Below are positions 1 through 64,000 of a stretch of DNA of 64,000 bases, piece by piece. A program made the translations under genes and the position numbers. The stretch's first letter is position 1. Each line of letters starts with the position of its first letter. Under the pieces are notes generated by a model, which worked only from the letters and a program-made list of their open reading frames with translations, did no database searches and was not told where the DNA came from. This DNA is from Arthrobacter sp. Bi26 (GTDB lineage Bacteria > Actinomycetota > Actinomycetes > Actinomycetales > Micrococcaceae), in NCBI RefSeq assembly GCF_918697925.1, contig NZ_CAKKMF010000005.1, forward strand, positions 1 to 64,000. The letters run 5' to 3'.

Positions 1-111
1 AGACGACTTCCTCGCACAGCTGGTCCTTGAACTCCTGGCTGAACCGGCGACGTGATGCAGGCATTCTGCACATTCCTCATTTCAGTAGTCCCCCGATTTT
101 AAGGGGGTCCA
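1..111 (-). mobile_element. End of an IS3-family insertion sequence, cut by window edge
   Basis: On the minus strand an ATG at position 64 opens a frame reading MPASRRRFSQEFKDQLCEE, which is the typical start of an IS3-family OrfA (helix-turn-helix half of the transposase); it runs off the left edge. Upstream of it the sequence has the form of an IS3 terminal inverted repeat, starting TGGACCCCC at about position 111 and followed by TTAAAATCGGGGG. The boundary with host DNA is therefore near 111/112. Only the end of the element is visible, so whether it is intact cannot be judged. Confidence 0.72.
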
Positions 112-211
112 CTGTCCGAGAACTCCGTGGCGGCCCAGTGCATCTGGCGCGGGCTGTCAGGTTGCTTCCGGCTCCTCGGTCGATCATCCACTTCTCACGC
201 AGGCAGTGCTG

Positions 212-1618
212 TCACACCGTGGGGGCGATGTTCTGGTTCAACCGGAATAGATTGGTGGGGTCGTATTCGTTCTTCAGTTCCACGAGCCGCCGGTATGTAT
301 CCGCCGGGTACGACGCCCGGACGAGCGTCGTATTCGCTTCACCTGTGAAATTCACGTAGGATGCCACATCCGGACCGAGCGCGGACGTCACGCGCCGGGC
401 CCATTCGACGACATCCGCGAAGCCTTCCGCCGTCGGCGTGCGCGCCACAACATTGACGATGAATTCCTGGTCGCGGAGTGCGAAGGCCGTTGCTTCGGCC
501 GGAACCCGGCCGACCGCGCCGCCAAGGTGGTGCAGGTGAATCTGCGTCATGGCGTTGGGCAATGCCGCAAACGAGTCCAGCAGCACGCGCACGGACGCGT
601 CGTCGGCGGCGCGCAGAAATGCCGAGCGGAAATAGTTGTGCACGCCCCTCGGGTACAGCGGATCGAGCGCCTGCTGCCACCCCGCGTACGGGTTGGCCGC
701 GAACACATCGGCGATGACCGTGCCCAATGACCGGAAGGGCGCGGTGGCGGCCTCGCCGTCATCGAGATCGCCGGACCAGCACCCTCCCACAGCGATGACT
801 GGCTTGCCGTGCACTGATTCTGGCAGGAACGGGACCGGTGGCGCCATGGTCATGTTGACCAGCGTGGTCAGCTCATCGGGGGCCGCCGCGCAGGCCGCCC
901 GATAGCCGCGCAACACCTGCTCCGCTTCTTCTGCGGGGTAGAAAACCAGGCCGGAAAGGACGATGGGCCCCACTTCGTGCAATTGATAATCGAAGGACGT
1001 CACCACACCGAAATTGCCGCCGCCGCCGCGCAGTCCCCAGAACAAATCGGGGTGCTCGTCGGCACTGGCGTGAATAAACTGCCCGTCGGCGGTGACGACG
1101 TCGGCGCCGACCAGGTTGTCGCTGGCCAGCCCGTGCTTGCGCACGAGCCAGCCGATGCCGCCGCCGGTGGTGAAGCCGGCGATGCCGGTCGAGGACACCA
1201 GGCCACCGGTCACCGCAAGCCCGAATTGCTGGGTCTCTGCATCCACGTCCTTCCAGGTACACCCTGCCTGTGCCGCGACGCGGCGGCGGGCAGGGTCCAC
1301 CTGGACCCCCTTCATCAGCGAAAGGTCCAGCACGATACCGTCGTCGACGGTGGAAAACCCGGGGATCGAATGGCCACCGCCGCGAACCGACAACGGCAAC
1401 CCCTCGCTACGCGCGAGATCGACCGTGCGTATCACATCTGCCACACCCGCACAGCGTGCGATGAGCGTCGGGCGCCGGTCGTGGGCCCCGTTCCAGATGC
1501 TGCGTTCGTGGTCGTAGTCCGCGTCCCCTGGCCGGACGACCTTGCCGCGCAGGCCGGCGGCGAACTCGGCGATGGTGGCCTCGCCGATGCGGGTCGGCCT
1601 AGTCTGCGTCGTTGTCAC
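212..1618 (-). CDS. FAD-binding oxidoreductase, berberine-bridge (BBE) type
   Basis: A 468-aa flavoprotein of the FAD_binding_4 plus C-terminal BBE family, which oxidises hydroxyl or amine substrates (sugars, alkaloids, polyketides) and passes electrons to oxygen. The FAD domain is recognisable from RGGGHSIPG (about residue 80), whose His is the 8-alpha-histidyl FAD attachment site in this family, and from TGGGIGWLVRKHGL. The second, cysteinyl attachment site of bicovalent members is not seen: the equivalent stretch reads GGLVSSTGIAG. The C-terminal end, YDPTNLFRLNQNI, is the classic BBE ending. The start is a GTG preceded by AGGAGG. It lies directly downstream of and co-oriented with the SARP regulator gene. 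The substrate cannot be assigned. Confidence 0.9.
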   Translation of the reverse strand: MTTTQTRPTRIGEATIAEFAAGLRGKVVRPGDADYDHERSIWNGAHDRRPTLIARCAGVADVIRTVDLARSEGLPLSVRGGGHSIPGFSTVDDGIVLDLSLMKGVQVDPARRRVAAQAGCTWKDVDAETQQFGLAVTGGLVSSTGIAGFTTGGGIGWLVRKHGLASDNLVGADVVTADGQFIHASADEHPDLFWGLRGGGGNFGVVTSFDYQLHEVGPIVLSGLVFYPAEEAEQVLRGYRAACAAAPDELTTLVNMTMAPPVPFLPESVHGKPVIAVGGCWSGDLDDGEAATAPFRSLGTVIADVFAANPYAGWQQALDPLYPRGVHNYFRSAFLRAADDASVRVLLDSFAALPNAMTQIHLHHLGGAVGRVPAEATAFALRDQEFIVNVVARTPTAEGFADVVEWARRVTSALGPDVASYVNFTGEANTTLVRASYPADTYRRLVELKNEYDPTNLFRLNQNIAPTV

Positions 1619-1644
1619 GATGCGTTCCTCCTGATTGCTGTTTG

Positions 1645-1670
1645 TTTGTCAGATCCATTTGTCAGATCCA
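1645..1670 (-). repeat. Two tandem 13-bp direct repeats in the leader of the FAD oxidase gene
   Basis: Plus-strand TTTGTCAGATCCA occurs twice with no spacer (1645-1657 and 1658-1670), immediately before the ribosome-binding site of the oxidoreductase. It may be a recent duplication or a regulatory element; the sequence alone does not decide. Confidence 0.85.
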
Positions 1671-1676
1671 GGAATC

Positions 1677-1720
1677 ACGCTAGTGAACCGTACTCAACGA
1701 GCACTCAACGCCGTCTCAAC
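1677..1720 (-). promoter_or_regulatory. Candidate SARP operator and promoter for the FAD oxidase gene
   Basis: Reading the minus strand there are three heptamers, GTTGAGA (1720-1714), GTTGAGT (1709-1703) and GTTGAGT (1698-1692), spaced exactly 11 bp apart. Nine bases after the last lies TAGCGT (1682-1677), a fair -10 hexamer. Direct heptamers at one-helical-turn spacing about 8 bp before the -10 are the known binding architecture of SARP activators. The repeats overlap the last codons of the SARP gene itself and face the oxidoreductase. Confidence 0.6.
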
Positions 1721-4700
1721 ATCATCATCCGAGTCCCGCCTACGCAGTGCGGCCAGCCGCTGACCGGCGATGAGGCATCTCGTTCGGTCGAAAATCGCCC
1801 CAGCCCTGTCAATTTCGCGGGCCGCCCGATGCGGGTCGCCGAGCTCGTTGGAAAGCTCTGCCACCATCAACCGTTGCCAGCCAGTGTGTCGCCGCCATGG
1901 GGCGACCTTTTCCGCTGCCTGCCTGTACATTTCCCGCGCTGCCCGGACCTCCCCGGAGATCAGTTCGGCGGCACCGAGGATGGTCAGCGTAGCGCCCATC
2001 CCCACCTGATCTCCCGCGGACTCGAACCCTGAAAGGCAACGCCGAGCGTCTGTCAGGCCGCGGTCGATATCACCACCCATGGCGCGGAGCAGGGCGATAT
2101 TAATCTCGGTCAGCAGCTCGCCGCGTCGGTCGCCCAGGCCGAGCCGAAGCTCCCGCGCCAAGGACAGGGCCTCATCGGCCGCGCTGTGGTCGCCACAGTC
2201 GCGCAGAATGCAGCCAAGTTGGTGAAGTGTTTGCGCCCTAGCCAGGTCATCTCCTAACTCGGCGAAATGTTCGGCTGCATCCGTGATGACGGATATCGCA
2301 GACTGCGTGTCTCTCGAAAGCCTGGCCGCGTAGCCGATTGCGGACAGCACGTAGCCTTTGGCTTGGACGACGCCAACCCGCCGGCCCAACAGCAGGGTCT
2401 CCTCGACGCAGGGGACCAACCGTCCGGCGATCGGGACCAGTTGCAGGCTGGGCGTGATCACCGGCAGGAAGGGTGGAGTGCTGGTCTCAGACTGTGCGAG
2501 TTCGCTCAGGCAGATGTTTAGGTGACGGGCGGCGAGTGGTCCGTCCTCCCGCGACAACGCGCACTGGCCGAGCAGCCAACTGCTGGCAGCGCAATGTTCG
2601 GGTCTGCCACCCTCGACTGCCTCGGTGTGCACGTCGGCTGCCAGCTGTTCGGCCTCGTCCAAGTCGAAAGTGCTCCATGCGAGCGAGGTCTCAATGAGCC
2701 GGGCCATCGCCACCTCGTCGGGGTTGCCGATCTCCCGCATAATTGCCAGGGCCTCCGCGCCGAGCGCCCGATGCCGATCGCCGCGGCCCTGCCGGCTGTC
2801 CAGCCCGGTCAGGCCGATCAGAGCGGCCGCGCGAGGCCGGGTCGAGTCGGGAGCCACCGCCAATGCACGCTCGACCCAACGTGCTCCCTCGACCGCGTGA
2901 CCGCGGACGAACCAGAACCGCCACAGGCTGGCGGCGAGCCGGAGCGCGGTCTCGGGCTCGTGGGCGCACGACCAGCGCAGCGCAGCGCGCAGGTTGTCGT
3001 GCTCGCGGTCGAGCACCTTCGGCTGTTCGATGACCACCCCGGTGGCGCGTTCGGGATTGTGGGATTCGGCGACGGCAAGGAAGTAGGCGCAATGCGCAGC
3101 CGCCAGTTGAGCCGCCTCACCTGCATGATCGAGATTCTCGTGGCCAAACTGGCGGACCGTCTCCAATTGCCGGTATCGGGTCCCGGCGCCTCTCCTTTCG
3201 GTGACCACCAAAGACTTGTCCACCAGCTTGGCCAACAGGTCGAGCAGCTCGATCTGCTGGAGGGGCGCGTCAGCGCAGACTGCCACCACAGCGTCGAGCG
3301 TGAAACCACCAGCGAACACAGACAGCCGGCGCAGCAGAACCTGCTCCGGTTTGGTGAGCAGTGCGTGGCTCCATTCCAAGGTGCCACGCAGCGTCTGGTG
3401 CCGTGTGACGCCGCTGGTTCCCCCGCCGAGCATGGACAAAGCATCGCCCAATCTCTGGACGATCTCGGCGGGTTCGAGTACGGCGGTTCTGGCCGCGGCC
3501 AATTCCAGGGCCAGCGGCATCCCGTCGAGCCGCCGGCACAACTCTGTGACCCCCTGCGCGTTGTCGGCGTCGAGCGCGAAACCCGGCCGGACCTGCGCTG
3601 CCCGCTCAACGAAAAGCCGGACAGAGGGCAGACGGCCCAGCACGGCCAGGTCGAGAGCGTCGGTCCGCAGGGGCGAGGGCAGGGGCAATGACGGCACCCG
3701 GTAGGTGTACTCGCCGTCGGCATGGAGTGGCTCCCGGCTGGTGGCCAGCACTTTAACCCCAGGGGATCCGTCGAGTAACGCGACGACGAGTTGCGCACAG
3801 GCCGCGAGCAGGTGTTCGCAGTTGTCCAGCACGAGGAGCAGCGAGCGTCGCCGCAGTTGGTCGACCAGCGCTTGCACGCGGCTTGATGCCGCGCCGGAAT
3901 CCAACCCGAGGACCTCGGCTACGGCATCGGCCACCAGCAGCGACTCCCCAACGGCCGCGAGGTCGACGAACCAGACTCCGTCCACGTACTCAGGACGAAC
4001 TGTCTTCGCGGCCTCCAATGCCAGTCTGGTTTTGCCGCTGCCGCCAGCCCCGGTGAGGGTGAGCAGGCGAGCATGGCCCATCAGCCGCTCGACGTCCACG
4101 AGCTCACGCTCGCGCCCGATGAAGCTTGTCAACGGGGATGGCAGATAACCGATGGCATCGTCTTTGCCGGTCACGCCGGCGGGCTGGTGGAGGCGCTCCT
4201 CGGGCGGCGAACCGGTCAACAACTCGCGAAACAGTCCCATCGTCCGGGTGTCCGGGTCGGTCCCGAACGCGTCGAGGAGTTCGTCGACCAGCCGCTCATA
4301 TCGTGCCAATGCTTCCGACCGCCGGCCCATCCCAGCCAGCACCACCATCTGCGCGCGCACGGCCCCCTCGTGGATGGGATCGGATTCGAGCGCATGGGTG
4401 AGGATGACCAACGCTTCCTCCGGTGCACGCTGCGCCACCGTGGACGCCAGTTTCACCAGTACCTCGCGATGGATTTCCCGGAGCTCATCGCGGCGTGTCG
4501 TCAGCCAATCCGCATCCGGCAGCTCCGGCATAAGATCACCCCTGTACAAGTCGGCCGCATCGCGCAGGCTTGCCTCGACACCTGCAGCCAACGCTGCCAC
4601 GGCCGAACGCTCGAACTGCAGGACATCGACATCGACCGGGCCAGTGTCATCCAGCACGACCACTTCACCGCGGATGACGAGCAGCCCGTCGCTGCCGGCT

Positions 4701-4960
4701 CCAGCGCTAGCGAGCGTACGGCGAGCGACGTACAGGGTCTGATGCAGATTCCGTGCGGCGGCCACCGGCTCCATGTCGGGCCACAGGCGGTCCAGTACCT
4801 GCTCGCGACGGTTACGCTGACCACGCGCCAACGCCAGCATCGCCACCACGGACTTTGCCTTCTGCAGCCGCCAGTGGCTGTTCTCGACGGCGTTCCCGTT
4901 GACGTACACGATGAACGAGCCGAGAAGCTGGATGCGCAACCCGCTTTGGGTGGGCTTCAT
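1694..4960 (-). CDS. AfsR/SARP-family transcriptional regulator with NB-ARC ATPase and TPR-like tail
   Basis: A 1088-aa large SARP. Residues 1-100 are the OmpR-like winged-helix DNA-binding domain, about 105-245 the bacterial transcriptional activation (BTAD) domain with helical repeats, and an NTPase follows with P-loop GAGGSGKT at about 304-311 and Walker B LLLVLDNCEHLL near 385. The C-terminal half (about 640-1080) is alanine- and leucine-rich helical repeat sequence of TPR type. Such proteins bind direct heptamer repeats and activate adjacent operons in response to phosphorylation or ligand. The gene is followed by the FAD oxidase gene on the same strand with 75 bp between them, and candidate SARP repeats lie at the junction, so control of the oxidase is the simplest inference. 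Confidence 0.9.
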   Translation of the reverse strand: MKPTQSGLRIQLLGSFIVYVNGNAVENSHWRLQKAKSVVAMLALARGQRNRREQVLDRLWPDMEPVAAARNLHQTLYVARRTLASAGAGSDGLLVIRGEVVVLDDTGPVDVDVLQFERSAVAALAAGVEASLRDAADLYRGDLMPELPDADWLTTRRDELREIHREVLVKLASTVAQRAPEEALVILTHALESDPIHEGAVRAQMVVLAGMGRRSEALARYERLVDELLDAFGTDPDTRTMGLFRELLTGSPPEERLHQPAGVTGKDDAIGYLPSPLTSFIGRERELVDVERLMGHARLLTLTGAGGSGKTRLALEAAKTVRPEYVDGVWFVDLAAVGESLLVADAVAEVLGLDSGAASSRVQALVDQLRRRSLLLVLDNCEHLLAACAQLVVALLDGSPGVKVLATSREPLHADGEYTYRVPSLPLPSPLRTDALDLAVLGRLPSVRLFVERAAQVRPGFALDADNAQGVTELCRRLDGMPLALELAAARTAVLEPAEIVQRLGDALSMLGGGTSGVTRHQTLRGTLEWSHALLTKPEQVLLRRLSVFAGGFTLDAVVAVCADAPLQQIELLDLLAKLVDKSLVVTERRGAGTRYRQLETVRQFGHENLDHAGEAAQLAAAHCAYFLAVAESHNPERATGVVIEQPKVLDREHDNLRAALRWSCAHEPETALRLAASLWRFWFVRGHAVEGARWVERALAVAPDSTRPRAAALIGLTGLDSRQGRGDRHRALGAEALAIMREIGNPDEVAMARLIETSLAWSTFDLDEAEQLAADVHTEAVEGGRPEHCAASSWLLGQCALSREDGPLAARHLNICLSELAQSETSTPPFLPVITPSLQLVPIAGRLVPCVEETLLLGRRVGVVQAKGYVLSAIGYAARLSRDTQSAISVITDAAEHFAELGDDLARAQTLHQLGCILRDCGDHSAADEALSLARELRLGLGDRRGELLTEINIALLRAMGGDIDRGLTDARRCLSGFESAGDQVGMGATLTILGAAELISGEVRAAREMYRQAAEKVAPWRRHTGWQRLMVAELSNELGDPHRAAREIDRAGAIFDRTRCLIAGQRLAALRRRDSDDDVETALSAR

Positions 4961-5040
4961 GGTTCTTCAGTATCCGCTCGCCAACCGGCGTTGTCGAACA
5001 ACGAAATTTCCCACACGCTCGCTGCCTTGGCGCACTCTGT

Positions 5041-5285
5041 GAGCGGCCCATCACTAGCAAGCAGACCACCAGAACCACGTTTAGGTTCACGCAGTCGTCG
5101 CTGAGTAGGAACGTGATGGATGCGGCCAGCGCGTCGGCTTCCGCAGCCTCCGGCATCACCGCCATCGCGGTCCGCACGCGCTGCGCGCCGAGTTCGGAAC
5201 CGAACCGGGCCTCGATGTTAGTCACCGTCGGGCCGGGGGCAACGGCATAGGGGATAGCACTGGTCGGATAATGGTCCGGCGACAA
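5041..5285 (-). pseudogene. C-terminal remnant of a short-chain dehydrogenase
   Basis: The minus-strand frame contains YAVAPGPTVTN, then ALAASITFLLSDDCVN, matching the C-terminal part of classical SDRs (VNAIAPGPT ... FLLSDD..N). The expected ending VVLASDGG is recovered only by shifting frame near 5065-5075 (LASDG follows in another frame). The Rossmann N-terminus and YxxxK motif are missing. It is a truncated, frameshifted relic between the SARP and TetR genes. Confidence 0.72.
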
Positions 5286-5350
5286 GGTCGTTGACGATTT
5301 GCGCCTGCCGATCCACGAATGCCGGCGGCCGCCTCAAATCTGGGCCCAGG

Positions 5351-5953
5351 TCAGTGAGGCAGCAGTACACCGACCTGGGTCCGGATGTCCTGAACAATCT
5401 CGTCGATGCTCAATGCGGCGTTCACGGTCGCTGCCATGCTGAGGAACATGATGGCGGTGACGATGTGTGCCGTCGTAGCGGCATCACCAGCGCTGACCAG
5501 CTCGTGCCTGCCCAGGACGGCAGCGATGGCCTCCTCGGTCTGCGCGACGATGGAGAGGGCCTCAGCGTGACGGGGCTCCGCGGGATCACCGAAGACCATT
5601 TCCCGCAGGTACGTGCGTCCGTTGTCGACCTGGACGCGGTTGCATTCCACGATCGGCCGTACGATTGCCAGCACCGCATCGAGGATATCCGGGGTGGTTT
5701 CGGCATCAGCCCGACCTTGCTGAAGCGCTTCGGCGTAGTGGGCGTTCTGCACGAGGAGGAGGAGTTCGCCTTTGGTCTTCGCGTAAAGGAAAAGGGTCCC
5801 GGTGCCGATGTCCGCCTTGTCGGCGATCTGCTGGGTCGTGACGTCCTCGATGCCGTGTTCGGCCAACAGTTCGCTGGCCGCGGCCGTGATGCGGTCCATC
5901 TTCTGCTGCTTGTTCCGCTCGCGCCGTCCGACCGGCTGGGAGGCGAGAGACAT
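5351..5953 (-). CDS. TetR-family transcriptional regulator
   Basis: A 200-aa repressor. Residues about 10-60 form the TetR helix-turn-helix (ITAAASELLAEHGIEDVTTQ, QIADKADIGTGTLFLYAKTK); the remainder is a helical ligand-binding domain. The ATG at 5953 is preceded by GGAGGATCC. It is divergent from the Old Yellow Enzyme gene, and the 170-bp intergenic space holds an imperfect palindrome next to its own start. A related palindrome lies before the quinone reductase gene at about 10.25 kb. The likely role is ligand-relieved repression of this redox cluster; the ligand is unknown but probably an electrophile such as a quinone or enone. Confidence 0.92.
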   Translation of the reverse strand: MSLASQPVGRRERNKQQKMDRITAAASELLAEHGIEDVTTQQIADKADIGTGTLFLYAKTKGELLLLVQNAHYAEALQQGRADAETTPDILDAVLAIVRPIVECNRVQVDNGRTYLREMVFGDPAEPRHAEALSIVAQTEEAIAAVLGRHELVSAGDAATTAHIVTAIMFLSMAATVNAALSIDEIVQDIRTQVGVLLPH

Positions 5954-5980
5954 GATGATGGATCCTCCGGAATATATTCT

Positions 5981-6006
5981 GACTGCACTCAGTTATGAGT
6001 GTAGTC
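5981..6006. promoter_or_regulatory. Candidate TetR operator between TetR and OYE genes
   Basis: A 26-bp imperfect palindrome with outer arms GACTGCACTCA and TGAGTGTAGTC around a short centre. It sits about 28 bp upstream of the TetR start and in the divergent promoter region of the OYE gene. The half-site core ACTCA/TGAGT recurs at 10242-10262. Confidence 0.65.
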
Positions 6007-6122
6007 ACTACTGTGTGGGTTCGAATGTTCCTTCGTTCATTCTCCCACGCAAGGGCCGAACCCCAGTGTTCCGCCCGGCACAGTGGTGGCGCTATTACCC
6101 CGCGACGCAAAGGACCGCACAC

Positions 6123-7196
6123 ATGACTTCCTCCCTCTGGCAACCCTTCACCCTCGGCAATGTGGAGCTGCCGCACCGGCTCGCGCTGGCACCGCTGACC
6201 CGGAGCCGCGCAAACCCTGACGGCACCCCCGGGGAACTGGCCGCGGAGTACTACTGCCAACGCGCCTCGCTCGGGCTGATCATCACCGAGGGCACACAGC
6301 CGTCCGAGGACGGCCAGGGCTACCTGAACACCCCCGGCATCTACACTCCCGAACACATCGAGGGATGGCGAAAGATCGCCGACACGGTGCACTCAGGCGG
6401 CGGAGCCCTGTTCATCCAACTGATGCACGTCGGCCGGATGTCGCACCCGGATAACACCCCGCACCACCGTCAGCCCGTTGGCCCATCGGCGATCTCGGCC
6501 GAGCAGGACATGTTCACTCCAACGGGCCCGCAGACGACGCCGGTGCCGCGTGAGCTGACTGCCGAAGACATCCAGGCCACCATCGCCGGGTTCCGCCACG
6601 CCGCAGCCTCCGCTATCGCAGCGGGAGCGGACGGGGTGGAGATCCACAGCGCGAACGGGTACCTGCTCCACCAGTTCCTCTCGCCAAACTCGAACCACCG
6701 CACGGACGAATACGGCGGATCCGTGGAGAATCGGTCCCGGTTCGTCGTCGCGGTCGCCCGCGCGGTGGCCGAGGAGATCGGGGCAGACCGGACCGGCATC
6801 CGCATCTCACCGGCGTTCCCGCTGGGCGGAATCAACGAAGGAGACCCCGCGGACGTCCGGACACAGTACCGCCACCTGGTCGGCGAACTCGCCACCCTGA
6901 ACCTTGCGTACCTGCACGTGCACCACCTCGGTGACGACGATCTGCTTCGGTCTTTCCGCGACACGTGGCCTGCTGCCATCCTCGTCGTCCGGTACGGGCG
7001 CGACCGCGAGCAGATCGCCGACGACATCGACGCCGGGCTCGCGGACATCGCGCCGCTGGGCCGATTCGCCCTGGCAAACCCCGACATTGTTCAGCGCCTG
7101 CGCGCCGGCGCGCCGCTGAACGAGTTGGACCCGGCAACCCTGTACGGCGGCGGCGCGGCCGGGTACACCGACTACCCCGCCCTGGCGCACGCCTAA
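6123..7196 (+). CDS. Old Yellow Enzyme family alkene reductase (FMN, NADPH)
   Basis: A 357-aa TIM-barrel flavoprotein that reduces activated C=C bonds of enones, quinones or nitro compounds. Family marks include LTRSRANPDGTPGELAAEYY near the N-terminus, the substrate-binding pair in EIHSANGYLLHQFLSP (His and Asn of HxxN), SNHRTDEYGGSVENRSRF, and the C-terminal GRFALANPDIVQRL phosphate-binding region. The frame is open far upstream, but MTSSLWQPFTLG matches family N-termini, so I take the ATG at 6123. It is followed by an SDR gene 67 bp downstream, very likely co-transcribed, and is divergent from the TetR gene. Confidence 0.93.
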   Translation: MTSSLWQPFTLGNVELPHRLALAPLTRSRANPDGTPGELAAEYYCQRASLGLIITEGTQPSEDGQGYLNTPGIYTPEHIEGWRKIADTVHSGGGALFIQLMHVGRMSHPDNTPHHRQPVGPSAISAEQDMFTPTGPQTTPVPRELTAEDIQATIAGFRHAAASAIAAGADGVEIHSANGYLLHQFLSPNSNHRTDEYGGSVENRSRFVVAVARAVAEEIGADRTGIRISPAFPLGGINEGDPADVRTQYRHLVGELATLNLAYLHVHHLGDDDLLRSFRDTWPAAILVVRYGRDREQIADDIDAGLADIAPLGRFALANPDIVQRLRAGAPLNELDPATLYGGGAAGYTDYPALAHA

Positions 7197-7263
7197 TCGT
7201 CTGCCGCAGGTCGCACGCCACCGACTTCACCCAACCCACACCCCTCAGAAAGAAGAAACAGCC

Positions 7264-7977
7264 ATGCCCTCACTCAACGGAGCTGTCGTCCTCATCACCG
7301 GAGCCAACGGCGGAATCGGCACGCAGTTCGTGCACGAAGCCCTCGCCAGGGGAGCTGCAAAGGTTTATGCCTCCGCCCGCACACCCCGCACTTGGAACGA
7401 CGAGCGCATCGTTCCGCTCGCCTTGGACATCACCGACCCGGCCTCCATCCAGGCAGCGGTCGAGGCGGCACCGGATGTGACCGTGCTGATCAACAACGCC
7501 GGCGCGTCGGTCTCCAGCCCCGGGATCCTCACCCACACGGACGAGGAGATCCGCAGGAACGTCGAGACGAACTTCCTCGGTCCGCTCTTCGTAGCCCGCG
7601 CGTTCGCTCCGGTCCTGTCGGCAAAGGACGGAGCGATGATCATCGACATCCACTCGGCCCTGAGCTGGTACGCCGTCGCCGGCATCTACAGCGCCACCAA
7701 GGCCGCCCTCTGGTCCGCGACCAACTCCCTCCGCCTCGAACTCGCCCCCGCCGGCGTGCACGTCGTCGGCGTCCACGTCGCATACGTCGACACCGCGATG
7801 GCCGCGCACGCCACCGACCCGAAGCTCGACCCGGCCGTACTGGTGCGCACCGTGTTCGACGCCACCGAGGCAGGGCAGTACGAGGTCCTCGCCGACGACA
7901 CGTCTGTCCAGCTCAAGGCCGGACTCAGCGCACCCCTCGAAGCTGTCTACCCGCAGTTGGCGGCGACGAACGCGTAA
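7264..7977 (+). CDS. SDR-family oxidoreductase
   Basis: A 237-aa short-chain dehydrogenase. The nucleotide-binding loop is GANGGIGTQF (residues about 12-21), then INNAGASVSS, and the catalytic Tyr and Lys are in YSATKAAL (about residue 145). The SDR is second gene after the OYE, so reduction of carbonyl products of the same substrates is plausible. The GAAAGAAGAAA leader is a weak ribosome-binding site. Substrate unknown. Confidence 0.9.
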   Translation: MPSLNGAVVLITGANGGIGTQFVHEALARGAAKVYASARTPRTWNDERIVPLALDITDPASIQAAVEAAPDVTVLINNAGASVSSPGILTHTDEEIRRNVETNFLGPLFVARAFAPVLSAKDGAMIIDIHSALSWYAVAGIYSATKAALWSATNSLRLELAPAGVHVVGVHVAYVDTAMAAHATDPKLDPAVLVRTVFDATEAGQYEVLADDTSVQLKAGLSAPLEAVYPQLAATNA

Positions 7978-8204
7978 GCGAACAACCGGCGCCACCGCGT
8001 TCACCAAAAGTGGGCGCGGTGGCACCACCCCTGCCGTGGGGAGTGTCTGAACAACGGTGGATCCGGGGGTGGCCTGACACGCCGGGGTAGTCACGAGCCA
8101 GGGGCCGCGTCAGGGGTGGCGATACGTTTGATCACCCTGCTGACGCGTTTGTGCGGGCCCTTTTCGAGCTGGCCAGCGCGACGAGGCCCCACGCCAATGG
8201 CTGT

Positions 8205-8228
8205 GCCCGCCCGTATTCACGGGCGGGC
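8205..8228. terminator. Bidirectional hairpin between convergent genes
   Basis: A perfect 10-bp stem, GCCCGCCCGT and ACGGGCGGGC, around the loop ATTC, lies between the SDR stop (7977) and the hydrolase stop (8283). There is no U-run, as is common for actinobacterial terminators. Confidence 0.65.
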
Positions 8229-8282
8229 AGAGCCACAGTACCTCTCTGCTCTGTTGGCGGGATCTTGTCAGGTACGTGCTGG

Positions 8283-9149
8283 TCAGTGGGCGAGGAATTC
8301 TACGGCGACGGGGGAGAACCGGTCGTGGAACTGGAAGATTCCCCCGTGGCCCGAGTCGGGGTAGATGATCAGCTCGGATCCCTTGATGCGCCGGTGCAAG
8401 TCCCCGGACAGGACCGAGGGCACCATGCGGTCGTTGTCGCCGTTGGCGATGAGGGTGGGGTGGGTGAGCCTTGACAGGTCCGACGGCGCGGAGCGGCCGA
8501 ACTTCCGGATTGCCTTCAGCTGCGTCTGGAAGGCTTTGGTGCTGATCGGCTTGTCGCGGCCGACAGTGCGCTCCTGCAGGCGCTTGATGAACGCCTTCGC
8601 GGCCGGCTTGCCGGTCGCGTTGCGGTTAAAGAACAGGAACTCCTTCGGGTTCGCGCGCGTCAGGGTCGCGCGGAGGATGTCCCAGTAGGTCGTGCTGACG
8701 ACCTTGTCCATGTCCTTGCCGCCGCGCGGCCCGGTACCGGCCAGCACGAGCTTGCGGACAAGGTCGGGATGTTTGAGGAGCAGGTCCTGGGCGATCATGC
8801 CGCCCATTGAGAAGGAGAAGACGTCGACCTGGTCGAACCCGAGGGACTTGATGAAGGTGTAGGCGTCGTCGGCCATCGCCTCGATGCTGTCGGGAACCTG
8901 CCCGGTGGAGGCTCCGACACCGCGCTGGTCGAAGGTGATGACGTGGCGGTTCTTCGCGATGGGCTCGATGATGCGGGGGTCCCAGTTGTCCAGGGTCGCG
9001 GCAAGGTGCACGAAGAACACGACGGGGATGCCGGCCTTGGGCCCCAGCTGTCGGTAAGCGTAGGTGACGCCACCGGCGGTGATGGAGCGTGTGGCGGCCT
9101 TCGCGTACGAGGTGACGACGGAGCCGTTCGGGGTGTCGGTGCTGCTCAT
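8283..9149 (-). CDS. Alpha/beta-fold hydrolase
   Basis: A 288-aa hydrolase of the haloperoxidase/esterase-like group. The order of landmarks is HLAATLDNWDPR and FDQRGVGAS (oxyanion and strand regions), nucleophile elbow FSFSMGGMIAQ (Ser in GxSxGG form, about residue 120), acid in NGDNDRMVP, and His in DSGHGGIFQFHDRF. It is upstream of nothing on its strand except the quinone reductase gene at 9198-10196; the 48-bp spacing suggests one operon. Typical substrates are esters or lactones. Confidence 0.9.
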   Translation of the reverse strand: MSSTDTPNGSVVTSYAKAATRSITAGGVTYAYRQLGPKAGIPVVFFVHLAATLDNWDPRIIEPIAKNRHVITFDQRGVGASTGQVPDSIEAMADDAYTFIKSLGFDQVDVFSFSMGGMIAQDLLLKHPDLVRKLVLAGTGPRGGKDMDKVVSTTYWDILRATLTRANPKEFLFFNRNATGKPAAKAFIKRLQERTVGRDKPISTKAFQTQLKAIRKFGRSAPSDLSRLTHPTLIANGDNDRMVPSVLSGDLHRRIKGSELIIYPDSGHGGIFQFHDRFSPVAVEFLAH

Positions 9150-9197
9150 GCTGGTAGTCCTCCTGAGTGGTCTGTGAGGTGAATGGCTGCCGGCGGC

Positions 9198-10196
9198 TCA
9201 GGAGGGAAGGGTGACGACGGCTTTGCCGCGGAGGCCGCCCTTGGCCAGCGACTCGAGCGCCTGTGGGGTCTGGGCGAAGTCGAAGACCTCCCCAACGACC
9301 GGGCGCAGCACGCCGTCGTCAACCAGGGCGGTGATCTGGCGCAACTGGTCGCCGCTGGCACGCATGAAGAGGAACTCGTAGCTGACGCCGAGCTTCTTCG
9401 CCTGCCGCCGGATCCTGCTGCTGAGCCCCGCGATGGCAAGGCGCAGCACAGGGTTCAGGCCGGATTTGCGCGCGAACGCCGGGTCCGGCGGACCGGCGAT
9501 TCCGATCGCCTTCCCGCCGGGCTTGAGGATGCGCAGTGACTTCACGAGGTTCTCCCCGCCGAGGCTGTCGAGCACCAGATCGTACCCGGCGAGGAGCTGT
9601 TCGAAGTCCTGCGTACGGTAGTCGATCACAGTGTCCGCGCCGAGGTCGCGCACGAAGTCGGCGTTGGAGGCACTGGCGGTGGTCGCGACGGTGGCGCCGA
9701 GGTGCTTGGCGAGTTGGATCGCGATCGAACCGACCCCGCCCGCCCCGGCGTGAATGAGAACTTTCTGCCCCGGCCGCACGTGGCCTTGCTCAACGAGGGC
9801 CTGCCACGCCGTAAGTGCAACCAGCGGCAGCGAGCCGGCCTCCTCCATGCTGATCGATGCGGGTTTCAGTGCCAGGTCGGCCTCGGTGACGGCGATGCGC
9901 TCGGCGAACGTGCCGATGCGGTCCTTGTCGGGGCGGGCATAGACCTCGTCACCGGGCTTAAAGCCGCGCACCTTCGCCCCGACACGGATGACTGTGCCGG
10001 CGACATCGTTGCCGAGGATCAGCTGGAGCTTGTACGGGAGGATCTGCTTGAACTCACCCAGGCGGATCTTTTCGTCCAATTGGTTGAGGCCAGCTGCCTG
10101 GACCTGGACCAGCACATCGCGGTCGCCGACGGTCGGCTCAGGGACGTCTGCTGCGCGCAGCGGCTCCTTGTACTTGGTGACGACGAATGCCCTCAT
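9198..10196 (-). CDS. NADP-dependent zinc-type alcohol dehydrogenase / quinone reductase (MDR family)
   Basis: A 332-aa medium-chain reductase without the catalytic zinc ligands, i.e. of the quinone oxidoreductase subgroup. It has a GroES-like N-terminal half (GLNQLDEKIRLGEF, GNDVAGTVIRVG) and a Rossmann half with HAGAGGVGSIAIQLAKHLGA. The open frame continues 21 codons upstream, but ATG at 10196 has GAGGAG at the right distance and begins MRAFVVTKY, the usual start. The promoter region carries ACTCA/TGAGT palindromes like those of the TetR/OYE interval, so it probably belongs to the same regulon. Confidence 0.92.
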   Translation of the reverse strand: MRAFVVTKYKEPLRAADVPEPTVGDRDVLVQVQAAGLNQLDEKIRLGEFKQILPYKLQLILGNDVAGTVIRVGAKVRGFKPGDEVYARPDKDRIGTFAERIAVTEADLALKPASISMEEAGSLPLVALTAWQALVEQGHVRPGQKVLIHAGAGGVGSIAIQLAKHLGATVATTASASNADFVRDLGADTVIDYRTQDFEQLLAGYDLVLDSLGGENLVKSLRILKPGGKAIGIAGPPDPAFARKSGLNPVLRLAIAGLSSRIRRQAKKLGVSYEFLFMRASGDQLRQITALVDDGVLRPVVGEVFDFAQTPQALESLAKGGLRGKAVVTLPS

Positions 10197-10241
10197 GGCG
10201 TGCTGCTCCTCTATGACGTGCGGTAGCCTAAAAATGAGACT

Positions 10242-10262
10242 ACTCAATATTGAGTGCACTCA
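10242..10262. promoter_or_regulatory. Overlapping palindromes, candidate TetR operator for the quinone reductase operon
   Basis: ACTCAATATTGAGT (10242-10255) is a perfect palindrome, and TGAGTGCACTCA (10251-10262) is a second perfect palindrome sharing one half-site, 45-65 bp upstream of the quinone reductase start. The shared half-site TGCACTCA matches the palindrome at 5981-6006. Confidence 0.7.
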
Positions 10263-10741
10263 GTAACATTGTCAAGTAGGACCGTTAGATGCGCGCGTTC
10301 ATTTGAATGTTCCCGAAGACGTGAGATGGGGAGTTTCGGGTGTCCATCGCCGGGGCCACGTTCCCGCGATGGATCTTGAGAGCGCATGCAATCTCCACTG
10401 ATGCTGGCGCATCGGCGTCGCTAGCAAGGCGGTTGGCGGGCCGCCGGGCGCACGTACCGCTATTGCCAGGGGCGAGGCACACCCCTGCCAGGGAGTGCCT
10501 CGCCGAGTCGTGACTGGGTCCTATGGTGCGCCAGCCCTACGCAGCCTTATCAGGAAACCCTGCGCTGGACCGGTGATGCCTACACCAGGGCAAAGTCCCC
10601 GCAGCGGAACAGGGGGCACTACCGAACTGGGCAGACCTTTGCCGTGCTTGAGCGGGCAGAACAAATAAGGAAATTGCCGTCTGGGCTAGCAATAGACCAG
10701 TCGGCTCAGGCAAGGCCCGCCCTAAACAGGGCTTTACACCA
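10263..10741. other. Gene-free stretch with a 10-bp stem-loop
   Basis: No convincing coding sequence in 480 bp. It contains a perfect inverted repeat, GGCGAGGCAC (10471-10480) and GTGCCTCGCC (10495-10504), with a 14-base loop containing CCCCTGCCAGGG. This could be a terminator or relic IS end; no U-run follows. Confidence 0.55.
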
Positions 10742-11134
10742 TCAATATGTGGCCCGTCCGCCGCTGATGTCGTAGACCGCTCCCGTCGAGAAGCTGACCT
10801 TTTCCGATGAGAGCCAGGCGACCAGTTCGGCGACTTCCTCCGCTTTGCCCACTCGTTTCATGGGGATGAGGCTGGTGATGCGGGCGAGCACTTCTGATGA
10901 TGTGTTGTCGTTCATTGGCGTCGCGATCACGGCGGGCGCGATGGCGTTGACTAGGACGCCGGTGGTCGCGAGTTCTTTGCCGGACGATTTCGTGAGGGCA
11001 ATGACTGCGGCTTTTGATTCGGAGTAGATGGACAAGTTGGGGCTTCCGTCTTTTCCGGCCATGCTCGCGAAATTCACGACGCGTCCCCACCGGCGTTCGA
11101 CCATCCCGGGCACGAAGGCGCGCATGGTGGCGAC
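10742..11134 (-). pseudogene. N-terminally truncated SDR (3-oxoacyl-ACP reductase type)
   Basis: The frame reads RAFVPGMVERRWGRVVNFAS, then YSESKAAVIALTKSSGKEL with catalytic Tyr and Lys, then AEVAELVAWLSSEKVSF and a C-terminal DISGGRATY: the normal second half of an SDR. Upstream of about 11134 the same frame changes to unrelated sequence and meets a stop, so the Rossmann nucleotide-binding half is missing. An ATG at 11125 exists, but a protein without the cofactor loop would not be a working enzyme. It is a relic beside an intact SDR gene on the same strand. Confidence 0.8.
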
Positions 11135-11195
11135 GGGTCGTGCAGGCGCCCCGCCAGTACCTGCGGGACGCCTGCTTTGGTATCAACGCTGACGC

Positions 11196-11954
11196 TTATG
11201 CCGGTGCGCCCACGAGTTGGCCGGCCGTGAGGGGCAAGCGCTGCCCGTTGATCTGTTCTGCCTCCAGATCGAAGATCCGCTGTACAGCGTCGGCAAGGAC
11301 ACTGACATCGGTGAAGCCCGGAAATTTCCGTTCCGGCTGGGCTGCGCGCATCCGGTCATCGACCAGAGCCTTGACGACGAAGACCAGGGCGGCTGAGTGC
11401 TGAGCGGAGAGGGGGCTTTCGGTTCCTCCCTGCAGGTGCCGGAATCCGTCGGCCACGGCCAGGGTCCATGCCTCGGCGGCGGACTTGACGGCGGCATAGG
11501 CGGCGCCGTCCGCTGTCGGCGAGGAAGCGGACTGTGCGGAAACGATGGCCAGGCGACCCACCGGGGAGGTAGCCAAGTCATGGTAAAACGCGCGGCTGGT
11601 GTTCCTCAGGGTGGTGAGGACGCTGGTGTGCAGGAAGTCCCAGTCTTCATCCGCCTGGCCTTTAATGCCGGTACCGCCTCGCCACCCTCCTACAAGATGG
11701 ATAAGGCCGTCCACGGGGCCCAGATCGTTCCGGACAGACGTCGCCAAGTCCTCAACGGCTTGCAGGTCCGCGAGGTTGCAGACATAGCCCGTGACGTTGT
11801 CGTACGCTACCGAGAGCTCCTGCACTCGGTCCTCAAGAATGTCCACGGCGGCCACGCGTGCCCCTGCTTGCGAGAGGGTGCGGACTACCGCGACGCCGGC
11901 AGCGCTTGTCGAACCGGCGACGACGACCGTACGCCCCGAGAGGTCCTGGCTCAT
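11196..11954 (-). CDS. SDR-family oxidoreductase, partner of the DUF6421 gene
   Basis: A 252-aa divergent SDR. The glycine motif is atypical (GSTSAAGVAVVRTL, lacking the usual GxGIG), while YAAVKSAAEAW keeps Tyr-xxx-Lys around residue 152 and INGQRLPLTAG forms the C-terminal loop. Its ATG overlaps the stop of the DUF6421 gene (ATGA), so the two are translationally coupled. The pairing suggests a dedicated joint function; the substrate is not evident. Confidence 0.85.
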   Translation of the reverse strand: MSQDLSGRTVVVAGSTSAAGVAVVRTLSQAGARVAAVDILEDRVQELSVAYDNVTGYVCNLADLQAVEDLATSVRNDLGPVDGLIHLVGGWRGGTGIKGQADEDWDFLHTSVLTTLRNTSRAFYHDLATSPVGRLAIVSAQSASSPTADGAAYAAVKSAAEAWTLAVADGFRHLQGGTESPLSAQHSAALVFVVKALVDDRMRAAQPERKFPGFTDVSVLADAVQRIFDLEAEQINGQRLPLTAGQLVGAPA

Positions 11955-13354
11955 GCGCCCGCCTCGCCCTCAGTCTTCACAGGCCTCTTACCGGTGATCC
12001 CGGCAGTTGATTCAATGACCGAGGACATCTTCTTCTCCAGTGCCTCGTAGAACATCGACAGGGGGAATTCGTCATCAAGGATCTGGTCCGTCAGACCCCG
12101 GGGAGGGCCGTCGAGCGGAAGGGCCTCCGGTCCCTTGGCCCACACGGAGGCCGGGTGGGGGGTGAGGGTTTCCGAGACGAGCTCGTAGGCAGCCAGCCAG
12201 TGTGCGGTCTTCGGCCGGTCGATTGAACGCCAGTAGAGTTCCTCGATGCGGAGACCCAGCTCGACGACCACGCCGGCGACGTCCTTCCAGTCGATGCTCA
12301 ACTTTCCATCGGTCCAGTGCAGGACCCGGTGCTGGTGCATCCAGGCGAACAGCAATTGGCCGCCCACGGCGTCGTAGTTACGGACCCGGTTCCCGGTAAT
12401 CGCGAAGCGGAAAATGCGGTCGAAGATCACGGCGTACTGGACCAGCTTGGCGTGCTTGCGGGCGTCCTCGGAAGCCGTTTCGTCCCGCTCGATGAGGACT
12501 GATTCGCGGAAGGCGGTCAGGTCGCAGCGGAGCTCCTCCAGGGAGTACAGGAAATACGGCATCCGCTGCTTGATCATGAACGGGTCAAAGGGCAGGTCAC
12601 CGCGCATGTGGGTCCGGTCATGGATCAGATCCCACATCACGAAGGTCTTCTCCGTGAGGTGCTGGTCTTCGATGAATTCCGCGGCGTCAGCCGGCAGGTC
12701 CAGGGAAGTGATGTCGGCAGCAGCTTTTAGGACGCGACGGAACCGGGCAGCTTCGCGGTCCGCGAAAATGCCTCCCCAAGTGAAGGAGGGGGTGCTCCGG
12801 ACCGCTACGCTCTCGGGGAAGAGAACCGCGGAGTTCGTGTCATAGCCGGGCGTGAAATCGACGAAGCTGATGGGGACGAACAGCTTGTTGGAGTAGTTTG
12901 CTGCCTCCAGTTCAGCGACGAAAGAAGGCCAAATGACCTCGATGAGGACGGCCTCGAAGTAGCGGTTGGTGCTGCCGTTCTGCGTGTACATAGGGAACAC
13001 AACCAAGTGCGCCAACCCATCGATGCGCCACTGCTCGGGGTGGAAGGCCACCAATGAGTCGAGGAAATCCGGTACGACGAAGCCCTCGGACGCCCACAGC
13101 TGGAAGTCCTGCACGAGCAGTTCAAGGTAGTCCGTGTCGTGGGGGAGGTGGGGGCGCAGGTCGTTGATTGAGTCAGTAATGATGCCGACATTCTGGCGGG
13201 CCTGGTCATGGTCAGCGGGTTCCGGAACGGAACCGTCCTGCACTTGAACCTGCTGCAGTCCGATGACGGCTGCCTTCAGAGCCTGCCATGCCGGGAGCGA
13301 CTTGAGGTCTTCTGCCCGGGTGGTTGTCACTTCCGGGTTTGCGATTACGGACAT
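11951..13354 (-). CDS. DUF6421 family protein
   Basis: A 467-aa soluble protein of an actinobacterial family that I recognise as DUF6421; no enzymatic function is known to me. Conserved-looking stretches include FQLWASEGFVVPDFLDSL, HLVVFPMYTQNGSTNRYFEA, LIHDRTHMRGDLPFDPFM (a His-Asp-His cluster that could bind metal) and FRFAITGNRVRNYDAVGGQ. ATG at 13354 is preferred over an upstream start because GGAAGGAA precedes it. The 3' end overlaps the SDR start by ATGA. Confidence 0.72.
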   Translation of the reverse strand: MSVIANPEVTTTRAEDLKSLPAWQALKAAVIGLQQVQVQDGSVPEPADHDQARQNVGIITDSINDLRPHLPHDTDYLELLVQDFQLWASEGFVVPDFLDSLVAFHPEQWRIDGLAHLVVFPMYTQNGSTNRYFEAVLIEVIWPSFVAELEAANYSNKLFVPISFVDFTPGYDTNSAVLFPESVAVRSTPSFTWGGIFADREAARFRRVLKAAADITSLDLPADAAEFIEDQHLTEKTFVMWDLIHDRTHMRGDLPFDPFMIKQRMPYFLYSLEELRCDLTAFRESVLIERDETASEDARKHAKLVQYAVIFDRIFRFAITGNRVRNYDAVGGQLLFAWMHQHRVLHWTDGKLSIDWKDVAGVVVELGLRIEELYWRSIDRPKTAHWLAAYELVSETLTPHPASVWAKGPEALPLDGPPRGLTDQILDDEFPLSMFYEALEKKMSSVIESTAGITGKRPVKTEGEAGA

Positions 13355-13396
13355 GCTCGTTCCTTCCGTTGAGGGGATCCCTGAAGAAGCTAGCAC

Positions 13397-14303
13397 TGCG
13401 TAAGCATACGTGAAGGGTTATTCCATCATGCATAAGAAATTCTTTTGCTCGGTGCCGTCTCTTCACTGCTATGCCTGCGCCTGACCTTAAGGTCGGGTGT
13501 CTTTAGGACATCCCATAAACGGCGCATCACGATTGAAGAAGCCGCACTATCGGGATGATCCGACGTTCAGCTCCTGCCACTCGTGCCGATCAGTGGATGC
13601 CTTGGCAGTAAGACCGCACCGGCGCTGCTGCGTCTGTCTCTGCTTCAAATTCCCGCTGATACTCCCAGTGGGACAACAGCGTTGACCGGTTGCTCATCTG
13701 TCGGGGGGCTCCGGCGTTGTTCGGGCGGCTCGCGGACGAAGTGCGGCAGCCCCGGGTTCCTGGCGATCTTCCTGGTTTACGTGATGACGGCTCCTTCTGC
13801 GCCCGGCACGGCCAGAGTGTTTGCTGATCAGCGGGGCCCGTGCGGCCGCCCCTGGATATCCAACTCGACAAGTTGGGTGTGATGGCCTTACTCGCCGCCT
13901 ATCGACGCGGCAGGTCGTTGCAAAGCAGAAAGGGCATCCTCCGGGGCGAGTTTGTGAGGCGCTTGCTGGTCGAACCGGTAAGTTCATCGAGGTGCACGCC
14001 CCGCTTGACGAGATGCTCCGACACCTCTTGTGCATCTTTACCCCTGGCATCATTTGCCTAACGCCGGCCGCCTGCCATAGCAGGTCGTCAGAGCTGCTTA
14101 CTCGCCCGGCGAAATCAAATCAGCAACTCTTACGCTCAAATCGGGTAACCCATGCCTATGCGTAAGTACTTGACCCGTCGGACGTGCAACATTCGCCACG
14201 CCAAAGGTCGCTTCCTTCACGTGTGTTAGCTTGATCACCATCCTTCCCGGCCCGGGGGCTCCGGAAGGCTTAAATCCACCGCAGCTACCTTTTCGGAGGC
14301 ACC
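13397..14303. other. Intergenic stretch of about 0.9 kb without a recognisable gene
   Basis: Short open frames exist on both strands, but none has a family signature, a good ribosome-binding site or consistent codon use; I regard the stretch as non-coding or decayed. The promoter of the DUF6421 operon should lie at its left end and that of the permease operon at its right end. Confidence 0.5.
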
Positions 14304-14552
14304 ATGGGACTTAGCTCCCACACGCAAAAAAACGATCGGGCTATCGCTCCCCGCATCCCTGAAACCGATCTGTGTTTCGGTGCGGGACTCTTCCTCAGCT
14401 CGGGAGACAGCACCGCGGAGGCGAGACCTGTCGGGACCATTTTTTCCTACCAGCTCGCCACGGCAGTCGTAGACGCCTGCACCGGTCGAGCCGTCACCGG
14501 CACCAAGAACTCACGCCGGATGGCAGCGATGCACCTTGGTGGTGTTGCATGA
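14304..14552 (+). pseudogene. 82-aa ORF resembling a degraded N-terminus of an APC permease, coupled to the real permease
   Basis: A frame with a strong GGAGG before its ATG ends in TGA overlapping the ATG of the next gene (ATGA). The middle reads FGAGLFLSSGDSTAEARPVG, strikingly like the first transmembrane segment of amino-acid permeases (GTGLFVASGATISQAGPGG in the downstream protein), but lipophilicity is broken by charged residues. It may be a decayed duplicate of the permease start that now acts as a translated leader, or chance; I favour the former. Confidence 0.5.
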
Positions 14553-16111
14553 CGCCAGTCAGTGAAACATCCGTAGAAATCACACCCGATGCAGTGGCAC
14601 AACGCGGTTCATCCCCCGAGACAGCGGCAGTCCGCGCCTCGGGCGAAACCGGCAACGAACTCAAACGCGGGCTAAGCAGCCGCCATCTGCAGATGATCGC
14701 TATCGGCGGTGCGATCGGTACCGGGCTGTTCGTGGCCTCGGGCGCCACCATTTCCCAGGCGGGTCCCGGCGGTGCGCTGGTCGCCTACGCGCTGGTCGGG
14801 CTGATGGTATTCCTGTTGATGCAGTCACTGGGCGAGATGGCGGCCAAAATTCCGGTCGCCGGATCCTTCCAGTCCTTTGCCACCCGTTTCGTGTCCCCGT
14901 CCTTTGGGTTCGCGATCGGCTGGAACTATTGGTTCAACTGGGCCATCACCGTGGCCGCCGAGCTGGTCGCGGCCGGAATCATCATGGACTTCTGGTTCCC
15001 GGGGGTCCCAGGATGGATGTGGGCTGGGTTATTCCTGCTGGTGCTGACCGGGCTCAATGCCCTCTCGGCGAAGTCCTTCGGAGAGTCGGAGTTTTGGCTC
15101 TCCCTGATCAAGGTCAGCGCAGTGGTGCTCTTCCTGATCGCCGGCGTGCTGATGATTTTCGGCATCCTCGGGGATAACTCTTCGGGACTGAGCAACTGGG
15201 AAAACCGCGATGACGTGTTCCACGGGGGATGGGTCTCGATCATCTCGGTCTTCATGGTTGCCGGGTTCTCGTTCCAGGGCACCGAACTCGTGGGAGTCGC
15301 CGCAGGCGAAGCCAAGAACCCGCGCCGCGAAGTGCCGAAGGCTATCCGCACTGTCTTCTGGCGCATCATGCTCTTCTACATTGGTGCCATTTTCATCATC
15401 GGCTGCCTGATCCCGTTCACCGATCCGAGCCTGCTGGCTTCCGGCGAGTCCGATATTGCAACATCGCCGTTTACCCTCGTCTTCTCGCGCGCCGGAATTG
15501 CCTTCGCAGCGGCCTTGATGAACGCCGTGATCTTGACCGCAATCCTGTCTGCGGGCAACTCGGGACTATATGCCTCCACCCGGATGCTTTACGCCATGGC
15601 CCATGACGGCATGGCACCGAAGATCTTCGGCCGAACCAATGCGCGTGGCGTGCCGATTCCGGCGTTGCTGGCCACCGCGGCCGTGGGACTCTTCGGGTTC
15701 CTCTCCGCGATCGTCGGTCAGGGCGCAGCTTACTCCTGGCTGCTGAACATGTCAGGCCTATGCGGCTTCATCGTCTGGGCGGGAATCGCGGTCTCCCACT
15801 ACCGCTTCAGGCGCGGCTTCCTGGCCCAGGGGAACAAAGTCAGTGACCTGCCGTACAAGGCGTCCCTGTTCCCCATTGGCCCACTGCTGGCCTTCGCCCT
15901 GCTGATACTGGTAATCGCGGGACAGAACTACGAGGCTGTGCTTGCCGGGCGGGGCATGGAGGTGCTTTCCTCCTACATCGGGTTGCCAGTCTTCATCATC
16001 CTGTGGCTGGCTCACCGCTTCATCACCAAGTCCAAAGTGGTGCCGCTGCTCGAGATGGATCTCACGGCACCTAAGGACCTCGAGGACGAACCTTGGGGCG
16101 GCACCCAGTAA
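14549..16111 (+). CDS. APC-superfamily amino acid permease (lysine/aromatic permease type)
   Basis: A 520-aa secondary transporter of the AAT family with about 12 membrane segments. The soluble N-terminus ends with ELKRGLSSRHLQMIAIGG, followed by the TM1 signature GTGLFVASGATISQAGPGG, then LGEMAAKIPVAGSF, GFSFQGTELVGVAAGEAKNP and SAGNSGLYASTRMLY, all hallmarks of proton-coupled amino-acid uptake systems such as LysP. The start overlaps the stop of an upstream 82-codon frame. A hairpin terminator follows at 16190. The amino acid cannot be assigned from sequence. Confidence 0.92.
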   Translation: MTPVSETSVEITPDAVAQRGSSPETAAVRASGETGNELKRGLSSRHLQMIAIGGAIGTGLFVASGATISQAGPGGALVAYALVGLMVFLLMQSLGEMAAKIPVAGSFQSFATRFVSPSFGFAIGWNYWFNWAITVAAELVAAGIIMDFWFPGVPGWMWAGLFLLVLTGLNALSAKSFGESEFWLSLIKVSAVVLFLIAGVLMIFGILGDNSSGLSNWENRDDVFHGGWVSIISVFMVAGFSFQGTELVGVAAGEAKNPRREVPKAIRTVFWRIMLFYIGAIFIIGCLIPFTDPSLLASGESDIATSPFTLVFSRAGIAFAAALMNAVILTAILSAGNSGLYASTRMLYAMAHDGMAPKIFGRTNARGVPIPALLATAAVGLFGFLSAIVGQGAAYSWLLNMSGLCGFIVWAGIAVSHYRFRRGFLAQGNKVSDLPYKASLFPIGPLLAFALLILVIAGQNYEAVLAGRGMEVLSSYIGLPVFIILWLAHRFITKSKVVPLLEMDLTAPKDLEDEPWGGTQ

Positions 16112-16189
16112 CCATGCTGCGCGGGCTACCCCACGCATTGCGGGGCCCCGCGGTAGCCGAGGGCTAGAACGCGGGATCAAGACCAGAAA

Positions 16190-16226
16190 GAGGGAAGCCG
16201 GGTGAGAACTGCACCCGGCTTCGCTC
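16190..16226 (+). terminator. Hairpin terminator after the permease gene
   Basis: GAAGCCGGGTG (16194-16204) pairs with CACCCGGCTTC (16212-16222) around AGAACTG; the flanks AGAGG and GCTCTT extend it, and a short TTCC follows. It lies 80 bp after the permease stop. Confidence 0.75.
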
Positions 16227-16290
16227 TTCCCCCCAAGTCAATAACGACCGTTGTTTCTGACCCGCCCATGGCAAGCCTCCGAAAAACGAC

Positions 16291-16344
16291 TGTGAACCGC
16301 AGCGGTAAGTGGCGGCGTTTTCACAGCGCTAAATGTCACCCCGG
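16291..16344 (+). repeat. IS-like end sequence, copy 1
   Basis: Begins TGTGAACCGCAGCGGTAAG, continues TGGCGGCGTTTT and ends TAAATGTCACC. A near-identical sequence (TGTGAATCGCAGCGATAAA, TGGCGGCGTTT, TAAATGTCACC) is found inverted at 19957-20004. The form (TGTGA start, short internal repeats) resembles ends of IS21-like elements. No transposase gene is attached. Confidence 0.75.
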
Positions 16345-16414
16345 CCGCCCCGTTAGCCGATCGTGCAGCGGGCGGTCAGGCGGGGCAGTTGCAGAAGTCG
16401 AGGACAGGACGTCC

Positions 16415-16816
16415 TTACGGATTGCCCAACGGCCGCCTGAACACCCATCGCACGCCGCCTCGCGCGAGCATCAGAACGATGATCAGTGCAGTCACTTGAA
16501 AGAAGCCGCCGAGACGGACAGCGTCGCCGAATACCAGGTCAACCAGTCCGAGCACCATGAACTTGCTCCCCGGCAGCACCAGCAACAGGGTGATCGCGCT
16601 GACGATACGAACCCGCCGAGTATCAGCCGACCGGATCCGCGCAACGATTTTCTTCTTCGCCCACAGCACGACTTCAAGGACGACCTTCAGTAGGATCGCC
16701 GTCAAGAGCGCCAACAGGAATGTTTCGGATATGACGTCGGGAAACAGCTGGATGAACGCTCCCAGCACCACGAGATAGACCAGCACGTCGACGAGATCTA
16801 TTGGGCGGATCCGCAT
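16415..16816 (-). CDS. Small integral membrane protein, unknown function
   Basis: I do not recognise a family. The 133-aa frame from ATG 16816 begins MRIRPIDLVDVLVYLVVLGA and has about four hydrophobic segments (residues about 10-30, 32-52, 70-90 and 98-120) with basic loops such as WAKKKIVARIRSADTRR between them. The frame is open 45 codons further upstream, but that extension is Arg/Lys-rich and unlike a membrane protein start. It is alone on its strand between the permease terminator and the TetR gene. Confidence 0.65.
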   Translation of the reverse strand: MRIRPIDLVDVLVYLVVLGAFIQLFPDVISETFLLALLTAILLKVVLEVVLWAKKKIVARIRSADTRRVRIVSAITLLLVLPGSKFMVLGLVDLVFGDAVRLGGFFQVTALIIVLMLARGGVRWVFRRPLGNP

Positions 16817-17238
16817 CCAGCGAGTATATCGATAGCGCCCGGACCGCCCTCCTGCCCGCTTAGAGTTCCCTTCGCTCCGCTTAGTCCGTTTGCCCGTTCC
16901 ACGGCCTGCCCGATAAGGGTCGTTTCCCGCACACCGTTCGGCCTCAGCCAAACCGCCAAACCGGGCTGTGAAAAAACCGCCATTCCCACCGAAAAGTCAC
17001 ACTTGGCCAGCCGCGCAAACGCCGATTCCTATACACAGTTCGCTGACACGACTCATGAGAAACGGCGCGGCGAGTCAGGATGCCGGCGCGACACTGTCTT
17101 GTGACCGGTCGTTTGCGAAGCGCGCAAATGAGTCCTGGTGAATTGTTCGGGGTGCGCCGGCGGCGCGGCGCACACCAGTTTCGATCTGTCGAGAACGGGC
17201 ATTCCCCTTTCGTGGCGGATCAGTATGGTGTTCTTCGT

Positions 17239-17270
17239 CTTAAGTAGGTAGACTGGGCTACCTACTTAAG
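17239..17270. promoter_or_regulatory. Palindromic operator of the TetR-EamA operon
   Basis: Perfect 13-bp arms, CTTAAGTAGGTAG (17239-17251) and CTACCTACTTAAG (17258-17270), with a 6-bp spacer, end 11 bp before the GTG start of the TetR gene. The position and symmetry are those of a TetR dimer-pair site for autorepression. Confidence 0.85.
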
Positions 17271-17281
17271 GGCGTGATGTT

Positions 17282-17863
17282 GTGGGTGATGGTGTGGGCC
17301 GGGAGCGGCCGGCGCGTGATCGGTTGATGACGGCCGCCGCTGAGTTGTTCTATGCGCATGGGATGGCCGCTACCGGGATTGATGCGATCACCGAGAGGGC
17401 GGGTGTGGCGCGGAAGAGCCTGTACAACAACTTCGCGTCCAAGGACGATCTGGTGCTCGCTTATATCCGGGAACGCCACCAGGAGTGGCTGGGGCTGTAC
17501 GAGCTGCGCGTCGTCAATGCACAGACTTCGCGCGATCGGGTGTTGGCGGTGTTCGATGCGTATATCGACCATGCCGGCGCCGCCTACGTCCACGGGTTTC
17601 GCGGGTGCGGGCTGCTCAACGCAGCCGCCGAGCTGCCTGCGGGCGCGCCCGGGCGGGTGGCGGTCCGCGAGCACAAGGAACAGGTCGAGGCGATCCTTGC
17701 CGCTGGTCTGGCCGGGATCGTCGACGCCGATCGGGCCGCAGAACTCGCCGAGCAGTTGGCGTTCGTGCTCGAAGGTGCAGTAGCCCGCGCCGGCCTGGAG
17801 GGCTCTGTGGAGCGCTTGGTCCATGCCCGCGCGATCGCCGCCTCGCTGGTGGATACGCCGTGA
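17282..17863 (+). CDS. TetR-family repressor of the adjacent exporter
   Basis: A 193-aa repressor with the helix-turn-helix in residues about 12-60 (LMTAAAELFYAHGMAATGID, GVARKSLYNNFASKDDL). The GTG start at 17282 directly follows a large palindrome. The stop overlaps the GTG of the EamA-type transporter (GTGA), so repressor and transporter are co-translated: a self-contained drug or metabolite efflux cassette. Confidence 0.92.
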   Translation: MGDGVGRERPARDRLMTAAAELFYAHGMAATGIDAITERAGVARKSLYNNFASKDDLVLAYIRERHQEWLGLYELRVVNAQTSRDRVLAVFDAYIDHAGAAYVHGFRGCGLLNAAAELPAGAPGRVAVREHKEQVEAILAAGLAGIVDADRAAELAEQLAFVLEGAVARAGLEGSVERLVHARAIAASLVDTP

Positions 17864-18807
17864 GGCGCGAGAGGTTGATCGCCATCGCGGCGATCACCAT
17901 CACCTCAATGCTGTGGGGCACCACGGGTACCGCCGCAACATTCGCGCCCGGTGCCGGCCCGCTGGCGATCGGAGCCGCCGCCCTGGGGATCGGCGGCGTC
18001 TTACAGGCTCTCATCGCGATCCCTGCGCTACGCGCCAGCCGCAGGCAACTACGCGCCAACCTGCCCTTGACCGCTCTGGGCGCGGTGGCGGTGGCGATCT
18101 ACCCATTGGCGTTCTACAGCTCGATGCACCTGGCCGGGGTGGCGCTCGGCACCGTCGTGTCCCTGGCCTCGGCACCGCTGGCTTCCGGTGTGCTGGAATG
18201 GTTCGTCCAACGCACCCCGCTCAGCCGGTGGTGGATGCTGGCCGCCGGGCTTGGCGTAACTGGCAGCACCTTGCTGTGTCTTTCCAAGATGGCCCACGAC
18301 CCCGGCGATGTCGGTTCGACGCTTGCCGGCATCGGGCTCGGTCTGGTCGCTGGCGCCACGTACGCAACATATTCGTGGTGCGCCCAACGCCTCATGAGCC
18401 GCGGCATTAGTCGCGCCGCCTCGATGGGGGCAGTGTTCGGGGCCGGCGGCATTCTGCTTGTGCCGGTCCTGCTTCTGACCGGCGCGCCGCTGATCGCGAG
18501 CTCGCATGCGTTCGCCGTCGCAACCTACATGGCTCTAATCCCGATGTTTCTGGGCTACTTGCTCTTCGGATATGGTCTGGAGCGCGTCACTGCCAGCACC
18601 GCAACCACGATCACCCTGAGTGAGCCGGCCATTGCCGCGGTCCTGGCCGTGGCCATCGTCGGTGAACGCCTCAGCACTGTTGGCTGGGTAGGGCTTGGCA
18701 TCATTGCCGTGGCTCTCGCGGTTCTGGCGATCGCGCCAACCAACACGGTTGGTGCACTGCCGAAATCCGACCCCAAGCGCGCGAGCCCTCAGATGGCCGC
18801 CCGGTAA
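17860..18807 (+). CDS. DMT-superfamily (EamA) transporter
   Basis: A 315-aa exporter with ten predicted membrane segments arranged as two EamA repeats. The first repeat starts at IAAITITSMLWGTTGTAATF and the second near LAGIGLGLVAGATYATYSW; the conserved ending of each repeat is visible in MALIPMFLGYLLFGYGLERV and LSEPAIAAVLAVAIVGERLS. GTG at 17860 overlaps the TetR stop. EamA proteins export amino acids, nucleosides or small drugs; the specificity here is unknown, and regulation by the upstream TetR protein is strongly implied. Confidence 0.92.
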   Translation: MRRERLIAIAAITITSMLWGTTGTAATFAPGAGPLAIGAAALGIGGVLQALIAIPALRASRRQLRANLPLTALGAVAVAIYPLAFYSSMHLAGVALGTVVSLASAPLASGVLEWFVQRTPLSRWWMLAAGLGVTGSTLLCLSKMAHDPGDVGSTLAGIGLGLVAGATYATYSWCAQRLMSRGISRAASMGAVFGAGGILLVPVLLLTGAPLIASSHAFAVATYMALIPMFLGYLLFGYGLERVTASTATTITLSEPAIAAVLAVAIVGERLSTVGWVGLGIIAVALAVLAIAPTNTVGALPKSDPKRASPQMAAR

Positions 18808-19032
18808 TACAGGGTCGGGCCTCGAGGAGTCCCGCACCATACGCTGTTCGATTGGCGAAGCATGCTCCCGGCCAGAAGGACCGGCCCTTAAGACACCCCG
18901 GCCTGCGGCTGGACGATCCGCTGATCAGCTATTAATGTCTTGCAGTATCGAATTCTGGCAGGGGCACACAACGCCCCGGGAGGAGGCGCGCATCACCGCT
19001 GACCAAGACCGCCAACCTACTGTCAAATTCCT

Positions 19033-19060
19033 GGAAAGCCCCTCACCTGAGGGGCTTTCC
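19033..19060. terminator. Strong 13-bp stem hairpin between convergent genes
   Basis: GGAAAGCCCCTCA and TGAGGGGCTTTCC flank a two-base centre. It sits between the EamA gene and the convergent DHFR-like gene. The rest of 18808-19205 shows no gene. Confidence 0.75.
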
Positions 19061-19205
19061 CATTTCCGGTACCGGGGACCCTTGGCCGCCGCGGAAGCGA
19101 GGGGTGTCGACGGACCGGTAACCGACACCGATGGCGTCCCGCACGGGGCGTTCGGTCGCCCGCGGGCGGTGGATCTATTCCCCCCACCGCCCGGAGGAAT
19201 TGCGC

Positions 19206-19769
19206 TCAGCGCCTCGTCTCGTACCTGGTCAGGACCACGCCGCCGGGAAACGTCCGCGTCTCCACCAGGTCCAGGTTCACCCAGCTGTCCAGCGCGGTGA
19301 AGAACGGAGTGCCGCCGCCGACCAGGACCGGATGGGTGGCCAGCGCGTACTCGTCGATCAGCCCGGCCCGCATGGCCGCCCCGGCGAGCGTTGCGCCGCC
19401 GACGCTCGTCGGGCCGCCGTCCCCGGCCTTGAGCCGGGTGATCTCGGCGATCGCGTCGCCGCTGACCAGGCGGGTGTTCCAGTCGACCCTGTCGATCGTC
19501 GAGGAGAACACCACCTTCGGCGTGTCCCGCCAGTTCCGCGCGAACTCGATCTCCGCCGGGGTGGCGTTGGGCTGCTGGTCGCCAGTGGGCTAGTAGGAGC
19601 TCATGGTCTCCCAGAGCTTGCGCCCGTACAGCGACAGTCCGCTCGCCCGCTCCTGGTCGAGCCACCACTGGAACAATTCGTCGCTCGGCCCGCCCCAGCC
19701 AATGTCGTCGCCGGCCGCGGCGATGTAGCCGTCCAGGGTCAGATTCATGCCGTAGATCAGTTTCCGCAC
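19206..19769 (-). pseudogene. Dihydrofolate-reductase-like (RibD C-terminal) protein with an in-frame nonsense codon
   Basis: From GTG 19769 the frame is continuous for 188 codons and reads RKLIYGMNLTLDGYIAAAGD ... LYGRKLWETMSSY, then TAG at 19592-19590 (codon 60), then PTGDQQPNATPAEIEFARNW and GGATLAGAAMRAGLIDEYAL to the end LTRYETRR. This family normally has Trp at that place (SSYWP), so a single TGG-to-TAG change explains the stop. Length and domain are otherwise normal. It is probably a recently dead gene; a downstream start at 19514 could make a C-terminal piece only. Confidence 0.85.
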
Positions 19770-19784
19770 GGCGCCAGCCTTCCG

Positions 19785-19950
19785 TCAGTCGGTCTCCAGG
19801 GTATAGATCGGGCGCGGCGCGGGAAACCCATCGGTGCGCGATCTGACTCGCAGGTAGTCCTCGTGCTCGGGGCCCAGCGTGGCATACTCGACAGCCTCCC
19901 GCCGCGACGTCCCGTCGAACATGAGCACGCCCAGCCCGGTGGAGGATCAA
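19785..19950 (-). pseudogene. C-terminal remnant of an unidentified small protein
   Basis: The frame GVLMFDGTSRREAVEYATLG, PEHEDYLRVRSRTDGFPAPR, PIYTLETD stop has good actinobacterial codon use and ends 15 bp before the DHFR-like gene start. Its upstream part runs into the IS-like end at 19957, so it seems cut off by an insertion. I do not recognise the family. Confidence 0.5.
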
Positions 19951-19956
19951 GGGCTG

Positions 19957-20004
19957 CCGGGTGACATTTACTGAAACGCCGCCATTTATCGCTGCGATTC
20001 ACAT
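19957..20004 (-). repeat. IS-like end sequence, copy 2 (inverted relative to copy 1)
   Basis: The reverse complement starts TGTGAATCGCAGCGATAAA and ends AAATGTCACC, matching 16291-16344 in about 40 positions apart from a short gap. Together the copies bracket 3.7 kb. From 20005 to 20158 there is nothing recognisable. Confidence 0.75.
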
Positions 20005-20158
20005 GTATGGAATATCTCGCGCCGCGGGAGCGGGCTGACGGTGTCGCCGTGGGGGACCGGCTTAAGCGGCAAACCTCAGGCAATGGATTAGATCTGGGGC
20101 CAACCGCAGTCTCTAGCAAAGGGCGGGTTGTGAATGCCTGCTGGTCGCATTCGTGGAC

Positions 20159-20887
20159 TCATCGCACGGGGGGACTGTCATGCTGGGCGGCTGACCGAAG
20201 GCTGTTGTTCAGGATCAACGGCAGCAGGGCCGCGGGGGAGGGGGCAACGGCGGCCGCATGCGACCCTTCTTCGACCTCCCCGTAGCCCCAGAGTGCGAAT
20301 ATCGTAGGGATTCCGTGTTCGGCTGCTCCCGCAACGTCGTAGCTTCGGTCTCCGACCATTGCGGGGTTGGAGATGTCCACGCCTTCGGACTGGAGCCGGT
20401 GCAACAATTCGGCGATGACCTCAGCCTTGCTCGCTCTTCCTTCGGAGTCCGACGCACCGCATACGTTGATGAAGTAGCCTTTCATTCCAAACCTTCGTGC
20501 GAGCCTTTTTGCCTGGTCTTCCACCTTGGAAGTGGCGACAGCCATTGGAATTCCGGCCAAGTGCAGGTGTTTGAGCAGGTCCATAATCCCGTCGTATGGG
20601 CTGGACTGTTCAGCCCCGTGATCGGCGTATGCATTGCGGTAGTGTTGGAGGGCCTTTTGGGCGGTTTTTTCGTCCAGTCGTGAGACTGTTCTGAAGGATT
20701 CGATCATCGGCGGGCCGACGAATCGGCGCAGTTTTTCCATCGCGGGCACTGGCGCGCCCACCGCTGCCAAGGCTTGGGCAGCACTTGCTGTAACGCCGGG
20801 TGCTGAATCCAGGAGCGTCCCGTCCATGTCGAACAAGATGCAGCTAATGCCAGTGAGAGAGGGCCGGACCTGGTGCAGAAGTGTCAT
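20159..20887 (-). CDS. HAD-superfamily hydrolase, phosphoglycolate-phosphatase-like
   Basis: A 242-aa phosphatase. Motif I is ILFDMDGTLLDSAPGV with both aspartates, motif II is MAVATSK, and motifs III-IV are around ASKAEVIAEL and MVGDRSYDVAGAAEHG. A helical cap follows motif I (class C1). The frame is open to 20965, but that ATG overlaps the divergent Lrp start codon; ATG 20887 (MTLLHQVRPSL) leaves room for two promoters and is preferred. Divergent from the AsnC/Lrp regulator, which may control it. The substrate is unknown. Confidence 0.88.
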   Translation of the reverse strand: MTLLHQVRPSLTGISCILFDMDGTLLDSAPGVTASAAQALAAVGAPVPAMEKLRRFVGPPMIESFRTVSRLDEKTAQKALQHYRNAYADHGAEQSSPYDGIMDLLKHLHLAGIPMAVATSKVEDQAKRLARRFGMKGYFINVCGASDSEGRASKAEVIAELLHRLQSEGVDISNPAMVGDRSYDVAGAAEHGIPTIFALWGYGEVEEGSHAAAVAPSPAALLPLILNNSLRSAAQHDSPPVR

Positions 20888-20963
20888 TTTTTCAAGGGCT
20901 TTCGGTCTTGAAGTTGGTTCCGTTCCGGTTGGGTCCGGAGGATTATTGCTGTGAAGGGTAGGC

Positions 20964-21431
20964 ATGGATCGGGTGAGTCTTGATCAGATAGATCAGAGGA
21001 TTCTTGCGGAGCTCACGAAGAACGCTCGCATGAGCCATGCAGAGCTGGCGACCAAAGTCCTCCTGTCGAGGAATGCTGTGCGCCAGCGGATCGAACGGAT
21101 GGAGCGGCAGGGGTACATCCAGGGGTACACAATTGTTGCCGGCCCTCCAGGCCAGGGCCCTGTGTCCGCCTTCCTGATGGTTTACCGGAAGGACCGGGTG
21201 CGGGGGGCGGACGTCATCTCCGTGTTGCGGTCGATTCCGGAAGTGGTTCTGTGCGATGTAGTGAGCGGTGACTTTGATCTTCTGGTGAGGGTCGAGGCAC
21301 GGTCGCTGGAGAGGGTTCAGGAGATCTGGGAGCAGATCGCGGCCATTCCCGGAGTCACGGACACGGTGACGGCCATGACGCTTTCCAGTTACATCAGGCG
21401 GGGAACCGGAGGGGCCCGCGCCACGGAGTAA
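20964..21431 (+). CDS. Lrp/AsnC-family regulator
   Basis: A 155-aa protein. The N-terminal helix-turn-helix is LDQIDQRILAELTKNARMSH, AELATKVLLSRNAVRQRIER; the C-terminal RAM ligand-binding domain (about 70-145) contains VVLCDVVSGDFDLLVRVEA. Such proteins sense amino acids. It lies between a divergent HAD gene and the convergent aspA gene (7 bp between stops), next to an aspartate/homoserine-type operon, so an amino-acid signal from that pathway is plausible. Confidence 0.93.
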   Translation: MDRVSLDQIDQRILAELTKNARMSHAELATKVLLSRNAVRQRIERMERQGYIQGYTIVAGPPGQGPVSAFLMVYRKDRVRGADVISVLRSIPEVVLCDVVSGDFDLLVRVEARSLERVQEIWEQIAAIPGVTDTVTAMTLSSYIRRGTGGARATE

Positions 21432-21437
21432 ATGTGA

Positions 21438-22847
21438 TCAGGCCCCGGACATGTCCGCACTTCTGACGGGCAGCACTGCGGATTCAAGCAGTAACTGAGC
21501 TGTGTCCCGGTCCAATAGGTTCCTTCTGGTGACGATGTCCAGAATGGTTGACCCGTCCTGGTGGGCTTCCTTAGCCACCGCTGCTGCGGCGGCATACCCG
21601 ATGGCCGGTATTAGGGCCGTTGCAAGACCCACCGAGACTGCCGTCTGGCGGGCGAGGCGTCCGGTGTTCGCTTCAATGCCCTCCATGCAGTATCGACGAA
21701 GTGCGCGTGATCCTTGTTCGAGCCATGAAATGCTCTGCAGAAGGACATGGGCAATGACAGGTTCGAAGGCATTGAGCTGGAGTTGCCCGTTGTCTGCAGC
21801 CATCGTCACTGTGGTGTCAGCTCCGGCGACAGCGAAGGCAATCTGATTCATGGTCTCCGGAATGACCGGGTTGACCTTTCCCGGCATGATTGATGACCCG
21901 GCTTGGCGCGGGGGCAGGATGATCTCGCCAAAGCCGTTCTGTGGCCCGCTCGACAGCAGCCGGAGGTCGCTGCTGATTTTGGAGAGCTTGATGGCCGTGC
22001 GTTTCAGCATGCCCGACATGTGCATGAAAACGCCAACGTCGGAGGTCGCTTCGATGAGATCAGCGGCCGGAAAGACCGGAACGCCGGAGATCTCGGACAG
22101 CGCCCGAAGTACGAGTTGCTGATACCTGGGTTCGGCAGTGATACCGGTCCCGATGGCGGTGGCGCCCAGACTGCACTCGAGCATCAGCGCTGTGGATTCC
22201 ATAAGCCTGGAGCGGTCCTCTTCCAGCATCGCTGCGAAGGCATTGAACTCCTGCCCGAGGGTCATCGGGACGGCGTCCTGAAGCTGGGTTCTGCCCATCT
22301 TCACAACGTCGGCGAATTCAGCGCCCTTGCTCCGGGCTGATTCGGCAAGTTTGCCCAACTCGCGGTTAAGCTCTGCGGTAGCGAAAATCAGTGCCAGCTT
22401 GATCGCCGTTGGATAGGTGTCATTGGTGGATTGGCACCGGTTGACGTGATCAATGGGATGCAAGTGCTGGTATTCGCCGCGGCGGTGGCCCAGTTTTTCC
22501 AGCGCAAGGTTCGCGATTACCTCGTTGGCGTTCATGTTCGTGCTCGTGCCGGCGCCGCCCTGAATGACGTCCACGCAGAACTGTTCGTGGTGATTTCCGT
22601 CCTGGATTTCCAGGCACGCTTCGCGGATCGCCGTGGCTTCCCGCGGGTTGAGGATACCAAGTTCGCAGTTGGCCTGCGCCGCAGCGTTCTTGATCATGGC
22701 CAGGGAACGCACCAGATGCGGGTGGCGGGAGACAGGTGTCCCGCTGATGGTGAAGTTTTCCAAGGCCCGGGCGGTGTGTGCTCCCCAGTAGGCTGTGGCC
22801 GGTACAGGTACGTCCCCTAGCGAATCCGTCTCGATGCGGGTGGTCAT
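21438..22847 (-). CDS. aspA: Aspartate ammonia-lyase
   Basis: A 469-aa member of the fumarase II/aspartase superfamily, converting L-aspartate to fumarate and ammonia. Signature GSSIMPGKVNPVIPE carries the flexible catalytic-serine loop; other class features are QGGAGTSTNMNANEV, HPIDHVNRCQSTNDTYPTA and GRTQLQDAVPMTLGQEF, the last typical of aspartases rather than fumarases. ATG 22847 is chosen because it matches the family N-terminus (TRIETDSLGDVPVP). It is last in a three-gene operon after homoserine dehydrogenase and an aldehyde dehydrogenase, which together could degrade homoserine to fumarate. Confidence 0.92.
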   Translation of the reverse strand: MTTRIETDSLGDVPVPATAYWGAHTARALENFTISGTPVSRHPHLVRSLAMIKNAAAQANCELGILNPREATAIREACLEIQDGNHHEQFCVDVIQGGAGTSTNMNANEVIANLALEKLGHRRGEYQHLHPIDHVNRCQSTNDTYPTAIKLALIFATAELNRELGKLAESARSKGAEFADVVKMGRTQLQDAVPMTLGQEFNAFAAMLEEDRSRLMESTALMLECSLGATAIGTGITAEPRYQQLVLRALSEISGVPVFPAADLIEATSDVGVFMHMSGMLKRTAIKLSKISSDLRLLSSGPQNGFGEIILPPRQAGSSIMPGKVNPVIPETMNQIAFAVAGADTTVTMAADNGQLQLNAFEPVIAHVLLQSISWLEQGSRALRRYCMEGIEANTGRLARQTAVSVGLATALIPAIGYAAAAAVAKEAHQDGSTILDIVTRRNLLDRDTAQLLLESAVLPVRSADMSGA

Positions 22848-22948
22848 GGTTTTCCGTTCTCTGAGTGGAAGTTTGGGTGTGGCGTAGCAGCGGGCCGCTC
22901 CGAGGGAGCTGGAGGGGCGCAGGACCCGGCGGCGCCCCTCCATTTCGA

Positions 22949-24361
22949 TCAGTTCTTGATGCAGATGACTTTGGGCTGGGTCATCTCCTCATACGCGAAA
23001 TGGACGCCTTCCCTGCCCATGCTCCCGTACTTGGCCCCGCCGAACGGCATGCCGTCGAAGCGGTAGTCAGAGGAATCATTGATCATGACGCCGCCTGCCT
23101 CGAGCTGGCGGGCTGCGTCCATGGCCTTGGCCAGGGAGTCGGTGAATATACCTGCATGAAGGCTGAACTCGATGGCATTGGCGACGTCGATGGCCTCTTC
23201 GAAGGTGTTGAATTTACGAAGCATGACCACAGGGCCGAAGACCTCCTCCCTCCACAGGCTGCTTTCCGCCGGGACGGCTTCCAGGACGGTCGGCTGAAGC
23301 ACATTGCCGTCCGTGATATTGCCTGAGAGCAGGACAGCGCCGTCGTCGAGGGCCCCGTCCAGCTTGGTCTGGAGCTCCTGTAATGCTGTGGGGCTGATCA
23401 TGGGTCCGACGTCGGTCCGTTCATCCGATGGATCTCCGGTAACCAACTGTGCCGTTGCCGCCAGGAAACGCTGTCGGAAAGCGCCGTACACTGGGGCGGC
23501 TACCAGGATCCGCTGCACCCCCACGCAATTCTGGCCTGCGGCCCAAAACGCTCCGGAGACGCAGGATTCCACGGCGTTCTCGATGTGGGCGTCGTCCAGG
23601 ACTATCACGGCTGCATTGCCGCCAAGATCCATGGAGAGCTTCTTCAGGCCCGCGGTGCGGGCGATACTCTCACCAGTGGAGAACCCCCCGGTGAAGGACA
23701 CCATTCGTACGTCCCGGGACCGAATAAGAGTTTCGGCCACATCCCGGTCGCCATGAACAATCGTGAGGGCCTCTTCCGGGAGCCCGGAGCTCACGAGGGC
23801 GTCCGTGAGCAGCTGGGCTGATAGGGGAGTCAGTGCAGAGGGTTTGAGAATCACGGCGTTTCCTCCGGCGATTGCCGGGCCGATCTTGTGTGCCACCAGG
23901 TTCAGGGGATCGTTGAAAGGAGTGATCGCGGCAATGATTCCCAGTGGTTCGCGGGAGTACCATCCGGTGCGGTCCTCTGAGCCCTCGTACGAGTCAAAGG
24001 GTATGACTTCGCCGGCGTTCCGGCGTGCTTCGGCAGCCGAGAGGCGGAGCGTGTTGACCGCACGCAGTACTTCCTTCCGTGCCTGGCGGATCGTTTTCCC
24101 GGCCTCGGACACAATCGTTTGCGCGAACTCCTCGTTGCGCTGCTCGATCTCCGTTGCGGCGCCGTCCAGTATCTTCCCGCGTGCGTTGCGGGACAGTGCC
24201 CGTGCCTTCCGGGCGCCGACGCGGGCCGTTTCGATCACGGCTTTGCCGGCGGTGGCCTCGGTCAGCGAAACCGCGCCGACCACTCTGCCGTCGTAGGGGC
24301 TCAACACGTCGCGGAACTGCGGCAGCGCCGTTTCCGTCGAGCACAGCGTGGATTCAGACAT
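22949..24361 (-). CDS. NAD(P)-dependent aldehyde dehydrogenase, candidate aspartate-semialdehyde oxidiser
   Basis: A 470-aa ALDH. The catalytic Cys is in [14 protein letters not shown] (about residue 280); the cofactor region is [20 protein letters not shown] with [10 protein letters not shown]; the C-terminal part has [13 protein letters not shown] and [14 protein letters not shown]. The general-base region reads [16 protein letters not shown], with Asp where most ALDHs have Glu (ELGG). Similarity is greatest to lactaldehyde/phosphonoacetaldehyde/succinate-semialdehyde types. The start overlaps the end of the homoserine dehydrogenase gene by 8 bp. From context, oxidation of aspartate semialdehyde to aspartate is my inference; succinate semialdehyde is the alternative. 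Confidence 0.88.
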
Positions 24362-25406
24362 TTGCGGCTACTTCCGTCCTGGCTGCGTGCATTGCGATGA
24401 TGTCGGAGAGCAGGGCATAGGCGGTCTCCACACGGCCGGCTCCCGGCCCGGAGACGGTTACCGGGCCCAGAAGGTCGGTGTCGAAGGACACGGCATTGGT
24501 TGCGCCGGAAACCCCGGCCAGCCCATGGCCGAGGGGGAGCGCTACGGGGGAGACGCCTGCGGTCACTGACCCGTCCGGGTTCCGCCGCGCTGAACCCACG
24601 AGCTTCCAGCGGCGTCCCTCGCGGGTTGCCTTCTGGATATTCTCCGGCGTCACAGTCGAAATCCCCTCCCGCTGAACGTCCTTTAGTTCGATGCCTGCGT
24701 CGAGCAGCTCGTTGGCGAGGATAAGTACCTTGAGCTGAACGTCGTATCCCTCGATGTCTGCTGCGGGATTGGCTTCGGCGTAGCCGCGTTCCTGTGCCTC
24801 GCTGATGGCCTCTTCGAAGTCCAGTCCGGATTCCATCCGCCCGAGCACATAGTTGCTGGTGCCGTTGAGGATGCCTTCGAACCCGTTCAGCTTCAGCCCC
24901 GCGAACATTTTCTTGGCCAGGCGGATGACGGGAGTGCCGCTCATGACGGCACCCTCGAACTCGAAGTGCACGCCGTTCTGTTCGGCCAGGGCAGTCAGTT
25001 CGGCGCCGCGGAGGGCAACCGGGCCCTTGTTCGTCGTGCAGACGCTCTTGCCGGATTCGAGGGCCCAGCGTACGTGCGAAACTGCTGGCTCGCCGTCGTC
25101 GGGATTCGTGAAAGTGGCCTCGCAGATGATGTCGGCGGTGCAGTCACGGATAACTGATTCGTTATTGGTGTCCGCGGACCCGCCATGGGCGGCGAAGGTT
25201 TCGCTTCCACCGTCCAAGTTGAGTGCGATGCCCAGGTCGATCCCCTCGGGCTGGACCAGCGAGCCGAGGCGCAGGTCGGTGATGGCCACGACACGCAGGC
25301 CGAAGCCCAGCTCGGAACGAAGTGTGTCACCGCGTGTTGCGACCAGTTCGGCCAGCGTCCTGTTGACGCCGCCGAAGCCGATCAGCGCAATGTCATAGGT
25401 GGTCAT
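24354..25406 (-). CDS. Homoserine dehydrogenase, short form without ACT domain
   Basis: A 350-aa oxidoreductase linking homoserine and aspartate semialdehyde. N-terminal Rossmann motif [16 protein letters not shown], then [44 protein letters not shown], and the catalytic region [20 protein letters not shown] with the conserved Asp and Lys. Biosynthetic actinobacterial Hom proteins are longer (about 430 aa) because of a threonine-sensing ACT domain, which is missing here. Position at the head of an operon with an ALDH and aspartase, divergent from a permease, suggests catabolic use. Confidence 0.9.
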
Positions 25407-25549
25407 GGTGCTCCTTCAGTCAGTTACATCGGTCCTCCAATGCTCACCGCATTCCATGTCCGTCAGTGCATGTCATTGTGACTGAAAAACAGGGCGAACT
25501 GACCATCTGTCTGCCGATTCGACAGCAGCGCCTCGAGGTAACTTAGGTG

Positions 25550-25573
25550 CAACATAAGCATGTTGAAATGTTT
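25550..25573. promoter_or_regulatory. Operator-like site in the divergent hom/permease promoter region
   Basis: AAGCATGTTGAAATGTTT (25556-25573) matches 31292-31309 in 14 of 18 positions; it overlaps the inverted repeat CAACAT-AAGC-ATGTTG (25550-25565). The 300-bp interval 25407-25707 must hold both divergent promoters. The regulator is probably one of the two nearby IclR proteins. Confidence 0.6.
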
Positions 25574-25707
25574 TTAATGACCCAAACGCCGTTTTCGTGT
25601 TACTTTCATCACTACCGCCACTGCACAGCCCGAGGCGCCCTGTCCCCCATGCCGGGGCGATGTGCGCATCTTTCGCATCAGACCTATCCACTCACCTGGG
25701 AGAAACC

Positions 25708-27147
25708 ATGGAACCCTCATCACCTGTCCAGCTAGACCCACAGCCCACGATTCCCCCGTCGACCGACTCCGGGCTCCGGCGGTCCATGGGGGCACGCCAT
25801 CTGGTCATGATCGCCATGGGCGGGGTGATCGGCTCAGGGCTGTTCCTGAGCTCGGGCTACACCATTTCCCAAGCCGGACCGCTCGGGGCGGTCATCGCCT
25901 ATCTGATCGGCGCCTTTGTTGTGTACCTGGTGATGGCCTGCCTCGGCGAGCTTGCCATCGCTTATCCGGTCTCAGGCGCCTTCCATATTTACGCGGCGAG
26001 GTCGATCGGGCCGGCCACCGGGTTCGCCACGGCCTGGCTCTACTGGCTCTGCTGGGCAGTGGCCATCGGATCGGAGTTCACTGCCTCCGGTCTCCTCATG
26101 CAGCGCTGGTTCCCGGATGTTGACGTCTGGGTCTGGTGCGTCATCTTCGCCTCGGTCCTCTTCGGCTTCAATGCAGTTTCCTCGAAGTTCTTCGGCGAGT
26201 CCGAGTTCTGGTTTGCCATCGTCAAAGTCGGTGCCATCGTGGTCCTCATCGTTCTTGGTGGCGCGGCGCTGTTCGGCATCCACCCGCTCAGCGAGGCGGG
26301 CAGCCACCCGTTCATGTTTGAGAACTTCAACACCTCCAGCGGTCTCTTCCCCAACGGTTTCAGCGGCGTTCTCGTCACTGCACTTGCAGTGTTCTACGCC
26401 TTCTCCGGCTCGGAACTCATCGGTGTGGCAGCGGGCGAAACAGCTGACCCCGCCACCAGCATCCCCAAGGCGATGCGCAGCACAGTCATCCGCCTGCTGA
26501 TCTTCTTCGTCGGGGCAATCGCTGTCATCGCGGCTACCATCCCCTTCGATCAGGTCGGCCTGGATGAAAGCCCGTTCGTGACTGTCTTCTCATCCATAGG
26601 CATTCCCTTTGCCTCCGACATCATGAACTTCGTCATCATCACCGCACTCCTCTCCGCTGGAAACAGCGGCCTCTTCTCCTGCGCACGGATGCTCTACTCC
26701 CTTGCCGACGAGGGGCACGCCCCCCGGGCGCTGAAGAAACTGACCCGAGGCGGTATCCCCATAATCGCGCTTTCAGTCAGCATGCTCGGAGGCCTTGCGT
26801 CGCTCATCAGCAGTGTCGTTGCGCCCGAAACGGTCTACCTGGCTCTTGTTTCAGTGGCAGGTTTCGCCGTCGTCGGGGTCTGGATGTCCATCACCGCCTC
26901 GCACTTCTTCCACAGGAGATCCTTCGTCAAGAACGGCGGCGATGTCGCCGCCCTTCCCTACAAGGCACCGCTGTTCCCGCTTGTGCCGATCCTGGCCTTT
27001 TCGCTCTGCCTTATTTCGCTGATCGGCATCGCTTATGACCCGAACCAGGTAGCAGCCCTCTATTTCGGAGTTACTTTTGTTGGCGCCTGCTACGCCTTCT
27101 TCTACTTCAAGTACGGACGCAAGGCGCGCGCAAACCAAGTGTCCTAA
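25708..27147 (+). CDS. APC-superfamily amino acid permease
   Basis: A 479-aa transporter with twelve predicted membrane segments, AAT family. Marks are GLRRSMGARHLVMIAMGG, GSGLFLSSGYTISQAGPLG, YAFSGSELIGVAAGETADP and SAGNSGLFSCARMLY. ATG 25708 with GGGAGA is preferred over an upstream in-frame start. It heads an operon with a racemase and an IclR regulator, divergent from the homoserine dehydrogenase operon, so its cargo is likely the amino acid (D or L) degraded there. Confidence 0.92.
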   Translation: MEPSSPVQLDPQPTIPPSTDSGLRRSMGARHLVMIAMGGVIGSGLFLSSGYTISQAGPLGAVIAYLIGAFVVYLVMACLGELAIAYPVSGAFHIYAARSIGPATGFATAWLYWLCWAVAIGSEFTASGLLMQRWFPDVDVWVWCVIFASVLFGFNAVSSKFFGESEFWFAIVKVGAIVVLIVLGGAALFGIHPLSEAGSHPFMFENFNTSSGLFPNGFSGVLVTALAVFYAFSGSELIGVAAGETADPATSIPKAMRSTVIRLLIFFVGAIAVIAATIPFDQVGLDESPFVTVFSSIGIPFASDIMNFVIITALLSAGNSGLFSCARMLYSLADEGHAPRALKKLTRGGIPIIALSVSMLGGLASLISSVVAPETVYLALVSVAGFAVVGVWMSITASHFFHRRSFVKNGGDVAALPYKAPLFPLVPILAFSLCLISLIGIAYDPNQVAALYFGVTFVGACYAFFYFKYGRKARANQVS

Positions 27148-27169
27148 CGCCGTCATCAACTATCGCCTA

Positions 27170-27189
27170 CCGGGGACTTTCGTCCCCGG
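27170..27189 (+). terminator. Hairpin between permease and racemase genes
   Basis: CCGGGGAC and GTCCCCGG flank the loop TTTC in the 68-bp gap. There is no U-run; it could act as an attenuator lowering downstream expression or as an mRNA-processing stem. Confidence 0.55.
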
Positions 27190-27215
27190 CCGAGAAGCTG
27201 TTCAACGGATAATCC

Positions 27216-28379
27216 ATGAATTCACAAGACCTGATACAACGCGTGCGCAGTTCGGCCCTCGACGCCGGCAGCTGGCTGGAGATTGACGCCGCAGCTTTCG
27301 AGTCAAACGTCCGGAACCTCCTGTCCATGATCGATAACCGGGCGCTCCTGTGCGCAGTGGTCAAGTCCCATGCCTACGGACACGGAGCTGACCTTTTGCT
27401 CCCTTCCCTTGTTCGCCTAGGCGTTCCCTTCGTCGGCGTAGGAAGTAACGAGGAGGCAGCCATTGCACGCCGCTGCGGTTTTGCGGGCCGGATTCTGCGT
27501 GTCCGTGCCGCGGCGCCGCAGGAGATCAAGGCTGGCATGCGTCACGACATCGAAGAACTTGTTGCCGACCCGCAGAGCGCCTGGGAGATGCACAAGATCG
27601 CTGCCGAGGCCGGGACGGCGATCCGCATCCACCTCGATATCAATGCTTCCGGGATCAGCAGGCACAGCCTCGACGTCTCATCCACGCTTGGGCGGGCATC
27701 CGCGGTAGGGATCGTTAGCCACCCTGGGCTTCTACTGGCCGGGATCATGACGCATTTTCCCAAAGACGATACCGGCCATATCGAAACGGCTCTACTGCGT
27801 TTCCGCAGTCAGGCGTTGACGCTGCTCCAACTGACCGGAACGCGCCGGGAAGACGTGCTGCTCCACTGTGCCAACTCCTACGCCGCGCTGCACGTACGCG
27901 GCTCGTGGCTGGACATGGTCCGTGCCGGGGCAGTCCTCTACGGCGATTCGGAACCTGCAACAGGGCACTTCCAACGGTGTTTGGCCTTCAAAGCCCGGAT
28001 TGCGTCCATTAATAGCTATGCAGCAGGCACTAAGGTCGGCTACGGGCTCACCCATACCTTGGACCGGGACTCCAGGCTGGCGTCAGTGACAGCAGGTTAC
28101 GGAGATGGCTACCGGAGGGCACTGGCCAGCCAAGGCAGCGTACTTGTCCGCGGCCGTCGCGCTGCCATAGTCGACATCGTTTCGATGAATTCCATGGTTG
28201 TCGACGTCACCGACGTGGTGGGAGTTTTCCCTGGAGACGAAGTCGTGTTGTTCGGGCGGCAGGGACGCGCAGAAATCGCTCCCGCAGAACTGGAAGCAGC
28301 GAATTCAGCGATACTCGCTGACCTCTACACTGCGTGGGCGCAAGGAAATCGCGTCCTGGTCAACAATGAAGACATGTGA
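27216..28379 (+). CDS. Alanine-racemase-family PLP enzyme
   Basis: A 387-aa fold-type III PLP racemase. The PLP lysine lies in LLCAVVKSHAYGHGADLL (about residue 50), the N-terminal barrel follows, and the second catalytic Tyr is in GTKVGYGLTHT (about residue 273) with MNSMVVDVTDV in the C-terminal beta domain. Length fits alanine racemases. Its place between an amino-acid permease and an IclR regulator, away from cell-wall genes, suggests a catabolic racemase feeding a D-amino acid into the adjacent pathway; broad-specificity or homoserine/serine racemase activity is possible. Confidence 0.88.
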   Translation: MNSQDLIQRVRSSALDAGSWLEIDAAAFESNVRNLLSMIDNRALLCAVVKSHAYGHGADLLLPSLVRLGVPFVGVGSNEEAAIARRCGFAGRILRVRAAAPQEIKAGMRHDIEELVADPQSAWEMHKIAAEAGTAIRIHLDINASGISRHSLDVSSTLGRASAVGIVSHPGLLLAGIMTHFPKDDTGHIETALLRFRSQALTLLQLTGTRREDVLLHCANSYAALHVRGSWLDMVRAGAVLYGDSEPATGHFQRCLAFKARIASINSYAAGTKVGYGLTHTLDRDSRLASVTAGYGDGYRRALASQGSVLVRGRRAAIVDIVSMNSMVVDVTDVVGVFPGDEVVLFGRQGRAEIAPAELEAANSAILADLYTAWAQGNRVLVNNEDM

Positions 28380-28416
28380 GAATAGGCGTAGTCATCGGGC
28401 GGAAGGAGCACGGAGC

Positions 28417-29217
28417 ATGGATTCTTCCTCGGAAGCGTCGTCTATGGCCCAAGGACTTCGAATTGTTCGCCTGGTCGCAGACCGGGAGAAGCGGGGCAGG
28501 CGGCTTCTCGGCGTTTCCCAGCTCGCATCCGAGTTGGATATGGAACAAAGCCGCGTCTCAAGGCTGACGCAGGAATTGTGTGAGTTGGGACTGCTGGAGC
28601 GAGTCGAACGCGGTCCCTTCCGAACCGGTCCAAGTTTTTTCAGCCTGGCCGCAGCGCTGAATACCGGCTGGGTCCGCGAATCAAGAGCCGAACTTGAGGC
28701 TTTGGTGGCTTCTTTCGGCCTTAGATCCAGAGTTTCCGTCCGTGATGGCTTCCGGGTCGTTCTCCTGCGGGCCTCCAGTAACGATGCGGTTCCCGGCAGC
28801 TTCGTGAAACCCGGCATGGTGACGCCCGTGTGGTGTACCGGCTCCGGACGGGCCTTGCTGTGGGACCACCAGCATCCAGCCGTTGAAGTCCTTCTCCAGG
28901 AAGTCAACTTTATCGGCGTAGGCGGTCCGGGGGCGGCCCATTCGCCGCGAGAAGTCGCCGAACTGATGGACCGGGACAGGGCGCGGGGCTTCATTGTCGC
29001 GGAGGAAGAATTCGAGCACGGAATCTACGAACTGGCCGTTCCCGTCCGCAACGCTGATGGATCAATTCTTGCCGCGCTTAGCGTCCTCGGCAGCCGGGCC
29101 GAGATCAAACCCAGCACCAATGACATTGCAAAGGCCCTTACGGCAGCAGCCGAACGGCTGGGGTCCTTTGAGGGCCGTCCCCGGGGCGACGCGGGCCGGA
29201 AGGGCCTTGCCAGCTAG
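28417..29217 (+). CDS. IclR-family regulator (first copy)
   Basis: A 266-aa regulator. The N-terminal winged helix (residues about 8-70) includes RRLLGVSQLASELDMEQSRV, SRLTQELCELGLLER; the C-terminal effector domain contains GSGRALLWDHQHP, DRARGFIVAEEEFEHGIYEL and VPVRNADGSILAALSV. ATG 28417 has GGAAGGAG upstream. Third gene of the permease-racemase operon. Its stop overlaps by four bases the stop of the convergent second IclR gene. Confidence 0.92.
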   Translation: MDSSSEASSMAQGLRIVRLVADREKRGRRLLGVSQLASELDMEQSRVSRLTQELCELGLLERVERGPFRTGPSFFSLAAALNTGWVRESRAELEALVASFGLRSRVSVRDGFRVVLLRASSNDAVPGSFVKPGMVTPVWCTGSGRALLWDHQHPAVEVLLQEVNFIGVGGPGAAHSPREVAELMDRDRARGFIVAEEEFEHGIYELAVPVRNADGSILAALSVLGSRAEIKPSTNDIAKALTAAAERLGSFEGRPRGDAGRKGLAS

Positions 29218-29990
29218 AGCCGGTTCTGCGGCGACGCGTGACCCAACGTTGACTCAAGCCACTTGCCCCAGGACACGAGAGCCGTCGCGCATAGCCCCAG
29301 CCGCGGCTCCAAACGTGTCTTGGCGCCTACGACCTGAAGCGCTGCCACCACATCGCCCTTAAAGTCGCGAATCGGAACGGCCAGGGAGTAAAGTCCTGGT
29401 TCGGCTTCCTCATCGACAATGGAGTACCCCCGTGCCCGCGCCCCGCGCAGTCGTGACAGGAAGTCCTCGACGTCAAGCGGTGTATTGGGGCCATGGCGCA
29501 CGAAGGGAACGCCGGAGAAAATGGTTCGGACCTCGGCGTCCGAGGCTTCCCACAGCAGGGCCTGGCCGGCATCACTACAAAACGCCGGGTAGGGCCGGCC
29601 CAGCCACGAACCGACCATGTTGCTACTTGCCGGAACACGCTCACCGATGGTGACAGTACTGTTTCCGCTCATAACTCCGAGGAAGCATCCTTCGTCAGTT
29701 TCACCGGCCAAGCCTTCCAAGGCGGTTACGCCGTCGGTCTGCAGCCGTTGCTCTGTCAACAGCTGTGCGTCTGTCAGGAGCGACCAGTTCAGGGTGTAGG
29801 ACCGATGGTCTCCGCGTGCCAGAAACCCCTCCTGCTCGGCGGTCCGGAGGCTGCGCGAAACCTGGCTGCGGTCCCTGCCCAGATCGGCTGCTATATCAGC
29901 GACCGTTCCGCCAGACAGGCCTTCTGCGTTGCGGGAGCCCACCGCGAGGACAGCCATGATTCCCCGGCCCATGCTGGACGTCTTAGACAT
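29214..29990 (-). CDS. IclR-family regulator (second copy)
   Basis: A 258-aa regulator with GLSGGTVADIAADLGRDRSQ, VSRSLRTAEQEGFLARG as winged helix and a C-terminal effector domain (DAGQALLWEASDAEVR, GARARGYSIVDEEAEPGLYS, LAVPIRDFKGDVVAALQVVG). ATG 29990 is preferred over an upstream start that would add 32 low-complexity residues. It is third in the NIF3-like/cyclase operon. It is homologous in organisation to the first copy, giving the cluster two convergent IclR genes, each ending one of the divergent sub-operons. Confidence 0.9.
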   Translation of the reverse strand: MSKTSSMGRGIMAVLAVGSRNAEGLSGGTVADIAADLGRDRSQVSRSLRTAEQEGFLARGDHRSYTLNWSLLTDAQLLTEQRLQTDGVTALEGLAGETDEGCFLGVMSGNSTVTIGERVPASSNMVGSWLGRPYPAFCSDAGQALLWEASDAEVRTIFSGVPFVRHGPNTPLDVEDFLSRLRGARARGYSIVDEEAEPGLYSLAVPIRDFKGDVVAALQVVGAKTRLEPRLGLCATALVSWGKWLESTLGHASPQNRL

Positions 29991-30021
29991 GGATCCGATT
30001 CTAGTCCCTGGAGAACGTGTC

Positions 30022-30774
30022 TTAGTGGATGGCGAAGACCCGGGCTGGAAAACCGCTGCCGTGCAGGGGCTTCGGCCAGCTTGCAATGAGGATCGCGCCG
30101 GCTTCTGGAAGCCCGTCCAGGTTCGCCATCAGCTCGATCTGCCACCGGTTCCGCGCCAAAACATAGGTCTCCAAGCTGAAATCCTGGCGGGACGTAGCCA
30201 GTCCCGGGTCTGTGTCTGTCTGCTCATGGCCGACGGCAGTTACCGACCGCTCCTCGATCAGGAAGGAGAGGACTTCCTGCGACCAGCCAGGCGTGTGGCT
30301 GACCCCCTTATCGTCCCTGTTCGCCATGGCGTCGGCGTCGGGCCAACGATGGCTCCACCCTGTCCGTAACGCCACAAAGGCCCCGGGGGCGATGGCACCG
30401 TTGCGGCTCTCCCATGCCTGGACGTCCTCCATCGTGGGAGTGGCGTCCGTATTTGCGGTGACCCGCGCGGTGATGTCGAGGATGGCCAGCGGAAGGACCA
30501 TATCCTCCACAGGAATCTGGTCCAAGGTCCGTCCCCCGCGGATGAAATGCGAGGGAGGGTCAACGTGCGTCCCCCATTGGCCGATGATCGAATAACGGTG
30601 AGCCGTGAAACCGTCGCCTTTCTCCAGATCGAACACCGCCTCCCTGATTTCGTCCGGGAATGCCGGGAAATGAGGCTGGCCGGGGTGGAAGGCGTGCGTC
30701 AGGTCGGTGAATGACCTGCCCGCCAGCAACGGCTGCAGATCGTCCCAAAGCCGGGTCGTGGTGGTTTCAATCAT
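30022..30774 (-). CDS. Cyclase-family metal-dependent hydrolase (kynurenine-formamidase-like)
   Basis: A 250-aa member of the cyclase family (PF04199). The metal-binding motif is QWGTHVDPPSHFIRGGRTLD (HxDxPxHF, about residues 68-82); LPLAILDITA, FVALRTGWSHRW and VGHEQTDTDPG with a second metal site follow. Family members hydrolyse amides, formamides or cyclic esters and imides. Its ATG overlaps the stop of the upstream NIF3-like gene. In this context a cyclic or N-acylated homoserine derivative is a possible substrate, but that is speculation. Confidence 0.87.
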   Translation of the reverse strand: MIETTTTRLWDDLQPLLAGRSFTDLTHAFHPGQPHFPAFPDEIREAVFDLEKGDGFTAHRYSIIGQWGTHVDPPSHFIRGGRTLDQIPVEDMVLPLAILDITARVTANTDATPTMEDVQAWESRNGAIAPGAFVALRTGWSHRWPDADAMANRDDKGVSHTPGWSQEVLSFLIEERSVTAVGHEQTDTDPGLATSRQDFSLETYVLARNRWQIELMANLDGLPEAGAILIASWPKPLHGSGFPARVFAIH

Positions 30775-31220
30775 GATGCGGCCTCGCTCTCAAAGACTGC
30801 CGGAAGGGCTGTGCTGGAGACGCTGACTGGCCCTGTCAGTTCGATGACCGGTACCTCCCACGGATGGACATCCACGATGTGCTGCAGGAAGCGTTCCACG
30901 GCGGCGTCAGGGGTCGCCACATCGAAATACGTCGTGAAGACCAAGGTATGTGAAATTGTCCGCTGGCCCACCTGCCCCAGCGTAGGGTTAGCGCCTTCAT
31001 TGCATGTGAACCCCTCGAAACCCAGGCCGGATTCGAATACATGCCTGTAGTTGCCAAAATCCCCTAAGTCAGGGGACTCCGACGAGGCCTGGAGCAGGGC
31101 CGCGATGCCGGCCTCATCTTTGAATGCTTCTGCGTCGCCGCTGGCGAGCCGCGAGAAAGTTTCCGAAGCTATGGGCCAATGCACGCGCAGCTTGCGGACT
31201 GATTTCATTGCAATTTTCAA
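30771..31220 (-). CDS. Stand-alone NIF3/YqfO insert-domain-like (CutA-like) protein
   Basis: A short protein of about 149 aa. The stretch GFEGFTCNEGANPTLGQVGQ, then an edge strand, then a C-terminal HPWEVPVIELTGPV, follows the pattern of the PII/CutA-like domain inserted in NIF3-family proteins (G.F....GANP..G..G ... HPYEEPAY). The true start is uncertain: TTG at 31220 has AGGAAGAGG at good distance, ATG at 31208 is also possible. Start of an operon with the cyclase gene (ATGA overlap). Function unknown; an oligomeric sensor or metal-binding partner of the cyclase is a guess. Confidence 0.6.
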   Translation of the reverse strand: MKIAMKSVRKLRVHWPIASETFSRLASGDAEAFKDEAGIAALLQASSESPDLGDFGNYRHVFESGLGFEGFTCNEGANPTLGQVGQRTISHTLVFTTYFDVATPDAAVERFLQHIVDVHPWEVPVIELTGPVSVSSTALPAVFESEAAS

Positions 31221-31291
31221 GGGAAGCCTCTTCCTGGGCAGCTCGCAAATGGTGTCTGAATGCCATGGTGGCATAGAGTGATGTTCATTAC

Positions 31292-31309
31292 AAGCATGAG
31301 AAAATGCTT
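31292..31309. promoter_or_regulatory. Operator-like site upstream of the NIF3-like/cyclase operon and mmuM
   Basis: AAGCATGAGAAAATGCTT contains inverted repeats AAGCAT/ATGCTT with a 6-bp spacer, and matches the site at 25556-25573. It lies about 80 bp before the NIF3-like start and 240 bp before the methyltransferase gene, in the only intergenic space (31221-31546) between these divergent genes. Confidence 0.65.
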
Positions 31310-31546
31310 ATTACGCACAAAATTAGAGGAGGCATTCGCGTTCACTCGGCACATCCGCCGGACTTTGGGCGTCACTGTGCCGCGGAACACCGGTCGCTGC
31401 AAGCGGCTGCTGACCGTCATCTGCAAGCCCGGGGCTGCACTGCGCTTTTGGCACTGCACGTTGTGCTACCTTGCATTGCCGGGCCACGAGGCGCCGCAAC
31501 TGCCCGGCAGGAAAGAACAAAACCGAAATGCTTGGAGCCCTGAACG

Positions 31547-32524
31547 ATGCCCAGTAACACGATGCTTTCCCGCATGCTCGACGCCGGAGCGAACCTGACC
31601 GTGGACGGTGCACTCGCCACCGAGCTTGAAGCGCACGGCTGCGATCTGGAAGACCCTTTGTGGTCGGCCAAAGTCCTTCTGGAACAACCGGAACTGGTCA
31701 AGCGCGTACACCACGACTACTTCCGCGCCGGAGCCACTGTCGCCATCACGGCGAGCTATCAAGCCACACCCCTGGGATTTGCGCGCCGCGGCATCGGCGA
31801 GGAAGTGGCCTTGGAACGGGTGGCACTGAGTGTGCGCCTGGCTGACGAGGCACGCCGCGAGTACCTGGCCGAAAACCCGGATGCGGGACCCCTGCTGGTT
31901 GCAGGATCAGTCGGGCCCTACGGCGCGTACCTTGCCGATGGATCGGAATACCGGGGCGACTATGTCCTCGGCCGAAACGAGTTTTTGGAGTTCCACCGGC
32001 CTCGAATCGCAGCGCTGGTGGAGGCCGGAGCGGACTTTCTTGCCTGTGAGACGCTGCCTTCATTGCCGGAGGCCGAGGCCCTGTTGGCACTCATGAAAGA
32101 GTTCGACGTCGAAGCCTGGCTCTCCTTCACGCTACGGGATGGCGGCCACATCAGCGACGGTACGCCGCTGGCTCAGGCGGCAAAGCTCTTTACGGCGGAG
32201 CCGCTCGTGGCGGCTATCGGCGTGAACTGCGTGCCGCTGGAGCTGGTCTCCCCATCGCTGGAGGCCCTGGGCAGAGCCACTGATACGCCCCTGATCGCAT
32301 ATCCGAATTCGGGCGAAAGCTATGACGCAGTCACCAAAACGTGGGGGCCGGCCGCGGCGAGCCCCGATAGCAAACAACCCGCAAGCCTTGCGGAGGGAAC
32401 GCCAATCTGGCGTGAACTTGGTGCCCGGCTCGTTGGCGGGTGCTGTCGAACGACCCCACAGGATATTGCCGCCGTGACGGCGCGCCCCACAGCACGCCGG
32501 AGAGGTTGGCGGGGACGGTCTTGA
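31547..32524 (+). CDS. mmuM: Homocysteine S-methyltransferase, C-terminus altered by a junction
   Basis: A 325-aa zinc enzyme methylating homocysteine from S-methylmethionine or a similar donor to methionine. Family marks are LTVDGALATELEAHGCDLED, FRAGATVAITASYQATP, ACETLPSLPEAEALL, IGVNCVPLELV and the zinc-binding LVGGCCRTTPQDIAAV. The last residues after IAAV (TARPTARRRGWRGRS) are unlike the family; the DNA there belongs to a DUF1097 fragment read antisense, so the last codons were replaced by a recombination junction near 32480. Zinc ligands are kept, so the enzyme may still work. Confidence 0.88.
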   Translation: MPSNTMLSRMLDAGANLTVDGALATELEAHGCDLEDPLWSAKVLLEQPELVKRVHHDYFRAGATVAITASYQATPLGFARRGIGEEVALERVALSVRLADEARREYLAENPDAGPLLVAGSVGPYGAYLADGSEYRGDYVLGRNEFLEFHRPRIAALVEAGADFLACETLPSLPEAEALLALMKEFDVEAWLSFTLRDGGHISDGTPLAQAAKLFTAEPLVAAIGVNCVPLELVSPSLEALGRATDTPLIAYPNSGESYDAVTKTWGPAAASPDSKQPASLAEGTPIWRELGARLVGGCCRTTPQDIAAVTARPTARRRGWRGRS

Positions 32525-32606
32525 GCAGCCCGGCGCGTTGGCCGCCGGCGGCGAAGAAGCATGCCCAGGAGAGGAACCCGAACCAGATGATGAGGCCGAA
32601 GGGCAC
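32478..32606 (-). pseudogene. Internal fragment of a DUF1097 membrane protein
   Basis: The minus-strand frame reads PFGLIIWFGFLSWACFFAAG, GQRAGLLKTVPANLSGVLWG, matching the core of DUF1097 proteins (WA.FF..GG...GL.K....N..G..WG). Both ends are missing: it stops against the mmuM 3' end. From 32640 to 32840 nothing recognisable remains. Confidence 0.75.
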
Positions 32607-32840
32607 ATTGTTTGCGCAGGTCAGCGACCTATGAGCCGCTGACCGTGTACAAAACTACGGCGTAGCATTTTGCTGTGGCCAGTATCAGCACGCGCATGAA
32701 AAAAGACGAGCAGCTGTAAGGGAAATACGGCACAAAGCCGCCGGGCTAAACAGCGTCGCGTGCTGTGCGGTCTTGGCCCTGCCGGTGGCTGGCCCTGGTT
32801 CCGGCAGGCCTTGGGTGGGCACTGCAGTGCGGTGCTGTGT

Positions 32841-34124
32841 TTAGGACAAGGCCGTGACGGCCAGTTTCCGCACAATGGCCGTGCCGCCCTCTACGCACAC
32901 GTCGGTGCCGAGGTTCCCGGACAGGGGGAACACCAGATCACTCAGGACCACCCAGCCGTCTTGGGCGAAGACCTCCACGGAGCACTGGTCGACGATTACA
33001 CGGAGCCTTAGCACGCGGCCGTCGAGCTTCACCGGCGCCGACTCAGCCGACGCGAACTTTCCGTGGAAGGCGGTGTTTCCGGAGTTACGGCGATCCAGGG
33101 TGAGCCGGCTCGTAACGGCATCGAAGCTGAGAACCGTTGCGGCGCTCCCGCCCGATGCACCGAGAAGCCTGAAAGCAACGGTCCGGGCCGTCCCGGGCAG
33201 GATCTCGGCCTCGATCAGCTGGGCTGATCCGGGCGCCGCGTGGGGCAGTTGCAACATGGAGTCGTGAAGTTCCACGTCGTGGATGGTGCGGGTCGGCTCC
33301 CCACAGTCCAACGGCAGCACCGGGCGCTGCACCATGCGCGGCAAGCCGTCCACCGTCGCGAGCTCGACCTCGCGGGCAAGCGACATCCCGGAGCGCCACG
33401 GAGACGTGGGCAAGGAGTTGGCATAGTCCCAGTTGTTCATCCAGCCGATCATGATGCGCTTGCCGCCGGGAGCATTGCTGAAGGAGACGGCGGCGTAGTA
33501 GTCACGTCCCCAGTCGAGCCACAGGCAGTGTCTGAGATCCGTGGTCCCGTCGGCATCCGCTGGAACGAGTGAATCAGAGTCGGCGGTGAACTGCACCCCA
33601 TCGAAGTCGCCGACGAAGTACTGCCCTCCGGAGCCGCCGGCCACGGCACCCGGGTTGATGTTGACCACCAGGACCCACTTGACGTTGTCCGGGTCTCCGT
33701 CGACGGGGAGCGGGAACAGGTCGGGGCATTCCCATTCGCCTCCTGTGGCGTTTGCAGGGCCGAAGGTGCTCAGGTATTGCCAGTCCTTGAGGTTGGCCGA
33801 GCGGTACAGCACAACCTGCTGGTGCTGGGCCTCCACCGCCACCATGACCCAGCAGGAACCGGCTGGTCCCTCGGAGCGGAACACCTTGGTGTCCCGGAAA
33901 TGGGCCGAGCCGCGGCCAAGCACCGGGTTGCCTGCGTATTTGCTCCACGTCATGCCGGCGTCCGTGGAGAAAGCGAGAGACTGGGCTTGTGTCCCTTGGT
34001 GCACCGAGCCTTCCTTGAAGGCGCTCGTGTAGATGGCCACCAAGGCTGGATCTTCCACTGTGCCGAATCCCGAGGTATTGCCGTGGTCCACCACGATGCT
34101 GCCGGAAAAGACGTCTTCTTCCTC
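32841..34124 (-). pseudogene. Glycoside hydrolase family 32 (levanase/invertase type), N-terminus missing
   Basis: The frame carries SGSIVVDHGNTSGFG, the FRDTKVF motif (equivalent to RDPKVF), the acid/base motif GEWECPDLFPLPVDG, GWMNNWDYANSLPTSPWR and a C-terminal beta-sandwich (about residues 270-417) ending with VDQCSVEVFAQDGW. The first blade with the nucleophile motif WMNDPNG is missing: upstream of DEEEDVFSGS the sequence switches at about 34125 into a maleylacetate reductase gene on the other strand. Without the nucleophile it cannot be active. Confidence 0.85.
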
Positions 34125-34125
34125 G

Positions 34126-34760
34126 TCGCCAGACCACCGGCGTCGGTGATTTACGACGTCGGGCTGACGCTTTCGCTGCCAGTGGCACTGTCAGTGGCCT
34201 CCGGTTTGAACGCCCTGGCGCACTGCATCGATGCCCTCTGGGCACCCCGCGCCGATCCCGTGAACGCGGCGCTCGCCGGTGAGGCCATGCGCCTGCTCGC
34301 CCGCGGACTGCCGGCTATCAAGGCAGACCCCTTCGGCGCGGCTGGCAGGGAACAGACCCTGAGCGGAGCGTTCCTGGCCGCGACGGCATTCGCCTCGGCC
34401 GGATCGGGGCTGCACCACAAGATCTGCCACGTCCTGGGCGGAACCTTCAATCTTCCGCACGCCCAGACGCACGCCGTGATACTCCCGCACGTTACTGCTC
34501 TCAACGTGGCCGCAGCGCCGGAAGCGGCAGCACGCATCGCCGCCGCGCTGGAGAGCGCGGGCGCCGTCACCGGGCTGCAACGCCTTTACAAATCACTCGA
34601 CGCCCCGCGCACCCTGCGGGAACTCGGACTTCGCGAAAACCACATCACCGAAGCTGTGGACCTCATACTGCCCCATGTGCCGCCGTCGAATCCCCGCAGC
34701 ATCGACGCTGCGGATCTGGAGCGGCTGCTGCACGCTGCTTGGAAGGAAAACACCCCATGA
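34126..34760 (+). pseudogene. C-terminal part of maleylacetate reductase
   Basis: The frame ARPPASVIYDVGLTLSLPVA, LSVASGLNALAHCIDALWAP, GLHHKICHVLGGTFNLPHAQ, THAVILPHV has the iron-type alcohol dehydrogenase C-terminal domain with metal-binding histidines (GLNALAHC, SGLHHKICH, PHAQTHA) of maleylacetate reductase. The NAD-binding N-terminal half is missing: the 5' side is the beheaded GH32 gene. The 3' end is intact and overlaps a small downstream frame. Confidence 0.82.
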
Positions 34761-34906
34761 TTTCACTGGTACACCACCTGGCACTGCTGTTCCATCTCAA
34801 CCGCAAACAGGATCTGGTCCTCTGGGAGGAGGACCTGGCGACGCCCGCTATCAAGCTGACGTCATCGGCCTGGGTGGGCTGGTACGAAGAAGACCCCGTG
34901 GCCTGA
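34757..34906 (+). CDS. 49-aa ORF overlapping the maleylacetate reductase stop, probably a remnant
   Basis: ATG overlaps the preceding TGA (ATGA), which is typical for the next gene of an operon. The frame MISLVHHLALLFHLNRKQDL has no family I recognise and stops after 49 codons; the reading frame seems to be disrupted. Up to 35071 there is nothing else recognisable. Confidence 0.3.
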   Translation: MISLVHHLALLFHLNRKQDLVLWEEDLATPAIKLTSSAWVGWYEEDPVA

Positions 34907-35071
34907 CGCAAATCGCCGGTCGAACGCAACGCTTCGGCAACTCACCCTCACCACCAACACTCAGGAATCGGCGTCCACCCAAGTAAACCACCGACCAGTC
35001 AGGCGCCTAACGCCCGTTGGGACCGTTCAACTTGAAGAATTCCGGGGCGGAAGGGTCATGAAAACCTCGGG

Positions 35072-36358
35072 CTAGGATCTTGCCTGATGGTCCGGGCGCT
35101 CCAGCACCCGGGACACCGTGTAGCCGATGACCAGGCCCCAGAACGCCGGGTGAATGTTGGCGAGGTTCGTCCCGGACATGGTCACCACGAATGTCACCAA
35201 GGACCCCAGTGTGAACGTCGTGGCGAAGGCGCTCACAAACGCTTGCTGGAGAGCGCGCAGCATGGCAATGCCGCCGAGGGCAAGGATGAACTCTCTGGGC
35301 GTGGCGAGCATAAGCCGGGTGAGGGTGGGAGCCAAGACGGCGCAGGCCATGGCCAGGACGCCGAACACCACGGCCGCTGTGTACTGACGCTGCCTGCTTC
35401 CTGAGGACGTCATGAGGGCGTTCGTCGGACCGGTCACGCAGGCTGAGACAGCACCGCAGCCGGCATTGATCAACGAAAACGCGCCCGAAACGATGGCGAA
35501 GACGTTGACCGGCGGATTGTGGCCTGCAGCACGGAGAACCGCGATGCCCTGGCCATTCTGAACGAACAACACAGTCAGTGCCAGGGGAACAACCAGCTCG
35601 AGCTGGGCGGCCCAGGTGAACTCAGGAAGGGTGAAGACCGGGGTGGCCAGAACCGGTCCGCCTTTTTGGATGGAAAATTGGCCACTTGCCGCCACAGCGA
35701 CACAACCAACCACAAGAGTACCGAGCACCGGCGGAAGAAACCTGCCCAGGGCGGGCACGGCCGTGAGGACCAGGAATGCGACCACCATCGGGGCAGCCAC
35801 CACAGGGTTAGCCTGGGTTGAACCAACAATGTCTGTGCCGAATTTCAGGAACACCGCGGCCACCATGGCCATGACGATCGGCATGGGAACCATTGCCATG
35901 GTCCTGCGGACCAAGCCGGTGGCACCCAGCGCGAGGATGAGCAATCCGGACGTGAAGAAGGCCCCCACCACCTCCGGAAAGGACAAGTGCTGCAGGGACG
36001 GACCCAGCAGCACCGTCCCGGGAATGGACCAGGCAAAGCCCAAGGGTTGCCGATAGAGGAGAGACATGACCAGAGTCGCCGCGCCACCCGAAAAAAGGAT
36101 GCCAAACACCCAAGAAGCGAGTTGACCTTCGGTTAGTCCTCCCGCCGTTCCCACGACCAAGGTAACGGCCATCGGGCCGGATGCGGAGAAGATGAGGCCG
36201 ATCACCCCGTTGGAAACATAGGGCAGGCCGAGGTCACGGAGAACCCGGCGTACGCTGGCGGGGCGAACGCCCGGACGTTCCAGCAGCGGTTGAGGCATCG
36301 GAGCCTCAACGGCCTCCACATGGGCGGCGGCGGGTAGGTCCTGACGGGATGACGGCAT
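35072..36358 (-). CDS. benE: BenE-family benzoate/proton symporter
   Basis: A 428-aa membrane protein with about twelve hydrophobic segments. Family features include SNGVIGLIFSASGPMAVTLV, FAWSIPGTVLLGP, FLKFGTDIVGSTQANPVVAA, VQNGQGIAVLRAAGHNPPVN and GCGAVSACVTGPTNALMTSS. ATG 36358 with AGGAG is preferred over upstream in-frame starts. Transports benzoate for the adjacent ben-cat genes. It follows catA on the same strand with 108 bp between, probably in one transcript. Confidence 0.93.
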   Translation of the reverse strand: MPSSRQDLPAAAHVEAVEAPMPQPLLERPGVRPASVRRVLRDLGLPYVSNGVIGLIFSASGPMAVTLVVGTAGGLTEGQLASWVFGILFSGGAATLVMSLLYRQPLGFAWSIPGTVLLGPSLQHLSFPEVVGAFFTSGLLILALGATGLVRRTMAMVPMPIVMAMVAAVFLKFGTDIVGSTQANPVVAAPMVVAFLVLTAVPALGRFLPPVLGTLVVGCVAVAASGQFSIQKGGPVLATPVFTLPEFTWAAQLELVVPLALTVLFVQNGQGIAVLRAAGHNPPVNVFAIVSGAFSLINAGCGAVSACVTGPTNALMTSSGSRQRQYTAAVVFGVLAMACAVLAPTLTRLMLATPREFILALGGIAMLRALQQAFVSAFATTFTLGSLVTFVVTMSGTNLANIHPAFWGLVIGYTVSRVLERPDHQARS

Positions 36359-36466
36359 TCGGGCTCCTGACAACGGCGGCAAAAGGCAGGCGCCCTGGAG
36401 CTTGCACTCCAGAGCGCCTCCGGTACCGGGCCGAGGCGCCGGCACCGATCGGTCAGCGGTCGCTTC

Positions 36467-37351
36467 TTACTTGTGCTGGCCTTCCTTGGCGAGCACGTAG
36501 TCATAGACCACTTCTTCGCCAGCCCCGCCATCCAGGCGCGTCTTGGGGTCCAGCATCAGTTCAGGCTTGACTGCCGAGGCGATGTCGTCCGCGTTGTGCG
36601 GGTCACCGGGGAAGTACAGCTGCTGAGTTACAGGCTGGAAGCCAGGCGCGGAAACCTTGATGTGGATGTGCGCCGGGCGCCAGGCGTGCCAGCCTGCCGC
36701 GCTGATCAGCTGCCCGCAGGCCCCGTCCGTGGGAATCTGGTAGGGAGCCGGGCGCATCGTGTTGATTTCGAAGCGGCCGTCGTCGTCTGCCTTGACTGTG
36801 GCACGGAAGAGCCACTCGGGGAGGCCCGGGGCGTACTGGGAGTAGAACCCGGCGCTGTCCGCATGCCAGATCTCCACCTGGGCGTCGTGGATCGGGTTAC
36901 CTTCCGTATCGGTGAAGTGGCCGCTGAAGTGCAGCGGCGTTCCCTCCTCGTCCTCACGCATCTCTACGGTGGCCGGGGTCGGGAGTACGGGGGACCCGGG
37001 CACGTAGTAAGGCCCCTCGATGGTACCCACGGTGCCGGGACGATCCTGGGAGTTGACGTCCTCCACGGTGTGCTCCAGCCACACGTCGAGGAACAGCGGC
37101 CACTCCCCGTCAGTTCCCACTTTGATGAGCCAGGCTTTGAGTGCGTTGTATTCCTCGTAAGTGACCTGGTGTTCGACGACGATGTCATTAGCGGCCTTAA
37201 TGAGTGCCCCCGCCAGCAGGCTCACCCTTTCCTTCGGCACATCCAGCCGCGAGAGCTTTCCCGAGGCGGTGAAGCGCTCCGTGGCCTTCGAGCCGGCCTC
37301 GATGGCAGTGCCCTCATTCTCTTTGCGGGCGTCCGTTTGGGTCTCAGTCAT
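36467..37351 (-). CDS. catA: Catechol 1,2-dioxygenase
   Basis: A 294-aa intradiol ring-cleaving enzyme converting catechol to cis,cis-muconate. N-terminal helical dimerisation domain, then the beta-sandwich. Fe(III) ligands are visible as Tyr in GTIEGPYYVPGSPV, Tyr in APYQIPTDGACG, and two His in WHAWRPAHIHIKVSAPGF. ATG 37351 is preceded by GGAG. It is divergent from benA; the 326-bp interval contains a palindrome at 37540. Confidence 0.95.
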   Translation of the reverse strand: MTETQTDARKENEGTAIEAGSKATERFTASGKLSRLDVPKERVSLLAGALIKAANDIVVEHQVTYEEYNALKAWLIKVGTDGEWPLFLDVWLEHTVEDVNSQDRPGTVGTIEGPYYVPGSPVLPTPATVEMREDEEGTPLHFSGHFTDTEGNPIHDAQVEIWHADSAGFYSQYAPGLPEWLFRATVKADDDGRFEINTMRPAPYQIPTDGACGQLISAAGWHAWRPAHIHIKVSAPGFQPVTQQLYFPGDPHNADDIASAVKPELMLDPKTRLDGGAGEEVVYDYVLAKEGQHK

Positions 37352-37539
37352 GGTGATCTCCACATTCCTCATTGAATAGGGCCAGGAAGTTCTCCCGCGC
37401 CCGCTGCGAAGCACTGGGGCAGTATTTCTCGTCTGCGGCGCAGTAATCGCGTGATGTCTGTCTCATCGTAGGTCCCGAATAAGGACGCTACAAATATCGA
37501 TTTGGCCGCTTTTTAGTCATGATGCGTACATAAAACCAC

Positions 37540-37556
37540 CCTTGGTTGAACCTAGG
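37540..37556. promoter_or_regulatory. Palindrome in the catA-benA divergent promoter region
   Basis: CCTTGGTTGAACCTAGG is a 17-bp inverted repeat with one mismatched pair and a central base, placed about midway (122 bp before benA, 189 bp before catA). It is a candidate site for the LuxR-type benzoate regulator or CatR. The rest of the interval shows AT-richer promoter sequence only. Confidence 0.5.
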
Positions 37557-37677
37557 CATTTACCTGATGTGAGAGGGGTCACGAGCGGCAAGACTGGTCT
37601 CCTAACGTCCGCTACGGGCACCCCGCCAGCCGGACCCGCCGCCCATTCGTCCAGCACTCTCCAATGAAGGAGCACGC

Positions 37678-39060
37678 ATGACCGAGAACCTGACCCATGT
37701 CCGCGAGGTCCTTGCCGACGCCGTGATCGACGACCGTGAGAACGGCGTGATCCGGGCCAAACGCGAAATTTTCACCGACGAGGAAATCTTCGAACTGGAG
37801 ATGAAGCACATCTTCGAGGGCAACTGGGTATACCTGGCCCACGAGTCCCAGATCCCCAACGTGGGGGACTACTTCACCACCAACATCGGCCGCACACCCG
37901 TGGTGATCACCCGGGACAAGGACGAAAACCTTAACTGCATCGTCAACGCCTGCTCCCACCGCGGCGCAATGCTGTGCCGCCGCAAGACGGACAACCGCAC
38001 CACTTTCACCTGCCCGTTCCACGGCTGGACCTTCAAGAACTCCGGTGAACTACTGAAGGTTAAAGACTCCCGTAACGCCGGCTATCCGGAGTCGTTCAAC
38101 AAAGAAGGCTCCCACGACCTCACCAAGGTTGCCCGCTTCGACTCCTACCGCGGCTTCCTCTTCGGTTCCCTCAAGGCCGATGTGCTCCCGCTCGAAGAGC
38201 ATCTGGGTGACGCCACCAAGGTGATCGACTCCATCGTGGACCAGTCCCCGGAGGGACTCGAAGTGCTGCGGGGTTCGTCCACCTACACCTATGACGGCAA
38301 CTGGAAGGTGCAGGCCGAGAACGGCGCCGATGGCTACCACGTCACGGCCGTGCACTGGAACTATGCTGCCACCACAGCCCGCCGCAGCGCCGGCGACTCC
38401 GCAAACACGACGAAAGCCATGGATGCCGGTAAGTGGGGCAAGGTCAAGGGCGGATTCTATTCCTACGACCACGGACACCTGCTCCTGTGGCAGGAATGGA
38501 CCAACCCGGAGGATCGCCCTCTGTGGGACCGCCGCGATGAGCTTGTGGCCAAGTATGGCGAGGAGCAGGCCAACTTCATGATCAACATCTCGCGGAACCT
38601 TTGCCTGTACCCGAATGTGTACATCATGGACCAGTTCTCTTCGCAGATCCGCCACTTCCGCCCCATCTCGGCGGACCAGACGGAGGTCACCATCTACTGC
38701 ATCGCTCCCAAGGGCGAGTCGCCGGAGAACCGTTCCAAGCGCATTCGCCAGTACGAAGACTTCTTCAACGCCACCGGCATGGCAACTCCTGACGACCTCG
38801 AGGAGTTCCGGTCCTGCAACAAGACCTACTGGGCCACAGCGGCGCCCTGGAACGACATGACCCGCGGATCCACCCATGAGATAGCCGGCCCGGACGAACA
38901 GGCCAAGGCGCTGGGCATGTCCAGGGTGATCGCTTCCGGCGTGCGCACGGAAGACGAGGGGCTTTACCCGATCCAGCACGGGTACTGGAAGGAAGTCATG
39001 GACCGGGCCCTGGTGGTGGAGGAACGCTCCGCACTGGATGCCGTTCCCGTCACTGCCTGA
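37678..39060 (+). CDS. benA: Benzoate 1,2-dioxygenase, large (alpha) subunit
   Basis: A 460-aa Rieske non-heme iron oxygenase subunit that with BenB and BenC converts benzoate to the cis-1,2-dihydrodiol. The Rieske cluster motif is [11 protein letters not shown] followed by CPFHGWTF (CxH-x17-CxxH, about residues 97-120); the mononuclear iron site is in [16 protein letters not shown] (Asp and His, about 220). Start ATG with AAGGAG. First gene of benABCD. Confidence 0.96.
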
Positions 39061-39096
39061 CCGAAACCACCTGGAACAAAGAGAGTGCAAAACGCC

Positions 39097-39633
39097 ATGA
39101 CCAACCTGACCAAACCGGCCCCGTCACTCAAGACCTCCGAGGAGATCGCCACCCTCGAAACTGTCTGTGCCTTCCTATACAAGGAGGCCCGCCTGCTGGA
39201 TGACCGCCAGTTCGACGAGTGGCTCCAGTGCTACCACCCGGACTCCGAATTCTGGATGCCTGCGTGGGACGTGGATGACCGGCTCACCGAGGACCCGCAG
39301 AACGAGATATCACTCATCTACTACGACAACCGCGGTGGCATCGAGGACCGCGTGTTCCGAATCAAGACGGACCGGTCCTCAGCCACATCCCTCCCGGAGC
39401 CCCGTACCGGGCACAACATCACCGACATCGAGATCGAGGAGCACGACGGCGATCAGGTGAAGGTCCGTTTCAACTGGTTCACCCTGTACTTCCGCTACAA
39501 CACCACGGACACATACTTCGGGACCAGCTTCTACACCATCGATCTGGCCGGCGGGGAGCCGGTGATCCTCAAAAAGAAGGTCGTCCTGAAGAACGACTAC
39601 ATCCACCACGTGGTGGACGTTTACATGATCTGA
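39097..39633 (+). CDS. benB: Benzoate 1,2-dioxygenase, small (beta) subunit
   Basis: A 178-aa ring-hydroxylating dioxygenase beta subunit, structural partner of BenA in the alpha3beta3 oxygenase. Family marks are FLYKEARLLDDRQFDEWLQC, YHPDSEFWMPAWDVDD and the C-terminal strands ILKKKVVLKNDYIHHVVDVY. ATG 39097 has AAGAGAG in place; a GTG at 39085 is in frame but less likely. 36 bp after benA. Confidence 0.95.
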   Translation: MTNLTKPAPSLKTSEEIATLETVCAFLYKEARLLDDRQFDEWLQCYHPDSEFWMPAWDVDDRLTEDPQNEISLIYYDNRGGIEDRVFRIKTDRSSATSLPEPRTGHNITDIEIEEHDGDQVKVRFNWFTLYFRYNTTDTYFGTSFYTIDLAGGEPVILKKKVVLKNDYIHHVVDVYMI

Positions 39634-39722
39634 CGGCCCCGGCCGTTGAGAAATCCGTGCCCACCGGGCAGATCCGCACATTCCCGGGCCGCGACGACGC
39701 GACCCACAGCCAGGAGGAAATC

Positions 39723-41294
39723 ATGGGCCACAAGGTAGCCCTCAGCTTCGAGGACGGCGTCACTAAAGTCATCAAGGTCGGCGACTACGAGACAGTGATG
39801 GATGCAGCATACAAGGCACGCATCAACATTCCATCAGACTGTCGGGACGGTGCCTGCGGCACCTGCAAGGCCTTTTGCGATTCCGGCTCCTTTGATCCGG
39901 GAGACTACATTGACGACGCCATGACGGAGGAAGAGCTCGACAAGGGGTACATGCTCACATGCCAGGCGGTGCCGGAATCCGACCTGGCCATCCAGATCCC
40001 CGCCACCTCGGAATCCGCCAAAACGGCCGCCAGCACATTCACTTCCACCGTGAAGGAACTGAACAGGCACTCGGAAACCACTGTTTCCTTCACCCTGGAG
40101 GTCGAAAACCGGGACGCCCTGGCCTTCCTCCCGGGCCAGTACGTCAACCTCAAGGTCCTCGGAACCGATGCGGAGCGCTCCTATTCCTTCAGTAGCGGCC
40201 CAGAGGTGCAGGACGCTGCGTTCATGGTGCGGGTGACGCCGCAAGGTGCCATGTCGGAATACCTGCGGGACAGGGCAGCCGTGGGTGACACCATCGAATT
40301 TTCGGGTCCCTACGGCTCGTTCTTCCTGCGCGAGCCCAAACGGCCCTTGCTGCTCCTGGCAGGCGGCACCGGCCTGGCCCCGTTGCTGTCAATCCTTGAG
40401 AAACTCTCCGAGAACCCACCGTCCACCCCTGTCCATCTGATTTACGGCCTGACCCGCGAGGCAGACATTGTGGGCCTGGATTGGCTGCGGGAATACGAGG
40501 CGAAGCTCCCCGGCTTTACTTGGGACTACATTGCCTCCGAGCCGGGGACGTCTGCACCGCACACGGGATACGTCACACAGATCATCGCGCCCGCCCACCT
40601 CAACGACGGTGATGTTGACATCTACCTATGCGGTCCGCCTCCGATGGTCAATGCTGTTTCGAAGTGGCTGGACGCCGAGGGCATCAAGCCCGCCAACTTC
40701 TACTTCGAGCGGTTCGCCCCGAAGGAAACCACCGGCGGCGACGCTGAGACAGGGGCGCCTGCGGACGCCGCAAAGATCGCGGCAGAAGGCGACAGGATGA
40801 GCCGTGGCGAGGCAGTCTCGTCGCTTGAGACGGGCCGGCTGGATTTCCGCAAGGAGGACAGCTTCGCACAGCTGGACGCCCGCATGGGCCTGGAGCTGGC
40901 CGTGAGCGAGCTGCTGCTGGGCCGCCTCAGCGAAGAGCAGCTGCGACAGTTCCGGCGCCTCGCCGAGGCCACCAAACGCTCCGTCGCCGGGGGCACCATC
41001 CAGGAGCCGGAGGAGTTCGCGCGGACCAATGAGGAGTTCCACGAATACCTCTTTATGATCTGCGACAACCCGATGCTGCTGGAGTCCTACCGCCGGCTTG
41101 ACGTCCACGCGCAGATGGCGGCTGCGTTCGAGGCGGGAACCCCGATCTTCGAGCGGGTTACGCAGGATCACCTCGAGATTGTCGAGGCGTTCGAGCGCCA
41201 GGACAGGGAGCGGGTGCGGGAAGTCATCACGGCCCATGCGCGTGACGCCAAGGAAACCATGGCCGGGGCCATCGACGCCAAAGTGGCCCACTAA
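39723..41294 (+). CDS. benC: Benzoate dioxygenase reductase BenC with fused FCD-like C-terminal domain
   Basis: A 523-aa electron-transfer component. Residues 1-95 are a 2Fe-2S ferredoxin (Cys40, Cys45, Cys48 in CRDGACGTC, fourth in LTCQAVP); about 105-345 is the FAD/NADH reductase (RSYSFSSGPEVQD, LLLAGGTGLAPLLSILEKL, LCGPPPMVNAVSKWL). Proteobacterial BenC ends there at about 340 aa. The last ~170 residues (ARMGLELAVSELLLGRLSEE ... NEEFHEYLF, DNPMLLESYRRL, DHLEIVEAFERQDRERVREV) fit the FCD effector domain of GntR regulators but without its DNA-binding domain. SD AGGAGG; stop overlaps benD start (TAATG). Confidence 0.93.
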   Translation: MGHKVALSFEDGVTKVIKVGDYETVMDAAYKARINIPSDCRDGACGTCKAFCDSGSFDPGDYIDDAMTEEELDKGYMLTCQAVPESDLAIQIPATSESAKTAASTFTSTVKELNRHSETTVSFTLEVENRDALAFLPGQYVNLKVLGTDAERSYSFSSGPEVQDAAFMVRVTPQGAMSEYLRDRAAVGDTIEFSGPYGSFFLREPKRPLLLLAGGTGLAPLLSILEKLSENPPSTPVHLIYGLTREADIVGLDWLREYEAKLPGFTWDYIASEPGTSAPHTGYVTQIIAPAHLNDGDVDIYLCGPPPMVNAVSKWLDAEGIKPANFYFERFAPKETTGGDAETGAPADAAKIAAEGDRMSRGEAVSSLETGRLDFRKEDSFAQLDARMGLELAVSELLLGRLSEEQLRQFRRLAEATKRSVAGGTIQEPEEFARTNEEFHEYLFMICDNPMLLESYRRLDVHAQMAAAFEAGTPIFERVTQDHLEIVEAFERQDRERVREVITAHARDAKETMAGAIDAKVAH

Positions 41295-42121
41295 TGGCAG
41301 CACCGTACGCGGGACAGTTCCTTACCCCGGGCCGGTACGCTGGCAAGGTGGCCATGGTGACAGGAGCGGGCCAGGGCATCGGCCAGAAGGTCGCCCAGCG
41401 CATTGCTGCCGAGGGCGGCAACGTCGTCCTGGTAGATCGGGCCGACGTGGTCCACGACGTGGCGCGGGGGATCGTGGCAGCGGCCCAAGATTCCGGTTCC
41501 GGAGGCTCGGCCACCTCGGTGACCGTTGATCTCGAGACCTTCTCTGGAGCGCAGCAGGCCGTCGAGGCGGCGCTTGCCGCCCACGGCCGGGTCGACGTGC
41601 TAGTGAACAACGTCGGCGGCACCATCTGGGCCCGCCCCTACGAAGAGTACGACGAGGACAAGATCGAGAAGGAGGTCCGGCGTTCGCTGTTCCCTACCCT
41701 TTGGACCTGCCGGGCCGTGCTTCCGTCCATGCTGCAACAGGGCTCGGGTACCATTGTCAACGTTTCCTCCGTGGCCACCCGCGGGCTGCACCGCGTCCCG
41801 TATGCGGCGGCGAAGGGCGGGGTCAATGCCCTGACCCAGTCATTGGCGATGGAAGTCGCCGGGCGCGGCATCCGCGTGGTCGCCACCGCTCCAGGCGGCA
41901 CCGAGGCTCCGCCCCGCAAGGTCATGCGGGGGCCGCAGACCGAATCCGCTACGGAGAAGGCCTGGTACCAGGTGATCGTCGACCAAACCATGGAGTCCTC
42001 CTTCATGAAGCGCTACGGCACCCTGGATGAACAGGCCGCGCCCATTGTGTTCCTTGGATCGGATGAAGCGTCCTACTTGACCGGGAGCATCCTTCCAGTC
42101 GCCGGCGGGGACCTGGGCTAA
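41294..42121 (+). CDS. benD: Benzoate cis-diol dehydrogenase (SDR)
   Basis: A 275-aa SDR, 1,6-dihydroxycyclohexa-2,4-diene-1-carboxylate dehydrogenase, which oxidises and decarboxylates the benzoate diol to catechol. Glycine motif GAGQGIGQKVAQRI, LVNNVGGTIWARPYEEYDED (typical for BenD), catalytic Ser/Tyr/Lys in NVSSVATRGLHRVPYAAAKG, and C-terminal FLGSDEASYLTGSILPVAGG. Its start overlaps the benC stop. Confidence 0.95.
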   Translation: MAAPYAGQFLTPGRYAGKVAMVTGAGQGIGQKVAQRIAAEGGNVVLVDRADVVHDVARGIVAAAQDSGSGGSATSVTVDLETFSGAQQAVEAALAAHGRVDVLVNNVGGTIWARPYEEYDEDKIEKEVRRSLFPTLWTCRAVLPSMLQQGSGTIVNVSSVATRGLHRVPYAAAKGGVNALTQSLAMEVAGRGIRVVATAPGGTEAPPRKVMRGPQTESATEKAWYQVIVDQTMESSFMKRYGTLDEQAAPIVFLGSDEASYLTGSILPVAGGDLG

Positions 42122-42180
42122 GTGTCTGGCTGGATGCCCGCCGCCAAAGCCACGCCGCCCGCCGCGGTAGACTTGCGGCT

Positions 42181-45012
42181 ATGACGGCAGGCTCCAGCCA
42201 GGGGAATATGGCAGAGGACCTACCGCTTGTGGGGCGCGCCGAGGTCGTCGCGGAGCTGTTGGAAATCCTCCGCACGGTCCGCAAGGGCAAAGTGGGCACC
42301 GTTGTTCTTACCGGCCCTTCCGGGTCCGGGAAAACTGCCGTGCTGGAGTACTTCCTGGAGCACTGCCGCACTGTGGCCCGTGGAGTCCGGGTGCTGTCCG
42401 CCATGGGGGATGAATGGGAGGCACAGTTTGCCCTCGCCGGTTACTCCCAGCTCATGCTCACCTTGCCGCTGCGCTCGGCAAAGGATTACGACGGCGGCCC
42501 GGCCCTGGCCGCTGCCCCTGTCGCAGCGCTCACGGCGGCCCAAGTGGTCAACTATGCCGCGACCCTCAGCACCCACCTTGAAGGACTGCAGTCCCACGGC
42601 AGTGTGGTTGTCGCCGTCGACGACGTCAATAAACTTGACGTGGAGAGCTTGCGCATCCTCACGTTCGTCATGCGCCGGCTGCACGGAAAAAGGGTCCTGT
42701 TCCTGCTGACACTCAACCTGGTTGACGCTGCGCGTGTCCCCGCAGGCGTGCTCGACTTCCTCACCGGCCACCAAGTGGTGCGGATTCCGCTGGAGCCGCT
42801 TTCCCCGCAGCAGGTCCAGGACCTCGCCCGGCGCCTGTTCGGTATAGACCTCAGCGCGACTGCGGCCCATGGGCTGGTCCGGCACACGGAAGGGCTTCCG
42901 CAACTGATCGTGGAGCTGCTGCAGGAACTGCCGGCGGAGACCTGGCAGGCGTGGTTTCCGACCCTGCCTCCGACCTCCCGCATCAGGGCCAGGGTGCGCA
43001 GTATCCTGGACGCCGCGTCCCCCGGGCTGATCTCCATTGCGGAGGCTGCGTCCGTGCTTGGGCGCAGCGCCGGCTTGGCCGAGCTCTCCCGGGTCAGCGG
43101 GGTGGATTCCCTCATGGAGGTCCTCGACGAAGGACACCGCGCCGGGCTGCTGCGGCTGTCCGTTGACCAGGCGAGTTCCGCCGTCGTATTCCATGACCCC
43201 GGCACGGCTGAGGCCATCTACGAACAGATCCTTCCCAGCCGGCGCATCGCGCTTCACCGGCTGGCCGCCGAGGCTGTTCAGCCTGAGGGTGAACAGTTGG
43301 GCCACCGCGTCTCGGCCACACCCGGTCCAGACGAGGCCCTGGCCGAAGAGCTGGAGGAGTTTGCGCGCCGCCAGGCCACGGTGGGCGCATGGCAGGACGC
43401 CTCAACGGCGCTGTTCTCCGCGTCCCGGCTCTCCTTGGACATCCGCTCCCGCAACGACAGGCTCCTGAGGGCCGTCGATGCCCTCGTAGGGTCGGGCGAC
43501 ATCGCACGGGCGCAGATGTGGGCCGGTGCGGTGGACGCCCTGCCCTCCTCGCCGCTGCGCTCCTCGGTGCTGGGCTACCTGTCTACGGTGTCAGGCCAGA
43601 ACGACAGCGCGCAAACCCAGCTGGAGATGGCATGGCGTACCAGCAACCCGGAGCGCGAACCTGCCGCCGCAGCGCAGGTGGCGCAGCGTTTCGTCCTGCA
43701 CGGGGTGGCTTCCTGGGACGGTCCGCTGATTACCGGGTGGGCGGAGCGCGCCATGGCCCTCACGGCGCCGGGAACCCCCGCCCATGTTGAATCAGAAGCG
43801 ATCTACGGCCTGGGCCTGTATGCCCAGGGAAGGCCGGCAGAAGCGGAGGCCTCCTACCAGCGGGCATTTGCCCATGCTGCCGAGAACGCCCAGAAGCAGC
43901 GGGTCCAGATGGGTGCTGGCTGGCTGGCGCTGCGGCTCGACAACGCTGAATCGGCACTGGTGAATTTCGAGTCCGCCGCTCCCACCGAGTATCGCGGCGG
44001 ATCGCTGCGGATTTCCCTGTGGGCGGAGGCCTGGCTAGCCCGTACCCACCTCGTCCTCGGCAACTGGGATGCGGCCGCAGCCACCATCACGCGTGCTTCC
44101 GTGCGCCTCGAGACATCTCGGATGCCACTGATACGCCCGCTGCTGTACTGGACCGCGGCCGAGCTCTGGTCCATGCGGGGCGACTGGGACCGTGCCCGCT
44201 ACTACGTCTCCCAGGCCGCGGTGCAACCGGGCACTTACCGTGCCATGCAGGTTCCGGCGAGCCTCGCCCGGGCCCGGTTCCATGAGGCGAGGGCGGACTA
44301 CGAAAGCGCCCTGGCTGTGCTGCAGCCACTGACGGAGCTGGACCCGTGGACCGAGGAACGCGTGTCTTTCTGGCCGTGGCAGGATTCGTACGTCAACGCC
44401 TTGGTCATGACCGACCAGCTCGACGCCGCCGAGTCGTTCCTCACGGCTTTCGAGCGCGTGCCGCGCCAGCGGGACGTTCCCTCCGACTCGGCGCGGATGG
44501 CGTGGGCGAGGGGCCGGCTCCTGGCTGCACAGGGGGATCCTGAGACGGCCAGGGAACACTTCGAGGCGGCCCTGGGACACCTCCGGGGGCTTAACCGGCC
44601 GTATCTGCGCGCGCGGATCAGTTTTGCATTCGGGCAAAGCATGCGCCGGGCCGGCAAGCGGCGCCTCGCATCTTCGGTGCTGCGTGCGGCCCGTGACCTG
44701 TACGACTCCCTGGGGGCAGCCACCTATGTGGAGCGGTGCGACCGGGAGCTCAAGGCGACGGGCCTCGACGTCGGCAACCTGCCCGACCCGGCCGACCCCG
44801 TGCTGACTGCCGTCAGTGACCACCACGCCCAGCTCACCGCCCAAGAGCGGGCAGTGGCCGAGCTGGTGGCGGGTGGGGCCACCAACAAGGAGGCGGCCCG
44901 GGCCCTGTTCCTTGCGGAGAAGACGGTGCAGTACCACCTGACTCGGCTTTACCGGAAAATGGGGATCCGCTCCCGCAGCGAACTCGCGGCCGTGTTCCGG
45001 GCCAAGGATTGA
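42181..45012 (+). CDS. Large LuxR-type ATPase regulator, probable benzoate pathway activator
   Basis: A 943-aa LAL/MalT-like regulator. P-loop TGPSGSGKTAVLEYF at about residues 44-57; Walker-B-like VVVAVDDVNKLD near 142-153; a long helical repeat (TPR-like) middle; a C-terminal LuxR helix-turn-helix (about 880-935) with LTAQERAVAELVAGGATNKE, AARALFLAEKTVQYHLTRLY. It follows benD by 60 bp on the same strand. Regulators of this type control ben genes in Rhodococcus and relatives, so the role of BenR-type activator is inferred from position. Confidence 0.9.
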   Translation: MTAGSSQGNMAEDLPLVGRAEVVAELLEILRTVRKGKVGTVVLTGPSGSGKTAVLEYFLEHCRTVARGVRVLSAMGDEWEAQFALAGYSQLMLTLPLRSAKDYDGGPALAAAPVAALTAAQVVNYAATLSTHLEGLQSHGSVVVAVDDVNKLDVESLRILTFVMRRLHGKRVLFLLTLNLVDAARVPAGVLDFLTGHQVVRIPLEPLSPQQVQDLARRLFGIDLSATAAHGLVRHTEGLPQLIVELLQELPAETWQAWFPTLPPTSRIRARVRSILDAASPGLISIAEAASVLGRSAGLAELSRVSGVDSLMEVLDEGHRAGLLRLSVDQASSAVVFHDPGTAEAIYEQILPSRRIALHRLAAEAVQPEGEQLGHRVSATPGPDEALAEELEEFARRQATVGAWQDASTALFSASRLSLDIRSRNDRLLRAVDALVGSGDIARAQMWAGAVDALPSSPLRSSVLGYLSTVSGQNDSAQTQLEMAWRTSNPEREPAAAAQVAQRFVLHGVASWDGPLITGWAERAMALTAPGTPAHVESEAIYGLGLYAQGRPAEAEASYQRAFAHAAENAQKQRVQMGAGWLALRLDNAESALVNFESAAPTEYRGGSLRISLWAEAWLARTHLVLGNWDAAAATITRASVRLETSRMPLIRPLLYWTAAELWSMRGDWDRARYYVSQAAVQPGTYRAMQVPASLARARFHEARADYESALAVLQPLTELDPWTEERVSFWPWQDSYVNALVMTDQLDAAESFLTAFERVPRQRDVPSDSARMAWARGRLLAAQGDPETAREHFEAALGHLRGLNRPYLRARISFAFGQSMRRAGKRRLASSVLRAARDLYDSLGAATYVERCDRELKATGLDVGNLPDPADPVLTAVSDHHAQLTAQERAVAELVAGGATNKEAARALFLAEKTVQYHLTRLYRKMGIRSRSELAAVFRAKD

Positions 45013-45027
45013 CCCGGAACACGGCCG
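44989..45027. terminator. 14-bp inverted repeat spanning the LuxR gene stop codon
   Basis: GGCCGTGTTCCGGG (44989-45002) and CCCGGAACACGGCC (45014-45027) are perfect complements with an 11-base loop that includes the TGA. It separates convergent luxR-type and catC genes and probably terminates both. Confidence 0.75.
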
Positions 45028-45051
45028 GCGCTTAGGCCGCTGCCGCCGGTG

Positions 45052-45330
45052 CTACTTGACGTCGGAAGGGTGCTTGGCGAGGGGAACTACCGAGATGTCC
45101 ATGTAGGAGAACAGCGGCAGGTTCTGCAGGATCTCATGGAGCTCGTCGTTCGAATCAACGTCGAAAATCGAGTAGTTGGCATATTCCCCCACGACGCGCC
45201 AGATTTCCGGCCACTTGCCGGAGCGCTGCAGCTGCTGCGAGTAGGCCTTCTCCTTGGACTTGACCTCGGCGGCCTCAGCGGCGGGCAGATCGGCGGGAAG
45301 TTTGACGTCCATGTGGACCAGGTACTTCAT
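45052..45330 (-). CDS. catC: Muconolactone delta-isomerase
   Basis: A 92-aa enzyme converting muconolactone to beta-ketoadipate enol-lactone, active as a decamer. Family sequence features MKYLVHMDVKLPADLP, SGKWPEIWRVVGEYANYSIF, DVDSNDELHEILQNLPLF and the C-terminal DISVVPLAKHPSD. ATG 45330 is preferred over an upstream frame opening. Follows catB by 25 bp on the same strand. Confidence 0.95.
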   Translation of the reverse strand: MKYLVHMDVKLPADLPAAEAAEVKSKEKAYSQQLQRSGKWPEIWRVVGEYANYSIFDVDSNDELHEILQNLPLFSYMDISVVPLAKHPSDVK

Positions 45331-45355
45331 GGTGTCCTCTCGGTGGAAGGTATGG

Positions 45356-46459
45356 CTAGCGGTCAGTGCGGTAGTGCGCGAGCTTGTCCTCGTCAACGGC
45401 GGTCCCCACGCCCGGGCCTTCAGGCACGTGGATGCGCCCGCCGGTGATCTCCAGCGGTTCGGCCAACAGGTCGTCGGTCATGTCCAGGTAGTTGGATAGT
45501 TCCGCTGCGCGCTTGGCTGTGTGGGCAAATGCGGCACCGAAGACCACTGAGGCGACCGTGCCGACCTGGGTGTCGATCTGGTTGCCAATGTAGACGTCGA
45601 TGCCCATACCCTCCGCCATCCCGACGATCTTGGCGGCCTCCGTAAAACCGGATCGGGCCGTTTTCACCGCCAGGAGGTTCGCGCCGCCGGTCAGGATTTC
45701 CCGTGCGGCCTCACCAAGGTTGGCGGCGGATTCGTCCGCGGCGATGGGGATGGGGGAGTTTTCCACCAGGCGGCGCCTGCCCAGGACTTCGCGGGCATCG
45801 TCGGGTTCCTCAAGGAACTGCAGGCCCAGGTCCGCGGTCCGCCGCAGTACCTCGGCGGCCTCGTTGGCGGACCAGCCGCGGTTTGCGTCCATGTAGAGTT
45901 CGGCGTCGTCGCCAAGGCCCTCCCGCAGGACCAGGGCGGCTTCGATGTCGAGGTGAAGCGGACGGCGGCCGGTCTTGAGCTTGAACGTGTTGATGCCATG
46001 GGTCTCACGGAATTCCAGGGCCAAGGCCAGCAACTCCTGTGCGGGCTTGAAGCCGAGCATGTGGGAGACCCGCAGCGAGTCGGAATACCCGCCCAGCAGC
46101 TTAGTCACAGGCTGTCCGAGCGTCTTGCCGATCACGTCCCACACCGCTATGTCCACAGCACCCTTGGCTGTCTGGTTGTGGACGGTCCGGTGCAGGATCA
46201 TCTGGATCTTCTCGCGATCAAAAATGTCCACGCCGATCAGCTGGGGAGTAAAAATATCCTCCACAACCGCAACGACGGACTTCTGCGTTTCACCGTAGGT
46301 GTAGGGACGCGGCGGGGTGTCGGCGGTGCCCACCACGCCATCGTCCGTGCGAACCCTGATGAGTACATGGTCCGCCTCATGCACGGAACCGGAGGCGAAG
46401 TGCAGTGGATGGAGATACGGGATCGAATAGGGAATGGCCTCAATGGCTGCGATCTTCAT
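45356..46459 (-). CDS. catB: Muconate cycloisomerase
   Basis: A 367-aa enolase-superfamily enzyme converting cis,cis-muconate to muconolactone. Catalytic KxK in TFKLKTGRRP (about residue 165), metal ligands in YMDANRGWSANEA, LEEPDD and IAADESAANLGEA, and the second catalytic Lys in LLAVKTARSGF. ATG 46459. Between catR and catC on the same strand. Confidence 0.94.
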   Translation of the reverse strand: MKIAAIEAIPYSIPYLHPLHFASGSVHEADHVLIRVRTDDGVVGTADTPPRPYTYGETQKSVVAVVEDIFTPQLIGVDIFDREKIQMILHRTVHNQTAKGAVDIAVWDVIGKTLGQPVTKLLGGYSDSLRVSHMLGFKPAQELLALALEFRETHGINTFKLKTGRRPLHLDIEAALVLREGLGDDAELYMDANRGWSANEAAEVLRRTADLGLQFLEEPDDAREVLGRRRLVENSPIPIAADESAANLGEAAREILTGGANLLAVKTARSGFTEAAKIVGMAEGMGIDVYIGNQIDTQVGTVASVVFGAAFAHTAKRAAELSNYLDMTDDLLAEPLEITGGRIHVPEGPGVGTAVDEDKLAHYRTDR

Positions 46460-46492
46460 GACTGGGGAAGCCTTTCATCAAGGGGAAACGGG

Positions 46493-47395
46493 CTAGCGGC
46501 CGGGGGCTGGCGCCGGGGGTACGGCAGTTGCCGTATCTACAACGTCCAGGAAGTTCTGTAAGAGGGCCGAGGGGTGTCCGCGCATCCAGGCCACAGCGAG
46601 TTCCACCGGTGGGACGTTTTCGATCTCGCGGTAAGCGACGCCTTCGAGCTGGAAGGCCCGCACGCTGGCCGGCATGACTGCCACACCGCCCCCGGCGGCC
46701 ACGAAGGCGAGCATGGTGGACGTCTCGCCGACCACTTGGGTGATGCGGGGTTGGAAGCCCGCCTGACGGCAGAGGTCTGAGGTGGTGCGGTAGAGCACGG
46801 ATTCGGGCGCGTAGGCGATAAAGTCCTGGTCCTGCAGTTCGTGCATTGCCACGGTCCGATCCACGGCAAGGGCGCTGAACGACGGGATCGCGACGACGAG
46901 CGGTTCCTGGGTCACGACGCGGTAGTCGATCTCCTGTGATGCGACGGGCGGGCGCAGCAACGCGGCGTCCAGGGTTCCGTCCCGCAGCCCCGCCTCCATG
47001 GAGGGCGTGAGCATTTCGCCGTTCAGGGCAAGGGACAGGCCCGGCATGACTTGTTTGGCAAGGCGGGCGATCTGGGGCATGAGGCCGTACGTGGCTGAGC
47101 CCGAGAAACCCACGCGAAGCACCCCGGTGGCGCCTTTGCCCACCTGATAGACGTCGGCCCGGAGCGTTTCGACGTCGTTGACGATCTGCCGTCCGCGGTC
47201 CAGCAGGAGTTGGCCCGCCGCTGTGAGGTCAACCCGGCGGGTGGTGCGGTTAAGCAATCGGGCTCCCAACTGCTCTTCCAACTGGCGGATCTGCTGGGAC
47301 AGAGGCGGCTGGGCCATGTGCAACCGCTTCGCCGCCCGGCCGAAGTGACGCTCCTCCGCGACCGCAATGAAGTAGTTCAACTGCCGGATTTCCAT
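46493..47395 (-). CDS. catR: LysR-family regulator of the cat genes
   Basis: A 300-aa LTTR. N-terminal helix-turn-helix: MEIRQLNYFIAVAEERHFGR, AAKRLHMAQPPLSQQIRQLE. The C-terminal co-inducer domain resembles CatR/BenM, which bind cis,cis-muconate. Unusually it is not divergent from its target but lies upstream of catB on the same strand with 33 bp between, so it may be co-transcribed with catBC. A palindrome lies 55 bp before its start. Confidence 0.92.
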   Translation of the reverse strand: MEIRQLNYFIAVAEERHFGRAAKRLHMAQPPLSQQIRQLEEQLGARLLNRTTRRVDLTAAGQLLLDRGRQIVNDVETLRADVYQVGKGATGVLRVGFSGSATYGLMPQIARLAKQVMPGLSLALNGEMLTPSMEAGLRDGTLDAALLRPPVASQEIDYRVVTQEPLVVAIPSFSALAVDRTVAMHELQDQDFIAYAPESVLYRTTSDLCRQAGFQPRITQVVGETSTMLAFVAAGGGVAVMPASVRAFQLEGVAYREIENVPPVELAVAWMRGHPSALLQNFLDVVDTATAVPPAPAPGR

Positions 47396-47449
47396 ACGGT
47401 GCCGCCCTTCGCCCGGTCAGGTCCGTGCGTGCTGCCCAGAGCCGATGAT

Positions 47450-47464
47450 TTATTCATAGAATAA
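47450..47464. promoter_or_regulatory. Palindrome upstream of catR
   Basis: TTATTCATAGAATAA is a 15-bp inverted repeat (arms TTATTC/GAATAA) in the 130-bp space between benK and catR. It is AT-rich in a GC-rich context and contains a T-N11-A LysR-type box; candidate autoregulatory site. Confidence 0.55.
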
Positions 47465-47525
47465 CCACAAATGGCTCCACTAGTACATTTTGCTGACAGA
47501 ATTGGGCCGGGCAAATCCGCGCCGG

Positions 47526-48911
47526 CTACTCAAGCCGGGCAGCGGAAAGGGCTTTCTCGGTAAGGCCTTCCGCGATCTGCTCGACTTTGTGCTCCGCCTC
47601 CTCCAGCTTGCGCTGACGGGGGACCAGGACAGTGACTACGGCGCCGACCAGTGCAACAGCCCCGTAGATGTAAAAAGCAGTGGATCCGCCGATTCCGGCA
47701 GCAGCCAGCCAGCCGCCGATGATCGGCCCGAGCACCCCGCCCAACCGCCCCACGCTGGCACACCACGCGACACCGGCTGCCCGGGCATTGGTGGTGAAAT
47801 AGTTGGACTGGAACCCGTACACCAGTACCTGGGTGCCCAGGGTGCCTACGCCGGCCAAAGCGATGAAGGCAAAAAGCAGCGGCAGCGGAAAGCTGAAGGT
47901 CATGAGCGCCAGGGAGATGGTGGCTAGCCCGAATGTGGCGGCGATGATGCGCTGGGGACCGCTCCTGTCCGCCAGACGGGAGGCGAGCAATCCGCCCGCC
48001 ACGGCTCCGAGATTCAGTGCCAGCGGGAAAAACAGGGCGTACGTCCGTCCGTAGCCGTATCCCTCCATGATTTTCGGCAGCCACGTGTTGAGTCCATAGG
48101 TCAGCAGGAGGCCTGAGAAGGACATCAGGCCCAGCAGGATGGATGCCACCGCGAACTGACGGGAGAAGACGGCTGCAAAGCCTGACTTCTGCGGCGCCGC
48201 TCCGGCCTGCAAGATTTCCCGCTCCTCGATGAGCGGAACGCCGGTGCGCTCTGCAGCGGCCACGGCTTCCTGTTCACGGCCCCGGGCGAGCAACCACCGC
48301 GGTGATTCCGGCAGCTTGCGCCAGGCAAGAGGCAGGAGAATGACGAGCGGCAGGGAGCCGATGATGAAGAGCCCACGCCAGCCGGTGCTGTCAAGGAACA
48401 GGATGCCCAGGACGGAAGCCAGCACACCGCCGGCTGGGACGCCTGAGTACACAACTGCGTTGTAGAACTGCCGCCGTCCCGCGGGTGCGAACTCCGCCAT
48501 GGTGGCGCCGGCAGTGGCAATGACCACTCCCAGGCCAAGTCCGGTGACGAAGCGCATGGCACCGAAGGCAGGGACGGTGGTGGCCAGCGCCGTAACGAAC
48601 ATTCCGAGGGAGAACCAGGCGATGCCCAGGAGCATCAGCCGGCGCCGGCCGAAAAAGTCGCCCACGGCGCCGCAGGTGAGCGAGCCCACGAGTACTCCGA
48701 TGAGGGCCCATGAACCGAGAAGGCCGGCTGCGGCTGCATCAAACGACCCGATTTGGCTGGGGTCCGCGAGCAACCCGGGTAGCACTGTGCCGTAAACGAC
48801 GAGATCGTAACCGTCGAACACGAGGGCGGTGCAGATGATCAATGCCACCCAGTTGGCCGTGCGGGCCTCCTTTCGCGGATTTTCGGCGATAACGGTTTGT
48901 GGTTGTGTCAT
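47526..48911 (-). CDS. benK: MFS aromatic acid transporter, benzoate type
   Basis: A 461-aa major facilitator with twelve predicted segments, aromatic acid:H+ symporter family. Marks are ALVFDGYDLVVYGTVLPGLL with the family DGxD motif in TM1, GDFFGRRRLMLLGI (loop 2-3), and ASRLADRSGPQRI (loop 8-9). ATG 48911 with GAGAGGA is preferred over upstream in-frame starts. Next to catR-catBC; a second benzoate importer besides BenE. Confidence 0.9.
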   Translation of the reverse strand: MTQPQTVIAENPRKEARTANWVALIICTALVFDGYDLVVYGTVLPGLLADPSQIGSFDAAAAGLLGSWALIGVLVGSLTCGAVGDFFGRRRLMLLGIAWFSLGMFVTALATTVPAFGAMRFVTGLGLGVVIATAGATMAEFAPAGRRQFYNAVVYSGVPAGGVLASVLGILFLDSTGWRGLFIIGSLPLVILLPLAWRKLPESPRWLLARGREQEAVAAAERTGVPLIEEREILQAGAAPQKSGFAAVFSRQFAVASILLGLMSFSGLLLTYGLNTWLPKIMEGYGYGRTYALFFPLALNLGAVAGGLLASRLADRSGPQRIIAATFGLATISLALMTFSFPLPLLFAFIALAGVGTLGTQVLVYGFQSNYFTTNARAAGVAWCASVGRLGGVLGPIIGGWLAAAGIGGSTAFYIYGAVALVGAVVTVLVPRQRKLEEAEHKVEQIAEGLTEKALSAARLE

Positions 48912-49219
48912 GATCCCAAGTCCTCTCTGGACAGTATGTGGAGGGGCTGTGCCTCGGGAGGACGAGGCGGCCGTCCTCCAGCTGCTTCCCAGCCTTACAG
49001 AGGTGTGACGTGAGCCATATACGGCAAATACCCGGGTTCCTGCCCGGGTGGGATTCATATTCCTGAAGTATCAAAGCGCCACATATGTGGTTCCCCGCGG
49101 TGCAAGGCGTCAGGGGAGCATCGGGCAGCGAAGGTGCCGTCTCAATCCATATGATCTGGATATCGACCAGCAGGCACCTAAGAGTGGTTCGGCCCCGGGC
49201 CCGCGGATAGGCTGGCAGG
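48912..49219. other. Divergent promoter region between benK and the isomerase-like gene
   Basis: Contains promoters for both divergent genes presumably; I see small AT-rich segments such as CACATATGTGG (49079-49089, near palindromic) but no gene. Confidence 0.4.
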
Positions 49220-49918
49220 ATGATCAACGCCGCACGCCTGCACTCGGACCTGTCCCGCCTGGGCAGGGAAACCGAGATGTTCTTGGCCACCGTCGATTCC
49301 CTGTCCGACGATGAGATGACCGTCGCCTCACTGTGCGAGGGGTGGACACGGGCCGATGTCATCGCCCACGTTGCTTCGAGCGGCCGGGCACTGGTAAACC
49401 TCATCGAATGGGCTGCCTCCGGCGAGGAGCGGCCCCTATATGCATCACGCGAAGCCCGCTCGCAAGCGATCTCGGCCGTCGCCGCCCTTCCCCGTCAGGA
49501 GCTCATTGGGGAACTCCGGGAGTCTGCCCGAAACTTTGCCGAACAGGCCCAGCGGCTGGGCGGGGACCTCGCGGCCCCGGAAGTCCAGGTGAACGGCAAG
49601 GGCCTCCCCGCCACATCCATCGTGGCGCTTCGAATTGCCGAGGTGGTGGTGCATCACCAGGACCTCGGCACCGCTTGGACCATCGAGGAGGCGGACCCGG
49701 ATTCGCTCTTGAATGCCCTCGAAGCTGTGGTGCGGTCCTTGCGGGCTAAGGGCGCCCCGGGAATGACGCTGGTGACCGAAGAGCGTGACGAGTGGGTCAT
49801 TGGCAACGGCGCCCTGCGGGTTGTGTCTGATCGTGAGGGCTTGCTCCAGTGGTTGGCGCGTGGGGACGCCGAGCATGTTGAAATGGACGGCCCGGTGCCG
49901 GCACTGCCGTCCTGGTGA
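49220..49918 (+). CDS. Maleylpyruvate isomerase family mycothiol-dependent protein (DinB fold)
   Basis: A 232-aa protein with the four-helix DinB/mycothiol-maleylpyruvate isomerase fold. Candidate metal ligands: His in RADVIAHVASSGRALVN (about residue 50) and HHQDLG (about residue 150) with upstream Glu in AEVVVHHQD. A C-terminal domain ends WLARGDAEHVEMDG. The family uses mycothiol, the actinobacterial thiol. Neighbouring ring-cleavage genes fit an isomerase, but many relatives are of unknown function. Start ATG 49220 has only a weak ribosome-binding site. Confidence 0.78.
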   Translation: MINAARLHSDLSRLGRETEMFLATVDSLSDDEMTVASLCEGWTRADVIAHVASSGRALVNLIEWAASGEERPLYASREARSQAISAVAALPRQELIGELRESARNFAEQAQRLGGDLAAPEVQVNGKGLPATSIVALRIAEVVVHHQDLGTAWTIEEADPDSLLNALEAVVRSLRAKGAPGMTLVTEERDEWVIGNGALRVVSDREGLLQWLARGDAEHVEMDGPVPALPSW

Positions 49919-50296
49919 ACGGCGAAGTTGGGCAAATTCATCCCAGCGACCGCGGCGCCTTCATGTCACGGTGCTGCAAATAGAAGGCAGGCAGCCCGTG
50001 ACGGTGACCCGCGCCATACGTCGTTCCTGAACGCCGATGACGGATCTTCTGTCCGCCGCGGCAGAGGCGCCTGATGCTGCGGCTGACCGTAATTCCGTTC
50101 CGGACGGCTCCTGGCGCAGAATACAGAACAGCTGCACCCCGGATTGGGGGGCGGGGCCGCAATCCCTTGAACTGGGCAATTTGGCGTGTGTACATTGTGC
50201 GCACTTTGGGCTGCGGATCGAGTCGTACTGGGGCCGGACTGGCCCGGATTCCGCATGTTTCCGCGGGAGCCCAGTGTTTGCAAGGGCTGGAATGCA

Positions 50297-50317
50297 GTTC
50301 GAGTCCCACCTCGGGCA
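50297..50317 (+). tRNA. 3' fragment of a tRNA-Leu gene (possible integration scar)
   Basis: GTTCGAGTCCCACCTCGGGCA equals the T-loop, T-stem 3' strand (CCCAC) and acceptor 3' strand (CTCGGGC plus discriminator A) of a tRNA; the acceptor fits tRNA-Leu genes that begin GCCCGAG. No matching 5' acceptor, D-arm or anticodon precedes it, and the T-stem 5' strand does not pair. A terminator follows 57 bp later, as after a real tRNA gene. The flanking 49919-50566 has no other gene. Confidence 0.6.
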
Positions 50318-50373
50318 CGTGTTTTCACTGTTCAGGGGCTTGTGAGCCTCTGAATGTGTACAAATCTCCTCTT

Positions 50374-50393
50374 ATGGGCCCCTGCGGGCCCAT
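50374..50393 (+). terminator. Rho-independent terminator downstream of the tRNA fragment
   Basis: ATGGGCCC and GGGCCCAT pair around CTGC, followed by TTTTG. A canonical intrinsic terminator, consistent with a former tRNA transcription unit. Confidence 0.85.
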
Positions 50394-50566
50394 TTTTGTT
50401 GGTGGCCGTTGCGGTCTGGCGGCTCCTTCTTTTGACGTGGACAGCGGTGTTGCTGGGTACACCTTCATGGCTGGGAGCGTTTGGAACTGCATGACTTGCT
50501 GCGACTTGGAGATCAAATCCTCGTGTTCATCCCGGTCGGCGGCCGGAACTCCTGGGAAACTCTCGT

Positions 50567-50740
50567 CATGTCCTTGCCGCCTCACGGACCTATTACGACC
50601 GCAAACGCACCGACGGCAAATCTCACATCCAGGCGATGCTTGCCGTGGCCCGGCGCCGCCTGAACGTCCTTTGGGCCGTGCTCCGTGACGGCAACACCTT
50701 CATCCGCGTGTCCGCCGGGGCGCCATCCATGGCCGCCTAA
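50567..50740 (+). mobile_element. C-terminal fragment of an IS110-family transposase
   Basis: The frame HVLAASRTYYDRKRTDGKSH, IQAMLAVARRRLNVLWAVLR, DGNTFIRV matches the end of IS110 recombinases (YYDRKR..GK.H..A..ALARRR..VLWA.LRDG). Upstream of 50567 the homology is lost. Remnant only. Confidence 0.8.
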
Positions 50741-50864
50741 TCAGGGCGCTTGCGGCGTTCCACTTGCGCCGAAAGACCGTGGGCATCCCCGCGTGGCTGT
50801 TCGAGAATCGGAATGTGCCCCCCGACGGGCAGTATAGGCATTCTTCGAAGGTGGGCTGCTGCTG

Positions 50865-51183
50865 ATGCGCTCCATGCGCACCGCCTGGCTGCTGGCATTG
50901 CTCCTGGGTGTCACCGGCGCGGACCGGTCCTTCCTCCGCCGGCCTGCTGACGCCCGGCGGGTTTGGGATCTGGTGGCTCTCTGACCTGTTCCGGATCACC
51001 AAGGAATACGCCGCTGACGGTGCTTCCATGCCGTTGGCCGCCGGCACCGACTCCCTGCGCCGCGGCCTGCGTATGGCTTCGACCGTCTTGGCCTCCGCCC
51101 TCGGGGGTGCGGTGTTCTGCGCCATCGCGGCTCCTGTCACCGGGACCCTCACCGCCACCGTCACTGCCATGAATGACTGCTGA
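50865..51183 (+). pseudogene. Frameshifted TM2-domain membrane protein
   Basis: The first frame (ATG 50865) reads MRSMRTAWLLALLLGVTGAD, RSFLRRP; homology then continues one base out of frame as LLTPGGFGIWWLSDLFRITK, EYAADGASMPLA and a further membrane helix. The joined sequence is a typical TM2 domain (two helices, G..D.FYL, GG.GIWWL.DL). A frameshift near 50940 separates the halves, so the gene is dead or a compensating event is needed. Confidence 0.68.
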
Positions 51184-51742
51184 ACCCGGCGCCGCCGGCA
51201 CCGATGAACGAGTGGATCACTGTCGCGGAGGCCGCCGGCACCAAACCCGCGGGCCCCGTCGTGACCGTCACCGGCAAGCTCCACATCGAGTACGCCTATA
51301 CCGGGCCTACCGGCGTCTACCTTCAACCGGCGAAGGGGCCGGCCCTACAGTTCTTTCCCTGACAAGGCGCGTGCCGGGATGACCGGCGTCACGCTGAATC
51401 CGGGTACGTACGCGCTCACGGTCAGCACTACCGGCAAGGCCTGGCACCTCATGGCCGAGGAGTGCCGGATCCCCGGGTAGCGCCGGGCCGGCTGACCAGC
51501 ACCCCGTTCTGTTTGAAGGACGGTCAGCCCAGAATGGCCGGGATCTGCTGCTGCAGCCAACTGTCGGTACGAGGTCCCGCGGTTGGCGGCCATTTCGTGG
51601 CGGGGCGCCGTGGGATTCCGGGTGCTGGCACTACGCATCACCTTCCCCGGATGAGGCCCACACCCGCGGTACGGGCAGACAATGGTCGGACTTGCGGGTG
51701 GCAGGGTTCCCTGCCGCAATCCATTTCGGAAAGGGGCCTCCA
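51184..51742. other. Stretch without a confident gene
   Basis: Two short frames with good codon use, around 51205-51360 (WITVAEAAGTKPAGPVVTVT) and 51380-51480 (TLNPGTYALTVSTTGKAWHL), look like pieces of a secreted or membrane-anchored domain, possibly the original tail of the TM2 protein. They are in different frames and have no clear start. Confidence 0.4.
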
Positions 51743-52189
51743 GTGTCCAGACCACACCCGATCCTTGCAGGATCGATCGCAGCCGGGGCAGCCATCGCAC
51801 TGCTCACGGGCTGCAGCCCCTCCACCCCCGGCACCAGCGTCAGCAGCGCCAGAGCCGAGAAGAACGTTTCACAAGCATGCGCTGCTGCCAGCGCCTTCGC
51901 CGGAGCCCTGACAAATTTCAAACAGACACTTAAACCTGGTGCCACGATAGAACAGATCAAATCGGCACGGGAACAGGTCGCGAAGACCTACGACGACCTG
52001 GTCAAGGCCAGCCAGGACGTAGCCAAAGACGAGATGGACGCCGTAAAAACGGCCGAAAACAAGTTCGACGCAGCCGTCAGAGCCGTCCCGAATGACGCCA
52101 CCCTGACCCAGGCGGCCGCCTCCCTGCGGGACGACGCCGCCAACGTCCAGGCCGCGGTCAGTGACCTCCAGACGGCGACCAAATGCTGA
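51743..52189 (+). CDS. Small secreted lipoprotein, unknown function
   Basis: A 148-aa protein from GTG 51743, with a signal peptide (SRPHPILAGSIAAGAAIALL) and lipobox LLTGC, so Cys25 or so is the lipidated residue. The mature part is hydrophilic, Ala/Lys-rich and predicted helical: KTYDDLVKASQDVAKDEMDA, VKTAENKFDAAVRAVP, SLRDDAANVQAAVSDLQ. It ends in a lone Cys. I know no specific function; coiled-coil lipoproteins of this kind are frequent in actinobacteria. Confidence 0.78.
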   Translation: MSRPHPILAGSIAAGAAIALLTGCSPSTPGTSVSSARAEKNVSQACAAASAFAGALTNFKQTLKPGATIEQIKSAREQVAKTYDDLVKASQDVAKDEMDAVKTAENKFDAAVRAVPNDATLTQAAASLRDDAANVQAAVSDLQTATKC

Positions 52190-52285
52190 CCTCAAGGACC
52201 CTCCGGGCAGGCCTGCAGCCAGCCTCGGTCTGCCCAGGCTGCTGTCCCCTACAACATCGCTCCTATCGAAAGCAGGGAAGTTGAC

Positions 52286-52672
52286 ATGAGTTTCTGGGAA
52301 AACTTTTGGGATATTTTTTGGTGGTTCTTCTTCGTGTATGCATTCGTCGCCTTCCTCTGGTTGTTGTTCGCCGTCATCGGCGACCTGTTCCGCGATGACA
52401 AGCTGAGTGGCTGGCGGAAAGCCCTCTGGATCCTCTTCCTGGCCTTCGTGCCCTTCTTGGGTCTGCTGGTGTACCTCATTGCCCGGGGTAAGGGCATGGC
52501 TGAGCGGTCCATGGATCGGGCGCGGGCGCACCGCGAAGCCTCGGATGCGTACATCCGCAGCGTCGCGACAACCAGTCTAAGCGAGGAGATCACCAAAGCC
52601 ACGGCTCTTCGGGACTCTGGAACCATCAGCGCTGACGAATTTGAAAGGATCAAGAGCAAAGCACTGGTCTGA
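52286..52672 (+). CDS. PLDc_N / SHOCT-domain small membrane protein
   Basis: A 128-aa protein: two membrane helices (FWDIFWWFFFVYAFVAFLWL and ALWILFLAFVPFLGLLVYLI), then a charged linker and a C-terminal SHOCT motif (ITKATALRDSGTISADEFER, IKSKALV). This two-part build is common in actinobacteria; SHOCT domains mediate oligomerisation. ATG 52286 is preceded by AAAGCAGGGAAG. Probably independent of the lipoprotein gene 97 bp upstream. Confidence 0.82.
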   Translation: MSFWENFWDIFWWFFFVYAFVAFLWLLFAVIGDLFRDDKLSGWRKALWILFLAFVPFLGLLVYLIARGKGMAERSMDRARAHREASDAYIRSVATTSLSEEITKATALRDSGTISADEFERIKSKALV

Positions 52673-53159
52673 GAGCGCCAGGGACCCGGTACCGCGAGGC
52701 AGCAGACGCAATGACTCTGGACGCAGCGTTGTTTTAGTCCTCGCTTGGAGTTCGGTGTCATTCAGCGCAACACCTCCCGGGCTGTCGCTGGATGTCCCAT
52801 TCGGCGGTCGGAGGCTGAGGGGCGTGAACCGTCAAATGGTCTCTGGCTGCGCGCTGGGAGCCGGGCTGGTGTCCGGCTCGTACTTCCGTTTTGAAAGGGA
52901 GAACCTGTTGTCCGAAGAATCAGCAAGGAACGTCGTGCCGGTGATGCACGACCTGTCGGCGGCGGAGGGCTGCAGCGTCAGGGGCGTCCAGAACCCGGCG
53001 CTGCGCCTGGCCGGCGCCATCGGTCATGAGGGCCGGCCGCAGCCTGAATGGTCGCAGCGGCGGGCCGGTCCCGCTGCAAATGCCTCGGGTTGCGGGCTGT
53101 TGTCGACGAACCATGTGCCGATAACCCGACGCCCTCCAAGCGCGGGACCAGCTAGGTCC

Positions 53160-53606
53160 ATGCGCTCCGTCGAGGCTGAGACATTGATCAACGCCCGAAG
53201 CTCCACTGTCTGGCACGTCATCACCGATGCACGGAACTTCACCGTCTGGGAATCCGGCATCACGCGCATCCGGGGCGAGCTGCGCAACGGTGGCACCATC
53301 AGAATCCGAACTCACATCGGAGGGGAGCGCACCTTCCGGCTGCGCGTCCAGCAGATGCCCGGCGAGGTGATGACCTGGACCCAGGGCCTGCCTCTGGGCC
53401 TGCTCACCGGGGTGCGCACCTTCAGGCTTGAACCGCTGGGCGGCATGACGCACCTGCTCGTAAAAGAAGAGTTCACTGGCCCGCTTTGCGGGCTGCTGCT
53501 GTGGGAGTTCGTGTCCGACACGCAGCAGGCTTTCATCGATTACGTTAGCGCTGTCAGGAAACGCGCTGAAATCCTCGGCCGACACCTTCGAACCACGGGG
53601 TCATGA
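53160..53606 (+). CDS. SRPBCC-family (START-like) protein
   Basis: A 148-aa polyketide-cyclase/START-like protein: AETLINARSSTVWHVITDAR, NFTVWESGITRIRGELRNGG, GERTFRLRVQQMPGEVMTWT and a C-terminal helix LLLWEFVSDTQQAFIDYVSA. These small proteins bind hydrophobic ligands. The frame is open for 500 bp upstream, but that part has no family signal. The 52673-53159 interval is therefore listed as without a confident gene. The start has no strong ribosome-binding site. Confidence 0.78.
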   Translation: MRSVEAETLINARSSTVWHVITDARNFTVWESGITRIRGELRNGGTIRIRTHIGGERTFRLRVQQMPGEVMTWTQGLPLGLLTGVRTFRLEPLGGMTHLLVKEEFTGPLCGLLLWEFVSDTQQAFIDYVSAVRKRAEILGRHLRTTGS

Positions 53607-53630
53607 GCGCCATCGGAGCAGCGCGCAGCG

Positions 53631-53702
53631 TACAAGAGCGCCCGACGCCGCCTGAGCGTGTTCTGGGCCATGCTTCGCGACGGGCCTCTAGCGGCGGCCT
53701 GA
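53631..53702 (+). mobile_element. Second IS110 C-terminal fragment
   Basis: The frame YKSARRRLSVFWAMLRDGPL ends in a stop. It parallels the IS110 transposase terminus (ARRRLNVLWAVLRDG) found at 50567-50740, but is a different copy, and only about 24 codons remain. Confidence 0.65.
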
Positions 53703-53892
53703 GGTTGCGACACCGGTTGTCTGCGGGACACCTTCAGAGATGCCACGGATGCATCCCCGCGGGCTCTTGTTGGGTGGACACTATCGGTTTACTCTGGGGT
53801 CTGTCGGGCAGCGTGCGCATGAATGCGCGCTGGATGGGGACCGGACGGCATCATCCAGCACGCCTTCGGTGCCTGAAATGCGAAGGAACTTC

Positions 53893-54774
53893 ATGGCGAT
53901 GATGGCTGAACCGAAAATCCACCCGCGGCACCCTTTGGCCGGCCGGGGCGTATATCTGCTGGACGACCACGAGGTCGTGAGACGGGGCCTGCGCCATCTG
54001 CTGGAGTCCGATGGTCTCAGCATCGCCGGAGAATCAGGGTCCGCGCACCGAGCATTCCGGCGAATCCCTGCCCTCCGCCCGGAGTTGGTCATCCTTGACG
54101 ATGACCTCCCCGACGGTTCCGGTGCCGACGTGTGCAGGGCCATCGCCGCGGCGGACCCGACCATCCGGTGCCTGCTGATGACCGGAGATGCCGACGAAGC
54201 CTTGCTGATCAACTCCATTCTGGCCGGCGCGTGGGGGTGCCTGTCCAAACAGGATGGCAGCAGCGAACAGCTCAGGCTCATCCGCCGCGCCCTGGCCGGG
54301 CACACCGCGTACAGCGGCCGGTTCCAGACCCCGCTCGTCGGGCCCGCAACCCAGTCCCTGGATAGGAGACTCCTGACCCTCACGAGACAGGAAATGAATA
54401 CCGCCATCCGACTGGGGAGAGGGCTGACCAACCGCCAGATCAGCCAGGAGATGTCGCTGGCGGAAAAGACCGTGAAGAATCTGACCTCAACCGTTCCGAG
54501 GAAACTCGGCATGGCGAGCAGGACTCAGGCCGCCGTGTTCATCACCAGGGCGCTGAATTCTTCTGAAGACCCTGCCGACGGCGGATACCGGTTTAGCCCA
54601 TCCCCGGCTCTGATCGCGGAGGTCACGGCAGCGCTGCTGACCTGCACAAGCGAGTCCTACACCGTGCCACCCACAGACGAAGTGCGGGCAAGGGACGTCC
54701 GGCGGCTTACCGACGCACTCACCGCGACCCGGACCGACCGGATGGGACCCCACCTGCTGCCCGGCCGGACTTAA
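53893..54774 (+). CDS. Orphan NarL/LuxR-type response regulator with C-terminal extension
   Basis: A 293-aa protein. The receiver domain (about 15-130) has the acidic pair in VYLLDDHEVVRRGLRHLLES, phosphoacceptor Asp in VILDDDLPDGSGADVC, Thr in LLMTGDADEA and Lys in CLSKQDGS. The LuxR helix-turn-helix follows (RLGRGLTNRQISQEMSLAEK, TVKNLTSTVPRKLGMASRTQ). About 70 residues after it are unusual. ATG 53893 has GAAGGAA. No histidine kinase is nearby, so the partner lies elsewhere. Confidence 0.87.
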   Translation: MAMMAEPKIHPRHPLAGRGVYLLDDHEVVRRGLRHLLESDGLSIAGESGSAHRAFRRIPALRPELVILDDDLPDGSGADVCRAIAAADPTIRCLLMTGDADEALLINSILAGAWGCLSKQDGSSEQLRLIRRALAGHTAYSGRFQTPLVGPATQSLDRRLLTLTRQEMNTAIRLGRGLTNRQISQEMSLAEKTVKNLTSTVPRKLGMASRTQAAVFITRALNSSEDPADGGYRFSPSPALIAEVTAALLTCTSESYTVPPTDEVRARDVRRLTDALTATRTDRMGPHLLPGRT

Positions 54775-54786
54775 GAACCCCGGATC

Positions 54787-54805
54787 CCGGGAACGGCGTT
54801 CCCGG
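54787..54805. terminator. Hairpin between the response regulator and the convergent ligase gene
   Basis: CCGGGAAC and GTTCCCGG flank GGC, 13 bp after the regulator stop. Confidence 0.6.
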
Positions 54806-54925
54806 CTCAGTAAAGCTGGTGAGCCCGCCATCTCCCCGGGGAGAGCCCAGGGTGGTGCATGCTCGCAGGGCCCGCACCCAATAGGGCGTCCACCGAACGC
54901 TGTCGTGGCTGTACTGTCGGGTCAG

Positions 54926-56101
54926 TCAGCTAGTTTGCAGGCGCCGGGACCGGCGATGCGGGGCCGGGGCGGTCCCGTGGGTGTGTCCGACGGCCTCGAG
55001 CATCACGGCGGGCAGGCTCTGGGTGCTCATCATGATCTCGCGCTGTCGGCGCGCACCTGTGCCGGAGGACAGGATCCGGGCCACTTCCGCGGTCACTTGC
55101 TCCTCGTCCCCGCTGTCGGCCAGGGCTGGCCGGACATGTGAGAGGAGGACCTGGACCGCTTCTCCGGCCGGGCATGGAATGTTCAACAGGGGGTGCAGGA
55201 GGGTGTCGTCGACTCCTGATTGGCTTGCCTTCCACGCCGCCAGGCGCAGTTGACCGGCGGACAGGCGGGGCGCAGAAATCCCGGCGCGCCATTCCTGGGC
55301 GGCCCGTTCAACGAGTCCCCGCACCATCGCGGCAATCGCGGCCGCATGTGAGGCCTCCATGCACACGTCGGCAATGCGCACCTCCACCGTCGGATGGTTC
55401 CGGGAGAGGCGCGCGTCGAAGTACACCATGCCTTCGTCGAGGAGTACGCCCGTTGTCAGCAGGGATTGCACGTACCGGAGGTATTCCCGTTCCGATCCGA
55501 ACCTTTCGCAGGGCCCGGCGGTCGGCCAGCGGGTCCAAGCCTGGTAGCGGAAGCTTGCGTATCCGGTGTCGGCACCCTGCCAGAAAGGGGAGTTCGCGCT
55601 GAGCGCCAGCAGCACGGGCAACCAGACGCGGATTCGGTCCAGGACTGCCACTCCTTCCTCACCGTCGGTGATACGGACATGAATATGGAAGCCGCAGGTG
55701 AGTTGCTCCCGGAGCGTCAAACCGAACCGTGTTGCCATGCTCAGGAAACGGGGCTGCGGTACGAGGGTAGGAGTGGCCGGGACGGGACTGGTGGCCACGG
55801 CGACCGCTCGTGCGCCCACCGAACGGGCCGCCTCATCGGCAAGCCGCCGGCCCTCTCGGACGCCCGCAATCACTTCCTGCAGCGTGGAACAGACAGGGCC
55901 AACGGCCTCAAGCTGCTCTTGCTGGACCTCCAAAGCCAAGAATGGGCCGCCACTGGGTTCAGGGCGCTGCGGGGCCTTGGCCAAGCACGCTTCCGCGGCG
56001 GGTACGGGCTGGCCCGTCGCGGCATCGACGAGCAGGAATTCCTCCTCGACGCCGAACGTCCTTTGAACCCCGCCGCCAGAACGGTTGGGTGGTCTCGTCA
56101 T
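54926..56101 (-). CDS. YbdK-family carboxylate-amine ligase (GCS2)
   Basis: A 391-aa glutamate-cysteine-ligase-like enzyme. Family marks are TFGVEEEFLLVDAATGQPVP at the N-terminus, LEVQQEQLEAVGPVCSTLQE, the FHIHVRITDGEEGVAVLDRI metal/substrate region, NSPFWQGADTGYASFRYQAW and HPTVEVRIADVCMEA. Members make gamma-glutamyl-type amide bonds with ATP; physiological role in mycothiol-using bacteria is uncertain. ATG 56101 aligns with the family start; the frame extends to 56188 with TTG. Confidence 0.9.
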   Translation of the reverse strand: MTRPPNRSGGGVQRTFGVEEEFLLVDAATGQPVPAAEACLAKAPQRPEPSGGPFLALEVQQEQLEAVGPVCSTLQEVIAGVREGRRLADEAARSVGARAVAVATSPVPATPTLVPQPRFLSMATRFGLTLREQLTCGFHIHVRITDGEEGVAVLDRIRVWLPVLLALSANSPFWQGADTGYASFRYQAWTRWPTAGPCERFGSEREYLRYVQSLLTTGVLLDEGMVYFDARLSRNHPTVEVRIADVCMEASHAAAIAAMVRGLVERAAQEWRAGISAPRLSAGQLRLAAWKASQSGVDDTLLHPLLNIPCPAGEAVQVLLSHVRPALADSGDEEQVTAEVARILSSGTGARRQREIMMSTQSLPAVMLEAVGHTHGTAPAPHRRSRRLQTS

Positions 56102-56838
56102 TGAAGAATTCAAGGCAGCTCCTAACCGGAAGGCCTCCAGCCCTGCCACTGCAGGGCGGCTGCCAATGAAGCTATACAGCCCCCTCAACGAGCCATGATC
56201 ACCGGCCCGCTCGCGCTGCTGATTTCCCCAGAATATCCCCGAAAACAGCCTGCCGGAAGGAAAAGCCTATAAGACGGTCATCCAGACACACGTGCCCCAT
56301 CGCCCATACCTTCCGGGGAACGGGACGCGTAGCGCGGGCGGGGCAGTGATGCGGGATTGCCGGAGGGGCGTCCCTCCGCACCGGCCGCGGGTCCTGACAG
56401 AGGACACGAACAGACTGAAAACCCCCACCCCGGGTCGTATGCGTGGATCTTGGGAAGAGCTGGGCAGAGCCTGCTTACAGGGCTCGCACCCGTTCGGGCG
56501 TCCGCTGGCGCGGCCGGCTGTTGGGTCCAGTGCTGTCCGTCGCAGGGCTCCGGCCATCCCTGGCCCTTTATGTCTACGACGTTTTTTGGTTGCTGTCCTT
56601 ATGGTGTTGACGGGTGGTTCCGTGGCCGTTGTAGGGTCGTGCTGCCCGGGGGAGGGGCGGGTATGAATTTGTTGCTGTGGCCGGAAGACTCGTGTCGTGA
56701 GGGCTCCGTAGGATTGGCCGCCCGCCGCCCCGCGATGACCCGACCGCTGATTGAGAGACGCGACATGATCGCCGGATAAGGACACGACGGCGCGGTTATC
56801 TGCTGGGCCCTAACCCATCCGACAGACTGGAGGCTGTT
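56102..56838. other. Gap with the left non-coding end of an IS110 element
   Basis: No convincing gene. The last ~200 bp (about 56640-56838) precede an IS110 recombinase start, the place where IS110 elements carry the region encoding their bridge RNA. Whether an RNA is still encoded cannot be read by eye. Confidence 0.45.
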
Positions 56839-56943
56839 TTGGCGAAATTGTGGGCCGGTATCGACGCCGGCAAAGCCCACCACCACTGCGTCGTGATCGA
56901 CGCCGACGGAAACCGTCTGCTCTCGCAGAATGGATCGACCTGA
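56839..56943 (+). mobile_element. N-terminal fragment of an IS110-family transposase
   Basis: A TTG start opens LAKLWAGIDAGKAHHHCVVI, DADGNRLLS, then a stop after 34 codons. This is the start of the DEDD recombinase domain of IS110 (first Asp in GIDAGK). The rest is lost at about 56925. Confidence 0.82.
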
Positions 56944-56980
56944 ATCGAATTGATTGAGGGCGGAATTCTCGGGTCGAAGT

Positions 56981-58324
56981 TCATGGAGGTCCAGTCACCG
57001 TCAGAGCGTGGAGGGCCCTGGCAAGTTCCTCATGCAGTCTTGTCAGGTCCGGGCATGTCTCGGGGTCGGCGATTGTGGTGATGGTCAGCACGCCGGCGTA
57101 GGAGAGGACTGCAAACGCAACCGTTACGTTACCGCTGATCGCTCCGACCGGAATGATCCCGGTTACCGGCCTGCCCGCGATCACCAAGGCATGTTCGGGC
57201 CCCCGCAGATTCGTGACGAAGGTATGGACAAGGTGTTGGTGGTCTATGAAGAATCGGTAGGCGCCAAGGCGGGCGAGGGTCCGAGATATGGGGCCGATGA
57301 GTGCAGCGGAGGCTCCGGGAGGCTGCTGCTTGGCAATCCTCATTGTTGCGGCAAGTGCCGCCAGCTGTGTCTTGGCCGGACCGACCGCGGGAACGCGTAC
57401 AGGGATTATTCCGCTACGGTTGCCCAGGTAGGTGACTGATGTGTGGCGGCGTGCCGAGAATAATACGGAGATCACGAACTCTTCGACATATTCGCCCCGT
57501 CCCAGCATCAGGCGGTGCAGGGCGGTCGAGACGGCGGCGAGGATGAGATCGTTGACTGTCGCTCCCTGCAGGTGTGCGGCGGTTTTGACTTCTTCCACCT
57601 CGCAGTGGAGGACGGCAAGCGTCCGTTGCGGACCCGTCGGGCGGTTGAGTGAAGTGCGGGCAGCCCTGGTCTTGCCCATCGGCCGCAGCTCGGAGGCTCC
57701 GGCGGCTGCGGTCCGCAGTGCGGTCCGCAGTGCGGCCGGCAGTCGGGCCAGTGCGTTGAATCGGCTCCTTGCAGCGTCAATGGCCAGGTGCAGCGCCGAG
57801 CCTGGGATCTCTGGCTCCCGGCGGCCACCCCACCCGTCTTCTTCCGTGGCTGCCAGGGCCTCCAGGACGGCGAGGCCTCCAATTCCATCGGTGAGGACAT
57901 GATGAAAAATGAAAACAAGCGCTGTGCGGTCCTGGCTTACGCCGGTAATGAGCTTGGCTGACCAGAGCGGACGGTCTTGGGACAACGGGGTGACGAGCAT
58001 TTCGGCTGCAATGTTGAGCACGGCTTCCTCGCCGCCGGGCGCCGGACAGGCGATCACGACGAGATGATGTGCCGGATCAAAGCCGGAATCATCTGTCCAA
58101 ATGGGACGCCCGCAACCGAAGGGGACAGTGACCAGTCGTTGACGCAGCCGGGGAACAGCGCCGATCCGAAGCGCCAGTGTATCCAGAAGGGAAACCGGGT
58201 CTTCGCCGGCTTCCGTGCTGAGCATGAGAATGGCCCCCACTTGCATTGGTGCTGAGCCGATGTCCGCGTCCAGAGACATCATGTCCTCGGCGCTCACCCG
58301 GTCGACATGTGGTCTTGGTGTCAT
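56981..58324 (-). CDS. WS/DGAT-type acyltransferase (wax ester synthase / diacylglycerol acyltransferase)
   Basis: A 447-aa membrane-associated enzyme that makes wax esters or triacylglycerols from acyl-CoA. The active-site motif is FIFHHVLTDGIGG (HHxxxDG, about residue 138); other family marks are SAEDMMSLDADIGSAPMQVG, PLWSAKLITG, GATVNDLILAAVSTALHRLM, and a C-terminal LVHTFVTNLRGPEHALVIAG. ATG 58324 with AGGAG is preferred over a frame opening 52 codons upstream. It is alone on its strand. Confidence 0.9.
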   Translation of the reverse strand: MTPRPHVDRVSAEDMMSLDADIGSAPMQVGAILMLSTEAGEDPVSLLDTLALRIGAVPRLRQRLVTVPFGCGRPIWTDDSGFDPAHHLVVIACPAPGGEEAVLNIAAEMLVTPLSQDRPLWSAKLITGVSQDRTALVFIFHHVLTDGIGGLAVLEALAATEEDGWGGRREPEIPGSALHLAIDAARSRFNALARLPAALRTALRTAAAGASELRPMGKTRAARTSLNRPTGPQRTLAVLHCEVEEVKTAAHLQGATVNDLILAAVSTALHRLMLGRGEYVEEFVISVLFSARRHTSVTYLGNRSGIIPVRVPAVGPAKTQLAALAATMRIAKQQPPGASAALIGPISRTLARLGAYRFFIDHQHLVHTFVTNLRGPEHALVIAGRPVTGIIPVGAISGNVTVAFAVLSYAGVLTITTIADPETCPDLTRLHEELARALHALTVTGPP

Positions 58325-59253
58325 TTTCGGTCTCCTGGACACGGGTCTCGGGGTTCCCTGTACTCCTTGGAGCGCAGAAAACAGAGGGGCGCGCCGACAC
58401 CTGACATACCGCAACGACGACCCATATTCCTTGCCGCTGTGAAGGACGTGTGCATGCCCGTCAGGAGCCTGCCCGACCAAGGCGCCGGCCGGGTCTGAGC
58501 AGGGTGGAGGCGGCGCTCATCATCAGAGGCAAGGCCAAGACAGGCTGGCAGGCGGGGCACCTGCCCTTGCAACCTACAATTTGCGGAGCAGGCATAGCCT
58601 GCAACCCCACCTGGTCGTCATGACCTCACTGTTGGGTCTATGGGGCTTAGGCGCTAGGGCAGAACGTCCCCACTTGCTAGCAGTCTGCAGCCACCAGCGT
58701 TGCTGACGGATGCAGGTTCCGCGCAGCCGGCTTCTCCAAGTTTTGGCTCGCGCGCGCTCCGGATCTCCGTCCACCTCGGTTGCAGACAACCATGAGCTTG
58801 GCGCGTGGTGAACGTTCTCCTGGGGCTTACGGCTTGGGAGATTGCAGCCACCGTGCCAGCTCGCGGGCGGCCCCCTGTTTTCAGAGGTGTGGACCGGCCG
58901 ACGATCCGCATTTGCCCGTTCAAGACAAGGCCGGCCACTACCTCCCAGGGCGGGGTGATCGGTCCGATGAACCACCGCAGATGACCTCAAAGTTTTCCCT
59001 GTGCTTTAACTTCAGCCGTGACCAGCTCCGGATAGTACGCGCCGTCGGGCCCCCCAAAAACGGCCCCAGATAGTCTCTTACCCCACGCGTTTCCGGGGAT
59101 TTTGGAACGCCGATAACGGATCTTATGAAGTGATCCGATTCCACCGACCAAGCTCCGTGGAAGGTTAAGGTCACCGGCCCGGTGGGGTCGAATTTTTGGG
59201 CGGCTGCCGGTGAAATGTGCAAGCCGCGAGCATCGAGTTCGTCACGGGAATGC
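58325..59253. other. Stretch of about 0.9 kb with no recognisable gene
   Basis: Short frames only, none with a family signature. A 20-bp segment at 59105-59124 (GAACGCCGATAACGGATCTT) is repeated with one mismatch at 50029-50048, perhaps a shared IS remnant. Confidence 0.45.
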
Positions 59254-60240
59254 CTACGGCTTCTCCGGTACCCCGTCCCGGTACATCACGGTGCTGCGTT
59301 TGAAGATCTCCGCGTAAATGGAGGACCGGACAGCGGTCACTTCTTCCATCCCGCGGAGATCGTCGAGCAGCACGCGCAGGTCATCCAGGGTGGCCACAGC
59401 CACCTGCGCCAGCACGTCCTCGCCGGATGCCGCGGCCCACCGGGTCACCGGCAGGCCGGCCAGATGCTTTCCCGGCCCGCCCGACGCCGCGCCGGAACGG
59501 GTCATGGTGACCAGCGCTTCCACGGGGAACCCCAGCGCCGCCGGGTCCACCACCGCCCTGATGAACAGCGCACCGGAACTGGTCATTGCTTCCAGCCTGC
59601 GGCTGACTGTTGCCTTGGACACCGACAATTCGGATGCCAGTTCTTCCGCGGTGGCGCGTCCGTTGCGGTGGAGCAGTTCAGCGAGCGACCGACCCGTTTC
59701 ATCGAGTGACGCCACCGGGTGCCCGCTGCGGATCCCCGCCAGCTGGCCGTCCTCGTCGCGATGCAGCGCCGCATACTGCTCATTGTCCAGAATCGCCGGA
59801 GTCCAGCCGCTGGGGGTCCGGAAATACTCCAGCAACGGCGTCATGGTGAAGGATTCCACACCCGCCACTTCCGCCAGGCGACGGTAGAGCAGCCCGCCAA
59901 GTTCATCGGCGGAAATGAACATCTCAGCCACAGCCTCGTTCGCGCCGGACAGCGCACTGACCCACGACGACTCGTCCTGCGCAGCCAGCCACGAGCAGAC
60001 CTGGCGAAGCTCCCGGGGGGCGGCCGTCACGCGCAGCAGGAAAGCGGAGCGCGAGCTGACCGATGCCGGGTTAATGAAGGAATTGGTGCGCACCACACCG
60101 GATTCCAGCAGCTTGTTGCCGCGACGCGCCACAGTGCGTTCCTGCTGTCCCAAAACGTCAGCGATCAGGCGCCAAGAGGCGCGGCCGTTACGCACCAGCG
60201 CAGCCACAATCTGCCGGTCGAGCCCATCAAGCTCCTCCAC
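59254..60240 (-). CDS. Tandem Lrp/AsnC-family regulator
   Basis: A 328-aa protein made of two AsnC units. Unit 1: LDGLDRQIVAALVRNGRASW, RLIADVLGQQERTVARRGNK (helix-turn-helix, about 4-50) and a RAM-like domain; unit 2: SLAELLHRNGRATAEELASE, LSVSKATVSRRLEAM (about 180-225) and a second RAM-like part with VTRWAAASGEDVLAQVAVAT. Normal AsnC proteins are about 150 aa. It is the last gene after the M20 amidohydrolase, 100 bp apart, and likely regulates that operon in response to a substrate amino acid. Confidence 0.9.
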   Translation of the reverse strand: MEELDGLDRQIVAALVRNGRASWRLIADVLGQQERTVARRGNKLLESGVVRTNSFINPASVSSRSAFLLRVTAAPRELRQVCSWLAAQDESSWVSALSGANEAVAEMFISADELGGLLYRRLAEVAGVESFTMTPLLEYFRTPSGWTPAILDNEQYAALHRDEDGQLAGIRSGHPVASLDETGRSLAELLHRNGRATAEELASELSVSKATVSRRLEAMTSSGALFIRAVVDPAALGFPVEALVTMTRSGAASGGPGKHLAGLPVTRWAAASGEDVLAQVAVATLDDLRVLLDDLRGMEEVTAVRSSIYAEIFKRSTVMYRDGVPEKP

Positions 60241-60339
60241 GTCCCGGCTCCTGTCCTGTTACTGCGAAGGCTACGACACCGAAAGGCGGCGCCCACGGAA
60301 GGGGAACGGGGCGGCGGGCTCGCCGCCGCCCCGCGCATT

Positions 60340-61587
60340 TCAGTTCCGGCCCAGATAGGCTAGCACCCCGGAGAGCGCGGCACTTGTTCCGCCAACGACG
60401 GCGGCACGGGCGTCCGGTGCGAAGAACGGTGAGTGGTTGCCGGCCGGTGCGTCGCCGTCGTCGAAAAGCTCCGGGTCGAAAGCGCCAAAGGCCCAGAAAA
60501 CGCCCGGAACACCGATGGCGTCGCTGAGCCACCCTGCATCCTCCGACCCCATGCCCAGCGGCGCATCGATCAGCGCGTCGGCTCCGAAGTCCGCCGTGAA
60601 CGCCTCGATCACCCGGTCCGCCGAAGCAGGATCGTTGTAGCAGCGCGGAAAGCTGTTGAGCTCGGTGATGGTGGGCTCGGGCGCTGCCGAGGCAGCCGCT
60701 TCGGCCGAAATGATCCGCCGGATCGCAGCGAGGACCATTGCCCGGGTGTCCTCATCCGGTGTCCGGACGTTGAGGGAGAACTCGGCGGATTCCGGGATGA
60801 TGTTTTCCTTCAGGCCGGCGTGGAATGTCCCCACGGTGACAACGGCGGGTGTCGAGGGCGCCAGTTCGCGGGAGACGATGGTCTGCAGGCGCAGCACCAT
60901 CGCGGAGGCGGCGACGATCGGGTCGATGGACCTTTCCGGTTGGGAGCCGTGGGCCTGCTGGCCGTGCACGGTGATCTTCCACGAATCGGCGAGGCTCGCC
61001 ATGTGGCCGCCCCGGATAAGCAGCTTTCCCTCGCTGATGGGCATGACGTGCTGGGCAAGCACCACTTCCGGTTTGGGAGCGCGGTCCCACAGGCCGTCGT
61101 CGATCATGGCCTTGGCGCCGTAGGCGGTCTCTTCGCCGGGCTGGAAGATGAGTACCAGCGTTCCGCCCCAGAGGCGGCTGCGTTCTTTGAGCAGCGCAGC
61201 CAAGGCCAGGGCGGACGCGATGTGGGTGTCATGGCCGCAGCCGTGCATCACGGGAGCAATGCTTCCGTCCGGCAACTGGCCGTTGGCGTGGCTGGAGTAG
61301 TCCAGGCCGGTTTGTTCTGCGATGGGCAGGCCATCGGTGTCGGCGCGGAAGCCGATGACCGGGCCGTCACCGTTCCGCAGGATGCCCACAACCCCGGTCA
61401 CGCCGCAGCGGAAGGATTCAATGCCCAGCCCGGCGAGGTGGCGCTCGACGTATTCGGCGGTCTGGAATTCCTGGGCGGAGAGCTCAGGGTGAGCATGCAG
61501 GTGCTTGTAGACGCCGACATAGTCCTCTATGAACGACTCAGGAACTTCGACGGCAGGGGTCAGGCGTACGCCTGTGATGATGGTCAT
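60340..61587 (-). CDS. M20-family amidohydrolase (hippurate/IAA-amino-acid hydrolase type)
   Basis: A 415-aa metal-dependent amidohydrolase that splits N-acyl or N-aryl-acetyl amino acids. Metal and catalytic residues: MHGCGHDTHIASALALA, QPGEETAYGAKAMIDDG (Glu-Glu), AQHVMPISEG (His) and C-terminal GNHSPFFAPD (His). A dimerisation domain includes VHGQQAHGSQPERSIDPI. It is third in an operon with two membrane proteins of transporter look, so the probable scheme is import followed by deacylation. Confidence 0.92.
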   Translation of the reverse strand: MTIITGVRLTPAVEVPESFIEDYVGVYKHLHAHPELSAQEFQTAEYVERHLAGLGIESFRCGVTGVVGILRNGDGPVIGFRADTDGLPIAEQTGLDYSSHANGQLPDGSIAPVMHGCGHDTHIASALALAALLKERSRLWGGTLVLIFQPGEETAYGAKAMIDDGLWDRAPKPEVVLAQHVMPISEGKLLIRGGHMASLADSWKITVHGQQAHGSQPERSIDPIVAASAMVLRLQTIVSRELAPSTPAVVTVGTFHAGLKENIIPESAEFSLNVRTPDEDTRAMVLAAIRRIISAEAAASAAPEPTITELNSFPRCYNDPASADRVIEAFTADFGADALIDAPLGMGSEDAGWLSDAIGVPGVFWAFGAFDPELFDDGDAPAGNHSPFFAPDARAAVVGGTSAALSGVLAYLGRN

Positions 61588-61601
61588 TGCTGGCTTCCCT
61601 A

Positions 61602-62363
61602 TCAGTGGGTGGGTTCGGAAATGCGGGTGGCCTGGCTGGTTTCGGTCGACTCAGCCGCCGGGACCTGCGGATCCTCGGACCGCGCAAACCAGGAGGCGGC
61701 GATGGTGATGATGACGGCAAGCGCCGTGGCAAAGTACGTCAGTCCCGGTGCCAGTGGCACAACAGCGAAGACGATGACGGCGGCAACGATGACCGCCGCG
61801 ATGGTGGTGCGGCGGCTTTTCATGGCCATGACGCTCTGCAGCACCACGGCCCCGAAAATCGCGGGCAGGATGTAGCTGCGGGCAGTGGCGATCAGCGGCG
61901 CGGGGAGCATTCCCACGAGCCAGGTTCCCAATACGCCGACGAAGAGGATGAGGGTGGTGATGTGGACCAGCACCGCCCCGATGATGGCGCTGCCGGCGAT
62001 GAGTTCGGCGCGGCGGGTGCCCGGTTTTTCCCCGAGGTTGGCTTGGGCCACGATGGCCGCCGGCAGCAGTTTATTGGCGATGTTGCCGATCAGGAACGCC
62101 TGGTACATGGCCGAACGCCCCAGGATGGGGAAGTAGGACACCGGCTCGATCACGGCGATGATGCCGAAGGTGGCCAGAACGGCACCGACGGCGGTGACCA
62201 GTTCCAGCGGCGTCACTCCCATCCCGGTGCCGAAGGCGGCGTACAGCGCGGCAGCGAGGGAAAACAGCAGTCCGAGCCCCAGCGTGATGGGGCCCCAGAT
62301 GTTTGTGGTGCGGTCGAACGCCGAAAACTGTGCAGTTGTGTCTGTGGAAGTCGAGGTGGACAT
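61602..62363 (-). CDS. Integral membrane protein, partner of the DUF5058 gene
   Basis: A 253-aa protein with about seven hydrophobic segments, e.g. IWGPITLGLGLLFSLAAALY, LELVTAVGAVLATFGIIAVI, LIAGSAIIGAVLVHITTLIL. It has conserved-looking loops (EPVSYFPILGRSAMYQAFLI, GNIANKLLPAA). I do not know a named family. ATG 62363 with AGGAGCC. It lies between the DUF5058 gene (23 bp upstream) and the amidohydrolase gene (14 bp downstream), suggesting that the two membrane proteins form one transporter. Confidence 0.78.
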   Translation of the reverse strand: MSTSTSTDTTAQFSAFDRTTNIWGPITLGLGLLFSLAAALYAAFGTGMGVTPLELVTAVGAVLATFGIIAVIEPVSYFPILGRSAMYQAFLIGNIANKLLPAAIVAQANLGEKPGTRRAELIAGSAIIGAVLVHITTLILFVGVLGTWLVGMLPAPLIATARSYILPAIFGAVVLQSVMAMKSRRTTIAAVIVAAVIVFAVVPLAPGLTYFATALAVIITIAASWFARSEDPQVPAAESTETSQATRISEPTH

Positions 62364-62386
62364 CAGAAGGGCTCCTGTCGGTTGTT

Positions 62387-63124
62387 TCAGGCTGCTGCGG
62401 TCATGAGAAACGCGCCGGTGAGGGCCACGATGATGGACACTCCCAGCCCCCATTCGCGCAGCCACGGAAGCCGGAGCTTGTGCGCCAGCAGCAGGCAGGC
62501 GCCCATCGCCGCCGCGGAGGCGAGCATCGTGACAAGGTGGACGGGCGACTTGAGCACCTCCTGGAAAGCAAGGGTGAAGAAGGCACCCAGCAGCGCCGCC
62601 GTCGGCACGATGGCCATCACTGCAGGGTTCACCCTGCGGAGCTTGGCGTCGCCTTTGCTCAGAATGGGGGTCAGGATCAGCGCGGTCAGCATCCAGGCGA
62701 GGCCGCCGATGGTCATGGCAGCGAAGGCGATCGCAAAGATCTTCTGCGTGTACGTGGGGCCTCCCAGTTGCGCGCCCTGCGTGCCCGCTGAAATGCCGGC
62801 TGCCGCGACGTCGAAGGCCGCCGATCCAACCAGGCCGATCCGCGTCAGCACTGCGGGCGTTCCGAACAGCGGGAGCAGCGAGATGGCGATGAGCGCCACG
62901 GCAAGGGATGGACCGACGGCGGCGACCGCGCCGGAGCGGACCGAACTGGTGACCTGTGCCGGCGTCAGCTCCGCTGCTGGAGCCGCCTTCCTGATGGCCT
63001 TGAAGTATATGGCCGACTGGAGGATGACGACGGCGAAAACGCCCACCGCGGAGGCCCACAGGACAGGGTGGTGGATCAAAGCGGTGATATCTGTGGAACC
63101 GGGATCGACAGCGGCGACAACCAC
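62387..63124 (-). CDS. DUF5058-family membrane protein
   Basis: A 245-aa protein with six or seven membrane helices that I place in DUF5058 from its length, loops (GSAAFDVAAAGISAGTQGAQ, LGGPTYTQKIFAIAFAAMTI) and its neighbourhood. First gene of the operon DUF5058 - membrane protein - M20 amidohydrolase - tandem AsnC. A role as half of an importer for amidohydrolase substrates is inferred from context. Start ATG 63124. Confidence 0.7.
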   Translation of the reverse strand: MVVAAVDPGSTDITALIHHPVLWASAVGVFAVVILQSAIYFKAIRKAAPAAELTPAQVTSSVRSGAVAAVGPSLAVALIAISLLPLFGTPAVLTRIGLVGSAAFDVAAAGISAGTQGAQLGGPTYTQKIFAIAFAAMTIGGLAWMLTALILTPILSKGDAKLRRVNPAVMAIVPTAALLGAFFTLAFQEVLKSPVHLVTMLASAAAMGACLLLAHKLRLPWLREWGLGVSIIVALTGAFLMTAAA

Positions 63125-63716
63125 GTTTTTCTCCTCTGGAAACTAAGGGAACACTCCTTGTGCGAGTGTCTATAGATTGAGCTACGTGAACAGCTGGTGC
63201 CGTTTTATTTCATTTTTACAGCACCGAACGTCCATAAGTACACAGTTTCTATGTTTCAGGCAGATCACCAGAGTGAAGCAGCGACGTAAATTCGGCGGTA
63301 GCGGGGGCAGCGCCCAGGACGGCGCCTCATGGGAGCTAGGCTCAGCCCCGCGGGAAATGCCGAAGAACCGGAACGAGGCCACGGCGAATACCGCGACGAA
63401 CGAAAGTCAGGCAGCCGATCGCCGCCGCGGGCTGGGAGGGCACCACGAATTCAGGGGAAATCCTTGGCGGTCCGCTCCCAGTTCTCCTGCGCTCCAGCAG
63501 GCACTTCAGAAATGACTTGAATCCGCATGGAACAGCGTCTTTCCCCAGGACATGTCTCGTTTACCTCGTCAAGACTTGGATGCCCAGCAGCGGCAAATCC
63601 AGGGATAACACTTGAGCGGGGCGTTTGTGCAGACAGTGTCTGCATAAACTGGCCCGGTTCTGGCGGGGAGTCGTGCCGGGCATCAACCGCCGGATGGGCC
63701 GTTAGTGCGGTCAACG
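63125..63716. other. Upstream region of the DUF5058 operon, no further gene
   Basis: The first 150 bp are AT-richer than the surroundings (TTTTATTTCATTTTTAC at 63203-63219) and should hold the operon promoter. The remainder has no confident gene. Confidence 0.4.
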
Positions 63717-63828
63717 GGCTACGTCGTCGTTGAGCTCAAGACCGGTAAGTTCCAGCCCGAATACGCCGGCAAGCTCAACTTCTACGTCGCCCTCGTCGAT
63801 GACGTGCTCCTTGCCCGGGCCCGGGACG
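63717..63828 (+). pseudogene. Fragment of a DUF1016 (YhcG-type) nuclease domain
   Basis: GYVVVELKTGKFQPEYAGKL, NFYVALVDDVL is the PD-(D/E)xK core strand of DUF1016 nucleases (YVV.ELK.G.F.PE..GQ..FY). Homology starts abruptly at 63717 and fades after 63800. Remnant only. Confidence 0.72.
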
Positions 63829-63915
63829 TCTGCCTGAGCACAAAGCCGGCCCGCGCTGTTGCTCGCAACACAGCGGGGGCCGTCTGCCCGGCGCAGACCA
63901 GGTGTGCCGGTCCTC

Positions 63916-64000
63916 TACGCGGCCACGGTGATGTCCGTGTCGGCAGGGCTAAGGTGATCCTTGAGTTCGGCGATGAAGGCCTTGAGATTGGCCGAGCGGC
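63916..64000 (-). CDS. C-terminal end of an unidentified ORF, cut by window edge
   Basis: The frame RSANLKAFIAELKDHLSPAD, TDITVAA stop runs in from the right edge. Codon use is normal. It could be the end of a transposase or other enzyme; 28 codons are too few to tell. Confidence 0.35.

Follow-up and report, generated by a model that had tools for sequence, protein, structure and literature searches.

The locus examined here, in a 64,000-nt stretch of Arthrobacter sp. Bi26 DNA (the window), most probably represents a homoserine dissimilation cluster in which homoserine would be converted to aspartate and then to fumarate. The conversion of homoserine to aspartate by a homoserine dehydrogenase (HSD) and an aldehyde dehydrogenase (ALDH) is well supported by inference because the two genes co-occur strictly, are adjacent across phyla and are accompanied by a separate biosynthetic HSD, and because its HSD family is reported to be oxidation-biased. 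According to the proposed route, the permease would import homoserine or a close precursor, from which a cyclase-family hydrolase (Cyc) would probably free homoserine, and the racemase, where present, might convert the D-form for entry into the L-route. Aspartate semialdehyde would be formed from L-homoserine by HSD, an activity reported for a family member, and would be oxidised to aspartate by ALDH, as its strict pairing with HSD suggests. A dedicated aspartate ammonia-lyase paralogue (AspA) would then split aspartate into fumarate and ammonia, yielding carbon and nitrogen; in genomes that lack AspA at the locus, the route would end at aspartate or continue by another aspartase. The features of the locus are listed in the table.

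Table. Features of the putative homoserine cluster in the window.
Feature	Position	Strand	Remarks
Catabolic-type homoserine dehydrogenase (HSD)	24354..25406	-	350 aa; NF004912, PF00742 + PF03447
Aldehyde dehydrogenase (ALDH)	22949..24361	-	470 aa; PF00171
Aspartate ammonia-lyase paralogue (AspA)	21438..22847	-	NF008909; optional member
Inverted repeat CAACAT-AAGC-ATGTTG	25550..25565		between HSD and permease; candidate operator
Amino-acid permease	25708..27147	+	nearest model NF008484, below cut-off
PLP racemase, alanine/broad-specificity type	27216..28379	+	TIGR00492; optional member
IclR-type regulator 1	28417..29217	+	PF01614/PF09339; ATG at 28417
IclR-type regulator 2	29214..30086	-	PF01614; start codon uncertain
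Cyclase-family hydrolase Cyc	30022..30774	-	PF04199
Small conserved protein, adjoins Cyc	30771..31274	-	family not recognised by Pfam/NCBIfam
Lrp/AsnC regulator	20964..21431	+	PF13412/PF01037; convergent with AspA
Homocysteine S-methyltransferase (MmuM)	31547..32524	+	NF007020; frequent neighbour, loosely linked

The open reading frames and family profiles agreed with an earlier note on this DNA in placing HSD, ALDH and AspA on one strand (25406-21438), with the permease, racemase and IclR genes divergent from them. The three genes had also been described as an overlapping operon; HSD and ALDH do share 8 bp, but for AspA the family-consistent start (22847) is about 100 bp past ALDH, and another in-frame ATG is present at 22943. 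The IclR gene is on the opposite strand as described, but at 28417-29217 it falls outside the interval given for the set (21438-28379). All members drawn in that set are real, although the set was incomplete, the Lrp regulator, the second IclR protein, Cyc and the small protein having been missed.

The window HSD scored 450 bits against the homoserine dehydrogenase model NF004912 (cut-off 373). Pfam gave an NAD-binding domain (PF03447) and a catalytic domain (PF00742); at E<=1 an ACT domain was not found, in line with the description of this enzyme as lacking the ACT feedback domain. A second, ACT-bearing HSD of 438 aa, encoded in the same genome between lysA and thrC, scored 267 and failed NF004912. 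The cluster HSDs formed one clade apart from seven biosynthetic HSDs (140 sequences, 135 distinct; support 0.973), and a Lys and an Asp, which we take to be the catalytic residues, were kept in 140/140 sequences. The window HSD was 60% identical to the HSD of Rhizobium leguminosarum pRL8, and it has the sequence features of the oxidation-biased group, namely no ACT domain and clustering with the pRL8 enzyme, not with the biosynthetic HSDs. In the accessible portion of PMC10228743, the Rhizobium HSD (ortholog pRL80071) is assigned to the Arthrobacter nicotinovorans family, which is strongly biased towards homoserine oxidation, and the window HSD is likewise predicted to oxidise L-homoserine to aspartate semialdehyde. 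A biosynthetic role in threonine or methionine formation, with ALDH as a by-passer, is disfavoured and hardly credible: HSD is reversible in principle, and kinase-like or ThrC genes join the rhizobial and Pseudomonas clusters, but this reading was rejected because the genome has its other HSD, the one with ACT, between lysA and thrC; the HSD-ALDH pair was also missing from 77 of the 121 genomes surveyed in the genus.

In those 121 genomes, orthologs of HSD and of ALDH were found in the identical 44, at 47 places each (the window and 46 fetched loci; the counts ignore kinship), and the two genes were adjacent at all of them. Because the same genomes carry both genes, always side by side, the association goes beyond chance. 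Among the 80 best named relatives of the locus, which included Pseudomonas, rhizobia, Caballeronia, Streptomyces and Arthrobacter, ALDH directly followed HSD with a gap of at most 87 bp in 79. One plasmid HSD, of Agrobacterium pusense (L110), had no ALDH of the same type beside it, which counts against the pathway reading. Two of the 140 rows in the ALDH alignment (L110 and L194) were unrelated ALDHs. The window ALDH matched PF00171 in Pfam, and the best 25 of its 45 matching NCBIfam models all remained below their cut-offs, the highest being lactaldehyde dehydrogenase (448, cut-off 650), an observation that counts against the pathway reading. Oxidation of aspartate semialdehyde to aspartate is the role that the strict pairing with HSD suggests for it. 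An ALDH using this substrate occurs in ectoine degradation, where DoeC is described as an aspartate-semialdehyde dehydrogenase in the text available from PMC10228743; unlike the proposed route, ectoine degradation has another entry. That HSD and ALDH serve a different substrate, for instance in the ectoine route or in some other semialdehyde pathway, and meet homoserine only incidentally is very unlikely. A Priestia HSD-ALDH pair (44% and 48% identity) does lie inside an ectoine-type cluster, and the ALDH substrate is not readable from sequence; however, no ectoine-degradation gene was found among the window genes scanned (20159-32521) or at two named Arthrobacter loci, and the HSD family and the pairing indicate aspartate semialdehyde in both settings.

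AspA passed the aspartate ammonia-lyase subfamily model NF008909 (677, cut-off 510) and failed the stricter equivalog TIGR00839 (581, cut-off 681), as did a second aspartase of the genome (G000:C100; 667). The GSSxMPGKxN loop and the GRTQLQDA motif were present. The loop residues S, S, M, P, G, K and N and the Gln of GRTQLQDA, which we assume to mark an aspartase (a fumarase having His there), were kept in 52/52 aligned AspA sequences (50 distinct). HSD, ALDH and AspA were found together again in Streptomyces and rhizobia; clusters elsewhere may be without AspA or may add DapA, a homoserine-kinase-like protein or ThrC. Within the genus, AspA was encoded at 24 of 47 loci (the window and 23 of the 46 fetched) and was absent from the other 23, which counts against the pathway reading. 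A catabolic route from homoserine to fumarate had been proposed earlier; its HSD-ALDH part, leading to aspartate, is well supported, whereas AspA is an add-on to the pair and the final step to fumarate is optional.

Cyc, which passed the cyclase-family model PF04199 (132 bits, cut-off 23), was found in 44/44 HSD-positive and 9/77 HSD-negative genomes of the genus (counts that ignore kinship), also where it was unlinked to HSD-ALDH; on this basis it probably belongs to the HSD-ALDH system, where it perhaps releases homoserine from a precursor. The HxGTHxDxPxH motif was incomplete, its first His, presumably a metal-motif residue, being replaced by Gln in 59/59 aligned sequences (57 distinct). 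Isatin hydrolases, which open a ring, are among its relatives of known structure. Instead of free homoserine, the imported substrate might be homoserine lactone or an N-acyl-homoserine derived from quorum signals, with Cyc opening it and the other enzymes burning homoserine. This is a possibility on the unlikely side, to which both the constant company of Cyc and HSD and the structural kinship with isatin hydrolases lend weight; but Cyc also occurs in the nine genomes without the HSD pair, the four relatives examined in other phyla occupy different gene settings, and at the position of the Gln typical of this subfamily the closest solved relative (8f9x) carries His. We know of no lactonase activity in the Cyc subfamily. 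Arthrobacter and Burkholderia isolates living on homoserine lactone, the Arthrobacter ones with it as sole carbon and nitrogen source, are described in the part of PMC5474475 that was accessible; this speaks for the lactone reading and for homoserine dissimilation in general. The small protein (30771-31274) had no Pfam match at 1e-5 and no NCBIfam match at 1e-10, and it lay within 300 bp of Cyc at all 52 loci bearing either gene (68 examined). Its structure model (mean pLDDT 70) gave 38 Foldseek matches at E<=0.001, three of them NIF3-related chains and most of the others CutA1 or designed-cage chains, with TM-scores of about 0.36-0.46 by query length; a CutA-like fold is suggested with low confidence, and no function was drawn from it.

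The permease was 84-91% identical across the mapped genus loci. Its best model was the S-methylmethionine permease MmuP (NF008484), below the cut-off (612 against 716); that this model ranked first counts against the pathway reading. The cluster could serve S-methylmethionine, by MmuP-like import, cleavage to dimethyl sulfide and homoserine, and burning of the latter by HSD, ALDH and AspA. This is improbable, although MmuP is the nearest model to the permease, MmuM (399 against NF007020, cut-off 215) was found at 20 of the 46 fetched loci and, among the 9 loci lacking HSD, adjoined the unit at 8, and a related permease (51-56% identity) accompanied HSD-ALDH and a PLP enzyme at 41 of the 80 named loci. 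The permease score speaks against it, as does the recognition of no S-methylmethionine-cleaving enzyme among the window genes scanned; moreover, MmuM was present in 37 of 44 HSD-positive genomes and missing from seven. As it also occurred in 35 of the 77 HSD-negative genomes, S-methylmethionine was rejected as the defining substrate and kept only as a rival. The racemase passed the general alanine racemase model TIGR00492 (186, cut-off 168) and failed the subfamily model NF009879 (382, cut-off 434), and its nearest solved structures included broad-specificity racemases. It was encoded in 18 of the 121 genomes, all among the 44 with HSD. D-homoserine may be used, an idea resting only on this occurrence; the 18/44 proportion is a further observation that counts against the pathway reading.

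Homoserine inhibits the growth of several microbes. Known systems were compared with the proposed homoserine-to-aspartate route. An oxidation-biased HSD of A. nicotinovorans (Liang et al. 2022, as cited in PMC10228743) was proposed to serve the use of homoserine as carbon or nitrogen source; as cited it is a single enzyme, and it was judged to be of the same kind as the window HSD by the family statement in that source and by the pRL8 relative, not by its sequence. An HSD of this family lies close to the R. leguminosarum homoserine catabolism cluster (Vanderlinde et al. 2014), according to the available text of PMC10228743. Like the window, pRL8 has HSD followed by ALDH and an AspA-like stretch, and also Lrp, but unlike the window it has a gene resembling homoserine kinase as well as ABC transporters. 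Its AspA-like stretch seems to be incomplete, which counts against the pathway reading, and no relatives of Cyc, the racemase or IclR 2 were found in the 25 kb of pRL8 examined. Pseudomonadaceae and Rhizobiales have been described as utilising canavanine via homoserine (Hauth et al. 2022, as cited in PMC10018355). The canavanine-type loci share HSD-ALDH with the window, the rhizobial ones with DapA and AspA; there a B3/4 protein adjoins the pair, as does a PLP enzyme in certain species. A canavanine front end was rejected for the window because no PLP lyase or B3/4 gene was found among the genes scanned, nor was either found at Arthrobacter loci L205 and L207; genus relatives of the Pseudomonas PLP enzyme reached at most 38% identity among the matches listed. 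An evolved E. coli also uses homoserine as nitrogen source, but via threonine degradation and glycine cleavage, not via aspartate (PMC9792984, in the sections available).

Judged by sequence, the core HSD-ALDH pair is common to Arthrobacter, rhizobia and pseudomonads, and Cyc goes along with it in Arthrobacter. Elsewhere the pair adjoins canavanine genes, ectoine-type genes or a PLP enzyme, and it is perhaps a portable homoserine-to-aspartate hub. More specifically, we tentatively consider, as a minority possibility, that varied homoserine-releasing front ends feed this hub: a canavanine lyase in rhizobia and in certain pseudomonads, a PRK08249-like PLP enzyme with an MmuP-like permease at 41 Pseudomonas loci, and a new Arthrobacter front end (permease, Gln-type Cyc and small partner) that would release homoserine from its lactone, from S-methylmethionine or from a similar compound. 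If so, the growth on homoserine lactone reported for Arthrobacter could be assigned to genes. Once defined, a route leading from homoserine into the citric acid cycle would account for the ability of soil Arthrobacter and other bacteria to live on homoserine and would suggest roles for ALDH, Cyc, the small protein and PRK08249-like enzymes; its genes could also serve as markers of homoserine and signal turnover in genomes from the rhizosphere. No title or abstract opening in the literature covered states an HSD-ALDH-aspartase route in Arthrobacter, which is weak evidence, subscription papers having mostly fallen outside that coverage.

The Lrp protein and the two IclR proteins likely regulate the cluster. 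An Lrp relative was encoded at 41 of 46 fetched genus loci (>50% identity) and at 75 of 80 named loci (>40% identity); IclR 1 was conserved together with the permease and IclR 2 beside Cyc. The inverted repeat CAACAT-AAGC-ATGTTG had a single exact match in the window, and a related element with nearly fixed spacing was found in most of 34 intergenic regions, being degenerate or not found in several. A 36-bp model was built from these regions, some training sites being poorly aligned (lowest score -12.3). At loci where HSD and the permease are separated, 13/13 regions upstream of HSD scored below zero, so that a regulon shared by the two genes through this motif is not supported, which counts against the pathway reading. 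Permease upstream regions from other loci scored 24.5-44.9 in 17/18 cases and 16.5 in one, against a shuffled maximum of 10.1; since these upstream regions are homologous, the recurrence of the element shows conservation, not binding.

The gene layout around homoserine dehydrogenase (HSD), aldehyde dehydrogenase (ALDH) and aspartate ammonia-lyase (AspA), for which a route from homoserine via aspartate semialdehyde and aspartate to fumarate and ammonia had been proposed, is listed in the table. The HSD and ALDH genes overlap by 8 bp, and the AspA start that fits its family lies at 22847, about 100 bp past ALDH. Of the single overlapping three-gene operon described in the earlier note, the HSD/ALDH overlap was therefore retained and the AspA overlap was dropped.

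Features of the window cluster (Cyc, cyclase-family hydrolase, PF04199; IclR1 and IclR2, IclR-type regulators)
Feature	Position	Strand
HSD	24354-25406	minus
ALDH	22949-24361	minus
AspA	21438-22847	minus
Permease	25708-27147	plus
Racemase	27216-28379	plus
IclR1	28417-29217	plus
IclR2 (second IclR, beyond IclR1)	29214-30086	minus
Cyc	30022-30774	minus
Small protein	30771-31274	minus
Lrp regulator	20964-21431	

The reading of the window HSD as catabolic and not biosynthetic was well supported. The second HSD of the same genome (438 aa), which carries the ACT domain, is located between thrC and lysA, and with the NF004912 model (cut-off 373) the window HSD scored 450 and the other HSD 267. When a tree was built with FastTree, the cluster-type HSDs (n = 140, 135 distinct) formed one clade relative to seven biosynthetic HSDs (support 0.973), a set that leaves out the genome's own biosynthetic HSD. 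A Rhizobium HSD orthologous to pRL80071 has been placed in the family described from Arthrobacter nicotinovorans, with a strong bias to homoserine oxidation (PMC10228743). The window HSD shares 60% identity with the HSD of the Rhizobium leguminosarum plasmid pRL8, which was taken as pRL80071 because it is the sole HSD annotated within the 25-kb stretch read.

Among 121 genomes of the genus, HSD was found in 44, at 47 places, namely 14 of clade A (87–100% identity), 20 of clade B (76–82%) and 13 of clade C (65–68%, one being a partial match). ALDH was found in the identical 44 genomes, also at 47 places. It adjoins HSD in the window and at each of the 46 loci that were fetched; AspA is present in the window and at 23 of these 46. 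The expected co-occurrence of the three genes held for the HSD–ALDH pair, with AspA as an optional member. An AspA/fumarase-type match was obtained in 121/121 genomes, and a second aspartase is encoded on contig C100 of the window genome. Two HSD-positive genomes (G421 and G456) have a single such match each (E about 1e-97 to 1e-99), which is taken to be fumarase, so that the route there, if running, would end at aspartate.

The alignment of 140 ALDHs, which includes two unrelated ones (from loci L110 and L194), revealed an invariant catalytic Cys and Asn. At position 245, where aldehyde dehydrogenases usually have their general-base (catalytic) Glu, the window enzyme has Asp, as do 124/140 sequences overall; the 16 Glu-type ALDHs are from 13 clade C loci, Priestia and the two unrelated cases.

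Beyond the genus, the best 80 of 469 relatives were scanned, ranked by similarity to the Paraburkholderia HSD, and the sample consequently leans to Proteobacteria. Within these best 80 of 469, ALDH follows HSD by no more than 87 bp at 79 loci (L194 has a partial ALDH match 635 bp after HSD), and nearby genes include an Lrp relative (75 loci), AspA (22), a B3/4 protein (10) and a PLP enzyme 58–62% identical to the Priestia PRK08249 protein (41, all Pseudomonas). The 41 Pseudomonas loci (including L184, 1720-10468) combine HSD–ALDH with this PLP enzyme, an MmuP-like (S-methylmethionine) permease and Lrp, and AspA was found at none of them; S-methylmethionine would be our guess for their substrate. 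The order in P. chlororaphis is PLP enzyme–permease–LysR-type–ThrC–Lrp–HSD–ALDH, the LysR-type and ThrC genes having been read in L184 alone among the 41.

Rhizobial plasmids show the order HSD–ALDH–DapA–AspA–kinase-like–Lrp, one of them with an insertion element between HSD and ALDH, and several adjoin B3/4 and transporter genes; canavanine has been linked to a B3/4 protein and a homoserine-yielding lyase (PMC10018355). On pRL8, an unannotated AspA-like stretch (L108, 14682-15527) lies between ALDH and the kinase-like gene; with about 280 residues matched, it is shorter than its relatives and looks incomplete. A Priestia plasmid (L114) carries HSD–ALDH within an ectoine-type cluster, together with the PRK08249 enzyme, and the Agrobacterium pusense locus L110 is a counter-example, having HSD without an adjoining ALDH of the cluster type. 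The varied settings of HSD–ALDH beyond the genus suggest a reusable homoserine-to-aspartate hub. A Burkholderia stagnalis plasmid (L116) has, after HSD–ALDH, genes for transporter-like proteins, a PLP enzyme, a homocysteine-methyltransferase-like protein and a permease.

The racemase was present in 18/121 genomes, every one HSD-positive, at the HSD locus in 12 and beside a separate Cyc unit in 6. The operon AspA accompanies it in 17 of the 18; in the remaining genome (G478), the racemase frame (L061, 1117-2280) has a stop at codon 22. Cyc was found in 53/121 genomes, that is, in 44/44 with HSD and 9/77 without it, a co-occurrence for which the value under independence (2e-24) takes no account of kinship and should not be read as a probability. 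The link of the control neighbor MmuM (homocysteine S-methyltransferase) is far weaker (37/44 HSD-positive versus 35/77 HSD-negative genomes). Clade C is a partly independent repeat of the HSD–Cyc link, its HSDs falling outside the group of clades A and B and two Streptomyces sequences (tree support 0.87). Ten genomes of clade C keep the unit permease–(racemase)–IclR1–IclR2–Cyc–small protein even though it is separate from HSD–ALDH (30 kb or more away, or on a different contig), and two further HSD-positive genomes (G442 and G455) have IclR2, Cyc and the small protein at a distance from the HSD locus. Of the 9 HSD-less genomes having Cyc, 8 group it with the permease, both IclR genes and the small protein, the ninth locus being interrupted by a contig end.

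Growth of Arthrobacter strains with homoserine lactone as their only source of carbon and nitrogen has been reported, in passages that name no genes (PMC5474475). The window-type cluster is a candidate for such growth. Among the 68 loci examined, 52 have Cyc or the small protein, and in 52/52 the two are no more than 300 bp apart; the small protein matches no known family, its HWP and HPWE motifs are invariant, and a low-confidence model hints at a CutA-like fold. Residue 66 of Cyc, the first motif position, is Gln in 59/59 aligned cyclase-family sequences (57 distinct), from Arthrobacter to Lactiplantibacillus, whereas the nearest solved relative (8f9x, motif HxGTHxDxPxH) has His there. On a Lactiplantibacillus plasmid (L228), a Cyc relative (40% identity) adjoins genes for an APC permease and for a MetE-like methyltransferase.
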